From positions 1-49,978 of the forward strand of contig JAGHVB010000037.1 in the NCBI GenBank assembly GCA_018064525.1: 49,978 bases of DNA, written 5' to 3'. A model generated the notes under the pieces. The model saw nothing but the letters and a program-made list of their open reading frames with translations, made no database searches and was not told where the DNA came from. How positions within the stretch are numbered: position 1 is the first letter of the stretch; each line of letters starts with the position of its first letter. This document shows positions 1 through 49,978 of this stretch, piece by piece. This DNA comes from Candidatus Treponema merdequi. GTDB taxonomy: Bacteria; Spirochaetota; Spirochaetia; Treponematales; Treponemataceae. Both the position numbers and the translations under genes were made by a program.

Positions 1-2
1 AT

Positions 3-182
3 ATTCCAATCCACGGCGATGGGAAAAAATATAAGGAACAATTTGATGAATTTGACGCTGTGGGTAAAAGAAAATTACACATTGGTCAAACAATTATTTT
101 AAAAATGCGCAAGTATCAGTTCACAGGCCCGCTTAGGCTTCGGGGTGTAAGATTGTATTTGTTTAGAAAACCATCTTATTGA
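3..182 (+). CDS. C-terminal end of an unidentified protein (partial)
   Basis: An open frame runs from the window edge to a TGA at 180-182 (59 codons). It is basic and moderately hydrophobic near the end, with GPLRLRGVRLYLFRKPS shortly before the stop. I do not recognise the family. The stop lies 31 bases before the preferred start of the Na+/phosphate cotransporter on the same strand, and that gene appears to have its own promoter. The 5' part is outside the window, so even its reality rests only on the uninterrupted frame and plausible codon use. Confidence 0.45.
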   Translation: MPIHGDGKKYKEQFDEFDAVGKRKLHIGQTIILKMRKYQFTGPLRLRGVRLYLFRKPSY

Positions 183-208
183 ATTCCACTTATCTAATAT
201 GATATACT
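179..208 (+). promoter_or_regulatory. Promoter of nptA-like gene, near-leaderless
   Basis: TTGAAT (179-184), an 18-base spacer and TATACT (203-208) lie directly before an ATG at 214. Only five bases separate the -10 box from this ATG, so transcription should begin at or next to it. The in-frame ATG at 199 overlaps the -10 region and has no SD, which favours the 214 start. Confidence 0.5.
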
Positions 209-213
209 CAACT

Positions 214-1866
214 ATGGCTGTAATTAAGATTTTATTTGAGTTTCTCGGAGCCCTTGCGTTTTTGCTTTATGGAATGAAACTCATGAGTGATGGTGTGCAG
301 AAGAGTGCGGGTGAGCGGTTGCAGCGCGCGCTCAGTGTGATGACTGGAAACAGAGTCGTTGCGCTTTTGACTGGAATTATTGTTACGATGATCATTCAGT
401 CATCAGGTGCGACAACGGTAATGGTTGTCACTTTTGTTAACGCCGGACTTTTAACTTTGACACAGTCTGTTGGTGTTATCTTTGGTGCCAACATCGGTAC
501 GACAATTACAGCCTGGATCGTATCGCTTTCTACTTTTGATTTTAAGATTGCGGCTCTCGCAATTCCTGTCTTTGGCTTCGGCTATCTTTTTACGTTAAAT
601 AAAAAAACAATTTACAAAAATATCGGTGAAGCACTCATGGGCTTTGGAATGCTGTTCCTTGGACTTGAAATGCTTCAGAATTCGATTCCGACAGATCCTG
701 AAAAATTGATGTGGCTCACAAATCTTCAGGGACACGCAGGCCTTTCGGTTTTTGCAGGTTTTGTAATTGGAATTATTATTACCGCGCTCCTTCATTCGTC
801 GAGTGCTTTTTCTGGTATCGTAATTTCTCTTGCAATCAAGAATGCAGTTACATGGGAATTTGCCGCAGCCCTTACACTCGGTTCAAATATCGGTTCTACT
901 ATCGATGCAATTTTAGCCGCAGCCGGAACTAATTCTGATGCAAAGCGTTCTGCATTGATTCATGTTATGTTCAACGTATTCGGTACAGTCCTTGCTTTGA
1001 TTTTCTTTGAACCATTCTTAAGACTTGTTACAATTCTGACACCGGGACATGAACATTCCAACATAGCAATCAGAATTTCAATGCTCCATACAGTTTTCAA
1101 ATCTCTTTCAACTGTAATCATGCTTCCATTACAGACACCGATTGTAAAACTTTCAAGGCTTATAATTAGAAACAATGATAAAGAAATGCCTTTGACATAC
1201 AGACTTGAATTTACAGAGTCTGCTCTCGGAAAAGAAAACATCGCAACATACATCATCAGGGCAGAAAAGGCAATTGCTGATATGACTGACATCGTAACCG
1301 GAATGTTCGACCGCATTCAGATCGGACTTCAGAACCGCGATCAGAGTTTTATTGACAATCATGTTGAAGAAGCCGAGAAAGCAGAAAACTATCTGGACCA
1401 GATGCACGAACAGATAACACACTATCTCGTAAAATGCGAAAGCTTAAACATCACAGAAAAACAGATTAATCACATTTCAAATATGATTCAGATTGTAGAA
1501 GAACTCGAAGGAATGTCTGACAACTGTTACGCAACTATCATGCTCATTTCAAAATCAATCACCAAGAACATGAAGTACGCTCAGGAAGATATGGACCGCA
1601 TGATTCCATATGTTGAACTTGCACGCCAGTTCCTCCAGTTTATCCGCATCAACATCAACAAACAGCTCGACGAACACAAACTCTCAATGGCCTCCGAACT
1701 CGAAGACCAGATCGACCTCTTCAGAAAGAATTTAAAGAAGCTCGCCAGAAAGCGCCTCGAAAACGGTGCCGACGTAAAATCCGAACTCCTCTACATCGAC
1801 ATGGTAAGACAGATCGAAAAAATCGGAGACAATTGTTTTAGTATTTCAGAATCGTTAAAAAATTAG
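214..1866 (+). CDS. Na+/phosphate cotransporter family protein with PhoU-like tail
   Basis: This is an inner-membrane protein of the NptA/Na_Pi_cotrans family, expected to couple sodium entry to phosphate uptake or export. The hallmark inverted duplication is visible: QSSGATTV near residue 62 and HSSSAFSG near residue 194, each in a run of hydrophobic helices. From about residue 330 the protein becomes a charged, helical PhoU-like cytoplasmic domain ending near residue 550, the usual length for fused family members. An in-frame ATG at 199 would add five residues, but it overlaps the predicted -10 box. The gene converges on a small four-helix gene and leuS. Its TAG stop is formed by the first unit of a heptamer repeat array. 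Confidence 0.9.
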   Translation: MAVIKILFEFLGALAFLLYGMKLMSDGVQKSAGERLQRALSVMTGNRVVALLTGIIVTMIIQSSGATTVMVVTFVNAGLLTLTQSVGVIFGANIGTTITAWIVSLSTFDFKIAALAIPVFGFGYLFTLNKKTIYKNIGEALMGFGMLFLGLEMLQNSIPTDPEKLMWLTNLQGHAGLSVFAGFVIGIIITALLHSSSAFSGIVISLAIKNAVTWEFAAALTLGSNIGSTIDAILAAAGTNSDAKRSALIHVMFNVFGTVLALIFFEPFLRLVTILTPGHEHSNIAIRISMLHTVFKSLSTVIMLPLQTPIVKLSRLIIRNNDKEMPLTYRLEFTESALGKENIATYIIRAEKAIADMTDIVTGMFDRIQIGLQNRDQSFIDNHVEEAEKAENYLDQMHEQITHYLVKCESLNITEKQINHISNMIQIVEELEGMSDNCYATIMLISKSITKNMKYAQEDMDRMIPYVELARQFLQFIRININKQLDEHKLSMASELEDQIDLFRKNLKKLARKRLENGADVKSELLYIDMVRQIEKIGDNCFSISESLKN

Positions 1867-1972
1867 GGATTGGGAATTAGGAATTGTTAATTAGGAATTA
1901 GGAATTGGTAATTAAGAATTCCCAATCCCTAATCCCCAATCCTCAATTCTCAATTCTCAATTCCTAATTATT
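1864..1972. repeat. Heptamer repeat array, partly self-complementary
   Basis: The left half is built from AATTAGG-like heptamers and the right half from CCCAATC, CCTAATC and CTCAATT units, so the two halves are partly complementary and could fold into a long hairpin. The array starts exactly at the nptA stop codon. Its right end supplies the last codons and stop of the convergent four-helix-bundle gene. Confidence 0.8.
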
Positions 1973-2319
1973 TTCTGGGTTTTCGTTATTGAGACTAAAA
2001 GTTTTATCAGTTCCTGACAGTCATGATAAATTGAAATGAAATCATTTTCGAATATATAATTACTTTCATGCAGAAGCTCTAACCAATACTCTGTTTCGCT
2101 TGCTTCTTTGAGAGAAATATATAGTTTTGCATAAAAATCTCGTTTTGATTGACCTCTTATAGCTTCCTTGATATTTGCTCCGATACTTGTTCCAGATCTG
2201 AGGACTTGTTTAGAAATTGTATATTCTTTTTTTGATTCACACAAATATTTATACATATTAATTATTCTTAAAGCAAACTTTTTACTTTTAATTACAACAA
2301 CATTATCATTTTTTAGCAT
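1957..2319 (-). CDS. Four-helix bundle protein, 23S rRNA intervening-sequence (S23) family
   Basis: A 121-residue helical protein resembling the S23/TIGR02436 family, with the typical N-terminal part (SKKFALRIINMYKYL), a central RSGTSIGANIKEA signature and KRDFYAKLYISLKEASETEYW helix. Family members are often encoded in intervening sequences inside spirochete 23S rRNA genes and are related in fold to the Avd protein of diversity-generating retroelements; no biochemical role is settled. Here no rRNA is nearby. The start at 2319 is chosen because GGTGGA precedes it by four bases; an upstream TTG at 2355 lies inside a hairpin. The last codons and the TGA stop are written by the flanking heptamer array. 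Gene plus repeats look inserted between convergent nptA and leuS. Confidence 0.8.
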   Translation of the reverse strand: MLKNDNVVVIKSKKFALRIINMYKYLCESKKEYTISKQVLRSGTSIGANIKEAIRGQSKRDFYAKLYISLKEASETEYWLELLHESNYIFENDFISIYHDCQELIKLLVSITKTQKIIRN

Positions 2320-2333
2320 TTTATCCACCATAT

Positions 2334-2378
2334 AAAAAAATGGGTCAGACAGCAAATAATGTTAACTATCTGACCCAT
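2334..2378 (-). terminator. Hairpin plus T-run after leuS, before the four-helix gene
   Basis: ATGGGTCAGACAG (2340-2352) pairs with CTATCTGACCCAT (2366-2378) with one mismatch and a 13-base loop. On the minus strand seven T residues follow, so it fits an intrinsic terminator about 85 bases after the leuS stop. The GGGTCAGA/TCTGACCC core also resembles the REP-like hairpins that accompany Y1 (RAYT) transposases; no such transposase is in the window. Confidence 0.6.
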
Positions 2379-2426
2379 ATTTAATATACTAATTTTATCA
2401 AAAAATATATCGCTTTTTTAAAAATT

Positions 2427-2461
2427 AATTCCTAATTCCTAATTCCTAATTCCCAATTCCT
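2427..2461. repeat. AATTCCT heptamer array next to the leuS stop
   Basis: Five tandem units (AATTCCT, with one AATTCCC) end three bases before the leuS stop codon (2464). On the leuS strand this reads as AGGAATT repeats, the same family as the array at 1864-1972. Confidence 0.85.
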
Positions 2462-2463
2462 AA

Positions 2464-5016
2464 TTATTTCACAACAATATTAACAAGCTTATCTTTTACG
2501 ATAATGCACTTAACGACTTCGTGTCCGTCTGTAAACTTCTTTACTCCTTCGCGGGCAAAGGCTGTTTCTTTTAAGACGTCGTCGGCGGTTCCTGGAGCGG
2601 CTTCGAAAGTATCGCGTTTTTTACCGTTTACCATTACGACAATAGTCTTTGCATCGTCTTTGAGATGGTCTTCGTTAAATGCCGGCCACTGAACGTATGC
2701 AACTGATTCTTTGTTTCCGAGTTTTTCCCAGAGTTCTTCGCCGAGGTGAGGAGCGTATGGAGAGAGAACTTTTACAAAGTCAGACCACATTGCGCGTGGA
2801 ATAGAATCGAGCTTTGAAACTTCGTTTATAAAGATCATCATCTGGCTGATTGCAGTGTTAAAGTTAAGGCTTGCTGTATCGTCTGTAACTTTCTTGATAG
2901 TCTGAGCAAAAGTTTTTCTTGCAGAAACTAAAGCCTTGTCGTCGAGGTGACCTGTGATGTCAATGTCGCTGAGAGGTTTTTCTGAGACAGCCCAGACTTT
3001 TTCGAGGAAGCGGTGAATACCGACAATTCCCTGAGTTGCCCAAGGTTTACTCATTGTCAAAGGTCCCATGAACATTTCGTACATGCGGACAGAGTCTGCG
3101 CCGTAAGACTTGATTTCGTCATCAGGATTAACAACATTCTTGAGTGACTTACTCATCTTTGCAACAACCTGTTCAAGCTTTTCGCCAGTTGCTTTTTCGT
3201 ACCAGGCACCGTCTTCTTTCTGTTCAACTTCATCAACTGGAACGAGAGTCTTGTTCTGTCTCTGATATGCGAATGATGTAATCATTCCCTGGTTGATGAG
3301 GCGCTGGAAAGGTTCTTTTGTAGAAACAACACCGATGTCGTAAAGAACTTTGTGCCAGAATCGTGCGTAGAGAAGGTGAAGAACAGCGTGTTCAGCACCA
3401 CCGATGTAAAGGTCTACTGGCATCCAGTATTTTTCTGCTTTTTCTGAACAGAACTTTTCGTTATTTTTCGGGTCGAGGTAGCGGAGGTAGTACCAGCAGC
3501 TTCCTCCCCACTGAGGCATTGTGTTTGTTTCGCGTTTTGCATCTTTACCGCACTTTGGACATTTGCAGTTTACCCATGAGTCGATTGCGGCAAGCGGAGA
3601 TTCACCTGTTCCTGTCGGCTGGTAAGTTTTTACTTCCGGGAGTGTAAGCGGGAGTTCTTCTTCCGGAACTGGAACTGTTCCACAGTCAGGACAGTGTACA
3701 AGTGGAATTGGTTCTCCCCAGTAACGCTGACGTGAGTAAACCCAGTCGCGGAGTTTATAGTTGATTGCCTTGCGGCCGATCTTTTTTTCTTCGAGGAAAG
3801 AAAGCATTTTTTCGATTGCGTCTTTTTTGTTTAAGCCGTCGAGGAATTCTGAGTTAACGTGAATTCCATCCTGAGTCCATGGCTCTTTCTGAACATCAAC
3901 TTCTGATTTGAGAACTTCGATGATAGGAAGATCAAACTTTTTAGCAAATTCCCAGTCGCGGTCATCGTGAGCAGGAACAGCCATGATTGCGCCAGTTCCA
4001 TAAGAAATCAAAACATAATCTGCAACCCAGATAGGAATTAATTTTCCGTTTACAGGATTGATTGCGTAGCTTCCGCTGAATACACCAGTCTTGTCTTTTG
4101 CAAGGTCTGTTCGTTCAAGGTCAGATTTTTTTGCAGCTGCTTCCTGGTAAGCTTCTACTGCTGCTTTCTGTTCTGGAGTTGTGATGTCAGGAATGATTTT
4201 GTGTTCAGGGCTTACAACCATGTAAGTTGCACCAAAGAGTGTATCGCAGCGGGTTGTATAAACTGTAAGGTTTTTGTCTGTCGGTTTTCCGTCTTTGTCT
4301 GCAACGGTGAATGTTACTTCTGCACCTGTTGATTTTCCAATCCAGTTGTGCTGCATTGCTTTTACAGATTCCGGCCAGTCGAGTCCTTCGAGGTCAGAGT
4401 CAAGGCGGTCTGCGTAATCTGTGATTTTTAAAATCCACTGGCGGATAGTTTTGTGAGTAACTTCTGCACCGCAGCGGTCGCATTTTCCGTCTTTAACTTC
4501 TTCGTTTGCAAGACCTGTCATGCACGAAGGACACCAGTTGATCGGAGTCTGTGCTTCGTATGCAAGACCTTTTTTGTAAAGCTGTAAGAAAATCCACTGA
4601 GTCCATTTGTAATATTCAGGTTCGCAGGTTGATACACAGCGGTCCCAGTCGTAAGAAAATCCGAGGGATTTAATCTGCTGGGTAAAATGAGCGATATTTG
4701 CGTTTGTAGTTGTTTTTGGATGTGTTCCGGTTTTGATTGCGTAGTTTTCTGCAGGAAGACCAAAAGCATCATATCCCATCGGATGCAGAACATTGTAGCC
4801 GTTCATGCGGAGGTAGCGGCAGTAAATATCTGTTGCTGTGTAACCTTCCGGGTGACCAACATGAAGTCCTGCGGCACTAGGATAAGGGAACATATCAAGA
4901 ACGTACATTCTTTTTTCTTTTGGAAATTTTTCGTCTTCTGTTACGCGGAATGTTTTATTCTCATCCCAAAATTTCTGCCATTTTGGTTCGATTGATTCAA
5001 AAGGATATTTTGACAT
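2464..5016 (-). CDS. leuS: Leucine--tRNA ligase
   Basis: Class I aminoacyl-tRNA synthetase that charges tRNA-Leu in the cytoplasm. The HIGH-type signature is HVGH at residues 52-55 and the KMSKS loop lies near residue 622. Cys pairs in CPSC and CDRCG (around residue 160) and CPDCG and CKCPKCG (around 440-490) look like zinc-binding insertions. The connective editing domain lies between them. At 850 residues it has the normal bacterial length. The start is fixed by a GGAG SD eight bases upstream. It is followed by a terminator-like hairpin. Confidence 0.97.
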
Positions 5017-5032
5017 TTTAATATCTCCTGCA

Positions 5033-5048
5033 GCGGCAAGGATGCCGC
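5033..5048 (-). promoter_or_regulatory. GC-rich hairpin in the leuS leader
   Basis: GCGGCA (5033-5038), loop AGGA and TGCCGC (5043-5048) form a six-base-pair GC-rich stem. On the leuS strand it lies just upstream of the SD, which is left unpaired. No T-run follows, so it is not a terminator; it may protect the mRNA end or affect initiation. Confidence 0.4.
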
Positions 5049-5152
5049 GTTGTTTGTATTGTAAAATCTTACTTTTAGTTTAAGTAAAATATTTCAATAA
5101 TTATATAGAAAAAAATGTGTGTTTTCAATAAGCGGTGAAGGAGTATAAGTTC

Positions 5153-5181
5153 TTGAAATATTCCCTTGTACTTAATATAAT
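5153..5181 (+). promoter_or_regulatory. Consensus sigma-70-type promoter of the activase gene
   Basis: TTGAAA (5153-5158), 17 bases, TATAAT (5176-5181). Predicted start near 5188, giving a leader of about 48 bases before the ATG at 5236. Unlike several promoters in this window it leaves room for a normal leader. Confidence 0.75.
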
Positions 5182-5235
5182 AGAAGAAATAATCATATAC
5201 TCGGCAAAATTTTTGTCCGAAAAGCAGGTTACAAT

Positions 5236-8200
5236 ATGTCAGTCGATAATTTACAAACAGAAAATACAGATAAAACAGCATATAGACAATTTATAACGCC
5301 AATCCGCTTCGGTATTGATGTCGGTTCTACAACTGTTAAGGTTGCCGCTCTTGGTGATAATGATGAACTTTTATACAGCGCTTATGTGCGCCATCGTGCA
5401 GATATCAGAAGTACAATCATCAAAGTAGTAAATGATGCTCTTGATGAACTTGAAAAAAAATTGCCGGCAAAAGAGAATGCTGCTCTTTCTGTAAAAGTTA
5501 CAGGTTCGGGTGGTCTTGCGGTTTCTCAGTGGCTTTCTGTTCCATTTATTCAGGAAGTTATTGCGGCAACTACTGCTGTCCGTAAAATTATTCCACAGAC
5601 TGATGTTGTAATTGAACTTGGCGGTGAAGACGCAAAGATTACATATTTTAAAGGCGGTGTAGAGCAGCGTATGAACGGTACTTGTGCTGGTGGAACTGGT
5701 GCGTTTATCGATCAGATGGCTGCTCTGCTTGAAACTGATGCTGCAGGTTTGAACGAACTTGCGCGTGGTGCTACAACTATCTATCCGATTGCTGCACGCT
5801 GCGGTGTATTTGCAAAGACAGATGTTCAGCCGCTTATTAACGAAGGTGCGCGCCGTGAAGATATTGCAGCTTCCATTTATCAGGCTGTTGTAAGTCAGAC
5901 TATTTCTGGTCTTGCGTGTGGAAAACCGATTCGTGGTCATGTTGCATTTCTTGGCGGTCCGCTTCACTTTATGGATCAGCTCCGCCACCGTTTTATCGAA
6001 ACATTAAAATTAAAAGATGACGAAATTATCGTTCCTGAAAATTCACAGCTCTTTGTTGCTCAGGGTGCTGCTTATTCTGCTGAGAGAAAAAATTTCTGTT
6101 CTCCAGAATCTCATGAAATACCATTCCCTACATTAAAGCAGTTTAGAGAATCACTTACAAAACTTGTCGGAGCTGAGCTTTCAGAAGTTCAGCGTCTTGA
6201 ACCTTTATTCAACTCAGAAGAAGAACTTTCAGAATTCAGAAAGCGTCATGCAGGTGAAGTTGCCCTCCGTGGAAATCTCGATGAAGCAAAAGGTCCTGTG
6301 TTCTTAGGTCTCGACTCCGGTTCGACAACTACAAAGGCTGTTCTCACAGACCGCGACGGAAAAATTCTCTGGAATTATTATACACACAATGCAGGAAACC
6401 CTGTCGACATCGCTGTCAAAATGCTCAAGGAACTTTATGCGCGTCTTCCAAAAGATGTTTACATTGCTCGTGCTGTTTCTACAGGTTACGGAGAAGCTTT
6501 GTTCCAGGCGGCGCTTGGTGTTGATGCGGGCGAAGTAGAAACTATTACTCACTTCCGTGCGGCAGACTTTTTTGTTCCGGGAGTTGAATTCCTTCTTGAT
6601 ATCGGCGGTCAGGACATGAAGTGTCTCCGCATGAAAGACGGCGCTATCGTTTCGATTCAGCTTAACGAAGCATGTTCTTCTGGATGCGGTTCGTTCCTTG
6701 ATAACTTTGCGCGCACTATGGGAATGGATGTAAAAGAATTTTCTCAGATTGCGCTCATGGCAAAAAAGCCGGTTGACCTCGGAAGCCGTTGTACTGTATT
6801 TATGAACAGCCGCGTTAAACAGGCTCAGAAAGAAGGTGCGACTGTTGCAGACATTTCTGCAGGTCTTTCTTATTCAGTAATTAAAAATGCTTTGTTCAAA
6901 GTTATTAAACTCCGCAAAGCTTCTGATATTGGAACTAAAGTTGTTGTTCAGGGTGGAACATTTTTTAACGATGCAGTCCTTCGTGCATTCGAAAAGATTG
7001 CGGGTGTAAATGTTTTCCGTCCTGATGTTGCAGGTCTTATGGGTGCTTACGGTTCTGCTTTGATTGCATGCGATCAGTGGATTGATCTTATGACTCCAAA
7101 ACCGGGAGAACCTGAAGGTACTGTTCATGATGTTCGCTCTGGTGTTGCAACTCTTGAACAGCTTGAAAACTTTAAAGTTGAACTTGACCTCCGCCGCTGC
7201 GGAAAGTGTCAGAACAACTGTCTTTTGACTATAAATACATTCCGTGCAAAAGATAAAGACGGAAATGAAACTGCGCGAACATTCGTAACAGGTAACCGCT
7301 GTGAACGCGGTCTTGATATCGAAACCGATGCAAAAATCATTGACGCTTCAAACAAAAAAAATACTGGTATCGAAAACGATGCCAAAGCAGAAATTCCAAA
7401 TCTTTTTGCATGGAAATATAAACGAGTATTCGACTATGTTCCACTCAGCCCGGATAAAGCTCCGATGGGCGATGTCGGAATTCCACGAATCCTCAATATG
7501 TACGAAAATTATCCGCTCTGGTTTACTTTCTTTACAAAGCTTGGATTCCGCGTAAGACTTTCACCTCGTTCAACACGCAACGTTTACGAAAAAGGTCTTG
7601 AATCAATTCCATCAGAATCAGTCTGCTATCCTGGAAAAATTTCTCACGGCCATGTTGAATCTCTTTTGCAGTGGGGCGTAAAATTTATTTTCTATCCTTG
7701 TGCTCCATACGAAAAACAGGAAGACAAAGGTGCCGGAAATCACTATAACTGTCCGATTGTAACAAGTTATCCTGAAGTATTGCGTAACAATATCGATGCT
7801 CTCCGTCAGGACGACAGTATTCTTTATATGAATCCGTTTCTTCCGATTTATGACAAGAAGAGACTTGGATACAGATTGTTCGAAGAACTTCATCCGCACT
7901 TTCCGCAGATTACATTTGAAATGGTAATCGATGCAGTTGATGCTGCGTGGGCAGAGCAGGAGAAATTCCGCGAAGATGTAAAGCTTGCCGGAGAAGAAGC
8001 TCTTGAAAAAATCATTACAAACGGCGTAAATGGAATTGTCCTCGCCGGTCGTCCATATCACCTTGATCCTGAAATCAATCACGGAATTCCGGAAATGATC
8101 AACGGACTTGGACTTGCAGTATTTACAGAAGACTCGCTTGCTCACTTTGGTTCTATCGAGCGTCCGCTCAGAATCATCGACCAGTGGGTTTATCACAACA

Positions 8201-9837
8201 GACTTTACAGAGCCGCAAGTTTTGTAAGCGGCATGCCGAACCTTGAACTTGTTCAGCTTACAAGTTTCGGCTGCGGACTCGATGCAGTAACTGCAGATCA
8301 GGTTGATGAAATCATGAAGGCAAAAGGCCGCATGTACACTCTCATCAAAATTGATGAAGGAAGTAACCTTGGTGCTGTCCGCATCAGAATCCGTTCGCTG
8401 ATTGCAGCTGTCCGTGAACGCGAAAGAAATCATAAAAAATATCCTGTAAAGACAAGTGCTTATCAAAGACAGATTTTTACAGAAGAAATGAAATACAAGC
8501 ATACAATCATCGGACCTCAGATGTCTCCGATTCATTTCAGGCTTCTTGAAAAAGCATTCGGATATTCGGGATACAAGTTTGTAATTCTCGATGCTGTAGA
8601 TCCGAAAGCTATTGAGACAGGACTTAAGTATGTAAACAATGATGCATGTTATCCGTCAATTCTTGTTGCAGGTCAGATGATTGCAGCACTCGAAAGCGGA
8701 AAATATGATCTGGATAATACTTCACTTCTGATTACTCAGACTGGTGGCGGCTGTCGTGCTACAAACTACATCGGATTTATCCGCCGTGCATTAAATGATG
8801 CCGGATGGGGACATATTCCTGTTTTGAGTTTGAGTGCACAGGGATTTGAAAAAAATCCTGGATTTAAAATTACTCCGTCACTTCTGCATCGTGCGATGAT
8901 GGCTGTAATGACTGGTGACCTTTTGATGCGTCTTTTGTACCGCACTCGTCCTTATGAAAAAGTAAGCGGAAGTGCAAATGCTCTTTATGAAAAGTGGAAC
9001 GGCAAGGCAGAAGTTGCACTTAAGTCTCTTTCAATCAGAAAGTATCATAAACTTTTAAAATCGATCATTCGTGATTTTGATAATCTCGAGCTTCTTCCTG
9101 TTAAAAAACCTCGCGTCGGAGTAGTCGGAGAAATTCTTGTAAAATTCCATCCGACTGCAAACAACAAGATTGTCGAGACGATCGAAGCAGAAGGTGCTGA
9201 ATGTGTAATGCCTGATCTTGCAGACTTCCTTTTCTATTCATTCTCAACAGGAATTTTCAGACACGAAGAACTTGCGTTCCCTAAAAAAACAGAACGCAAT
9301 GCACGCCTCTTAGTATGGGCTCTCGAACTTTACAGAAACAAAATGAAAAAATATCTCAAGCACTCACATCGTTTTGAAGCTCCAAATTCGATTTATAATA
9401 TGATGAAGAGTGTTGACGATATCGTTCAGCTTGGAAACATTACTGGTGAAGGATGGTTCCTGACTGCAGAGATGGTAGAACTTATTCATGAAGGTGTTCC
9501 TTCGATTGCCTGTGTTCAGCCGTTTGCATGTCTTCCAAACCATGTAACTGGAAAAGGAATGATAAAGGAACTCCGCCGCCGTTATCCAGGTTCTAACATC
9601 AGTGCAATTGATTACGACCCGGGAAGTTCAGAAGTCAATCAGCTCAACCGCCTTAAACTTCTGCTTTCCAATGCACCAGCCGGCCGTCATCCTGATGAAA
9701 ATAAAGACGGTATGCTCGAAGTCAGAAATGGCCGTAAAGTTGAACTTGTAAAACCGGAAATCAAACTTGCAGAAGGTGCAAATGTTTTTGCAGATCCTGA
9801 GCCTGTTGATTCTGGACTTGTTCCGCCGAGAGAATAA
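5236..9837 (+). CDS. Giant acyl-CoA dehydratase activase-type protein (BadF/BcrA-like, two ASKHA domains plus DUF2229)
   Basis: A 1533-residue fusion. Two ASKHA ATPase modules begin with GIDVGSTTVK (near residue 27) and GLDSGSTTTK (near 356). Each has the Cys-containing Gly-rich loop (NGTCAGGTGAF and NEACSSGCGSF) that holds the bridging [4Fe-4S] cluster in dimeric 2-hydroxyacyl-CoA dehydratase activases. A Cys-rich stretch follows (RRCGKCQNNC near 652, GNRCERG near 681). A DUF2229/HgdB-like region starts near 744, with further conserved Cys such as SVCYPGK and GGGCRATNY. Proteins of this architecture are common in anaerobes; their substrate is not established. Here no dehydratase subunits are adjacent. 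A strong promoter precedes it and a weak hairpin follows, so it appears monocistronic. Confidence 0.85.
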   Translation: MSVDNLQTENTDKTAYRQFITPIRFGIDVGSTTVKVAALGDNDELLYSAYVRHRADIRSTIIKVVNDALDELEKKLPAKENAALSVKVTGSGGLAVSQWLSVPFIQEVIAATTAVRKIIPQTDVVIELGGEDAKITYFKGGVEQRMNGTCAGGTGAFIDQMAALLETDAAGLNELARGATTIYPIAARCGVFAKTDVQPLINEGARREDIAASIYQAVVSQTISGLACGKPIRGHVAFLGGPLHFMDQLRHRFIETLKLKDDEIIVPENSQLFVAQGAAYSAERKNFCSPESHEIPFPTLKQFRESLTKLVGAELSEVQRLEPLFNSEEELSEFRKRHAGEVALRGNLDEAKGPVFLGLDSGSTTTKAVLTDRDGKILWNYYTHNAGNPVDIAVKMLKELYARLPKDVYIARAVSTGYGEALFQAALGVDAGEVETITHFRAADFFVPGVEFLLDIGGQDMKCLRMKDGAIVSIQLNEACSSGCGSFLDNFARTMGMDVKEFSQIALMAKKPVDLGSRCTVFMNSRVKQAQKEGATVADISAGLSYSVIKNALFKVIKLRKASDIGTKVVVQGGTFFNDAVLRAFEKIAGVNVFRPDVAGLMGAYGSALIACDQWIDLMTPKPGEPEGTVHDVRSGVATLEQLENFKVELDLRRCGKCQNNCLLTINTFRAKDKDGNETARTFVTGNRCERGLDIETDAKIIDASNKKNTGIENDAKAEIPNLFAWKYKRVFDYVPLSPDKAPMGDVGIPRILNMYENYPLWFTFFTKLGFRVRLSPRSTRNVYEKGLESIPSESVCYPGKISHGHVESLLQWGVKFIFYPCAPYEKQEDKGAGNHYNCPIVTSYPEVLRNNIDALRQDDSILYMNPFLPIYDKKRLGYRLFEELHPHFPQITFEMVIDAVDAAWAEQEKFREDVKLAGEEALEKIITNGVNGIVLAGRPYHLDPEINHGIPEMINGLGLAVFTEDSLAHFGSIERPLRIIDQWVYHNRLYRAASFVSGMPNLELVQLTSFGCGLDAVTADQVDEIMKAKGRMYTLIKIDEGSNLGAVRIRIRSLIAAVRERERNHKKYPVKTSAYQRQIFTEEMKYKHTIIGPQMSPIHFRLLEKAFGYSGYKFVILDAVDPKAIETGLKYVNNDACYPSILVAGQMIAALESGKYDLDNTSLLITQTGGGCRATNYIGFIRRALNDAGWGHIPVLSLSAQGFEKNPGFKITPSLLHRAMMAVMTGDLLMRLLYRTRPYEKVSGSANALYEKWNGKAEVALKSLSIRKYHKLLKSIIRDFDNLELLPVKKPRVGVVGEILVKFHPTANNKIVETIEAEGAECVMPDLADFLFYSFSTGIFRHEELAFPKKTERNARLLVWALELYRNKMKKYLKHSHRFEAPNSIYNMMKSVDDIVQLGNITGEGWFLTAEMVELIHEGVPSIACVQPFACLPNHVTGKGMIKELRRRYPGSNISAIDYDPGSSEVNQLNRLKLLLSNAPAGRHPDENKDGMLEVRNGRKVELVKPEIKLAEGANVFADPEPVDSGLVPPRE

Positions 9838-9863
9838 ATTTAAAAAACGGATATAGTTTCTTG

Positions 9864-9896
9864 CTTTAAGGAATCTTGAATTTCTTAAAGTTTTGT
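9864..9896 (+). terminator. Weak AT-rich intrinsic terminator after the activase gene
   Basis: CTTTAAGGAA and TTTCTTAAAG form a ten-base-pair stem with one G-U pair around a small loop, followed by TTTTGT. The stem is AT-rich, so termination may be partial. It lies 27 bases after the stop and just before the SD of the next gene. Confidence 0.35.
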
Positions 9897-9913
9897 AGAA
9901 GGAGGAAGTTATT

Positions 9914-11323
9914 ATGAAAAAATATTTTTTTGCTTTATTAACAGGGCTTGTTTTACTGCCTCTTTCTTTTGCAGACTATAACCGTTTTAATATTCCTGAT
10001 TCATCTGAAATCCGCTCTGAAATAAAAGGTGAATGGTTTGACCAGGATCTTGAAGCGATCCAGATGAATAATATTCAGGTAAGAGAAAATCTTACAGGAG
10101 AAAAATTCCAGGTAAGCCTTGAAGAAGATGACAGAACTTTTTTTGTTTATGTCTCTCCAAAGGTCGCAGTAAAAATTGAAGTTCATGATTCTAAGGGCGT
10201 AAAAGTTGTTGAAGAAGATTCCTATCCGATAAATGCTTACGGAACATGGGTTTATGCAAGAAAAAAAAGTGACATGAAGCCTTTGTTTATAAGACTTTAT
10301 GTTTCAAAAAATACAGATGTCTTTATTGAATTTCGACCCCATAAAAATGTAACTGTTGCAGATTTTATTGTTTATAATTCATTTGCAGTTCAGGGAGTTC
10401 CTGTTGGACTTCCTTTTGAAAAACTTTTGACAGCAAGCATTTCAGATATTTATTCACTTACAAAAAAATCTCTTCCGTGGAATCTTATCGATACGCAGAG
10501 TTTTGATCCATCTGATAAAAAATATATGATCAGCGTGCTTGAAAAAATGCAGAATGATATTGCAGATGAAGATGATGCAATGTTTGATGAACATGGAAAG
10601 CTTGTTTCGATTAAAGATGGAACTCCTCATATTGTGAGTGAAAAAAATAAAGACAAAAAAATTACTCTCTCTTCATGCGGGTATGTAAAATGGGTTGTAG
10701 ATGGTCTTATTGATCCGCTTGCATCAAGTTATTTAAAACGAGGACCTCTTATTGAGACTACTGTTGAATATGCAGATACTGGATTTCAGAAAACCTTGAA
10801 TAACAGTTTTTCAACATATTTCAGTCTGGATTGGACGCGTAATCTTGCTGCAGCTGCATTGTCTGTACGTTCTAAAAAAACTTATCTTTATAAAGATGCA
10901 GGTGTTGATGTCAATATTGAACCGTTTACATCAGTTTTTACAAAAGAAGGTTTTAAAAATTCAGCAGGATATATTTTAAATACCGGTTATCAGCCTGAAT
11001 ATATGCGTTCTATACTTTATGTTCTTGCTGTTACAGAACCAGGTTATTTTTACCTTGGTGCAATCAGACAGACAGATACAAGACAGTCTCCTGAAATAAA
11101 GGTTTTTAATGATGCAGCAGTAATAATTCCATATATTGATTCTGATGGAATTTTCAAAATAGATGTCTTTTTTGAAGGAAAGAAATATCGCTGGAATGAT
11201 TTTGAGCGTTTTTTGACAGGTGCTAAGAACTGTTTTGTGCATTTGACGAGAGTAAAGGCTTCAAGAGTTTTTGTTCCGCAGGGTTTTGAAGTTTCAAAGC
11301 CTGAAACTGTTGAAAATGACTGA
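9914..11323 (+). CDS. Secreted or periplasmic protein of unknown function
   Basis: A 469-residue protein with a clear Sec signal peptide: MKKYFF, a hydrophobic core LTGLVLLPLSF, and probable cleavage near the first 20 residues before DYNRF. There is no lipobox Cys and no further membrane segment. The mature part is mixed alpha/beta with many aromatic residues; I recognise no domain. An excellent SD (GGAGGAAG) lies seven bases before the ATG. A promoter for the following HAD gene is embedded in its last codons, so the downstream genes may be transcribed independently. Confidence 0.8.
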   Translation: MKKYFFALLTGLVLLPLSFADYNRFNIPDSSEIRSEIKGEWFDQDLEAIQMNNIQVRENLTGEKFQVSLEEDDRTFFVYVSPKVAVKIEVHDSKGVKVVEEDSYPINAYGTWVYARKKSDMKPLFIRLYVSKNTDVFIEFRPHKNVTVADFIVYNSFAVQGVPVGLPFEKLLTASISDIYSLTKKSLPWNLIDTQSFDPSDKKYMISVLEKMQNDIADEDDAMFDEHGKLVSIKDGTPHIVSEKNKDKKITLSSCGYVKWVVDGLIDPLASSYLKRGPLIETTVEYADTGFQKTLNNSFSTYFSLDWTRNLAAAALSVRSKKTYLYKDAGVDVNIEPFTSVFTKEGFKNSAGYILNTGYQPEYMRSILYVLAVTEPGYFYLGAIRQTDTRQSPEIKVFNDAAVIIPYIDSDGIFKIDVFFEGKKYRWNDFERFLTGAKNCFVHLTRVKASRVFVPQGFEVSKPETVEND

Positions 11324-11338
11324 TTCAAAGGATATAAT
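11310..11338 (+). promoter_or_regulatory. Promoter of the HAD gene, near-leaderless
   Basis: TTGAAA (11310-11315), 17 bases, TATAAT (11333-11338). The ATG at 11347 is only eight bases after the -10 box, so the transcript should start within a few bases of the start codon. The -35 box lies inside the end of the upstream gene. No SD is correctly spaced. Confidence 0.65.
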
Positions 11339-11346
11339 TTGTTAAA

Positions 11347-12018
11347 ATGATGAAAGATATAAAAGTAATTGCATTTGATATTGATGGAACTCTTTATCCC
11401 CAAATTAGATTTTACACAAAAGTTTTTTTTCATTTCTGGAAAAATGTAGTTTTCTTTTATCATTTTGGACGCGTCAGAAAAGCTTTGAGACGCTCGGCCC
11501 CTCTTCCTGATTTATTCCGTTATCAGTCAATTCTTCTTTCTGAGAGAATGCATTGTACTACTCCAGAAGCAGAAGAAAAATTAAATAGAATTATTTACAA
11601 CGCTTTTCCAAAATATTTTAAAAAGGTAAAACCCTTTAAGAATGTAAAAGAAACTTTTCAAAAGTTAAAGGAAGCTGGTTACAAAATTGCCATTCTTTCT
11701 GATTTTCCGCCTGAGCAGAAAGGTGATATCTGGGGAATTTTGCCTTACTGCGATTATGTGTTTGGAGCAGAAAAAATCGGTGCATTAAAGCCTTCTAAAT
11801 ATACTTTTGGAATTATGGCAAAAGAAATGGATGTTCCGTTAAAAAATATTCTTTACGTCGGAAACAGTAAAAAATACGATGTAGAAGGAAGCAATGCTGC
11901 CGGAATGAAGTCAGCTTATCTGTTGCCTTTCTGGAAAGGTCTGTTTAATATTAAATTAAAAGAGGCTGATATATCATTTAAAAACTATCGCCAATTTCAA
12001 GAGATTGTGTTAAAATAA
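11347..12018 (+). CDS. HAD-superfamily hydrolase
   Basis: A 223-residue haloacid-dehalogenase-fold phosphatase-type enzyme. Motif I is FDIDGTLYP (nucleophile and acid Asp), motif II ILSDFP, motif III Lys in LKPSKYTFG, and motif IV VGNSKKYDVEGSNAAGM. In motif IV the usual Gly-Asp is Gly-Asn, but a second Asp is retained. A cap insertion lies between motifs I and II, as in subfamily IA enzymes, and is rich in aromatic and basic residues. Substrate cannot be predicted. The downstream coiled-coil gene begins 28 bases after the stop and is probably co-transcribed. Confidence 0.85.
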   Translation: MMKDIKVIAFDIDGTLYPQIRFYTKVFFHFWKNVVFFYHFGRVRKALRRSAPLPDLFRYQSILLSERMHCTTPEAEEKLNRIIYNAFPKYFKKVKPFKNVKETFQKLKEAGYKIAILSDFPPEQKGDIWGILPYCDYVFGAEKIGALKPSKYTFGIMAKEMDVPLKNILYVGNSKKYDVEGSNAAGMKSAYLLPFWKGLFNIKLKEADISFKNYRQFQEIVLK

Positions 12019-12046
12019 TATATAAAACTTTTTGGGTGGGAAAAAA

Positions 12047-15000
12047 GTGGGTACATTACTAACTGTTCTTATTTCTGCAGGACTTTCTGCAGTTATCTGT
12101 TTTGTCCTTAAAACAATGGACAAAGAAAACAATACAATGGATAAAGTTCGCCGTTATGCGGATAAGCGTCAGAGTGAATTTGAAATTTATTTTGCAGAAA
12201 AATCCAAACAGGTAAAAATGCATTCTGCAGAACTTGAAAGCCAGCAGCAGATGGCAGTAGCCGCTGTTAAAAAACTTGACGGCCAGATAAATCAATTTAA
12301 AGAGATGATTGTTTCACTCGAGAATGATAAAAAGGCTGTATATTCCCTTGAAAATAAAATTGCTTCATATGGAACAAAAATTTCAGAACTCTCTGAAATG
12401 ACTTCTGCTGTTGAAGAAAATCTTGGAAAGATAAAAAATGAATCTGTTTATGTTACAAAGGTAAACAGTAAAATTGAAGAAAGTAAAGCTTCAATTGATA
12501 AACTTGAAAAACAAATTCCACTTATTACTCAGAACTTTTCAAAACAGAATGCAGAACAGCTTAAAAACGTCGGTACTGAATTATTAAAGCAGTATGATGC
12601 AAAAGCAAAACAGATTGAAGATTCTACTAAGACTGCAGTTGGTCAGTATGAAGAAATTATGAATAAGATTACGAGCGATGTTGCCGGAATTTATTCAAAT
12701 GCTGCTATTAAAGTAGAAAAACTTGAAGATGATGCATTCAAACGTCTGAGTAAAGTTTCTATGGAAAAAGCAGATTCATACAAAGCAGAAGTTCAGAAAG
12801 CAATTTCAGAAATTGCAGAACAGCTTAAAGAAGTTCAACTGCGCTATAATGAATTGTATAATCAGGCTATCAGCCAGGCAGATGAAAAAGAAAAGTCTGC
12901 TTATGAAAAATATTCTTCTGCTGCAAAAACTCACATTGATACATTCAAGACTAATGTTGAAGAAAAGATTCATACAATGCAGGATACAATCAAGCAGAAT
13001 GTTTCTGATCTTAAGACACAGCTTGTTAATGCGACAAAAGATGCAAAGACTGCAATTGCTGAACTTAAAGCAAGCTGTCAGGAAGCAGTGCTTGAAGCAA
13101 AGGAATCTTCTAAAGAAGTTAATACTCATAAAAATGAAGTTGAAGCTGCAATTGTTAAATTTGAAAAAGAAGCATCTTCTAAAATTGCAGAGGTTAACAA
13201 GCGTCTTGAAGAAGCTGTTAAAAATGCAACTGCAGTTTATGATGCTAAGCAGGCAGAAAGTCTTATTCAGCTTGATAAATCTCTCGAATCATATAAAAAA
13301 GATATGGGTTACAGAATGCAGCGTCTTGAAACAAGCGGTGCAGATATTGACCAACTTGAAAAAGTATTGCGCAAGTCAATGGCAGAAACTCAGAATCATG
13401 TTATGGCAGATTTCAAGACATTTACAGATGCAACAAAAGTTCAGTCAGAAAATCTTGCCGGACAGATTGCAGAACTTGAAGCTCATATGTCAGAACTCAG
13501 AGATGCTGCAATCAGTACGCTGTCTAACAGACTTGTTGATTTTGAAAATGAAATTACAGATGACCTTAAGGAACGCGGAGAAAAAATTGATGACAAACTT
13601 GCTTCGTGGAAACAGTCATTCGATGAAAAAATTTCAATGTTCACAAGTGATTATGAAACTGATCGTATCAATATTGAAGAAAAATATAACGAAAGTCTTA
13701 AGGAAAAAATCGATGTTCTTGAAAATGAAGTTCATTCCAAAATCGATAAGCTTCAGTCAGAGATTTCTAATTCAGATAACAGCATAGAATCTCAGATTGA
13801 AGAAATGCAGACTGCAGTCAGAGACTTTGTTGATACTTATTCTTCTGAGTTGAAAACAGCTGTAGAAACATCTGAAGAAACTCTTAAGCATGAAACAGAA
13901 AAACATGCAATGAAAATTAAGGAAGATTTAATTTCGCAGCAGAATGAACTTGTTGATGAACTTGACAGTTTCAAAGGTGAATTGTCAGATAAGCAGAAAG
14001 CTGCTGTTGATTCAATTGAAAATGCTATTTCTGATTTTAATTCATACAAAGAACAGATTAACAGTTCTTTTGCTGAAGCAAAAGCAAATTATGATGAGGC
14101 TCTTGAAAATCTTAAGACAATTGCTGATGATAAAGCTCTTGAAGTTAAAGCAGAAATTGATGAGCTTGTTGAACAATATAGAAAAGATACAAAGAACCGT
14201 CAGGAACAGATTTTTGATGCTGTTGAAAGTCTTGAAGATAAATCAAAGGCTTCTGTCGCAGAATATAAAGAAAAATCTGAAGAAGTTGTTGCTCAGCTTG
14301 AAAGTATGTACGCCAAAATGCTTGAGGAAACAGAAGAGAGAATTAAAGGCCAGAGCAGCAGCGCAGAAAATAAAATTGCTGCACTTGAAAATGAAATTGA
14401 AAAGATTTCAAATTCAAGCCAGCTAAAACATTCTGATATGATTATCAAAATGCAGAATCAGGAAAATGAGTTAAGAAACAGTCTTAATAACCTTAATAAT
14501 GAAATCAAGGCAGTTGCTGATGCAATTTCTGTATACGAAAAGGCAGAGTCTATGAAACGTGAGCTTGACGGAGAAATGAGTGTTCTGTCAGAAAGCTTTG
14601 AAAGAATCGAAGGATTTAAGGTTGCTGCGAGTGCATTTACTGATCAGTTTAATGCTTTGTGCAGCATGAATGATGAAGCAGAAGAACGTCTTGAAAAATT
14701 CAATACTGCCAGAAAACAGATTGATAATCTTGAAAAAGATTTTAACAGAATCATTGTAATGTCTGGATCAATGGATGATAAAATCCGTGAAATGCAGGCC
14801 ACTACAGATAACTTTCAGGCAATGGAAATAAAGGTAAGGGACTTTCAGGAATCTGTTGCAGGTTTGACACTTACTTTTGAAAGACTTGATAAAAAACAGG
14901 ACGTAATTAACCGTGTTGCTACAGATGTAGATAAATCTTTTGAACAGTTAAAAGATCTTGAAAAGAAAATTACAAACTGCACAAGACAGGTTAATTCTTT

Positions 15001-15403
15001 ACCGGAAGAAATTAAAGATGTTCAGAAAAATGTTGATGTATTACTTAAAAACACCAGACATCTTGATGCTGCAGTTGATAAACTTGATTCTCTTTCCGGA
15101 ATGATTGAAGAAGCAGAAGAAAGAATTGAAAAAGTTCAGAATGACAGGGAAGGAATTGCAAGTGCAGAAGAAAGAATTACTAAGCTTTCGAATGAAGTTG
15201 ATAAAAAGATGTCAGTTCTTAAAGCTGTTACAGAAGCAGATGTTAAAAAGAACGGCACCCGTTCTGCAAGCCGCGGCCCGGGACCTCGCAAACGTGAAAA
15301 TATACGCGTTCTTAAACAACAGGGATGGACAAATGAAGAAATTGCAAAGAGCTTAAATCTTACACTTTCTGAAGTTGAACTTGTACTTGAACTTCCGGAA
15401 TAA
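12047..15403 (+). CDS. SpiroCoCo-type giant coiled-coil membrane-anchored protein
   Basis: A protein of about 1118 residues. One N-terminal membrane segment (GTLLTVLISAGLSAVICFVL) is followed by roughly 1000 residues of nearly uninterrupted heptad-rich sequence dominated by Glu, Lys, Ala, Ser and Gln. After a basic linker (GPGPRKREN), the last 40 residues form a compact helix-turn-helix-like module with GWTNEEIAKSLNLTLSEVE. This matches the spirochete SpiroCoCo coiled-coil family as I recall it; a structural or cell-shape role is inference. Start: GTG at 12047 is preferred because GGTGGG lies six bases upstream; a TTG at 12032 without SD would add five residues. It likely shares a transcript with the HAD gene. 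Confidence 0.75.
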   Translation: MGTLLTVLISAGLSAVICFVLKTMDKENNTMDKVRRYADKRQSEFEIYFAEKSKQVKMHSAELESQQQMAVAAVKKLDGQINQFKEMIVSLENDKKAVYSLENKIASYGTKISELSEMTSAVEENLGKIKNESVYVTKVNSKIEESKASIDKLEKQIPLITQNFSKQNAEQLKNVGTELLKQYDAKAKQIEDSTKTAVGQYEEIMNKITSDVAGIYSNAAIKVEKLEDDAFKRLSKVSMEKADSYKAEVQKAISEIAEQLKEVQLRYNELYNQAISQADEKEKSAYEKYSSAAKTHIDTFKTNVEEKIHTMQDTIKQNVSDLKTQLVNATKDAKTAIAELKASCQEAVLEAKESSKEVNTHKNEVEAAIVKFEKEASSKIAEVNKRLEEAVKNATAVYDAKQAESLIQLDKSLESYKKDMGYRMQRLETSGADIDQLEKVLRKSMAETQNHVMADFKTFTDATKVQSENLAGQIAELEAHMSELRDAAISTLSNRLVDFENEITDDLKERGEKIDDKLASWKQSFDEKISMFTSDYETDRINIEEKYNESLKEKIDVLENEVHSKIDKLQSEISNSDNSIESQIEEMQTAVRDFVDTYSSELKTAVETSEETLKHETEKHAMKIKEDLISQQNELVDELDSFKGELSDKQKAAVDSIENAISDFNSYKEQINSSFAEAKANYDEALENLKTIADDKALEVKAEIDELVEQYRKDTKNRQEQIFDAVESLEDKSKASVAEYKEKSEEVVAQLESMYAKMLEETEERIKGQSSSAENKIAALENEIEKISNSSQLKHSDMIIKMQNQENELRNSLNNLNNEIKAVADAISVYEKAESMKRELDGEMSVLSESFERIEGFKVAASAFTDQFNALCSMNDEAEERLEKFNTARKQIDNLEKDFNRIIVMSGSMDDKIREMQATTDNFQAMEIKVRDFQESVAGLTLTFERLDKKQDVINRVATDVDKSFEQLKDLEKKITNCTRQVNSLPEEIKDVQKNVDVLLKNTRHLDAAVDKLDSLSGMIEEAEERIEKVQNDREGIASAEERITKLSNEVDKKMSVLKAVTEADVKKNGTRSASRGPGPRKRENIRVLKQQGWTNEEIAKSLNLTLSEVELVLELPE

Positions 15404-15432
15404 AATTAAGTAAATTTTTTTTAAGTTTCCTT

Positions 15433-16638
15433 TTATTTTGAAAGCAGACATGAAGCGTAGACTTCGAGACAAAGACCGTTGCCAGCATCTCCAAGGTGTT
15501 CAGCGGTCTTTGCTTTTATAAAGACTTTATCTTCTGGAACTTCAAGAATTTCTGCAATCGATTTTATTACAGCGTTACGGTATGGTAAAAATTTTGGTGA
15601 CTGAAGAATTAAAACTATATCAAGATTTTCTAAATTAAATCCGGCATTTTTAACATCTTTCCAGGCAAATGCGAGAAGATTTTTTGAATCTGCATTTTTA
15701 TACTGCGGGTCAGTATCAGGAAAATAACTTCCGATGTCTCCAAGATGTGCTGCTCCCAAAACTGCATCAGTCACTGCATGTAAAACTGCATCCCCGTCAG
15801 AATGTCCGTCTTCACCTTTTTCAAACGGAATCTCAACTCCACCAATGATAAGTCTTCTGTTTTCTACAAGTCTGTGTTTATCGTATCCAAGTCCTGTACG
15901 GATCATTTTTGAAACTCCGGATTTTGAATTTATTTCGCATAAAGAATTTTCATTCAGTAAATTAACGTCATCTTTATAGGTAATTTTTTTGTTTTTCTCT
16001 TCACCGTCAAAGACAAAGGTTTTTTCTGTGTTGTAGTTATCAAAAATTTCTGTATCGTCGGTGTATTCCTTACCGTCAATACGGGCTTTCTGATGTGCGG
16101 TAAAAATTTTTTCAAATGAAAAACCCTGAGGTGTCTGTACTGCACTGAGCATTTTGCGTGTCAGATGGCGGACAATAAATCCATTTTCATCAATTTCTTT
16201 TTGTGTATCGATTGGTGTAAGGGCTGGAACTGACGCATTGTATTTAACTGTATTTTTGATTGTGGCTTCTACGAGCTCAGATGTTAAAAATGGACGGGCA
16301 CCGTCATGAATTAAAACAATGTCTGGCTTTTCAGTCTGTAAAAAATTAAGGGCATTAAAAACAGACTCCTGTCTGGAAGCTCCACCTTTGATAAATGAAA
16401 CGGGAATGTTTTGTGTAAGTAATCTGGTTTCTGGGTTTGAATAGAATGCTTTTTGTGCATCAGGGTCTTTATCTTTTGGGCAGACAATTGTTACATTGGA
16501 AATTTTTTTTGTTTTTAAAAATGAAAGGGCGGCTTCTGAAAGAACTGTCCCGTTGTTAAGGGAAAGATATTCTTTTTTGATTTTGCCGCCCATTCTTGTT
16601 GATGAACCGGCTGCAACGATAATCAGTGCAATGTTCAT
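15433..16638 (-). CDS. ispDF: Bifunctional IspD-IspF (MEP isoprenoid pathway)
   Basis: A 401-residue fusion of two non-consecutive MEP-pathway enzymes. Residues 1 to about 225 are IspD (2-C-methyl-D-erythritol 4-phosphate cytidylyltransferase), with the nucleotide loop AAGSSTRMGG and IHDGARPF. From about residue 244 the IspF domain (2-C-methyl-D-erythritol 2,4-cyclodiphosphate synthase) starts at MIRTGLGYDKHRL, with the metal-binding Asp/His, GHSDGDAVLHAVTDA, and a C-terminal KAKTAEHLGDAGNG. Such fusions occur in several bacterial groups, including some spirochetes. It begins nine bases after the carD stop and is probably transcribed from the carD promoter. Confidence 0.95.
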   Translation of the reverse strand: MNIALIIVAAGSSTRMGGKIKKEYLSLNNGTVLSEAALSFLKTKKISNVTIVCPKDKDPDAQKAFYSNPETRLLTQNIPVSFIKGGASRQESVFNALNFLQTEKPDIVLIHDGARPFLTSELVEATIKNTVKYNASVPALTPIDTQKEIDENGFIVRHLTRKMLSAVQTPQGFSFEKIFTAHQKARIDGKEYTDDTEIFDNYNTEKTFVFDGEEKNKKITYKDDVNLLNENSLCEINSKSGVSKMIRTGLGYDKHRLVENRRLIIGGVEIPFEKGEDGHSDGDAVLHAVTDAVLGAAHLGDIGSYFPDTDPQYKNADSKNLLAFAWKDVKNAGFNLENLDIVLILQSPKFLPYRNAVIKSIAEILEVPEDKVFIKAKTAEHLGDAGNGLCLEVYASCLLSK

Positions 16639-16647
16639 TTCTGTTAA

Positions 16648-17343
16648 TTATTCGTCGTAGTCGTCATCAAAGTCGTCTTCTTCCTGATCGTCGAGAGATT
16701 CTGTGTCATCATCATCTTCATCGTCGTCATCATCGTCAGAGCGACCTCTTTTCTTTGTATCTTCTTCATCATCCATGTCGAAATCTTCATCGTCATCATC
16801 ATCCTGAATGATAGCGTGTTTGATTTTCTGAATTGCTCCAGGTGGTTCAAGTTTTTCATGGATAAGAGCTTCAATTTCTTTTTGTGTTTTTCCTAAAGCG
16901 AAAGCAATTTCATCTTCAAGTAATTTTTTTGCAGAATCGTAAAGTTTTCTTTCCTGAATAGGAAGTTCTTTAACTTTGCTTCTGTTGTAAAGACATCTTA
17001 CAATCTGGGCAATGTCACCGATGCTTCCTTTCTTGAGAAGTTCAAGATTCATCTGGTAACGGAGCTTCCAGTCAGAAGTAATCGGTTCAATATCTTCTGA
17101 AAGTGAGTTTAACGCTTTTTTTGCTTCTGAAGCTTCTACGATTGAGCGAATTCCCAGTTCTTTTGCTTTATCTACCGGGACCATAACAATCATGTCTGAA
17201 ACTTCGAGATAAATTTTGTAATAGTGAGTTTTTTCACCATTAAATTCTTTTTCGAAAATTTCAGTGATTTTTCCTACACCCTGACTAGGGTAAACAATTT
17301 GCTGATTGACTTTAAATTCTGTCTTAATTCTCGACTTAGCCAT
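16648..17343 (-). CDS. carD: CarD/CdnL-family RNA polymerase-binding regulator with acidic tail
   Basis: The N-terminal part (FKVNQQIVYPSQGVGKITEIF, about residues 8-75) is the CarD_CdnL_TRCF RNA-polymerase-interacting domain, which binds the beta subunit and stabilises open promoter complexes. A helical C-terminal domain follows to about residue 165. The last 50 residues are an extraordinary acidic tail of Asp/Glu runs with one KKRGR interruption, absent from typical CdnL proteins. It is first in an operon with ispDF; CarD next to IspD/IspF genes is also known from mycobacteria. The mRNA should be nearly leaderless (-10 box nine bases before ATG, no SD), and its promoter overlaps that of the divergent helicase gene. 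Confidence 0.92.
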   Translation of the reverse strand: MAKSRIKTEFKVNQQIVYPSQGVGKITEIFEKEFNGEKTHYYKIYLEVSDMIVMVPVDKAKELGIRSIVEASEAKKALNSLSEDIEPITSDWKLRYQMNLELLKKGSIGDIAQIVRCLYNRSKVKELPIQERKLYDSAKKLLEDEIAFALGKTQKEIEALIHEKLEPPGAIQKIKHAIIQDDDDDEDFDMDDEEDTKKRGRSDDDDDDEDDDDTESLDDQEEDDFDDDYDE

Positions 17344-17352
17344 ATAAAGATT

Positions 17353-17381
17353 ATTATAACAAAAAATTACAGGTCTTGCAA
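17353..17381 (-). promoter_or_regulatory. carD-ispDF promoter, near-leaderless
   Basis: Read on the minus strand: TTGCAA (17376-17381), 17 bases, TATAAT (17353-17358), then nine bases to the ATG at 17343. TTGCAA is its own reverse complement and also serves the helicase promoter on the other strand. Confidence 0.75.
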
Positions 17382-17404
17382 CGATTGAACTTTTAATTTA
17401 TTAT
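17376..17404 (+). promoter_or_regulatory. Helicase promoter sharing its -35 box with carD
   Basis: TTGCAA (17376-17381), 17 bases, TATTAT (17399-17404), then 13 bases without SD to the ATG at 17418. The -35 hexamer is the same six base pairs used by the carD promoter on the opposite strand, so the two RNA polymerases should exclude each other. Confidence 0.65.
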
Positions 17405-17417
17405 TTTGTTCATATTT

Positions 17418-19478
17418 ATGTTAAAAGATAAACTCAATTCAAACCTTCCTGAAACAGATTCACAGACAGAAGAAGCATTAGAAAATCAGGACATTACAAA
17501 CCAGATTCAGGATGAATCTGAAGAAATTACCAATGGTGAAGATTCAATTTCTTTTGAAGATCTCGGTCTTGATGAGATAACATTACAGGCTATTGAAAAG
17601 AAAGGCTTTAAAGTTCCATCTCCAATCCAGATACTTGCAATTCCGCGTCTTTTGGGCGGAGATGCAAATGTCATTGCACGTGCCAGAACAGGTACAGGAA
17701 AGACTGCAGCTTTCGGACTTCCACTTGTACAGAAACTCCGCGAAAGAAAAAATAATGTCCGTGCATTGATTCTTGAACCGACACGTGAGCTTGCAGTTCA
17801 GACAGCAAAAGAAATGCAGTCGTTTACAGAAAGCCAGTATCCGTATACCTGTGTTGTTTACGGTGGCTCTCCGATGGGTGCTCAGATCCGTGAGCTTAAA
17901 AAAGGTGCTGATATTGTAACTGGAACTCCAGGACGCATTAAAGATTTGATGGAACGCGGTGTGCTTGACATCTCAAAAATCGAATATTTCATTCTTGACG
18001 AAGGCGATGAAATGCTCGACATGGGATTTATTGAAGATATTGAAGAAATATTTTCCAAAGCAAATCCTGACTGCCGAGTTTTACTTTTCAGTGCGACAAT
18101 GCCGGCTCCAATTTTGAAAATTGCCCAGAAGTTTATGGGTGAATATGAAATCGTAGAAGAAGAAGGCGTTCTCGAAGAACCTCTTTTGATTGAACAGAAA
18201 TACTGGCTTGTTCGTGAGAGCGATAAAATTGAAGCGCTTGTGCGTCTTATTGATATCAGCCCTGATTTTTACGGACTAGTATTTACTCAGACAAAAAATG
18301 ATGCAGATATCGTTTCAAAAATGCTTGATGAAAAAGGTTATGAAGCAGCTGCTCTTCATGGTGACATTCCACAGAGTCAGAGAGAAAAAGTCTTAGGACG
18401 ATTCAGAAATAAAAAGACACGTATTCTTGTTGCGACAGATGTTGCTGCCCGTGGAATTGATATCACAGGTCTTTCACATGTTGTAAATTATTCTCTTCCG
18501 TTTGATGCATCGACTTATGTTCACAGAATCGGTCGTACAGGCCGCGCTGGAACTACAGGTATCGCAGTTACTTTTGTGAGTCCTGGTGAAAAACGAAAGC
18601 TCGGATTTTTTAGAGCTGGTGTTGCAAAGGCAAGTAAAGGTGAACTTGTAGAAGATAAAGTTCCGGAAGTGAAAGATGTTCTCGAAGTTAAAAAAGAAAG
18701 AATTCTTTCTGAACTTAAAAAATCTGTTAACTCAAAAAAATCTCCTGATGAAAATTTTATTTCTATGGCAGAAGCAATAATGAGTGATACAGAACTTGAT
18801 GCGTCTTCTGTTCTTGCAAAAGTTCTTGGTGTTATGTATGGAACTTCAATCGACGATTCTCATTATACAAAAATCAAACCTGTTACTGACGATCACCGCC
18901 GTGACGGAAGTTTAAAACCAAATCAGTCGCGTGTTTACATTCAGCTTGGAAAACGCGACGGATACAATGCAAGAAAAATTGCAGACTATCTTTCAAAGAT
19001 GCTTAACATTCCGAATCATCAGGTTGATAAAATTGATGTTGCTTCATCGTTTACGCTTGTTAATCTTCCAAAGCCTGCAGCAAAAAAACTGATCGACATT
19101 TCAAAAAGCGACAAAAGTTTTGTGCATGTTCATCTTGATTCAAAAGCAGAAGGAAACTTTCTTGAGAACAGGAAGAACGGTTCTAAACGCGGAAACGGAA
19201 GAGTAAGAACTGAAGGTGAAAGCCGCGGACGAAGCAGAACCCGCGATGAAAATGAATCACGTGAACGAAGCAGAGCCCGCGATGAAAATGAATCACGTGG
19301 ACGAAGCAGAACTCGTGTAGAAAATGAATCACGCGGACGAAGCAGAATACACGATGAAAATGAATCACGTTCTAAAACAAAATCTCGTGGTAATGCAAAA
19401 TCCCGTTCAAAAGAAAGTTCTCATTCGAAAGCTGGATCAGGAAGCAAAGCCGGATTATATAAAAAAGGGAATAAATGA
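17418..19478 (+). CDS. DEAD-box RNA helicase, DbpA/CsdA-like, with RS-repeat tail
   Basis: Superfamily 2 ATP-dependent RNA helicase of about 686 residues. Q motif (SFEDLGLDEITLQAI), Walker A ARTGTGKT near residue 90, EPTREL, TPGR, motif II DEGD near residue 193 (Gly replacing the usual Ala of DEAD), SAT, VFTQTK, ATDVAARGID and HRIGRTGRAG are all present. Residues about 503-568 (VYIQLGKRDGYNARKI) match the DbpA-type RNA-binding domain that targets rRNA. The last 85 residues are Arg/Ser-rich with four 12-residue repeats. The ATG at 17418 is preferred over a TTG at 17406, which would lie almost on the -10 box. The 3' end overlaps the convergent phosphoesterase gene by 24 bases. Confidence 0.92.
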   Translation: MLKDKLNSNLPETDSQTEEALENQDITNQIQDESEEITNGEDSISFEDLGLDEITLQAIEKKGFKVPSPIQILAIPRLLGGDANVIARARTGTGKTAAFGLPLVQKLRERKNNVRALILEPTRELAVQTAKEMQSFTESQYPYTCVVYGGSPMGAQIRELKKGADIVTGTPGRIKDLMERGVLDISKIEYFILDEGDEMLDMGFIEDIEEIFSKANPDCRVLLFSATMPAPILKIAQKFMGEYEIVEEEGVLEEPLLIEQKYWLVRESDKIEALVRLIDISPDFYGLVFTQTKNDADIVSKMLDEKGYEAAALHGDIPQSQREKVLGRFRNKKTRILVATDVAARGIDITGLSHVVNYSLPFDASTYVHRIGRTGRAGTTGIAVTFVSPGEKRKLGFFRAGVAKASKGELVEDKVPEVKDVLEVKKERILSELKKSVNSKKSPDENFISMAEAIMSDTELDASSVLAKVLGVMYGTSIDDSHYTKIKPVTDDHRRDGSLKPNQSRVYIQLGKRDGYNARKIADYLSKMLNIPNHQVDKIDVASSFTLVNLPKPAAKKLIDISKSDKSFVHVHLDSKAEGNFLENRKNGSKRGNGRVRTEGESRGRSRTRDENESRERSRARDENESRGRSRTRVENESRGRSRIHDENESRSKTKSRGNAKSRSKESSHSKAGSGSKAGLYKKGNK
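19222..19368 (+). repeat. Coding 36-bp tandem repeat (RS-type) in the helicase tail
   Basis: Four imperfect 36-bp units encode variants of RGRSRTRDENES. The same DNA strand order and codons are largely kept (for example GATGAAAATGAATCACG), which suggests recent expansion rather than selection on protein alone. Confidence 0.8.
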
Positions 19479-20147
19479 AATACCTTCTGTAATTGAGACT
19501 TTGCGTTCATAGAAAGTACAGGAAATTTTTTCCTGATCTCCGGGAAGCTTTATTACTGCACAGGATGGCGGGAAACCGCCTCTTGGCAGTGAACAGCTTC
19601 CGGGATTTATGAATACAGTTCCAGCGTTGTCCATTCTGTCTGCAATATGAGTGTGTCCATATAGAACTAAATCTGATTTTTCTGTCTCTGCTTTGTTTTC
19701 AAGTTCAGAAAATCCATAATTTACTCCGTAAACAGAACCGTGAGTAACAAAAATATTCATTCCTGCAGCTTTGAAATTCAATTCATCAGGAATTTCAAGG
19801 ATATAATTTTTTTCGGCATTTTCATCTTCTGATAAATTAAAATCAACTGCATATTCATTATCATCACCGTTTCCACGAACTAATGCTATGACAGGTGAAA
19901 GTGATTTTGAAAGTTTTTTATTTTTTCTGATATTTTCAAGGAGAGAAGTAAATTCGAAAATTCCATCGCCGCAAAAAACAATTGCATCACATTCTTCGGC
20001 AAAATGTTCGAGAATAATTTTTAAATTGTTTTCACTTCCGTGTGAGTCAGAAATAACTAGAATTGATGCACTTTCTTTTTTTGAAAGATTTATGACATCC
20101 TGTTCTGAGCTGATTAATAATGACTTTGTCTGATAAAGGAAATTCAT
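19455..20147 (-). CDS. YfcE/MJ0936-type metallophosphoesterase
   Basis: A 230-residue calcineurin-fold phosphodiesterase. Metal-binding motifs are visible in order: VISDSHG (near residue 33), FCGDG, VRGNGD, THG and GHTH, followed by FINPGSCSLPRGG near the C-terminus, typical of the YfcE family. There are about 28 extra residues before the first motif, which may be a genuine extension or a wrong start. Natural substrate unknown. It starts eight bases after the stop of an upstream lipoprotein gene, so both are likely one operon; its 3' end overlaps the helicase gene on the other strand. Confidence 0.88.
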   Translation of the reverse strand: MNFLYQTKSLLISSEQDVINLSKKESASILVISDSHGSENNLKIILEHFAEECDAIVFCGDGIFEFTSLLENIRKNKKLSKSLSPVIALVRGNGDDNEYAVDFNLSEDENAEKNYILEIPDELNFKAAGMNIFVTHGSVYGVNYGFSELENKAETEKSDLVLYGHTHIADRMDNAGTVFINPGSCSLPRGGFPPSCAVIKLPGDQEKISCTFYERKVSITEGISFIPFFI

Positions 20148-20155
20148 AAAAACTT

Positions 20156-20938
20156 TTATTTATTTTCTTCGATGATAAAGTGATTGATTGAAGATAATCC
20201 TGTTTCAGGATCGACATATCTTTTAATTGAATAATCAGAACCGACAATTTTTTTTACATGAGTTAAAAGTTCTGGATCTGCTTTGAGTGGTTTTGGATTT
20301 GAAATGATATATTCAATTGAATTGTCAATTATATTTTCAATTCCATTGATGATTACCTGAGAAATTTCTTCTTTTGCATTTTCAATTTCTTCAATATTGT
20401 CAGATGCTTCAACAGATCTGTCTAATACAAAGTCACTTACAGCTTCGATAGCAAGAATTTCATCCTGCGGAAAAAGAGAGTAAATCGGAAAGAATTCTGA
20501 TTCGTCTTTGTCTTCACGGAATTTTGCAAGAGCATTGTTTGAATATTCAGGAGCACCTAACATGATGATTCCGCAGATATCTGCATCGCTGAGAATTTCA
20601 TTTAACTTGGAAATACGTCCTGTTTTTCCGATTAAAAAATCTTCTGGCCATGAAAGTGGAATTATCAATCCTGAAGTTTCTGAAAATTCCTCGTCAGAAA
20701 GACCGTAATAATCTTTCAAATGCTGAGTTTCTTTATGAACCCAGAATTCAGAAGTGTAGCCATAGCCGAAAACCACACACAGTTTTTTCTTTGTAGGTTT
20801 CCATGGTTCGCGGACTGGTTTTTTATTTATTTGTGTTTTCTGTGAGTTGTTTGTTTTATTTTTTGAACATGAAGTCAATGCTGTCAATGAAAGTGCTAAA
20901 AGCATGCAGAATACTGCTGTTATTTTATTTCTATTCAT
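20156..20938 (-). CDS. Lipoprotein of unknown function
   Basis: A 260-residue protein with a lipoprotein signal peptide: MNRNK, hydrophobic AVFCMLLALSLTAL and lipobox LTSC, with the modified Cys near residue 24. After a polar Asn/Lys linker comes a domain with alternating beta strands (KLCVVFGYGY, ICGIIMLGAPE) that resembles a periplasmic sugar-binding-protein-like Rossmann fold, but I cannot name the family. It is first of two genes with the phosphoesterase. A leaderless-type promoter precedes it. Confidence 0.75.
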   Translation of the reverse strand: MNRNKITAVFCMLLALSLTALTSCSKNKTNNSQKTQINKKPVREPWKPTKKKLCVVFGYGYTSEFWVHKETQHLKDYYGLSDEEFSETSGLIIPLSWPEDFLIGKTGRISKLNEILSDADICGIIMLGAPEYSNNALAKFREDKDESEFFPIYSLFPQDEILAIEAVSDFVLDRSVEASDNIEEIENAKEEISQVIINGIENIIDNSIEYIISNPKPLKADPELLTHVKKIVGSDYSIKRYVDPETGLSSINHFIIEENK

Positions 20939-20944
20939 GACTTT

Positions 20945-20973
20945 ATTTTACCCGTTTTTTGTGAATGATTCAA
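20945..20973 (-). promoter_or_regulatory. Promoter of the 20938 lipoprotein gene, near-leaderless
   Basis: On the minus strand: TTGAAT (20968-20973), 17 bases, TAAAAT (20945-20950), then six bases to the ATG. No SD is present. Confidence 0.6.
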
Positions 20974-21006
20974 TTAAAACAATAATGATAAAATTTCCTG
21001 CTGTAA

Positions 21007-21035
21007 TTGAAACAAGGTCTTAAAAAGAATATACT
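21007..21035 (+). promoter_or_regulatory. mnmG promoter, near-leaderless
   Basis: TTGAAA (21007-21012), 17 bases, TATACT (21030-21035), then ten bases without SD to the ATG at 21046. The longest open frame begins with the TTG of this -35 box, so it is probably not the start codon. Confidence 0.65.
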
Positions 21036-21045
21036 GTTTTCTGTT

Positions 21046-23124
21046 ATGCCTGGATTTTATGATTATTTTGATGTAGCCGTTGTCGGAGCTGGTCACGCAG
21101 GAATTGAAGCGTGTCTGGCTGCTGCAAGAATGGGTTTAAAGACAGTAGTAATTACTCAGTCGATTGATGCAATCGGAAGAATGAGCTGTAATCCTTCAAT
21201 CGGTGGAATTGCGAAAGGAAATATTGTCCGCGAAATTGATGCTTTGGGCGGCGAGATGGGAAAACTGATTGACCACTCGATGATTCAGTTCCGTTTGCTC
21301 AATAAAAGTCGTGGTCCTGCTGTTCAGGCTCCGCGCTCTCAGGCAGATAAACTTACATACGCAGCAATTGCGAGAAAGACTCTTGAGTCGACTCCGAATC
21401 TTTCAACTCTTATGGATACAGTTGTCGATATTTTAACGACTGATTCCGATACTGATTTACCTCCGAATACAGACAGTGCATTTGATGCAGGAACAATTCC
21501 AGGTGAAGTCCGTGAAGGAAAAACTTCTGACTTTTCTGAAAAAATCAATATTCATAAAAATGGAAAAAGACAGAAAGTAATCGGCATTGTTACTGAACGC
21601 GGCCGCGTGATTCCTGTACGCGCTGTCGTTCTTACAACAGGAACATTTCTTGGCGGAAGAATTTTTATCGGTGAATATGATGCTCCGTGCGGACGAATCG
21701 GTGAAAGCGCAGCATTCGGTCTTACTTCAAATCTTCACAGACTTGGATTTACAACAGGCCGTCTTAAAACTGGAACTCCTCCACGCATTCTCCGTTCATC
21801 AGTTGATTTTTCAGTTCTTGAAGAACAGAAAGGCGATGACGAAGTAATTCCATTTTCATTTGAAACAGAAAAAGTTGAACGTCCGATGGTCCCGTGCCAT
21901 GTCGTTTATACAAATGAAAAGACTCACGAGATAATCAGAAAAAATATCGGACGCTCGCCATTGTACTCTGGTAAGATAAGTGGAATCGGCCCGCGCTATT
22001 GTCCTTCAATCGAAGACAAGGTAATGCGTTTTGCAGAACGCGACCGTCATCAGATTTTTGTTGAACCTGAAGGACTCGGAACAGAAGAAGTTTATCTGAA
22101 CGGATTTTCAAGTTCGCTTCCGGAAAGTGTTCAGGATGAATTTCTGAGAACGATGCCTGGTTTTGAAAACGCTGTTGTATCGCGTCCGGGTTATGCTGTT
22201 GAGTATGATTATGTTGAACCGACACAGCTTTATCCGTCTCTTGAAACAAAAAGAGTTGCAGGTCTTTTTAATGCAGGTCAGATAAACGGAACATCAGGTT
22301 ATGAAGAAGCTGCAGGGCAGGGACTTGTTGCCGGAATCAATGCCGGTCTTTACAGCCGTGAACATATTAAAGTCTGCGGTCCGCTTTGTCCGAGCGATGA
22401 CGATGTTGAAATCCGTCCTGCTTCATGTGAAGCTGGTGCGTTCTGTCCAAAAGCTGCATACAGTGATGAAGAATTGAAAGCAAACTGGGAAGCATCAGAA
22501 CGGCAGTCAAAGCAGATTTCAGAAAAGTTAAAGGCAATTTCTGAAAATGCTGGTTTTAATACATTCCATAAAATACCGCAGTTCAATCCGCTTGTTTTAA
22601 AACGTGACGAAGCATACATCGGAGTTTTAATCGACGACCTTGTAACGCTCGGAACAAAAGAACCGTACAGAATGTTTACAGCGCGTGCAGAATACAGACT
22701 TAAACTTCGTTATGATACAGCAGACCGACGTTTGACAGGTAAAGCATTCGAAGTCGGATTAAAATCAGAACAGCAGTTTTTAGCAATGCAGGAAAAATAC
22801 CGTATGGCAGATGAAATCGTTGCACTGCTTGATAAAAAGCCTCATGCAGAAAATCCGGGTTACCCAGAAAAAATCTGGAATGAAGCTCAGATTGATTACA
22901 AATATAAATATTACATTGAAAAGCAGGATAAACGCGTTGAAAAAATGCACAGAATGGAAAACTTCAGAATTCCTTCTGACTTTGATTACTCGAAAATTCC
23001 ATCGCTCTCTGCTGAGTCGAGATTGAAACTGGAAGCAGTCCGTCCGACAACACTCGGTCAGGCAAGCAGAATCAGTGGAATCAGAAACAGTGACATTATG
23101 CTTTTGATGGTTTATTTAAGATAG
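21046..23124 (+). CDS. mnmG: tRNA uridine-5-carboxymethylaminomethyl modification enzyme MnmG
   Basis: FAD-dependent partner of MnmE that modifies wobble uridine 34 of certain tRNAs. The dinucleotide-binding motif VVGAGHAG is near residue 11; SCNPSIGGIAKG, TGTFLGGRIFIG, TGTPPRI, AGQINGTSGYEEAAGQG and the C-terminal RPTTLGQASRISGI are all intact. It is 692 residues, longer than the usual 620-640. Most of the excess is an insertion of about 40 hydrophilic residues (roughly 130-172) before KVIGIVTERG. The start at 21046 is preferred on promoter position. The following small membrane-protein gene is in the same direction 45 bases later. Confidence 0.96.
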   Translation: MPGFYDYFDVAVVGAGHAGIEACLAAARMGLKTVVITQSIDAIGRMSCNPSIGGIAKGNIVREIDALGGEMGKLIDHSMIQFRLLNKSRGPAVQAPRSQADKLTYAAIARKTLESTPNLSTLMDTVVDILTTDSDTDLPPNTDSAFDAGTIPGEVREGKTSDFSEKINIHKNGKRQKVIGIVTERGRVIPVRAVVLTTGTFLGGRIFIGEYDAPCGRIGESAAFGLTSNLHRLGFTTGRLKTGTPPRILRSSVDFSVLEEQKGDDEVIPFSFETEKVERPMVPCHVVYTNEKTHEIIRKNIGRSPLYSGKISGIGPRYCPSIEDKVMRFAERDRHQIFVEPEGLGTEEVYLNGFSSSLPESVQDEFLRTMPGFENAVVSRPGYAVEYDYVEPTQLYPSLETKRVAGLFNAGQINGTSGYEEAAGQGLVAGINAGLYSREHIKVCGPLCPSDDDVEIRPASCEAGAFCPKAAYSDEELKANWEASERQSKQISEKLKAISENAGFNTFHKIPQFNPLVLKRDEAYIGVLIDDLVTLGTKEPYRMFTARAEYRLKLRYDTADRRLTGKAFEVGLKSEQQFLAMQEKYRMADEIVALLDKKPHAENPGYPEKIWNEAQIDYKYKYYIEKQDKRVEKMHRMENFRIPSDFDYSKIPSLSAESRLKLEAVRPTTLGQASRISGIRNSDIMLLMVYLR

Positions 23125-23169
23125 TTTTGTCTTGAAATCGAATTACGATTTATTATTTGGAGAAAAAAA

Positions 23170-23619
23170 ATGTTTGATAAGTTGAATGAAAAAAGAATTT
23201 ATCTGGATGCCTGCCTGTGCGGAATAGTGGTTGCAGTTTTAAGTTTGATAAGCTGTTTTGTAAGTAATGCTGCTTTTAATGGAATGTGTGCTGAATGGGT
23301 TGATGTTCTTGTTCTGTATATTCCTTATGTTCTTTTAATTTTGTATTTTGGTCTGAAAGGTCTTGTCCCGGGACTCGTTGCTTTTTTTGAATGGATTGCA
23401 GCAGCCTTTGTTTTTAATTTTGTATTTTATCTTGCAGGAAATGATTCTGGTTTTGCAATTGCAATTACTAAAGTCAGAATTATAAATTTTTTAACATTGT
23501 TTTCTTTTATTTCATGTGTAAGTTCAGGACTTTTTACAACACTCTGCCGTAAGCGTGCGGTTGCAATTTGTGAGGGGCTTTGTCTTTTTACTTTGCTTGT
23601 AATTATTTTTAAGTTTTAG
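23170..23619 (+). CDS. Small integral membrane protein, unknown
   Basis: A 149-residue, very hydrophobic protein with about four membrane segments (around residues 14-34, 45-63, 67-90 and 124-147) and no recognised motif. A TTGGAG SD lies eight bases before the ATG. Upstream, a six-base-pair hairpin (AAATCG at 23135-23140 with CGATTT at 23146-23151) sits between mnmG and this gene and might weakly terminate or regulate. It ends three bases before the stop of the convergent adenosine deaminase gene. Confidence 0.7.
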   Translation: MFDKLNEKRIYLDACLCGIVVAVLSLISCFVSNAAFNGMCAEWVDVLVLYIPYVLLILYFGLKGLVPGLVAFFEWIAAAFVFNFVFYLAGNDSGFAIAITKVRIINFLTLFSFISCVSSGLFTTLCRKRAVAICEGLCLFTLLVIIFKF

Positions 23620-23622
23620 AAA

Positions 23623-24666
23623 TTAAAATAATTCCGGCTGGGCAGCTTTGTATTCTTTGAAAGCTTTGTGAACTTCTTTTATAAAAGCAGTCTTCTTTGT
23701 CTCTGCAAGGAAACTTGCTTTGAAACTGTTGCAGATAAGATCTTCGATTTCTGAAAGAGTAAAGTTCAACTCACTGTAAAGATTGTAGTATTCATCACTG
23801 ACAGTTGTCTTAAAGAATACCGGGTCATCAGATCCAATTGTAATTAAAACACCTGCATCATAAAGCTGGCGGACAGGATGTTCGTTCATTGCTTTGACAT
23901 AGTGTTTGGTAAATACATTTGAAGTAGGGCATACTTCAAGTGGAATTTTATTAGCTTTGAGATATTCTACAAGTTCCGGATCCTGAATTGAAGTAATTCC
24001 ATGTCCGATACGTTCTGAATTTAAAATTTTAACTGCATCCCATACACTTTCAGGGCCGACATCTTCTCCGGCATGTGCAACAGCATGGAATCCGTCTGCA
24101 TGAGCCTTAACGAAAACAGGACCAAAAAGATTACAAGGGCCTTTAACTTCATTACCACCAAGTCCGATTCCGATAATTTCTTCACACGGTACTTCTTTGA
24201 ACATCTTGTAGTTTGCTTCTGCATTTTCAAGTCCGAATGTTCTTGAAACGTCTACGAGAAGTTTGATTGTAATATCTTTTTCTTTTTTAATTTTCTTGAT
24301 ATTTTTTGAAAAGTTTTCAACCATGTCCGAATATTTGAAACCTTTTTTTACAAATGCGCTTGGTGCAAAAAAGGCTTCGCAATATCTGACATTGTTCTTT
24401 TCAAGATATTTTGCAAAATCATCAAATACTAAATCAAAATCGCTGACATCTGTAAACAAATCCTGAACTTTAAGAAATGCTGCAATAAAGCCCGGTAAAT
24501 CATCATACGCAAAAAGAGATTTTTCTTCTTCTTTAGACATTGCATTGCCAAAGCGTTTTTTGTAGAGTTTTTTTACAGAAGCCATTGTAATGACAGCTTC
24601 AATGTGAATATGGAGTTCTGCTTTTGGAACTGAAGCTAATAGCGAGAAAAATTCTTTTTTGTTCAC
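23623..24666 (-). CDS. Adenosine deaminase family protein
   Basis: A 347-residue amidohydrolase of purine salvage, converting adenosine (or possibly adenine) to the deaminated product. Zinc ligands and catalytic residues are visible: HIHIE near residue 19, HAGED, RIGHG, EVCPTSN and SDDP. The first motif reads HIHIEAV where adenosine deaminases usually have HLDGS and adenine deaminases HLEGT, so substrate choice between the two is uncertain. The GTG start is fixed by a perfect AGGAGG seven bases upstream. It has its own promoter just after pepF on the same strand. Confidence 0.9.
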   Translation of the reverse strand: MNKKEFFSLLASVPKAELHIHIEAVITMASVKKLYKKRFGNAMSKEEEKSLFAYDDLPGFIAAFLKVQDLFTDVSDFDLVFDDFAKYLEKNNVRYCEAFFAPSAFVKKGFKYSDMVENFSKNIKKIKKEKDITIKLLVDVSRTFGLENAEANYKMFKEVPCEEIIGIGLGGNEVKGPCNLFGPVFVKAHADGFHAVAHAGEDVGPESVWDAVKILNSERIGHGITSIQDPELVEYLKANKIPLEVCPTSNVFTKHYVKAMNEHPVRQLYDAGVLITIGSDDPVFFKTTVSDEYYNLYSELNFTLSEIEDLICNSFKASFLAETKKTAFIKEVHKAFKEYKAAQPELF

Positions 24667-24707
24667 AGCGACTCCTCCTTTTGAAGTTTTACATTTAAAA
24701 ATTTTGA

Positions 24708-24736
24708 ATAGTATTCTTACGATTTATTATCGGCAA
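24708..24736 (-). promoter_or_regulatory. Adenosine deaminase promoter
   Basis: On the minus strand: TTGCCG (24731-24736), 17 bases, TACTAT (24708-24713). The leader is about 35 bases and includes the AGGAGG SD, in contrast to the leaderless promoters elsewhere. Confidence 0.6.
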
Positions 24737-24762
24737 AAATCTTACAAACTTTAGCATTTTTT

Positions 24763-26562
24763 TCAAACTAATTTTTCAAGTTCGTCGACGATTTCTTTGA
24801 ATTTATCGAGCGCTTTCTGAATTGGTTCTGTCTTTGACATATCGACTCCGGCAACTTTGAGAGATTCAATCGGGTAGCGTGAACCGCCTGATTTTAAGAA
24901 TTTAAAGTAGTCTTCGCGTTCTTTGTCTCCGCCGTTTGTTACGCGGTCTGCAAGTGCCATGGCTGCTGAAATTCCAGTTGCGTATTTGTAAACATAGAAT
25001 GCAGAATAGAAATGTGGAATTCGTAAGCCTTCCATGTCTGAGTTTTCTTCGAAAGTCATTGCAGGACCGAAATACTGAGTCAAAAGGTCTTTGTAAATTC
25101 CACGTAACACTTCTGCGGAAAGCGGTGTTCCGCTTTCAACAAGTTCGTGAGCTTTGAGTTCGTATTCTGCAAACATTGTCTGACGATGCAGAGTTGCAAG
25201 AATGTCTCCGGCACGCATTGAAAGATAATAGATTTTTTCTTCTTTTGTTTTTGCATTTTTCAAAAGATACTGGAATACGAGTTCTTCGTTGAATGTTGAT
25301 GCAACTTCTGCTTCAAAGATTGTGTAGTTGTAGTGCATGAACGGATTGTTGTGGCTTGAGTACCACGAGTGCATTGAGTGTCCGCCTTCGTGAGCCATTG
25401 TAAATACGTCGCGGATTACATCTTCTTTGTAGTTTAAGAGAATGTACGGATAACCTGTAAAGCATCCGCTTGAGAATGCACCGCTTCGTTTTCCTTTGTT
25501 TTCGTAACGGTCAACCCAGCCGCCTTTAAGTCCTGTGCAGAGTGTGTCTGTGTATTCTTTTCCGAGCGGGGAAAGGGCAGCGCGGCAGATTTCTACTGCT
25601 TCGTCGTAAGTTGTGTGAGTTGAAATGTCTTTGGTAAAAGGCATATAGACATCGTAGTGACGAAGGTCTTCTGTTCCGAGTGCTTTCTGAAATACGCGGT
25701 AGTATCTGTGGAGTGTGTCAAAGTTTTTGTGAACTGTATCGATTAAGTTGCGGTAAACTTCAATTGGAACTTTGTTTGAGTAGAGCGCGTGTTCGAGTGA
25801 TGAATTGTATCCGCGTGCGCGTGTTTCAAAGATGTCCTGGTTAACGCTTCCGGCGTAAAGAGATGCGAGTGTGTTTTCGTGTTTCTGGAATACGCCGTAG
25901 AATCTTTCGTATGCTGCTTTTCTGACATTGCGGTCAGGATTTTTTAAGAACTGACTCCAAGTGGTTTGAGTCAACGGAGTTTCAATTCCATTAACATTGA
26001 TTGTTCCAAAGTCAAGTTCGAGGTTTTCGAGTATGCTGAATGTTTTGTATGCAGTTTCTGATGCCTCTGACTGAAGGGCAAGAATGCGTTCTTCTTTTTC
26101 GGAAAGGATGTATGGTTTTAAGTGCAGAAGTTTTTGAATGTAGATTTTATAGTCTGCAAATTCTGGAGCTGAAATCCAGCTTTGTAAAATTCCATCATCA
26201 ATTGCAGTAATCTCAGAATCAAAAAATGAAAGTTCGCTCGATGCCTTTACGACTGCCATCTGCGCGCGTCCTTCTTTGTTTACTGCACTCTGATCACCTT
26301 CGTCTGCGTTATGCTGTAGGCTTGCGTAGTTTTCTACGATTTCGGCTGTCTGCCAGAGTTTTGAATATTTTGAAAGCGCTTCGAGGAGAGTTTCTTTTGA
26401 AGATGCGAGTTTTCCTTTGTAAGCGGCAATTTCTTTTGCGAGCGGTTCGATTGAGGCGAGGGCTTTTTCCCAGTCGTCTTCAGTTTTGAAAAGTGATGTT
26501 AAGTCCCATTTGTCAGAAGCGGGAACGTCGCTGCGGTTTGGAATAGTTTTCTGTGTACTCAT
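24763..26562 (-). CDS. pepF: Oligoendopeptidase F (M3B metallopeptidase)
   Basis: A 599-residue cytoplasmic zinc peptidase of the thimet/PepF family that trims oligopeptides. The zinc-binding HEXXH motif is HEGGH in TMAHEGGHSMHSW near residue 389, with the downstream Glu in YTIFEAEVASTFNEEL. Length and flanking motifs (FSSGCFTGYPYILLNY, GPAMTFEENSDMEGLRIPHFYSAFYVYKYATG) fit PepF. The ATG follows a TATAAT box by six bases and has no SD. Confidence 0.95.
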   Translation of the reverse strand: MSTQKTIPNRSDVPASDKWDLTSLFKTEDDWEKALASIEPLAKEIAAYKGKLASSKETLLEALSKYSKLWQTAEIVENYASLQHNADEGDQSAVNKEGRAQMAVVKASSELSFFDSEITAIDDGILQSWISAPEFADYKIYIQKLLHLKPYILSEKEERILALQSEASETAYKTFSILENLELDFGTINVNGIETPLTQTTWSQFLKNPDRNVRKAAYERFYGVFQKHENTLASLYAGSVNQDIFETRARGYNSSLEHALYSNKVPIEVYRNLIDTVHKNFDTLHRYYRVFQKALGTEDLRHYDVYMPFTKDISTHTTYDEAVEICRAALSPLGKEYTDTLCTGLKGGWVDRYENKGKRSGAFSSGCFTGYPYILLNYKEDVIRDVFTMAHEGGHSMHSWYSSHNNPFMHYNYTIFEAEVASTFNEELVFQYLLKNAKTKEEKIYYLSMRAGDILATLHRQTMFAEYELKAHELVESGTPLSAEVLRGIYKDLLTQYFGPAMTFEENSDMEGLRIPHFYSAFYVYKYATGISAAMALADRVTNGGDKEREDYFKFLKSGGSRYPIESLKVAGVDMSKTEPIQKALDKFKEIVDELEKLV

Positions 26563-26568
26563 GGTTCA

Positions 26569-26597
26569 ATTATATCGAAATCTGTATTTTTATGTAA
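26569..26597 (-). promoter_or_regulatory. pepF promoter, near-leaderless
   Basis: On the minus strand a perfect TATAAT (26569-26574) ends six bases before the ATG. The -35 is poor (TTACAT at 17 spacing, ATTACA at 18). No SD. Confidence 0.5.
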
Positions 26598-26601
26598 TAT
26601 A

Positions 26602-26630
26602 TTGGATAAATAGTAGAAATTTGATAAAAT
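26602..26630 (+). promoter_or_regulatory. Promoter of the SH3 lipoprotein gene, near-leaderless
   Basis: TTGGAT (26602-26607), 17 bases, TAAAAT (26625-26630), then six bases without SD to the ATG at 26637. It lies back to back with the pepF promoter. Confidence 0.6.
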
Positions 26631-26636
26631 TGAATT

Positions 26637-27953
26637 ATGAAATTACGTAAGTTTTTTATTTTTTTGAGTTTTGCAATAATTCCACTTTTATTAAATTCCT
26701 GCCAGCGTCCGCTTGGTTACGCTGTTCTTTTGTGGGACGCTCCTGAACACAAGCTTCAGGATGGCCAGCTTGTAAAAGTTTATTTTAAATCAAACATTAC
26801 ACATTCATATATTGTTGGTATTCCTGGTGAAAGAGAAAGATTCAATCTTCCTTTCTGGCAGATTTCAAAACCTTCTTCAAAGAAAAAAGCAATGCATGCT
26901 TTTGATCCTTACATGGAATATATTCACCAGTATGCAAAGATAAAAGTAGATGGACTTCCTGTCCGTGAAGAACCTGTAAATACTGCCAGACAGGTTTACC
27001 GTCTTCACAAAGATGAAATCGTAAAGATTTTGTTTAAAGGTGATGGTCAGGATGTAATGATCGGAAAAAATAAAAAACTTCCTGGCGACTGGCTCTGTGT
27101 TTTGACAGAAGGCGGTTCAAAAGGCTGGTGTTTCTCGTATAATCTTTCACTTTTTGAAACTGATGCAGAAGGAAAAGTTATCGGCGGTGAAATTGAAGAA
27201 AAACAGATTACAAATGAAGATACACTTTTAAATCAGATTCTTGAAGCAAAATGGTATCCTGATTATTATGCACGTCTTCTTAATGACAATACAATTGATC
27301 TCGAAACAATGAAAATTGCATACGGTTTTGATACTGGTATCAGAACTGGAAAAATTCAGGTTAATCTTCCTGAAAAATATCACAGCGCATCTTATGCCGG
27401 TGCTGATAAAGTTCGCGATAATACATATTCTCTGATTGCAACACCGTTCCAGATTATGATAAGAAATAAAAATCAGATAGTAGTAAATTATTCTGGTCAT
27501 GATGGAACTCAGGAAGCTTATACTTTCATTACCTTGAGTGATGATATTAATCTTGATGAGATTCTTGAAAAAGAAAGAGCCAGAAGAAATAACCTTATGG
27601 ATGAACTTTATAAAGTTACTTCTTTTGATTCACAGAATTACGGACAGCTCGTATTCAATTCTGGAAAAACTTTTACATGGAACGGTTTTACACTTCTTGT
27701 TCCATCTGTAGTTCCTTCCGGTGCAAAGGGAAGAGGAACTGTTAATATTAAATATCTTCTCAGTGCAGGACTCCGTTCACAGTATGATGGAGTTTTGACA
27801 TTTAAGTTTGATGGAATTTCAGAAGAAATTAACTTCCTGTATAAACTTACAAATGAAGGTTTGAATCTTGAAAGTATTGATGAACTTTGCATTAAAAATA
27901 ATTTTGTTACAACTCGTTCATCAAATCCAACAATTTTGTTCTTTAATAAATAG
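26637..27953 (+). CDS. Lipoprotein with bacterial SH3 domain
   Basis: A 438-residue lipoprotein. The signal peptide (FFIFLSFAIIPLLL) ends in lipobox LNSC with the modified Cys at residue 22. Residues about 105-175 (KIKVDGLPVREEPV ... WLCVLTEGGSKGWCFSYNL) form an SH3b-type domain, which in bacteria often binds peptidoglycan stem peptides. The remaining C-terminal 250 residues are beta-rich and unassigned. The ABC-F gene starts two bases after the stop without an SD of its own, suggesting translational coupling. Confidence 0.8.
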   Translation: MKLRKFFIFLSFAIIPLLLNSCQRPLGYAVLLWDAPEHKLQDGQLVKVYFKSNITHSYIVGIPGERERFNLPFWQISKPSSKKKAMHAFDPYMEYIHQYAKIKVDGLPVREEPVNTARQVYRLHKDEIVKILFKGDGQDVMIGKNKKLPGDWLCVLTEGGSKGWCFSYNLSLFETDAEGKVIGGEIEEKQITNEDTLLNQILEAKWYPDYYARLLNDNTIDLETMKIAYGFDTGIRTGKIQVNLPEKYHSASYAGADKVRDNTYSLIATPFQIMIRNKNQIVVNYSGHDGTQEAYTFITLSDDINLDEILEKERARRNNLMDELYKVTSFDSQNYGQLVFNSGKTFTWNGFTLLVPSVVPSGAKGRGTVNIKYLLSAGLRSQYDGVLTFKFDGISEEINFLYKLTNEGLNLESIDELCIKNNFVTTRSSNPTILFFNK

Positions 27954-27955
27954 TT

Positions 27956-29983
27956 ATGGCATTCGTTCAGTTTTCAAAAGTATCACTCGCGTTCGGGGAC
28001 AGAGATATTTTAAAAGATGTCTCTGTCAATCTTGCAACAGGAAGCAAAGTTGCATTGACCGGAGCAAACGGAGCGGGAAAATCTACATTGATTAAAATCA
28101 TGGCAGGTCTTCAGACTCCTGATAGCGGTGAACGCATTGTGCAGAAAGATACACGTATTGCATATCTTCCGCAGTCTGGACTTACTCATCACGGTTCAAC
28201 ACTTCTGGAAGAAGCCGACAAAGCTTTTCAATTCGGATACGACATTCAGAAAGAAGCCGAAGAAATCGGTGAAAAATTAAAAACATCCAGCGATAATTCT
28301 TCACAGACTGATTTTCTTGTAACTCGTCATGCAGAACTTCTTGCAAAACTTGAAGACTCCGGCTGGTACAGAAGACAGGCTCAGGCAGAAAGCGTATTGC
28401 TCGGACTTGGTTTTTCGCGCGAAGATTTTACAAAACGCACAGAAGAATTTTCTGGCGGATGGCAGATGCGTATTGCGCTTGCAAAAGCATTGATGCAGAA
28501 TCCGGATATTCTTTTACTCGACGAACCTACAAACTATCTTGATATCGAAGCCAGAAACTGGCTTGAAGTTTTTTTGAAAAATTATAAAGGCGGATTTTTA
28601 CTTGTAAGTCATGACCGCTATTTTCTTGATGTTACAATCAATGAAGTTTACGAACTTTTTGGCGGCGACTTGAAATCTTATCCTGGAAACTTTACTCATT
28701 ACGAAAAAGTCCGCGAAGTTGAACTTCAGACATTGATGGCTGAATATGAAAAACAGCAGGAAGAAATTCACCATCTTGAAGATTTTATAAACCGCTTCGG
28801 ATATAAAGCGACAAAAGCTGCACAGGCTCAGGAAAGACAGAAGATGCTCGATAAGATTCTGAAAAATAAAATTGAAATTCCTGAAAGCCTTAAAAAAATT
28901 CATTTTAAATTTCCACCGGCTCCTCATTCAGGAAACATTGTCCTTCGTATGTCTGAGATTAAAAAATCTTACGACGGAAGCCGCAATGTTCTTGATAATC
29001 TTGAACTGCTTGTAGAGAAGGGCGAGCGTCTTGTTGTTGCAGGACATAACGGCGCCGGTAAATCAACTTTGCTAAGAATTATCGCAGGCGTTGATAAAGA
29101 TTTTTCTGGTAATATTGAACTTGGAAGCGGAGTTTCAATCGGATACTTTTCTCAGGATAACGCAGAAACAATCTGCGGTAAAGAAACAGTTCTTGAACAT
29201 ATCGAAAATATTGCGCCGCTTGAACTTATTCCAAAAGTTCGCGATATGCTCGGAGCTTTTTTGTTCCGCGGCGATGATGTAAATAAAACGCTTGATGTTC
29301 TTTCGGGCGGAGAAAAAACAAGAGTTGCACTTTTAACTCTTTTGCTCAGACCTGTAAATCTTTTGATTCTCGATGAACCGACAAACCACCTCGACATGCA
29401 TTCCAAAGATGTTCTCTTAAATGCACTTAAAGATTTTGGCGGAACTGCAATTTTTGTAAGCCACGACCGCAGATTTATCGGAGACCTTGCGACACGCGTT
29501 CTTGAGCTCACTCCGGGTAAATTCAGAAACTTTAAGGGCGACTACGAATATTACATGCAGCGTCTCGCAGATGAAGAAGCCGGCGTTGTGGGCGATTATA
29601 ATGCAGGCACTGTAAATGGTGCAGGTGGAACTTCTAAAAACGCTTCCACATCTCAGCAGACATCTTCTCAAAACAGCAGTCCTGTTTCTAAAAACTCTTC
29701 TGCGTCAGATTCCACTTCAAAAAGTGCCGGCGCGCTCAGCTGGGAAGAGCAGAAAAAACTCGAAGCCGAAAAACGCAAGAAAGAAAAAGAAGTCGCGCGC
29801 CTCGAAGCAGAAATCGCTAAAGCCGAAGAAGAACTTTCTTCTCTTCAGAATAAAATGGCTGACCCTGCCGTATATTCAAACGGCGAAAAGGCAAAAGCGG
29901 TGCAGGCAGAAATTACGCAGAAAGAAAAACAGCTCGAAGAATTGAACGAAGCGTGGATGATTGCTGCGGAAGAATTAGAATAA
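27956..29983 (+). CDS. ABC-F family ATPase (Uup/YdiF-like)
   Basis: A 675-residue soluble ABC-F protein with two nucleotide-binding domains and no membrane segment. Walker A motifs are GANGAGKST (near 37) and GHNGAGKST (near 366), signatures FSGGWQMR and LSGGEKTR, Walker B with LLLDEPTNYLD and LILDEPTNHLD. The interdomain linker around residues 240-310 is helical and charged. After a Ser/Thr/Ala-rich spacer (about 545-595) the protein ends in a coiled coil (KKLEAEKRKKEKEVARLEAEI), as in Uup, which binds DNA or ribosomes. A role in ribosome rescue or translation is the family expectation. It is coupled to the upstream lipoprotein gene. Confidence 0.93.
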   Translation: MAFVQFSKVSLAFGDRDILKDVSVNLATGSKVALTGANGAGKSTLIKIMAGLQTPDSGERIVQKDTRIAYLPQSGLTHHGSTLLEEADKAFQFGYDIQKEAEEIGEKLKTSSDNSSQTDFLVTRHAELLAKLEDSGWYRRQAQAESVLLGLGFSREDFTKRTEEFSGGWQMRIALAKALMQNPDILLLDEPTNYLDIEARNWLEVFLKNYKGGFLLVSHDRYFLDVTINEVYELFGGDLKSYPGNFTHYEKVREVELQTLMAEYEKQQEEIHHLEDFINRFGYKATKAAQAQERQKMLDKILKNKIEIPESLKKIHFKFPPAPHSGNIVLRMSEIKKSYDGSRNVLDNLELLVEKGERLVVAGHNGAGKSTLLRIIAGVDKDFSGNIELGSGVSIGYFSQDNAETICGKETVLEHIENIAPLELIPKVRDMLGAFLFRGDDVNKTLDVLSGGEKTRVALLTLLLRPVNLLILDEPTNHLDMHSKDVLLNALKDFGGTAIFVSHDRRFIGDLATRVLELTPGKFRNFKGDYEYYMQRLADEEAGVVGDYNAGTVNGAGGTSKNASTSQQTSSQNSSPVSKNSSASDSTSKSAGALSWEEQKKLEAEKRKKEKEVARLEAEIAKAEEELSSLQNKMADPAVYSNGEKAKAVQAEITQKEKQLEELNEAWMIAAEELE

Positions 29984-30036
29984 TATTTAAAGAAAAAATA
30001 ACCGCAATTGAAACTTTTTGAAGTGTAAAAATATTT

Positions 30037-30067
30037 TTTCTTGCGCCGTGCCGTTTTTTGTTTTTGA
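30037..30067. repeat. Intergenic repeat, copy A
   Basis: AT-rich stretch with the core TATTTTTTCTTGCGCCGTG followed by CCGTTTTTTG. Related copies lie at about 30480-30510 and 30655-30687. Copy A immediately precedes the promoter of the short plus-strand RNA. Confidence 0.6.
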
Positions 30068-30070
30068 AAA

Positions 30071-30099
30071 TTGACGGTATAGTTACTATGTGTTATATT
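30071..30099 (+). promoter_or_regulatory. Promoter of the candidate antitoxin RNA
   Basis: TTGACG (30071-30076), 17 bases, TATATT (30094-30099). It is among the best -35 matches in the window and precedes no significant plus-strand ORF, which points to a non-coding transcript starting near 30106. Confidence 0.7.
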
Positions 30100-30105
30100 A
30101 TAGAT

Positions 30106-30193
30106 AAAGGAAGCGCCCGATTCCGTCGGTCGTCTCCACGTTTTGCAAAGGCTGCCCTGTGCTTGTGGAAAACTTAGGGCGGTCTTATTTTTT
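30106..30193 (+). ncRNA. Candidate type I antitoxin RNA (about 88 nt)
   Basis: The predicted transcript starts about seven bases after the -10 box and ends in an intrinsic terminator: GGCTGCCCT (30150-30158) pairs with AGGGCGGTC (30176-30184), with two G-U pairs, followed by a T-rich run to 30193. No convincing ORF lies in it. Its 3' end touches the stop codon of the minus-strand peptide, so the RNA is antisense to the 3' untranslated part of the peptide mRNA, the arrangement known for txpA/RatA-type loci. It lacks the GGAAG tetraloop motif of SRP RNA and the RNase P signature. Function is inference from position and architecture. Confidence 0.5.
30150..30193 (+). terminator. Intrinsic terminator of the short RNA
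   Basis: Nine-base-pair GC-rich stem (GGCTGCCCT with AGGGCGGTC), 17-base loop, then TTATTTTTT. The T-run overlaps the stop codon of the minus-strand peptide ORF. Confidence 0.65.
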
Positions 30194-30290
30194 ACTCTTT
30201 ATTATTTTTATAATATGAGAGCAACGCAATAACTGTCATAATCAGCGTAGCAACGCAAGTTACCAGCGCAATAATTTCTGAACAAGTCAT
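30192..30290 (-). CDS. Candidate type I toxin: 32-residue hydrophobic peptide
   Basis: The ORF encodes 32 residues: a short polar start (MTCSE), one membrane segment from about residue 6 to 26 (IIALVTCVATLIMTVIALL) and a charged end (YYKNNKE). This layout matches the holin-like toxin/TxpA class of membrane-acting peptides. A perfect GGGAGG SD lies seven bases before the ATG, which is strong evidence that such a short frame is translated. The SD can be sequestered by a GTCTCCC element upstream. A convergent short RNA overlaps its 3' end. It is below the length most annotation pipelines report. A harmless small membrane protein remains possible. Confidence 0.6.
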   Translation of the reverse strand: MTCSEIIALVTCVATLIMTVIALLSYYKNNKE

Positions 30291-30297
30291 ACGCAAG

Positions 30298-30362
30298 CCT
30301 CCCTTCATCAAATTTCGACATATAGTCGATTGAGTACGGGAGACGCCGCCTGGGAATCAGGC
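30298..30362 (-). promoter_or_regulatory. Structured leader sequestering the toxin SD
   Basis: On the minus strand, GTCTCCC (30338-30344) can pair with GGGAGGC (30297-30303), covering the whole SD with one G-U pair. Between them TCGAC (30325-30329) and GTCGA (30315-30319) form an inner hairpin with a five-base loop. Upstream GCCTG and CAGGC (30348-30362) form a separate hairpin. SD masking of this sort is typical of type I toxin mRNAs. Confidence 0.6.
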
Positions 30363-30479
30363 ACTTCCAATGATTAAGTTATAGCACAATTTTTGTATAG
30401 TATCTATATGTTTAGTGTGCTTTTATTGCAGTTGAATTTAAAACTAATTTCACTTGAATATAACTATCCTTCGTGTGAA

Positions 30480-30510
30480 AGTATTTTTTCTTGCGCCCTG
30501 TAATTTTGTG
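30480..30510. repeat. Intergenic repeat, copy B
   Basis: AGTATTTTTTCTTGCGCCCT followed by GTAATTTTGTG, closely related to copy A. The sequence TGTGTTATAT after it is also shared with the antitoxin promoter region, so copies A and B may be duplicated promoter units. Confidence 0.6.
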
Positions 30511-30519
30511 TTATATAAT
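30491..30519 (+). promoter_or_regulatory. Second promoter, in repeat copy B
   Basis: TTGCGC (30491-30496), 17 bases, TATAAT (30514-30519). It lies upstream of a 28-codon ORF preceded by AAGGA, but that ORF is largely repeat-derived. Confidence 0.4.
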
Positions 30520-30538
30520 TAAACCTAAGGAAAACAAG

Positions 30539-30625
30539 ATGTTGACAGCAAAAGTAAATAACCGTAACATTACTCATTACTCATTACTCATTACTCATTA
30601 CTCATTGCTCATAGAAAAATTTTAA
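30539..30625 (+). CDS. Possible 28-residue peptide written by a heptamer array
   Basis: ATG at 30539 with AAGGA nine bases upstream and a promoter before it. The second half of the peptide is the translation of tandem TACTCAT heptamers (HYSLLITHYSLLI pattern). Because the repeat dictates the sequence, a functional peptide is doubtful; it is listed because it has both promoter and SD. Confidence 0.2.
   Translation: MLTAKVNNRNITHYSLLITHYSLLIEKF
30571..30612. repeat. TACTCAT heptamer array (six units)
   Basis: Five TACTCAT units and one TGCTCAT in perfect tandem. The seven-base period is shared with the AATTCCT/AATTAGG arrays at 1864-1972 and 2427-2461. Confidence 0.9.
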
Positions 30626-30654
30626 ATTTATTTTGTACATTACATGGCAGAGTG

Positions 30655-30687
30655 TGGAATTTTTTTCGCCCTGCTGTTTTTTGTTTT
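30655..30687. repeat. Intergenic repeat, copy C
   Basis: GGAATTTTTTTCGCCCTGCT followed by GTTTTTTGTTTT. It resembles copies A and B but lacks the TTG of TTGCGCC. It directly precedes a 17-bp hairpin. Confidence 0.5.
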
Positions 30688-30688
30688 A

Positions 30689-30740
30689 AAGGGCAAATTT
30701 TAAAGGACAAACGTTCTTTAAAATTTGCCCTTAATTTTTA
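30689..30740 (+). terminator. 17-bp hairpin with T-run upstream of the DUF6273 lipoprotein
   Basis: AAGGGCAAATTTTAAAG (30689-30705) and its exact complement (30716-30732) enclose a ten-base loop; AATTTTTATT follows. It can terminate transcripts arriving from upstream, or act as an attenuator in the leader, since it lies only 32 bases before the ATG at 30765. Confidence 0.65.
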
Positions 30741-30764
30741 TTCTATAAAGAGAGGAGAAATTTT

Positions 30765-32093
30765 ATGAGAAAAGTTTTAGGAATCGGGGCTGCCGTTTTG
30801 TGCAGCCTTGTGGTTTTGTTTACGGGATGTTCTGCGCCGAGTGAACCGAGTTCACCGAGTATGCCAAGTACTCCAAGTACTCCAAGTACGCCAAGTGCAC
30901 CGGGTTCATCTGATCCAATATTGGAAAAAATCGAAATTACAGCAGAGCCTGCAAGAAAAGAATATTACGTGGGTTCATCACAAATTAATACAATAGGAAT
31001 GATAGTAAAAGCAACATATAATAACAGTACAACCATAGATGTGACAGAAGAAGTTAAAATAAACGGATTTGATTCAAGTGCAGCAACAGATAGCAAGACA
31101 ATTACAGTAACTTATGGTGAAAAGAGTGCTGATTTTATAATAAAAATAGTACCATCACAACCTTATTCATTTCATAATACTGTAACTGTTCTCCCTTCAG
31201 GTACAACCGGATCATATGGTACAGAAGGAAGTTATGTTGAATTTGGTGACTGGCCGCAGAATGTAGTTTCAGAAGCAGATGCAGAAATATTAGAACTTGA
31301 AAATTCTAAAGATAAAATAACTCGCGGTTATATGGAATTTGTTCAGGGATTAGATGGAAACTACTATGTAAAACATAAACTCAAATGGTATAAAGTAATG
31401 CCAATCAAATGGCGCGTAGCAGACACAGCATACGATGTAGATGGAAAAAATGGAAGTGCAACAGGTAAACTTTTAGTAGCCGAAAGTATTCTTACAGGAA
31501 ATGTTCCATATTATGAGAAAACTGGATACAAGCGTATAATAAACGGTGGAATTTCTTCGAACAACTATACGTACAGTCAGATTCGTGCATATTTAAACGG
31601 TAATACATATATATATTATAGTGGTTTTGGTTCAAATGAAGAAAAATCAACGTGGCAAGGAAAAGGCTTTTTACAGACAGCATTTACAAGTGATGCAATA
31701 GATAATATTATAATAACAAAAGTAGATAATTCTTCACTTTCTACTACAGATAAAGATGGAAAATTAAAACCAACTAATACTGGTAGCATCTCGACAGACG
31801 ACAGAATCTTTTTGCTTAGCGAATACGAAGTAACAAAATACAGTAAAGAAGCATATGACGAAAGCGGAAAAGGAAATAGCCGTATAAGATTTGCAACAGA
31901 TTTTGCAAAAGCAAACAATGTTAACCAGAATACAACCGACGGCTTCGGCAGTATTTGGTGGCTCCGCACGCCTGGCCCTGATGGCGAAGCAAGCGCGCGC
32001 ATTGTCTTAGCTTCTGGTTATGCCGGCTCCACCGGTGGTGTTGTTTACGAAACTGATTACGGGGTTGTTCCTGCTTTGTCAATTTCATTTTAA
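30765..32093 (+). CDS. Surface lipoprotein: Ig-like (Big_3) plus C-terminal DUF6273-like domain
   Basis: A 442-residue lipoprotein. Signal peptide with lipobox FTGC (Cys near 22), then a low-complexity Pro/Ser linker made of PST repeats. Residues about 50-128 (KEYYVGSSQ ... ITVTYGEKSADFIIKI) match a Big_3 Ig-like domain. The rest, from FGDWPQN to WWLRTPG and GVVPALSISF, resembles DUF6273, related to formylglycine-enzyme/C-type-lectin folds. The last 50 codons are clearly more GC-rich than the rest of the gene and vary at positions that are Asn-rich in relatives, suggesting a hypervariable tip. GAGAGGAG is a strong SD. A hairpin precedes and an intrinsic terminator follows it. Confidence 0.75.
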   Translation: MRKVLGIGAAVLCSLVVLFTGCSAPSEPSSPSMPSTPSTPSTPSAPGSSDPILEKIEITAEPARKEYYVGSSQINTIGMIVKATYNNSTTIDVTEEVKINGFDSSAATDSKTITVTYGEKSADFIIKIVPSQPYSFHNTVTVLPSGTTGSYGTEGSYVEFGDWPQNVVSEADAEILELENSKDKITRGYMEFVQGLDGNYYVKHKLKWYKVMPIKWRVADTAYDVDGKNGSATGKLLVAESILTGNVPYYEKTGYKRIINGGISSNNYTYSQIRAYLNGNTYIYYSGFGSNEEKSTWQGKGFLQTAFTSDAIDNIIITKVDNSSLSTTDKDGKLKPTNTGSISTDDRIFLLSEYEVTKYSKEAYDESGKGNSRIRFATDFAKANNVNQNTTDGFGSIWWLRTPGPDGEASARIVLASGYAGSTGGVVYETDYGVVPALSISF

Positions 32094-32132
32094 CAAAATC
32101 ATATTCTCTATTAATTGTTAAAACTCATTTGT

Positions 32133-32170
32133 AAAAATCGCAGTACATTTTATGTGCTGCGATTTTTTTA
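32133..32170 (+). terminator. Intrinsic terminator after the DUF6273 lipoprotein
   Basis: A core stem of AATCGCAGTACA and TGTGCTGCGATT with loop TTTTA, extended by three A-T pairs to 15 bp, ends in a run of T residues. It lies 39 bases after the stop codon. Confidence 0.85.
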
Positions 32171-32266
32171 TGGCTTTGTCTGTTCCATCTGTAAAAAAAG
32201 GACAGCGAGTTTTATCTTTAATGAGTATAGAATAATATTACCGGATAGCGTAAGAAATACAAAACA

Positions 32267-33502
32267 TCATTTAAAAAATTCAACCGCAGTTATAACCTTA
32301 AATTTCTGTCCTTCGAATGAGATTGTATCTTTTTGATTGAATGTTACGATTACTCCTTCGAGAGATGGAAATTTTTTGCAGGTGAGTGCAAGACCACGGA
32401 TTTCCCGTTCGCGGTTTTCGTTTGTAAGTTCGTAGCAGACTTGAACTGCTTTCTGGGGAGTTGTAGAAGGACCGTAAAGAAAATCACATTCAAAATTGCT
32501 TTCGCTGTAATACCAGATGTTTTTTGTTTCCTGCCGAATTTTTTCAAAAACTGCATTTTCAAAAAGACGTCCTTTATCTTTTGATGACGAAAGTGTAATT
32601 GTGTTTATCATTCCTGTATCAATGCAATAAACTTTTTTTGGATTTACAGATTGAACTTTTGCCGAATAATCAAATTTTGGAACAAATGAAAAAAGATAAG
32701 AATTTTCCAGAAATGAAAGATAATCCAAAATTGTTGCAGTTGTTTTTAACCCAAGCTGAGAAGAAAGTTTTGTCCCGGAAATTAAGTTTCCGCAATTAGA
32801 ACATAAATACGCTGCCAGTGTTCGTACAGATTTTGAATCTTTTATTCCATAGCGCACGATTATATCTCTAAAAAGAATATCATCAAAAAGCTGTTTTAGA
32901 ATCTGATTATTCTGGTATTGCAAAAATTCCGGAAATCCACCTTCAGTTAAATATTTGTCAAAAGCTTCTGTATTTTTTTTGAATTTATAAAATTTGCAGT
33001 ATTCGCTAAAATTAAACGGAAAAATTTCATAATCTAAATGACGGCCTGTTAATCTTGTTCCAAGTTCCTGACTTAAAAGAGAAGCGTTTGAACCTGTTAC
33101 GGTAACTAAAAATCCTTCTTTTAATTTTGAATTAACGTATGTTTCCCAGTTTTCTACAATCTGAATTTCATCAAAATATAAATCTTTTGTCATATTGTGA
33201 TTTTTTCTAAACTCTTCAATCGCTTCGTCAAGAATTGCAAAATCCGATGTATTAAAATCAGAAAGAACTGGTTCGTCAAAGTTCAGATAAAATGCATCGC
33301 GTGAATTGAGTTTTATATCCTGACTGACAAAGGTGCTTTTTCCACAACGCCTGATTCCAGTAATAATTCTTGCAAATTGCGGAACAGGTCGTTCAATAGA
33401 TTTATTACATTCGCGTGTAACTTCAGAATTATTTTTTTCTGATTGTAAAATTAGGGAACGCTGTTTGTTTACAGTTGTTAATATATCCTGTTTTGTAGTC
33501 AT
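32267..33502 (-). CDS. AAA_14/DUF4143 ATP-binding protein
   Basis: A 411-residue ATPase of the AAA_14 plus DUF4143 type. Walker A is GIRRCGKST near residue 49, Walker B LYFDEIQ near 108, sensor-like VTGSNASLL near 136; the DUF4143 part contains YLTEGGFPEF and a C-terminal nuclease-like fold region (FECDFLYG). Such genes are widespread accessory genes of unknown role and often form large paralogous families. It lies in the accessory island. The region upstream of the ATG has an unusual set of palindromes and no good SD. Confidence 0.85.
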   Translation of the reverse strand: MTTKQDILTTVNKQRSLILQSEKNNSEVTRECNKSIERPVPQFARIITGIRRCGKSTFVSQDIKLNSRDAFYLNFDEPVLSDFNTSDFAILDEAIEEFRKNHNMTKDLYFDEIQIVENWETYVNSKLKEGFLVTVTGSNASLLSQELGTRLTGRHLDYEIFPFNFSEYCKFYKFKKNTEAFDKYLTEGGFPEFLQYQNNQILKQLFDDILFRDIIVRYGIKDSKSVRTLAAYLCSNCGNLISGTKLSSQLGLKTTATILDYLSFLENSYLFSFVPKFDYSAKVQSVNPKKVYCIDTGMINTITLSSSKDKGRLFENAVFEKIRQETKNIWYYSESNFECDFLYGPSTTPQKAVQVCYELTNENREREIRGLALTCKKFPSLEGVIVTFNQKDTISFEGQKFKVITAVEFFK

Positions 33503-33511
33503 AAGAATATT

Positions 33512-33585
33512 GTAGTATATACTGCAATTAAATACAAGTATTTAGTGGTAGTATATACTTATATTTAGTGACACTATATAGAATT
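33512..33585. promoter_or_regulatory. Palindrome cluster upstream of the AAA_14 gene
   Basis: GTAGTATATACT occurs twice (33512-33523 and 33548-33559), 36 bases apart; its core AGTATATACT is a perfect palindrome. Between them lies AAATACAAGTATTT, another palindrome, and after them TAGTGACACTA. The copy nearest the gene overlaps a possible -10 box (TATACT on the minus strand, 11 bases before ATG), so repressor operators are plausible. Confidence 0.4.
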
Positions 33586-33597
33586 TAACCTGTATTT

Positions 33598-34863
33598 TTA
33601 TCTGATTATTTTTCCTTCCATTCGGCCGTCGAGACCCGGGCTCATGTTCCACTCGCGGTCTACTGTTTTGTCAAAGTCTGCAACCGGGTCGCAGTATTTT
33701 TCGATTTCGAGAGCGGTCGAGTGAAGGCGCTTTATTGCATCGGACTTGTCTTTGTATCCCATGCGCGAGCGTTCGATGCTTTCGTGAAGGATGCGGATTG
33801 ATTCGTCGTAGACTTTAAGCGGAACGGGGAACGGGTGGCCGTCTTTTCCGCCGTGGGCAAAGGAAAATCGGGCTGGGTCTGTAAAGCGCGACGGGGTTCC
33901 GTAAATTACTTCGCTTACGAGTGTGAGTGACTGAAGTGTTCTTGGGCCGAGTCCCGGTGTGAGTAAAAGGCTTTCAAAATCTTTGGGCGTTGCTTCGTAT
34001 GCGGTTGCAAGAACTGCGCCGAGCCGCTTTAAGTTTACGTCTTCGGCCCGTACTTCGTGATGTGCAGGCATTACGATTGAACGCTGTTCTGCGAGAGATT
34101 TGTTTTCGTTATATGCCGTAATTATTTTCTGCGGAACTAAAATTTTATTGTCATCGTGTTTGATTACATTTTGAATTTCTTTTATTGCTTTGTCCGGATT
34201 TATTTTTGAAAAATCTAAAATGCGGCCGCGGGTTTTTTCTGCTTCTTTTGCAGTCAAGTTTAAAATCAATCCTTCGTTTTCGCCGGTGACTCCTGAGTGC
34301 GGTTCTTCGATAAACGAACGGAGATTTTCTGATGACCAGTGATAGCGGCGCGCTGTTTTTGTTTCGACATTCATTCCCTGCTGGACTACTGTCCAGTCGC
34401 CTTCGTTTGAGAGAATGAAGTTGTGCATGTAAAGCTGAAATCCATCCTGAACTGCAGTCGAGTCAACTTTTGCAACGAGCTTGCTTGAGTTTACAAGGTT
34501 ATCGCCGTCAAGTCCCGTCGCATCTGCAAGAAACCTTAGCTCGTCAGGTGTTCGTCTGGAATATTTTCCGCGCCCGCCGCATACGCAAAGCCCGAACTCT
34601 CTTGCTCTTGCATTTATTCCACGCTTTAATGCGTACATTACGCTTGTCGTAATTCCAGATGAATGCCAGTCCATTCCCATAACGGCGCCGAGGCTCTGAA
34701 ACCAGAGCGGATCAGAAAGGCGTACTAGAACTTCTTTTTTTCCAAAGTTTTCGATGAGTGATTCGACGATTAAAGTTCCCATCTGCATCATGCGGTCGGC
34801 AAGCCATTTTGGAACTGTTCCGCCGTGGAGAGGTAAGTCAGCGTGTCCGGTACTTTTAAACAT
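33598..34863 (-). CDS. DUF763 domain-containing protein
   Basis: A 421-residue protein starting TGHADLPLHGGTVPKWL, the hallmark of DUF763, with WFQSLGAVMGMDWHSSG and GLGPRTLQSLTLVSEVIYG later. Members occur in archaea and scattered bacteria; the GLGPRTL stretch resembles a helix-hairpin-helix, hinting at DNA binding, but no activity is established. The start is fixed by GAGGTGAT, a near-perfect SD seven bases before the ATG. Codon use is more GC-rich than in neighbouring genes. It follows uvrC on the same strand after an 80-base gap. Confidence 0.9.
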   Translation of the reverse strand: MFKSTGHADLPLHGGTVPKWLADRMMQMGTLIVESLIENFGKKEVLVRLSDPLWFQSLGAVMGMDWHSSGITTSVMYALKRGINARAREFGLCVCGGRGKYSRRTPDELRFLADATGLDGDNLVNSSKLVAKVDSTAVQDGFQLYMHNFILSNEGDWTVVQQGMNVETKTARRYHWSSENLRSFIEEPHSGVTGENEGLILNLTAKEAEKTRGRILDFSKINPDKAIKEIQNVIKHDDNKILVPQKIITAYNENKSLAEQRSIVMPAHHEVRAEDVNLKRLGAVLATAYEATPKDFESLLLTPGLGPRTLQSLTLVSEVIYGTPSRFTDPARFSFAHGGKDGHPFPVPLKVYDESIRILHESIERSRMGYKDKSDAIKRLHSTALEIEKYCDPVADFDKTVDREWNMSPGLDGRMEGKIIR

Positions 34864-34881
34864 AGCGCATCACCTCACAGC

Positions 34882-34937
34882 CGCGCTCATTACGAAAGAT
34901 GCCGGTTTTGAAAGAGAATGACACGCGCTCATTACGA
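34882..34937. repeat. Direct repeat between uvrC and the DUF763 gene
   Basis: CGCGCTCATTACGA occurs at 34882-34895 and 34924-34937 with 28 bases between. No other feature is seen in this short gap apart from the DUF763 SD. Confidence 0.7.
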
Positions 34938-34943
34938 GATATT

Positions 34944-36761
34944 TTATTCATCGTCGCCCCCGTCATCGGCAATCATTAAAGCCATAGACGCAAGATCAGA
35001 TGAATAATCTGATTTAATTTCGCTTTCGTCGATTACATGATTTACTTTGTCATTGAGCCTGATGAGGTTCGGATTTTTTTCGAGAAGTTTTTTCTTTTTC
35101 TTTTCTGCGACTGGAGTTGCATCTCCTGTTACGTATTTTGTACGGAGTTTCTGATTCTGTGTTGTTGCAAAACGGTGACATTCGTCGCGGACTCGCTGTA
35201 AAAGACGCAGGCCGTCGCTTCGTTTTGGAAGCTGAATCGGTGTGCTGTTTCCCGGTAAATAAAGGTCTTCGTTTTTTTCTGCAAGACCTACAATCGGAAT
35301 ATCAAGTCCGAGGCTTTGTAAAATTCCATGTACAGCATTGACCTGACCGATACCACCATCAATCATGATTAAATCAGGCAGCTCGCTTCCTTCATTCAAA
35401 AGTCTTGTGTAACGGCGGCTTGTTGCTTCGCGCATTGATTCAAAATCATCGATGACACCATCTGTGCGGCGAAGACGAAAATACCGGTAATTCTTTTTGT
35501 CAGGATTTCCGTTTTTGAAACTGATGAGCGACGCAACAGGAAGATATCCTCCGATATGGGCAATATCAAAGCCTTCGATTCTGACTGGAAGGGTAGGAAG
35601 TTTAAGAAGTTCCTTGAGTTCCTGCATGGCAGGTGTGTCCCCGCGTTCACGCATGCGGCGGATTATATCTTCGTGCGCGTTGTGAATTGTCATTTCAATT
35701 GCAGCTTTGTGACGCGCGGCATTTTCAATTCCATCTGTTACTAAAACAATATTTGTTTCAATGCTGAATGTCTCTTTTATCCATCGTGAAATAAAATCAA
35801 GACCTTCCTGTGTCGGCACATAAATTGACGGTGGAATCGATTCCGGCTCGGTGTAATAAGCGTTCATAAATTCCGGCAGAAGTTCGTCATCTTCGGCAAG
35901 GCTTGTTACGCGGTAATTGTCGCGGCCCTGCATCTTGCCACCTCTGATTTTAAGGACAGTAAAGCTTACAAGTTCCCCTTCGCGATAATGAGCAATATAG
36001 TCGCGGTCTTCCTGAGAAAAATCTTCGACGATATTCTGATTGTTGAGCCTTTCGAGTGCCAGAAGTCCGTCCCGAAGGCGGGCAGCTTTTTCAAAGTTGA
36101 GATCCTTTGCGGCATTTTTCATTTCTATAGTAAGTTTTTCTATAGTTTGTTCGCCTTTTCCCTCAAGTAGCTCAAAAATTTCGCCGAAAAATTCATTGTA
36201 GGACTCTTTTGAAATTTTTTTACAGCAGGGAGCTTTACACCGTCCGATGTGGTAGTACATGCAGGGAGCTTTTCTTTTCTGAAGTTTTTTGCAGACTCTC
36301 AGAGGATAGATTTTGTAAATTGCATCGATAAAGTTGTCGAGTGCAGTTACGTCAGGAAAAGGTCCAAAGTATGTGGAACCGTCCTGAACTACAAATCGTG
36401 TTTTAAAAAGGCGCGGAAATTCTTCTTTTGTGACTCTGATTACGGGGTAGGATTTTCCGTCTTTGAGATCGATGTTGTAGCGTGGTGTGTATTTTTTTAT
36501 GAGGTTGTTTTCTAAAAGGAACGCTTCGTATTCGTTTGCTGTTGTGATGTATTCAATTGAATCTGCGTGAGAAATCAGCATTCTTGTCTTGATGTCTTTA
36601 TTTCCAGAGAAATAGGAACTCAGACGGTTTTTGAGGACTTTCGCTTTGCCTACATAGATGACGGTTCCCTGTGGATTCCGCCACATATAAACTCCAGGTA
36701 AGGAGGGGGCTTTTAATGCGGTTTCGTGTAATTTCTGCCAGACCGGATTATTTGAACTCAT
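34944..36761 (-). CDS. uvrC: Excinuclease ABC subunit C
   Basis: A 605-residue nucleotide-excision-repair nuclease. The N-terminal GIY-YIG domain has GVYMW, YVGKAK, Arg in NRLSSYF and the catalytic Glu in EAFLLENN. A Cys-rich stretch (CKKLQKRKAPC, GRCKAPC) and a UVR motif around residue 215 follow. The RNase H-like domain has GFDIAHIGG, MIDGGIGQ and RDECHRFA near residue 530. After that point the tandem helix-hairpin-helix domain usually seen is not recognisable; the last 75 residues are Lys-rich then acidic. The start codon is one base from the start of the divergent LamG gene. Confidence 0.95.
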   Translation of the reverse strand: MSSNNPVWQKLHETALKAPSLPGVYMWRNPQGTVIYVGKAKVLKNRLSSYFSGNKDIKTRMLISHADSIEYITTANEYEAFLLENNLIKKYTPRYNIDLKDGKSYPVIRVTKEEFPRLFKTRFVVQDGSTYFGPFPDVTALDNFIDAIYKIYPLRVCKKLQKRKAPCMYYHIGRCKAPCCKKISKESYNEFFGEIFELLEGKGEQTIEKLTIEMKNAAKDLNFEKAARLRDGLLALERLNNQNIVEDFSQEDRDYIAHYREGELVSFTVLKIRGGKMQGRDNYRVTSLAEDDELLPEFMNAYYTEPESIPPSIYVPTQEGLDFISRWIKETFSIETNIVLVTDGIENAARHKAAIEMTIHNAHEDIIRRMRERGDTPAMQELKELLKLPTLPVRIEGFDIAHIGGYLPVASLISFKNGNPDKKNYRYFRLRRTDGVIDDFESMREATSRRYTRLLNEGSELPDLIMIDGGIGQVNAVHGILQSLGLDIPIVGLAEKNEDLYLPGNSTPIQLPKRSDGLRLLQRVRDECHRFATTQNQKLRTKYVTGDATPVAEKKKKKLLEKNPNLIRLNDKVNHVIDESEIKSDYSSDLASMALMIADDGGDDE

Positions 36762-36762
36762 A

Positions 36763-38319
36763 ATGGTAATGAAAAAATATATGAAGAATTATAACAAAAA
36801 ATTAAATATTTTACTATGTTTTTGTTTAGCGTTTTTGACTTCTGGTCTTTTTGCTGATGATAAAATTTTGACTCTTGGTGGAAAGGACGGATGGCCGCAA
36901 TTCGCTTATAACGATGGAGTAACTTTTACAAAGGGGCGCTTCGGATTCAATGCTGTTACTCTTGCGACAAATTTCAGAAAAGTGAATGACAATACAGATT
37001 TGCTTCTCGATTTTGAAAGTTCCTCAATGAAAGATGTTTCATGCAATTATGATATTGTAAAAAATGAACTTGTCAGACTTGATGAATGTGTTATGGGACA
37101 TAATTCTGCTTTGAGCCGTGGTCGTGGAAAAGGTCTGACATTAAAAGGAAAGCCTGGAACAATTTTTGGAACAGAAGGAAATCCGGGAAGTTTTGCAATT
37201 GAATTCTGGATTAAACCGTCTGTTGCAGAAAATGGTGAAATTCTTTTTTCGTGGAATTCATCAAGAACTGTAAATGAATATGTAATGTATCAGATGATTT
37301 CGGCATCTTTTGCAAACAGCCGTATTGAATGGAACTTTAAAAACATTTTTGACGGATACAGACAGAATAATGGTGAAGTAGTTCTTACAAGTTACTCAAC
37401 TATAATTCCTGAAAAGTGGTCTCATCATGTTCTTGTTTTTAATGAAGAAACAGGTCTCCTTGAATATAAAATTGATGGAAAAACAGAAGACTTAAAATAT
37501 CTGACTGATTCAGGACACGAGCGTGGTTCTATTTTTCAACCGGTTCTTGGTCTTCCGAATGATATAATAATCTGCCAGTCTTATACAGGCTGTATTGATG
37601 ACTTTAGAATTTTACATTCGCTTTCCAGTGATGTAAAAACAGGATACGGATATAATTCAGAAAGCATCAGTTCCCTTACAAGTGAAAAATACGACTCGTA
37701 TAAAGTAACAGGTGCTAAATTCATTACTAATCCGATTAATACAGTTCCCGGAGCTTTAATTAAAAAAATTGAAACTGTTCAGAATGTGCCGTCTCAGACT
37801 GAGCTCAGATATTTTATCAGAACAGGGGACAATTTTTTTGGATGGACAGAAAATGAACCGGAATGGATTCCTGTCAATCCTGGTGTTGAAATGAAAAATG
37901 TAAGCGGAAGATATTTTCAGCTTGCGTGTGAACTTTATCCTGACGGTGATGGAAAAGTGTCACCGTCAATCACAGAAATTAAAGTTACATATTTTGAACC
38001 GTCTCTTCCGCTTGCACCTGCAAAGATAAAAGCTGAGGCTGGAGATGAATCTGTAAATTTGACATGGAGTTATTCACTTGACGATACTACTGAAGGTTAT
38101 TATGTTTATTATGGAACGAGGCCCGGTGAGTATCTTGGTCTTGAATGCAATGAAGGTTCTTCACCGATAAAGGTTGGAAATGTTAATTCTGTAAAATTGA
38201 CTGGATTGAAGAATGGAGCAATCTACTATTTTGTAGTTGCCGCCTATTCAAAATTTGATAATAAAATAATTGGAAATTTTTCAGACGAGGTTTATGCCCG
38301 TCCGAGAAGTTCAAAATAA
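36763..38319 (+). CDS. Secreted LamG-like and fibronectin type III protein
   Basis: A 518-residue exported protein. The signal peptide (LNILLCFCLAFLTSGLF) ends near ADDK. Residues about 130-290 (FAIEFWIKPS ... CIDDFRI) form a LamG/concanavalin-like lectin domain, and residues 420-515 (KIKAEAGDESVNLTWSY ... YYFVVAAYS) a fibronectin type III domain. Both suggest binding to carbohydrate or protein at the cell surface. ATGs at 36763, 36769 and 36781 are possible starts. The TPR gene follows after 14 bases and is probably in the same operon. Confidence 0.8.
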   Translation: MVMKKYMKNYNKKLNILLCFCLAFLTSGLFADDKILTLGGKDGWPQFAYNDGVTFTKGRFGFNAVTLATNFRKVNDNTDLLLDFESSSMKDVSCNYDIVKNELVRLDECVMGHNSALSRGRGKGLTLKGKPGTIFGTEGNPGSFAIEFWIKPSVAENGEILFSWNSSRTVNEYVMYQMISASFANSRIEWNFKNIFDGYRQNNGEVVLTSYSTIIPEKWSHHVLVFNEETGLLEYKIDGKTEDLKYLTDSGHERGSIFQPVLGLPNDIIICQSYTGCIDDFRILHSLSSDVKTGYGYNSESISSLTSEKYDSYKVTGAKFITNPINTVPGALIKKIETVQNVPSQTELRYFIRTGDNFFGWTENEPEWIPVNPGVEMKNVSGRYFQLACELYPDGDGKVSPSITEIKVTYFEPSLPLAPAKIKAEAGDESVNLTWSYSLDDTTEGYYVYYGTRPGEYLGLECNEGSSPIKVGNVNSVKLTGLKNGAIYYFVVAAYSKFDNKIIGNFSDEVYARPRSSK

Positions 38320-38333
38320 AATCGGGGTAGCAG

Positions 38334-41168
38334 ATGTCTGGAAATGATTTAATTAAAAGCCGTGCAGATGCAGCAGTTTTGTCACATGATTTTGCTCTGG
38401 CTGCGAGATTATACAACACACTTTTAAAGGATTCTCCAAATGATGTAAATCTTCTCGAAAAACTTGGAAGTATTTATGTTAAAAGTCAGAATGATCAGAA
38501 AGCACTTTCGTTTTATTTAAAAGTAAATGAATTAAAGCCAAATGATTTTTCAACTCTCAACAGCCTCGGTGGAATTTACAGAAGATTAAAAAAATATGAA
38601 GATTCAATCGCTGTATTAAAAAAAGCCCGTGCATTAAATAAAGATATTGCGCAGGTTGATTACAATCTTGGTTTTACTTATAAATTTATGGAAAAATATG
38701 ATGAAGCTGTAGATTGTTTTGAATCTGCAATTCAGCTTAATCCGAGTGATGTTCTTGCATATAATCATCTTGGAGCAATTCATCAGAAGCGTGGTGAAAC
38801 ACAGCAGGCAATTTCTACATATCAGAAAGGCTTGAAAGTTGACCGCAATCATCCTGTTCTTCACCTGAATCTTGCAAAAAGCTATGAAAAAGAAAATCAG
38901 ATAAAAAATGCGATGGCAGAGTATGAAGCAGCACTTCGTTCAAAGCCGGGATGGACTGATGCCCTTTCTGATTATTCAAAACTGCTGATCAGATTGAACA
39001 AGACAAAAGAAGCAAAAGAATTAGTAAGACAGTCTCTTATTTTAAATCCCCGCAATTATAAGATGTATGCTCTTAACGGAAATATTCTTGTAGCACAGTG
39101 TAATTATCCTGCAGCTGTAGAGGAATATAAAAAATCTCTTGCATTTGATCCTGTCAGTACACGAGCTTTAATAGGACTTGCAACTGCTCTTGAAGAAAAT
39201 GGAAATCCTGCACAGGCTGTTGAATATATTGAAAAAGTGTTAAAACTTAAACCTCAGGATACAGATCTTTTGAAACGCTCTGCATCAATTGCAATTGGTG
39301 CAAACAGACTTAATTCTGCTGCTTCAAAAATCAAGCTGCTTCTTGATTCTGACAGTGATGATGTAGAATCACTCGATCTTGCAGGTCAGTATTACATTGT
39401 AAAAAATGATTCTTCAAAATCAGAAGCATTTTTCAGAAGAATTAATACTCTTAATCCTGAATATGTAAAATTTATGTATAACGCGGCAAAGCGTTATAAA
39501 CAGATTGGAAAAATTACAAATGCAGAACATTCCCTTCGAAGATATCTTGTAAACAATGCTGAAGATTCAAAAGCATTTACTGAGTTGGGAATAATCTGTG
39601 AAGAACTTCAAAAAACTGAAGAAGCTTTGACAAATTATAAAAAAGCAATTTCAATTGATCCTAATAATGAACTGGCTCATAAAAATCTTGAAAAGCTTTC
39701 TGTCTTTGATGATACACTTCAGGATATTCTTGGTCAGGAAATTATTGAAGAAACAGAAAATCCTGAAACTCAGAATGAAGAAGAAGTTAAAGACACTGTA
39801 GAAACAGTTTCAGCGGAATCTCCAAAAGAAGAAGAAAATGAATCTCTTATTGATGAAGAAGCTTCTTCAACTGATTCTGATCTGTGGAAATCGGAAAGTT
39901 GGAATCCTGATGAAATGGTTGATGAAAATCAGGATCCGTTCGCTGCACTTGATGGTGGTGATGAAAGCGTATTAACAGGACCTTCGTCTTCAGAAAATAA
40001 AGATTCAGATTCATCGGAAGAAATTCCACAAGATATTCCTGAAGAAAAACCTGATCCGAAATTTGCACCACTTGAATCGCTTGCAGATGAAGAACCTTCT
40101 TTATCTGACGAGCAGATGTCAGAAAAACCATCGCTTGATAAAAAGGATTCTGATGATTTAGATTTTGAAAAGCAGCCGGAATATGAAGAAGAACCTTCAT
40201 TTGATGAAAATACAGACTCTTTACCAGAATCAGATTTGAATATGGAACCTGCTTTTGATGAAGCTTCACAATTTGAAGCGGAACCTCAGCCGTCAGACGA
40301 ACCTGATTTTTCTGCTGAACCAGAATATAATCCGGAACCATACAGACCTCAGCGTCAGAGAGAGCCGTATCAGAACATTCCACAATATGAACCACCTTCT
40401 CAGACTTATTCAGAACCATACCGCACACCAGTTCAGAGCGGTCTTTCTGATAGTGATAACCGCCGTCTTATGGATTCCATGCTTAAAGCACAGGATGAAG
40501 CAAACAGAGCAATGAGTGCAGCTGAAAAAGCGTGGGATGCTGCAACAAAAGCTGCAGATGCTGCGCAGATTGTAAGTGAATCAGAAAATGTTCTTTCAGA
40601 TATGGCACAGAATGCAGTTTCTGAAGCGGCAGAAAAACTTAAGATTGAAACAGAAGAATATGCAAAAGAAGCTGCGGCAAAAGCAGCAGAGGCTGCCGCT
40701 GAAAAAGCTGCAGCAGAAGCAGCTGAAAAAGCGCTTGCCGATAAACTTGATATGATAGATTCAAGTCTTGAAAAATTTGAAAAGATGCTTGATGAAAAAG
40801 AATCAATTCCTGAAGACAGTATTGATGAACTTTCAAATGCGTTAAAACTTTTCAAGAGTCTCAGGGCATTGGGAGAAAGTCTTCCTGAAAATGAAAAACA
40901 TAACTTCCTTCAGAGTAAAAACAGAATGCGAATGGATTATGTCATTGGAAAACTTTCTGGAAACAAAGGCCTTTTGACAACATCACAAAATCTTCGCGAT
41001 TCTGGAAAACTTGCAACTTATGTTCGTGAAGAAGAAGTTCCTGTTTCTTATAGAGGAAAGCGGCTTGCTTTTGATGTACTTCAAAATATCAAGTCGCTTA
41101 CAGAGAACTTAAATGATAAGGATCTTTTGATTGGTCTTGAAAAAATTATTTCAGGATTTAAATTCTGA
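38334..41168 (+). CDS. TPR protein with acidic disordered region and Ala-rich coiled coil
   Basis: A 944-residue protein without signal peptide. Residues 1 to about 465 hold around a dozen tetratricopeptide repeats (for example DVLAYNHLGAIHQKRGETQQ and KAFTELGIICEELQKTEE). Residues about 465-700 are Glu/Asp/Ser/Pro-rich and likely disordered. About 715-830 form an Ala-rich heptad coiled coil (AAAKAAEAAAEKAAAEAAEK), and the last 110 residues are a compact helical domain. A scaffolding role is likely; the partner is unknown. Similar TPR proteins occur in other treponemes. Its end overlaps the convergent M24 peptidase gene by 11 bases. Confidence 0.85.
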   Translation: MSGNDLIKSRADAAVLSHDFALAARLYNTLLKDSPNDVNLLEKLGSIYVKSQNDQKALSFYLKVNELKPNDFSTLNSLGGIYRRLKKYEDSIAVLKKARALNKDIAQVDYNLGFTYKFMEKYDEAVDCFESAIQLNPSDVLAYNHLGAIHQKRGETQQAISTYQKGLKVDRNHPVLHLNLAKSYEKENQIKNAMAEYEAALRSKPGWTDALSDYSKLLIRLNKTKEAKELVRQSLILNPRNYKMYALNGNILVAQCNYPAAVEEYKKSLAFDPVSTRALIGLATALEENGNPAQAVEYIEKVLKLKPQDTDLLKRSASIAIGANRLNSAASKIKLLLDSDSDDVESLDLAGQYYIVKNDSSKSEAFFRRINTLNPEYVKFMYNAAKRYKQIGKITNAEHSLRRYLVNNAEDSKAFTELGIICEELQKTEEALTNYKKAISIDPNNELAHKNLEKLSVFDDTLQDILGQEIIEETENPETQNEEEVKDTVETVSAESPKEEENESLIDEEASSTDSDLWKSESWNPDEMVDENQDPFAALDGGDESVLTGPSSSENKDSDSSEEIPQDIPEEKPDPKFAPLESLADEEPSLSDEQMSEKPSLDKKDSDDLDFEKQPEYEEEPSFDENTDSLPESDLNMEPAFDEASQFEAEPQPSDEPDFSAEPEYNPEPYRPQRQREPYQNIPQYEPPSQTYSEPYRTPVQSGLSDSDNRRLMDSMLKAQDEANRAMSAAEKAWDAATKAADAAQIVSESENVLSDMAQNAVSEAAEKLKIETEEYAKEAAAKAAEAAAEKAAAEAAEKALADKLDMIDSSLEKFEKMLDEKESIPEDSIDELSNALKLFKSLRALGESLPENEKHNFLQSKNRMRMDYVIGKLSGNKGLLTTSQNLRDSGKLATYVREEEVPVSYRGKRLAFDVLQNIKSLTENLNDKDLLIGLEKIISGFKF

Positions 41169-42303
41169 TTATGCGGGAATGAGTTAAAACCTCATTCCCT
41201 TTTTCTTTTATAAGAATGTCATTTTCAAGACGGACTCCACCGAGTGTCTTGTCATAAAGGCCAGGTTCAAGAGTGACAATCATTCCAGGTTGAAAAGTAA
41301 GTTCCGGTACACATCTCTGTCTGACAAAAGGAAACTCGTGAATTTCAAGTCCTATTCCATGACCGAGTCCATGTGGCATTTTTCTTTTTTTTTTGGAAAA
41401 AAGTTCATCAATTTTTGCAGCACAGGTTTTTATTGAAACATCTTTGTGATAAAGTTCTTCTCCAAGATGCGCAGCTGCTTCTACAAGTTTAATAAGTTCT
41501 TCCTGTTTTGGGGTTAGTTTTCCTTTTGCTACAGTGAGTGTGGTGTCGCTTGTGTATCCTCTGTAAACTACACCAAAGTCAAGAATTGAAAGTCCTTCGC
41601 CAGGCCAGACACCGGCTGTATAATTTGGAAAACAGTGAATTGCAAAACTTCTTTCAGGTCCTGCTGCAAGAGTGTCAAAGCCTGTTCTTTCGCAGCCATA
41701 TTTTCTGCATTCACTTTCAATAAAAAGTGCGACATCTGTTTCTGTTTTGATTTTTCCTTTTTTTATGCGCTGTTCAATTCCGTCGATTATTTTATCACCA
41801 ATTCTTGCAGCTTCTTTTGTACATTCAATTTCGTAATCATCTTTGATTGAACGCATTGTAACTGCATAATTATGGCATCCTTCTTCTCTTGAGCGTACAT
41901 CCCATTCAGGAAGTGCATCGACAAAGCGTAAAAAATCAGGGTAGGAAGTGCGTGGAGAAATTTCAACAACCTGTTTATTTTTTTTCGGCATTGCACCAAG
42001 AACGGTTTTTACTGCGCGGACATTGTCTCTTTCATATCTTGTAAACGGAATGATTTTATCTGCAATTGCATTATCTTTTGCAAGGTTTTCATCCCATGGA
42101 ATTAAAACTGTAGAACCATCATTTTTAATTATTAAAATACCATCTGAAATATGACCACAGAAATATCTGAGATTTGCATCTCTGTTATCTTCTGAATCAT
42201 CAATTACAACAACATCAATATTATTATCAATCATAAAATCACAAAGAAAATCTTTTCTTCGTTTATAGATTGCTTTCATTTCTTCTTTAGAATAATTTTT
42301 CAT
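41158..42303 (-). CDS. M24-family metallopeptidase (Xaa-Pro aminopeptidase-like)
   Basis: A 381-residue pita-bread-fold aminopeptidase. The N-terminal creatinase-like domain spans about residues 10-140. Metal ligands of the M24 domain are visible: Asp in LDFGVVYRG and TSDTT, His in GLGHGIGLEIHE, and Glu in TLEPGLY and VRLEND. Cleavage before proline is the family expectation. The start overlaps the murJ stop by four bases (ATGA), indicating translational coupling. Confidence 0.9.
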   Translation of the reverse strand: MKNYSKEEMKAIYKRRKDFLCDFMIDNNIDVVVIDDSEDNRDANLRYFCGHISDGILIIKNDGSTVLIPWDENLAKDNAIADKIIPFTRYERDNVRAVKTVLGAMPKKNKQVVEISPRTSYPDFLRFVDALPEWDVRSREEGCHNYAVTMRSIKDDYEIECTKEAARIGDKIIDGIEQRIKKGKIKTETDVALFIESECRKYGCERTGFDTLAAGPERSFAIHCFPNYTAGVWPGEGLSILDFGVVYRGYTSDTTLTVAKGKLTPKQEELIKLVEAAAHLGEELYHKDVSIKTCAAKIDELFSKKKRKMPHGLGHGIGLEIHEFPFVRQRCVPELTFQPGMIVTLEPGLYDKTLGGVRLENDILIKEKGNEVLTHSRIIRI

Positions 42304-43901
42304 TTGTTTTTTCCTTTCTTAAGAAATTTGTTTATGATAATAAAAAGTATTTCGTCTTTTGTAATTAAGAGCAGAATGATTCCGCATACTGCAAAGACTG
42401 CGCATGAAAGAAGAAGTGGAATTCCGTTTCCGGCAAATCGCCCAAGATGAATGAATTTTTTTACAAATAAAGGATGTAAAAAATAAATTGGAACGCTTGC
42501 AGTTACGGAAAGTAAAATCATTTTTAAGCAATACAGAAGTGATTTTACTGCAATTGATTTACTGTCTGTTGTTTTCAGTTTTTTCAGGAATACAAAAAGT
42601 AAAATTGTATTGACAACACTGGAAAGCGAAAGAGCAAGTGCAATGCCCGGACCTTTCATAAAAATTGCAAAAATGACTGCAAAGACAATATTTAAACCGA
42701 ATGAAATAATTCCTGCGAGCGTCGGAAGTTTTGTGTTTCCCTGTGCATAAAAAGCAGGTGAAATAATTCTGTTTGCAGCAATAAAGAAAAGTCCGGCTAT
42801 ATGATAGATGAATACTCCGAGCGTCATGTTTACGGAGTTGTCATCAAATGCACGGCTTTTAAATACCAGAGAAATGATTTCTTTACCGGTGATAAGTGAA
42901 TAAAAAGTAATTGGAATGCAGACAAGACTGATGATTTTTACGGCATTTGTGAGCATGTCGTTATATTCATTCCATTTTTCTTTTTTAGCAAGACCAGTTA
43001 AATCCGGAAGAATAACAGTTCCAATTGAAACAGCGAAAATGCCAAGAATCAATTCTTGAAGTCTTAACGAATACTGCAGGCTTGAAACAACTCCTTCGCC
43101 AGCTCTTCCTGCGAGAGCTGTAGAAACGAGGTCATTAAGCTGATATGTTGCCATTCCGATGATGGTCGGGACTATGAGTGCAATTACTTTTTTTGTTCCT
43201 GGATTAGTAAATGTTTTTTTAAGTGAAGTAAAAGAAACATGCCATCCGGTTTTTAATACAAAAGGAAGCTGGAATAAAGCCTGAATACATCCGCCGATTA
43301 TGACTCCAACAGACATCGCGCGTGCAGGATTTGCCATTTTTTTTGAAAGAAGAAATGTTCCGAAAATTACAGAGAGATTAAAAAGAATCGGAGTAAAACC
43401 AGAAGGAGAAAAAATATTTAAAGTATTTAAGAGTCCCTGAAAAAGTGCTGCGATTGAAATTACAATCAGGTAAGGAAACATGATTCTTGTTAAAATTACT
43501 GTTTCCGAAATTTGAATATCACTTGCGTTGTGATAAAAGATTCTTACAATCAAAGGGGTGATGAAAATTCCACATATAACAACAACAGTGGTTAAAAAGG
43601 ATATGAGTGTAAAAGTTGAATTTATAAACTGCTGTGTTTCTTTTTTTTCATTATTGTCTTCGAGATAACCGCGAAATGTCGGAATGAATGCTACAGAAAT
43701 GCTGTTTTCTGCAAAAAGGCGTCTTAAAAGATTTGGAATTAAAAATGCAATTCCAAAAGCATCTGCAAAAGCACTTGTCCCGAGAAAGTGTGCCTTTGTA
43801 GCTTCTCTGATTACTCCCAGAATGCGGGATAAAAGTGTTAAAAATGAGAGTTTAATGCCGGATTTTACAATGTTTTTATCTTTTTTTTCTATCGAATTCA
43901 T
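42300..43901 (-). CDS. murJ: Lipid II flippase MurJ
   Basis: A 533-residue MATE-like integral membrane protein of the MurJ/MviN family that flips lipid II to the periplasmic face for peptidoglycan synthesis. Family motifs: LTLLSRILGVIREATKAHFLG near the start, AFADAFGIAFLIPNLLRRLFAE, and about 14 predicted membrane segments. A TATATT-like box lies ten bases before the ATG and no SD is seen, so it may also be near-leaderless, but the -35 is weak. Coupled to the M24 peptidase gene. Confidence 0.95.
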   Translation of the reverse strand: MNSIEKKDKNIVKSGIKLSFLTLLSRILGVIREATKAHFLGTSAFADAFGIAFLIPNLLRRLFAENSISVAFIPTFRGYLEDNNEKKETQQFINSTFTLISFLTTVVVICGIFITPLIVRIFYHNASDIQISETVILTRIMFPYLIVISIAALFQGLLNTLNIFSPSGFTPILFNLSVIFGTFLLSKKMANPARAMSVGVIIGGCIQALFQLPFVLKTGWHVSFTSLKKTFTNPGTKKVIALIVPTIIGMATYQLNDLVSTALAGRAGEGVVSSLQYSLRLQELILGIFAVSIGTVILPDLTGLAKKEKWNEYNDMLTNAVKIISLVCIPITFYSLITGKEIISLVFKSRAFDDNSVNMTLGVFIYHIAGLFFIAANRIISPAFYAQGNTKLPTLAGIISFGLNIVFAVIFAIFMKGPGIALALSLSSVVNTILLFVFLKKLKTTDSKSIAVKSLLYCLKMILLSVTASVPIYFLHPLFVKKFIHLGRFAGNGIPLLLSCAVFAVCGIILLLITKDEILFIIINKFLKKGKNK

Positions 43902-44010
43902 GATATAATAAAATATAATTGTTTTCTATTTTATTGAATTGTAATAAATAAAAACATTTTTTTTTATTAATAATAAAAGTTTCTAACATAGTTTGGAGGT
44001 TAATCTAAAA

Positions 44011-45705
44011 GTGGCTAAAAAGAAAGTCTTTCAGTATGTCGGAAACACTCCGATTATTCCGATTTCAGCAAAAATCCTTGTAATATTTGTTTTCTTGATT
44101 TTGTTATCAAATTTTATGACAAATTTCCTTTCGATTCATATGTCGGAAAGACAGAAAACAGATTTGACCAATCAGCTTATGGTCAATCAGCTTAAGGAAA
44201 TTTATATTACAGCTGGAAATCAGTATCAGATTTATTCTTATTCAAAGGAAAAGGATAAATGTATTGAAGCTTTGAAAAAAACAGCACAGAGCGGTTTTTC
44301 TCAGAAACACAGTACAGCATTTGCTTTTGATAAAACAGGAAAAATGTTATTTTTTATCTGCAATGATTCTGCGATAAATATTGATTCTTTCAGCGACAGA
44401 GAAACACTTGAAAAATTAAATAATGAATTTGATGCAAGAAAAGATCAGGGAACTGTTGTTTTTGATCTGGGACACGGAGAATATTATGGTGTCTACAAAT
44501 ATAACAATGACTGGAACTGTTATTTTGTAAGAGCAGAATCCCGCCTTGACAGTAAGATTGAAATGTATAAGGTAATTGGAATTACTGCAGCGATTATTCT
44601 TTGTCTTACAATTATCTTTATGGTTCTCGGTTTTTACATGTTCAACAAGATTTTTGAGAACATCAAAAAAATTACAAACAGTCTTTATGACATGCAGCAG
44701 AGACAGTCTCTTGGTGTTATAAATATTGATGAAGCTCCAAACGATGACATAACTTATCTTGCGGCATCATTCAACGCACTTTCAGTTTCGGTAAACAATC
44801 TTCTTAATACTTTCAAAAAGTTCGTTTCAAAAGACGTTGTAAACAAAGCTTATGCAAATAATCCGATTTCACTTGAAGGAAAACAGCGTGAACTTACAAT
44901 TCTTTTCTCAGATATCAAGAGCTTTACTTATCGTACAGAGACTCTTGGAAATGAAATCATTGATGTATTGAACGTTCATTATAATAAAGTCATTCATGCA
45001 GTTCATGAGTCAACAGGTGTAATCGGTTCCATTATTGGTGATGCAATTCTTGCTATTTTTGGTACTGAACTTTCTGATGGAGAAAAATCTGTAAAATCAA
45101 TTGAAGCAGCATGGACAATTACAAATGTAACAGCAGAACTTCGTGATAAAATGAAAGAACGCAGAAAAGAAATTGAAAAGAAGCGCCGTCTGACTGCAGC
45201 AGAAGACAGAGTTTATAAAGCTGTACTTCTTGATATTGGTGTTGGTATTGATGGTGGAACTGTATTCTACGGAAACATCGGTTCTGATGAACATATGGCA
45301 AATACAGTTATCGGAGATAATGTTAACTCTGCAAGCCGTCTTGAAGGATTAACAAGAGTATATCATTTACCTGTTATTGTTTCTGATTACATCAAGACAG
45401 AAGCTGAATCAATTACAAAGAGATATAAATTTTATGAAATTGATACAGTTCAGGTAAAAGGTAAGACAACAGGAAAGAAGATTTATTTCCCTATTGATAC
45501 TTATGAAGAAGGTGCAGTTGCCCTTTCTGAAAAGTATGATATTTTTGAAGAAGGTCTTGAGTTCTATTATAAAGGTGAATGGGCAAAAGCTCGCAAAAAG
45601 TTTAAAGAAACAGATCTTGAAGTTTGTGAAGTATTTGCAGAGAGAATGGGTCGTAAGAGTGCCCCTGCTAAATGGAGAGGAATATGGGAAATGACAACAA
45701 AATAA
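44011..45705 (+). CDS. Membrane-bound class III adenylate cyclase with extracytoplasmic sensor
   Basis: A protein of about 564 residues. A membrane segment near residues 18-40 and another near 190-215 enclose an extracytoplasmic sensor-like region; a HAMP-like linker follows. The cyclase homology domain starts near 290: FSDIKSFT (first metal Asp), GDAILAIFG (second metal Asp) and NSASRLEG with the transition-state Asn and Arg. The C-terminal 60 residues are helical with YKGEWAKARKKF, like a single TPR. Start: GTG at 44011 with GGAGG 11 bases upstream; a TTG at 43993 overlaps the SD. It heads a three-gene same-strand cluster resembling T. pallidum TP0485 and neighbours, as I recall. Confidence 0.9.
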   Translation: MAKKKVFQYVGNTPIIPISAKILVIFVFLILLSNFMTNFLSIHMSERQKTDLTNQLMVNQLKEIYITAGNQYQIYSYSKEKDKCIEALKKTAQSGFSQKHSTAFAFDKTGKMLFFICNDSAINIDSFSDRETLEKLNNEFDARKDQGTVVFDLGHGEYYGVYKYNNDWNCYFVRAESRLDSKIEMYKVIGITAAIILCLTIIFMVLGFYMFNKIFENIKKITNSLYDMQQRQSLGVINIDEAPNDDITYLAASFNALSVSVNNLLNTFKKFVSKDVVNKAYANNPISLEGKQRELTILFSDIKSFTYRTETLGNEIIDVLNVHYNKVIHAVHESTGVIGSIIGDAILAIFGTELSDGEKSVKSIEAAWTITNVTAELRDKMKERRKEIEKKRRLTAAEDRVYKAVLLDIGVGIDGGTVFYGNIGSDEHMANTVIGDNVNSASRLEGLTRVYHLPVIVSDYIKTEAESITKRYKFYEIDTVQVKGKTTGKKIYFPIDTYEEGAVALSEKYDIFEEGLEFYYKGEWAKARKKFKETDLEVCEVFAERMGRKSAPAKWRGIWEMTTK

Positions 45706-47180
45706 AGGCAGAAAAAAATATGAAAGAACTTGCGGTTAAAGATAGTGGAACTGACGTTTCAAAGGCAAAAGGTGATGTTCTTTTATTTTTGCAGGAAGAA
45801 CTGATTCCATTAAGAAAGAAAAAAGAAGTTACAAATTATGATCTTGAACATGAATATGCCAAAACTCGTAATAATAGAAATATTTCTATCTGGGTTTGTC
45901 TTGGTGTAACACTTGCTGTTGTTGTCGGAGTTACCTGGGCTGTTGTAACAAAAATGTCTGCAACAAACAGAACCATAGAAGTTAATCTCGAGGCTTTTGA
46001 AGATTTGAATCTTAGAAATCTTTTTAATGCACTTTCAAAGACTCAGGATCTTTTTGAAAAGACTTCCAAAAATAAAGCTGAACTTCAGGCAGGTCTTGAT
46101 TCAAGTCTTGCTAAAGCAAAAAGATCCCGCGATTCTGATCTTGAATATATCAGAAATTTGAAACTTCCTAAAAAACAGCGTTCAGAAAAAGAAGAAAAAG
46201 TTCTGGCAAGATATCGTGATGCCGTAAAAGCTGCTCATGATGAATATGATGAAAAGCTTGTTGCTGCTGATATTGAATTAAAGCAATACGAAGAACAGTT
46301 AAAAAGCTTTGACAGTGAAAATGTTGAAAAAGCTCAGGCTTGGGAAAAAGAAATGGATTCTCAACGACAGGTTCACGAAATTGAAATCAAGCGTCTGACA
46401 GAAGAGTATGAAGCAAAAATTGAAGAACTTAAACAGAAGATGAAAGATAACGATGACCGCAGTTATAAAGAAAAGCGTACTGCAGTCAATGATGTTACTA
46501 ATTTTTACGAAGCAAAAGTTTCAAAACTTGACCCTGTTGTAAAAGATGCAAATATTAAGGCAATTGTTCAGGGAACAGAAGAAATGATGGATTCTGCTTC
46601 ATTTAATCCTGAAGTTATTAATGAAAGCATCACAAATCCAGATGAAGAATTTACTGCACTGCTATATGATATTCAGCAGAAATATGACAATTATATTGCT
46701 TTGAATAATGTTTCTTCGTCAATTCCATATACAAACGGAGTTTCTAAAGTTTTAAAAGCAGAACGTCAGCTGACTTATGATATGACATTTAAGACTGCAA
46801 GCACAGCCGCTTCGAAGCTCAGTGCACTTAAAGCTGAAAATACACAGCTCTCGGTTCAACTTGAAAATGCACAGTCAGAAGCTGTAAACATGAAAGAAGC
46901 TCTTGGAAATACAGATCTTCTTCTCAATGCTTATGCTGTATCTTCTAAAGTTGACGGATTTATTCTTTCTGCAGTAGATTCAAAAATTATTGTCTTTGTA
47001 GAATCTTCTGTCCGTGCAAATGTTAAAAATGATGGAAGCACAAAAGTTAATGTACTTGGAACTTCAAATAAAAAAATTGGAACAGGTGCACTTTGGTTTA
47101 AGGACGGTATTTATTATGTTTCTCTTGATGAAGAAGCAGAAATTGTACCAGGTAATTTTATAAAATTATCAAAGAAATAA
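45684..47180 (+). CDS. Single-pass membrane protein with long coiled coil
   Basis: About 498 residues, no recognised family. A cytoplasmic N-terminal segment of some 65 residues precedes one membrane span (ISIWVCLGVTLAVVVGVTW). A long charged coiled coil covers about residues 110-270 (KRLTEEYEAKIEELKQKMK), followed by a second helical section and a C-terminal beta-rich domain (IIVFVESSVRANVKNDGS). The start at 45684 is chosen because GGAGAGG lies three bases upstream; it overlaps the cyclase gene by 22 bases, so the two are translationally coupled. An upstream ATG at 45672 lacks an SD. Confidence 0.75.
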   Translation: MGNDNKIKAEKNMKELAVKDSGTDVSKAKGDVLLFLQEELIPLRKKKEVTNYDLEHEYAKTRNNRNISIWVCLGVTLAVVVGVTWAVVTKMSATNRTIEVNLEAFEDLNLRNLFNALSKTQDLFEKTSKNKAELQAGLDSSLAKAKRSRDSDLEYIRNLKLPKKQRSEKEEKVLARYRDAVKAAHDEYDEKLVAADIELKQYEEQLKSFDSENVEKAQAWEKEMDSQRQVHEIEIKRLTEEYEAKIEELKQKMKDNDDRSYKEKRTAVNDVTNFYEAKVSKLDPVVKDANIKAIVQGTEEMMDSASFNPEVINESITNPDEEFTALLYDIQQKYDNYIALNNVSSSIPYTNGVSKVLKAERQLTYDMTFKTASTAASKLSALKAENTQLSVQLENAQSEAVNMKEALGNTDLLLNAYAVSSKVDGFILSAVDSKIIVFVESSVRANVKNDGSTKVNVLGTSNKKIGTGALWFKDGIYYVSLDEEAEIVPGNFIKLSKK

Positions 47181-47205
47181 CTTTAAAAAAACATTGGTTC
47201 TTATA

Positions 47206-47288
47206 TAAAATAACTGGCATTTATCCGGATTTTTTGTTATTATAATGAGTAATATTAAAGTTCGGAGAAATAAATGCCAGTTATTTTA
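47206..47288. promoter_or_regulatory. 19-bp inverted repeat flanking promoter and start of the chemotaxis receptor gene
   Basis: TAAAATAACTGGCATTTAT (47206-47224) is the exact reverse complement of 47270-47288. The 45-base interval contains a TATAAT (47241-47246) and the SD (CGGAG). The second arm includes the ATG at 47274. Arm centres are about 64 bases apart, close to six helical turns. Confidence 0.7.
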
Positions 47289-49166
47289 ATTTATTCTTTC
47301 TTATTCTTTGGAAGTTCTTTTGTCGGAGTCGGTCTGTTAAGCTGGTTCCAGAAATTCTATCTCCAGGGACAGCCTGAAAAATATTTAAAAGGTCTTCCAA
47401 TCACAGCTACAGTTACTTTTTGTCTTTGTATGGTAATCGTCATCATAATGATTTTTGTTCTAAAACCGTTAGACAGACTTTTAAAGGACATAAAGCATAA
47501 TGGACATGTTCCAACTGATGATGACAGAAAACTTTTCTTAAGCTGTTCAAAACGAATGAATACAATTACTCTTGTTTCTACTGTCATTGGGTTTGTTTTT
47601 GGAAATCTTATTACGATGGCAATTGTAATTAAAAAGGGTGTAATTCCTTTTGAATGGCCAAGAATTATTTTTGCAATAATTCATTCGTTTGCTTATGGTG
47701 GAATTGCAACATTATATACCATCAACCTGATGGACTTTTTTATGAATGACAGACGCGAACTTTTGAAAATCCGCAAAATTGAAAAAAGTCAGATGACAGG
47801 AACTATGGCTGGTTCTTTTACCTATATGTTCATTGTAAGTATTTTTGCAATTGCAGCTTCGGTAATAATGGTTCCATACCAGCTTATTTATTCTGCAGAT
47901 TCAGGTGAGATGTGGCAGGGATTCAATTTTTATCTCTGTCAGTCAGTTTTTGTTTTTATTGTGACATTTGTTGCGTGTGCAATTCCATTTATCATGATTG
48001 TCCGTGGAACAACAAACAGATTAAAAAGAAATTCAAATCTTTTACGGAATATTGCGGAATCAGGAGATCTTGTTTCAAGAATCGATATTGTAGTAAATGA
48101 TGACTTTGGTCTTTTGACAGGCTGTACAAATGATCTTATGGATAAGCTTTCTGCAATGATTTCTTCAGTCAAACAGCAGTCAGGAAATGTTTCGAATACT
48201 GCAGATGTATTAAGCAATGCTGCAAGCTCGAGTGTTGCGGCTTTGACACAGATGCAGAGTTCATTGGAAAAAATCAACTCTCAGGGTAATGAACAGTTTG
48301 AAGTAATTAATGATGTAAGTAATGATATTTCGGGTCTTAAAAAAGGTGCTTCAGAACTTACTGATTTTATGATTGCACAGAGTGCTGCAATGCAGGAAAA
48401 CTCGGCAAGTATTACACAGATGGCACAGAATATAGCTTCTGTTGCAGAGATGTCTGCTCAGGCAGATGCTCTTATTACAGGACTTGCAAAAATCAGTGAA
48501 AGAGGTAATTCTCTTGTAACAAGTGCAATAAATTCAATTTCGGATATTCAGCAGGCATCAAATGAAGTTCAGAAGATTGTAAAAGTAATTCAGTCTATTT
48601 CTTCACAGACAAACCTTTTGTCGATGAATGCTGCGATTGAAGCTGCTCATGCCGGTGAATTTGGAGCAGGATTTGCTGTTGTTGCAAATGAAGTTCGTTC
48701 TCTTGCAGAAGGTTCTACAAAGAGTGCGAAAGAGATTCAGACTCACATTAAGGATATGGTTTCAAAAATTGATGCCGGTGTTGCAACAAGCCGTCAGGCA
48801 GGAGAAGCATTTAAAGCAATTGAAGACAGCGTAAAAGAAAACCAGAAAATCATGCAGGCTTTAACAACCGCAATGACAGAGCAGCGGATTGGTGCAGAAG
48901 AAAATATGCGTGTTACAAATGATGTTTCTGCGGCTCTTGAACATGCAAATGTTCTTGTTCAGAAACAGAATGAGTTTGCCGGTCATGTAAGGGAAACAAT
49001 GGATACAGTTGTAAATATTACTTCTGAAATTTCTGAATGCATAAGTGAAGGTCTTGTTGCTACTGAAAATATGAAGAGTTCAATTAATTCTGTTGAAGAA
49101 TCTGTCGTTACAAACAAAGCGGCAGTTGATCAGATGCAGGTTCATGTTGATTCTTTTAAAGTTTAA
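47274..49166 (+). CDS. Methyl-accepting chemotaxis protein
   Basis: A 630-residue transducer. The N-terminal 250 residues have about six membrane segments with little periplasmic sequence, unlike the two-segment receptors with a large sensor. A HAMP-like segment (RLKRNSNLLRNIAESGDLVSRI) follows, then the long helical signalling domain with the hairpin tip QTNLLSMNAAIEAAHAGE and GFAVVANEVRSLAEGS around residues 443-480, which contacts CheA and CheW. No C-terminal CheR-docking pentapeptide is seen. The ATG has CGGAG six bases upstream. It lies downstream of the adenylate cyclase and coiled-coil genes. Its stop is one base from that of the convergent lipoprotein gene. Confidence 0.95.
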   Translation: MPVILIYSFLFFGSSFVGVGLLSWFQKFYLQGQPEKYLKGLPITATVTFCLCMVIVIIMIFVLKPLDRLLKDIKHNGHVPTDDDRKLFLSCSKRMNTITLVSTVIGFVFGNLITMAIVIKKGVIPFEWPRIIFAIIHSFAYGGIATLYTINLMDFFMNDRRELLKIRKIEKSQMTGTMAGSFTYMFIVSIFAIAASVIMVPYQLIYSADSGEMWQGFNFYLCQSVFVFIVTFVACAIPFIMIVRGTTNRLKRNSNLLRNIAESGDLVSRIDIVVNDDFGLLTGCTNDLMDKLSAMISSVKQQSGNVSNTADVLSNAASSSVAALTQMQSSLEKINSQGNEQFEVINDVSNDISGLKKGASELTDFMIAQSAAMQENSASITQMAQNIASVAEMSAQADALITGLAKISERGNSLVTSAINSISDIQQASNEVQKIVKVIQSISSQTNLLSMNAAIEAAHAGEFGAGFAVVANEVRSLAEGSTKSAKEIQTHIKDMVSKIDAGVATSRQAGEAFKAIEDSVKENQKIMQALTTAMTEQRIGAEENMRVTNDVSAALEHANVLVQKQNEFAGHVRETMDTVVNITSEISECISEGLVATENMKSSINSVEESVVTNKAAVDQMQVHVDSFKV

Positions 49167-49167
49167 G

Positions 49168-49965
49168 TTATTTGGAAATATATACAGTTTTATTGTCTAA
49201 GAGAAAGGCTGTTTTACTTTCGGATTTTATCTGAAATGTAATCCAGCCTTTTTCTTTATAAAATGAATTAAGTGGAATATATTCGCAATATATTTTCGAA
49301 GAAGAATCAATTTCTTCATCCTGAATATCTTCGGGTAAAAGTGATTTTGTTTCGTAATAAGAAACTGTTATTTTGGAATCCCGGTGAATTATTTTATTTT
49401 TAAGTGCATCTTTTTTTAAGTTACAGCTTAAAGTGCATTTTTTTGTCTTAAGATCATCAAATTTACTGAATGAATCATAATCTTTTTTTAAAAGTGTTTC
49501 TTCTAATTTTTGCCAGTTAAAGAGTTCTGCAGCTTTTATCTGGTTTGAATCGTTAGAAGTCAAAAGTTCTGAAAGCAGAATACATGCATTTGCAGATGAC
49601 CATTTTGGAATACATGTTTTTGATTCATTGTTACAATAAAAGTCAAACGGATAAATACAGCCTGACGGAAGAAAAAATTTTTGTTTTGTAACAGGATAAA
49701 TCAGAATTGAAGTAAGCTTTTCTTTTGGAAGTGTAATTGTAAAAAATGTTGTGTCAGGAGATTCCTGAAAAACTTTTGTTTCATTTTTATTTGTGATTAC
49801 GATTTTATATGAAAGAAGAAGTGGTAAGTTTTCTTTATCATATTCAGGGGGAAATACTTTGACAGTATCTGTTTCTGAAAATGATACTGGTTTTTCGCAC
49901 GAAAATGAAAAAATGAAAATTCCTGAAAGAAGAAATAAAATCTCTGGTAAAATATTTTTTCTCAT
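49168..49965 (-). CDS. Lipoprotein of unknown function
   Basis: A 265-residue protein with signal peptide ILFLLSGIFIFSF and lipobox FSFSC (Cys near 23). The mature part is beta-rich with several Cys (YCNN, KTCIP, NACIL, KKCTLSC) that could form disulfides. I recognise no family. Upstream of the ATG the sequence is TACTATATATGT, so a near-leaderless promoter is possible, but the -35 would lie beyond the window edge. Confidence 0.7.
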   Translation of the reverse strand: MRKNILPEILFLLSGIFIFSFSCEKPVSFSETDTVKVFPPEYDKENLPLLLSYKIVITNKNETKVFQESPDTTFFTITLPKEKLTSILIYPVTKQKFFLPSGCIYPFDFYCNNESKTCIPKWSSANACILLSELLTSNDSNQIKAAELFNWQKLEETLLKKDYDSFSKFDDLKTKKCTLSCNLKKDALKNKIIHRDSKITVSYYETKSLLPEDIQDEEIDSSSKIYCEYIPLNSFYKEKGWITFQIKSESKTAFLLDNKTVYISK

Positions 49966-49978
49966 ACATATATAGTAC

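Follow-up and report, generated by a model that had tools for sequence, protein, structure and literature searches.

The window analyzed here is a 49,978-nt stretch of DNA from Candidatus Treponema merdequi, which corresponds to a single contig (C72) of a draft genome assembly (G000; 2.70 Mb, 87 contigs, 99.8% complete). It contains the gene of a 442-aa lipoprotein whose C-terminal end had been proposed in an earlier note, from the sequence alone, to be a variable region (VR) of a diversity-generating retroelement (DGR). The features of this gene are the following (coordinates, strand, description).

30765..32093, +, DUF6273 lipoprotein gene encoding a protein of the DGR target type (ORF, 442 aa; Big_3 and DUF6273 matches)
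30765..30830, +, predicted lipoprotein signal MRKVLGIGAAVLCSLVVLFTGC up to the lipobox Cys (LFTGC, residue 22), as read from the sequence
30945..31142, +, Big_3 Ig-like domain, residues 61-126 (Pfam PF07523, E=3.4e-5)
31539..32084, +, DUF6273 domain, residues 259-440, with a predicted C-type-lectin-like fold (Pfam PF19789, E=7.9e-18)
31956..31973, +, conserved WWLRTP framework, 5' edge of the variable region
31974..32060, +, VR core, almost certainly DGR-derived, 29 codons of which 24 are NNY; the adenine positions of the templates of congeners are randomised
32061..32080, +, conserved 3' edge GGGGTTGTTCCTGCTTTGTC (GVVPALS), at the position of the initiation-of-mutagenic-homing (IMH) site and common to VRs of the genus
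32078..32103, +, decayed 3' hairpin with its left arm GTCAATTTCAT kept and its right arm unpaired

The protein belongs to the DUF6273 family (PF19789 score of 65.3 bits for a cut-off of 23.5) and also contains a Ser/Pro linker. Its gene adjoins an AAA_14/DUF4143 ATPase gene (32267-33502, - strand), and similar ATPase genes flank VR-type genes in G007, the nearest congener among the genomes compared. A short tandem repeat, actcattactcatt, is located 5' of the lipoprotein gene (30571-30610) and a G007 contig stops just short of this repeat.

Fold and relatives of the target protein

An AlphaFold2 model of positions 31164-32090 (pLDDT 87, pTM 0.89) was compared to known structures. VIA-align matched it to the N-terminal region of an IgA peptidase (9qa6, Z 17.1), then to the T. 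denticola variable protein TvpA (2y3c, Z 6.7), the lectin CEL-IV (Z 5.2) and formylglycine-generating enzymes (Z 4-5); the IgA peptidase 9qa6 was the single significant match of Foldseek against the PDB. Although moderate, these Z values agree with the C-type-lectin-like fold published for DUF6273 DGR targets (PMC10743442). As in DGR targets, the protein presents variable residues encoded by NNY codons at the C-terminus of a predicted C-type-lectin fold. Like the protein of the window, TvpA is a Treponema lipoprotein with a C-type-lectin fold that is varied by a DGR, but the two proteins share only 13% identity and TvpA is part of a complete DGR. DUF6273 domains are also found in the targets of Faecalibacterium prophages and in the "tentaclins" (PMC11792537, PMC10743442); the VR of the prophage targets is located at the C-terminus of DUF6273 (PMC11792537) and tentaclins have C-type-lectin-like models (PMC10743442). 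These are phage proteins encoded beside a DGR, whereas the window encodes a chromosomal lipoprotein without an adjacent DGR.

Composition of the tip

The earlier note had pointed to a higher GC content and many NNC/NNT codons at the tip, and both are present. GC content rises from 36% to 58% (0.583 in 31956-32075 and 0.358 in the remainder of the gene), and 24 of the 29 codons between WWLRTP and GVVPALS end with C or T relative to 51% upstream (binomial p=4e-4). The highest count in any upstream 29-codon stretch is 21. Because another 120-nt stretch of the gene, in its N-terminal half around the Ser/Pro linker, also reaches a GC content of 0.55, the GC shift is weak evidence by itself and we rejected it as an indication of a DGR. 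The note had placed the variable region at 31938-32093; a variable tip is indeed present, but its hypervariable core is narrower (31974-32060). The 3' edge GGGGTTGTTCCTGCTTTGTC would serve as the IMH site based on its position; the templates of congeners carry the same segment, with GGATTTG where VRs have GGCTTTG.

Complete DGRs in congeners

Complete DGRs were identified in three rumen Treponema MAGs that a genome search placed in the same genus: G034 (locus L161), G057 (L041) and G097 (L037). Their targets belong to the same DUF6273 family (WWLRSP…GVVPALS). In G034 and G057, the VR gene is followed by an Avd-like gene, an A-rich template repeat (TR) and the reverse transcriptase (RT), in this order. 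The locus of G097 also has VR, TR and RT, and an Avd-like reading frame separates its VR from its TR. RVT_1 matches were obtained for the RTs, which possess the motifs PMGNQSSQ and YMDD. NCBIfam DivGenRetAVD matches the accessory proteins of G034 (E=4e-15) and G057 (E=4e-14), in both cases below its cut-off, and Pfam bAvd also matches that of G034. The TRs contain the sequence WWLRSPNYNNNNNARNINNDGNNNNNNVNNNNVGVVPDL, and a 3' hairpin follows the VRs. These systems share the VR family and its flanking codons with the tip of the window; they possess RT, Avd and TR, whereas neither RT nor TR was found in the genome of the window.

In GTDB, the records of this RT clade are rumen Treponema MAGs, with remoter relatives in Lachnospiraceae and other Clostridia. 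No additional WWLRSP-type Treponema TR was found at the loci of related RTs on GTDB contigs. The viral contigs of IMG/VR, which were scanned with short peptide patterns only, yielded a single weak relative of the RT (34% identical) and so gave no sign that phages carry the RT clade of DUF6273-type DGRs. The RTs of G166 and G160, which look retron-like in our reading, did not match the DGR-RT profile and were set aside as not belonging to the DGR clade found here. Another DGR RT (L159, G102:C210, 3593-4424) is present in two frames of 193 and 104 aa and is an apparent pseudogene.

An adenine-directed footprint in the variable region

Within the congeners, cognate VRs and TRs differ almost exclusively at template adenines: 28/48 adenines relative to 0/84 other bases, 21/43 relative to 2/80 and 18/42 relative to 0/84. 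We compared the VR of the window to the TR of a relative (L043) and found differences at 34/42 adenines and 22/84 other bases (p=4e-9). Since 22 of the 84 non-adenine positions differ, the TRs of congeners are relatives rather than the parent of this VR. The same comparison for the VR of a second DUF6273 gene of the genome, located on contig C86, revealed differences at 19/40 adenines and 13/82 other positions (p=3e-4). Of the 18 AAC/AAT codons in the TR, the window copy retains the first, second and third positions in 3, 4 and 12 cases, respectively, and its third position is a pyrimidine in 16 of the 18 codons; at the remaining 26 codons, the corresponding matches are 20, 20 and 15.

This pattern extends to the family. 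Across 26 members, the identity at third positions minus the identity at first and second positions is negative in the domain (-0.25) and positive in the VR (+0.10). None of 10000 bootstraps reached the excess of the VR, and stretches of the domain, whether resampled or contiguous, all stayed far from it. Such an inverted codon-position pattern is expected from adenine-directed rewriting of AAY codons, not from selection at the protein level. An excess of variation among relatives at codon positions 1 and 2 is present in the tip, both across the 26-member family and in the paralogous C86 gene and its ortholog described below. The earlier note had held that its reading would fall if the genome contained neither template nor RT and if the tip showed no excess of variation; no template or RT was found in the assembly, yet the excess of variation is clear.

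A second copy and its ortholog in a sister species

Within its own genome, the tip has its next best DNA match in the DUF6273 gene of C86, over 42 bp of the 3' edge. The C86 gene adjoins one that we take to encode an arginyl-tRNA synthetase. A third DUF6273 gene of this genome (C10) has no such tip. G007 is ~86-89% identical to the window at the nucleotide level around it, and a gene on its contig C15 is, by its neighbourhood, the ortholog of the C86 gene. Identity between these orthologs at codon positions 1/2/3 is 0.57/0.53/0.87 in the VR and 0.84/0.81/0.77 upstream, which indicates that a largely shared template was used to rewrite both tips, at about the time of the species split or later. 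Fewer third positions are common to the VR of the window and the C86/G007 tips (0.37-0.47), suggesting that the former came from another template or has drifted. A DNA search for the window gene in G007 recovered only the C86 ortholog, and the G007 contigs break at positions 30544 and 33556 of the window. A search of the window protein against the collection of genome contigs found no relative.

G007 also carries a decayed DGR RT (L154, C42, 5459-5731; 91 aa with one stop) beside two other VR-type genes. This RT belongs to another clade (L039-type, 60% to L039) and we did not retain it as evidence for the loss of a DUF6273-type DGR in the G007 lineage.

Search for a reverse transcriptase and template in the assembly

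The earlier note had reported no RT in the window, and none was found in the whole assembly either: RVT_1 had no match at E<=1 and the DGR-RT profile had none at E<=10. Searches of the assembly for an A-rich TR, with the window VR and the TR of a congener as DNA queries, matched only VRs, and the TR query matched the C86 VR alone. The draft thus contains neither the RT nor the A-rich TR of a functional DGR, and the tip is an orphan in this assembly. Because it is an 87-contig draft with breaks inside repeated target-type genes, an RT could still lie in a gap or on an element that was lost.

The breaks fall inside a near-identical chitobiase-like repeat of target-type genes (ends of C9 and C52, starts of C73 and C8), and some target genes are split as a result. 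Five other genes of this genome, L176 (C73), L177 (C8), L180 (C18), L182 (C20) and L183 (C56), have formylglycine-generating-enzyme-like tips (RGGxY...AVSxR...GFRVCRS) that resemble another family of DGR targets, and no RT was found in the assembly for these genes either. L181 (C10) and L188 (C28) have C-type-lectin-like tips (YCSSSQY... and YWSCCQH...) of a kind found in other DGR targets.

Loss of the 3' hairpin

Retrohoming of the phage BPP-1 requires an inverted repeat immediately downstream of the VR, for which the stem structure matters and the sequence does not (PMC3240598). Many VRs of the genus, including those adjacent to an RT, present a near-perfect hairpin across the stop codon, which is absent in several orphan VRs. 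The loops are TTTA, AATA and others, instead of the GRNA of phage DGRs. Based on its position and conservation, the hairpin probably has a target-site role here as well. The C86 gene and its G007 ortholog have perfect stems of 11 bp and 14 bp, respectively, with different sequences (0/2000 shuffles each). The stem of the window copy reaches only 5 bp (399/2000 shuffles), and this copy lacks the 3' hairpin of a DGR target (PMC3240598). The left arm, which is part of the coding sequence, persists, and the right arm no longer pairs with it. We read this absence as decay, and the tip is accordingly described as derived from, and not as working as, a DGR VR.

Orphan tips elsewhere in the genus

VRs of the same kind without a usable RT are found in the near-complete genomes G175, G143 and G128; those of G175 and G143 were read as VRs and that of G128 was recognized by its DNA match to a TR. 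In G119, an orphan VR whose hairpin is broken occurs along with a fragment of an RT from the same clade (59% identity), which contains two stops. Leftover targets are already known in T. denticola, where genomes without RT and TR keep target genes, many of them lipoproteins, that were read as remnants of lost DGRs and whose VRs diverge chiefly at adenines from TRs found in other isolates (PMC4891356). The tip of the window resembles them in having a target gene and an adenine-biased VR with no RT or TR found. It differs in that the target is a DUF6273 protein from a Treponema genus of rumen type, its parental TR was not recovered and comparison with an intact paralog reveals that the 3' hairpin was lost.

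Discussion

Our results suggest that this tip is an orphan, probably frozen VR of a lipoprotein that was formerly rewritten by a DGR whose machinery was lost or never present in this genome; we assign a probability of roughly 0.7 to this explanation. The proposed DGR-type VR is borne out by a footprint of adenine mutagenesis relative to the TRs of congeners with the same target family, but not as part of a working system. Under this explanation, an RT would have copied an A-rich TR, template adenines would have been converted to random bases and the resulting cDNA would have been substituted for the final part of the gene. RT, Avd and TR, the core machinery, would then have been lost from the genome, or it was never there and the gene arrived already diversified; loss in place and acquisition of a diversified gene are inseparable here. 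The 3' hairpin that serves in target recognition has likewise disappeared from the window copy. The leftover VR may still be translated as a fixed binding surface, with the lipoprotein presumably exposed at the cell surface and its tip binding a ligand. That the tip is a DGR product is nearly certain; it is also probably an orphan in the organism itself and, since its own target-site hairpin is lost, probably frozen.

The earlier note had envisioned a remote target, and a DGR (RT, Avd and TR) in an assembly gap or on an unassembled plasmid or prophage might indeed still rewrite the tip. The fragmentation of the assembly at repeated target-type genes leaves room for it, the 11-bp hairpin of C86 is still perfect, which is unexpected for a long-dead system, and the rewriting of C86 and its sister ortholog dates from about the time of the species split or later. 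We nevertheless consider this scenario unlikely: a 99.8%-complete assembly gave no RVT_1, DGR-RT or TR match, the RT is also missing from other near-complete congeners with such VRs and IMG/VR contained only one weak relative of it. Moreover, even a live DGR should reach the window tip poorly once its hairpin is lost. More doubtful still, VR lipoproteins without RT and TR could be common in the genus because they are diversified in trans by mobile or intermittent DGRs, or because they spread already diversified. If so, the repertoire would be common to the population and not made genome by genome.

It is very improbable that the tip diversified without any retroelement, through point mutation and ordinary antigenic or ligand-driven selection. 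Fast evolution is common in surface lipoproteins and the window tip has also changed at 22/84 non-adenine bases. However, third positions are the best conserved in the VR while first and second positions are randomised, the reverse of the domain; matching TRs and RTs lie beside the same VR family in congeners, and the adenine-specific cognate pairs contradict this alternative for the family. The conserved flanks around a variable middle recall cassette systems, but replacement of the tip by gene conversion from silent donor copies is likewise very improbable. No donor copies are present in the genome, in which nothing but the 42 bp of the C86 3' edge gave a further significant match to the tip.

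Considered as an orphan left by a former DGR, this tip belongs to a kind already reported in T. denticola (PMC4891356), and it constitutes a clean case of what follows DGR loss: two tips in one genome, with and without hairpin, along with congeners that possess the full system. The case is well suited to studying DGR loss, and an order of decay (RT and TR, then the hairpin, then third positions) becomes testable from sequences. Finally, it suggests that many diversified surface proteins escape DGR surveys in which the RT is the starting point.
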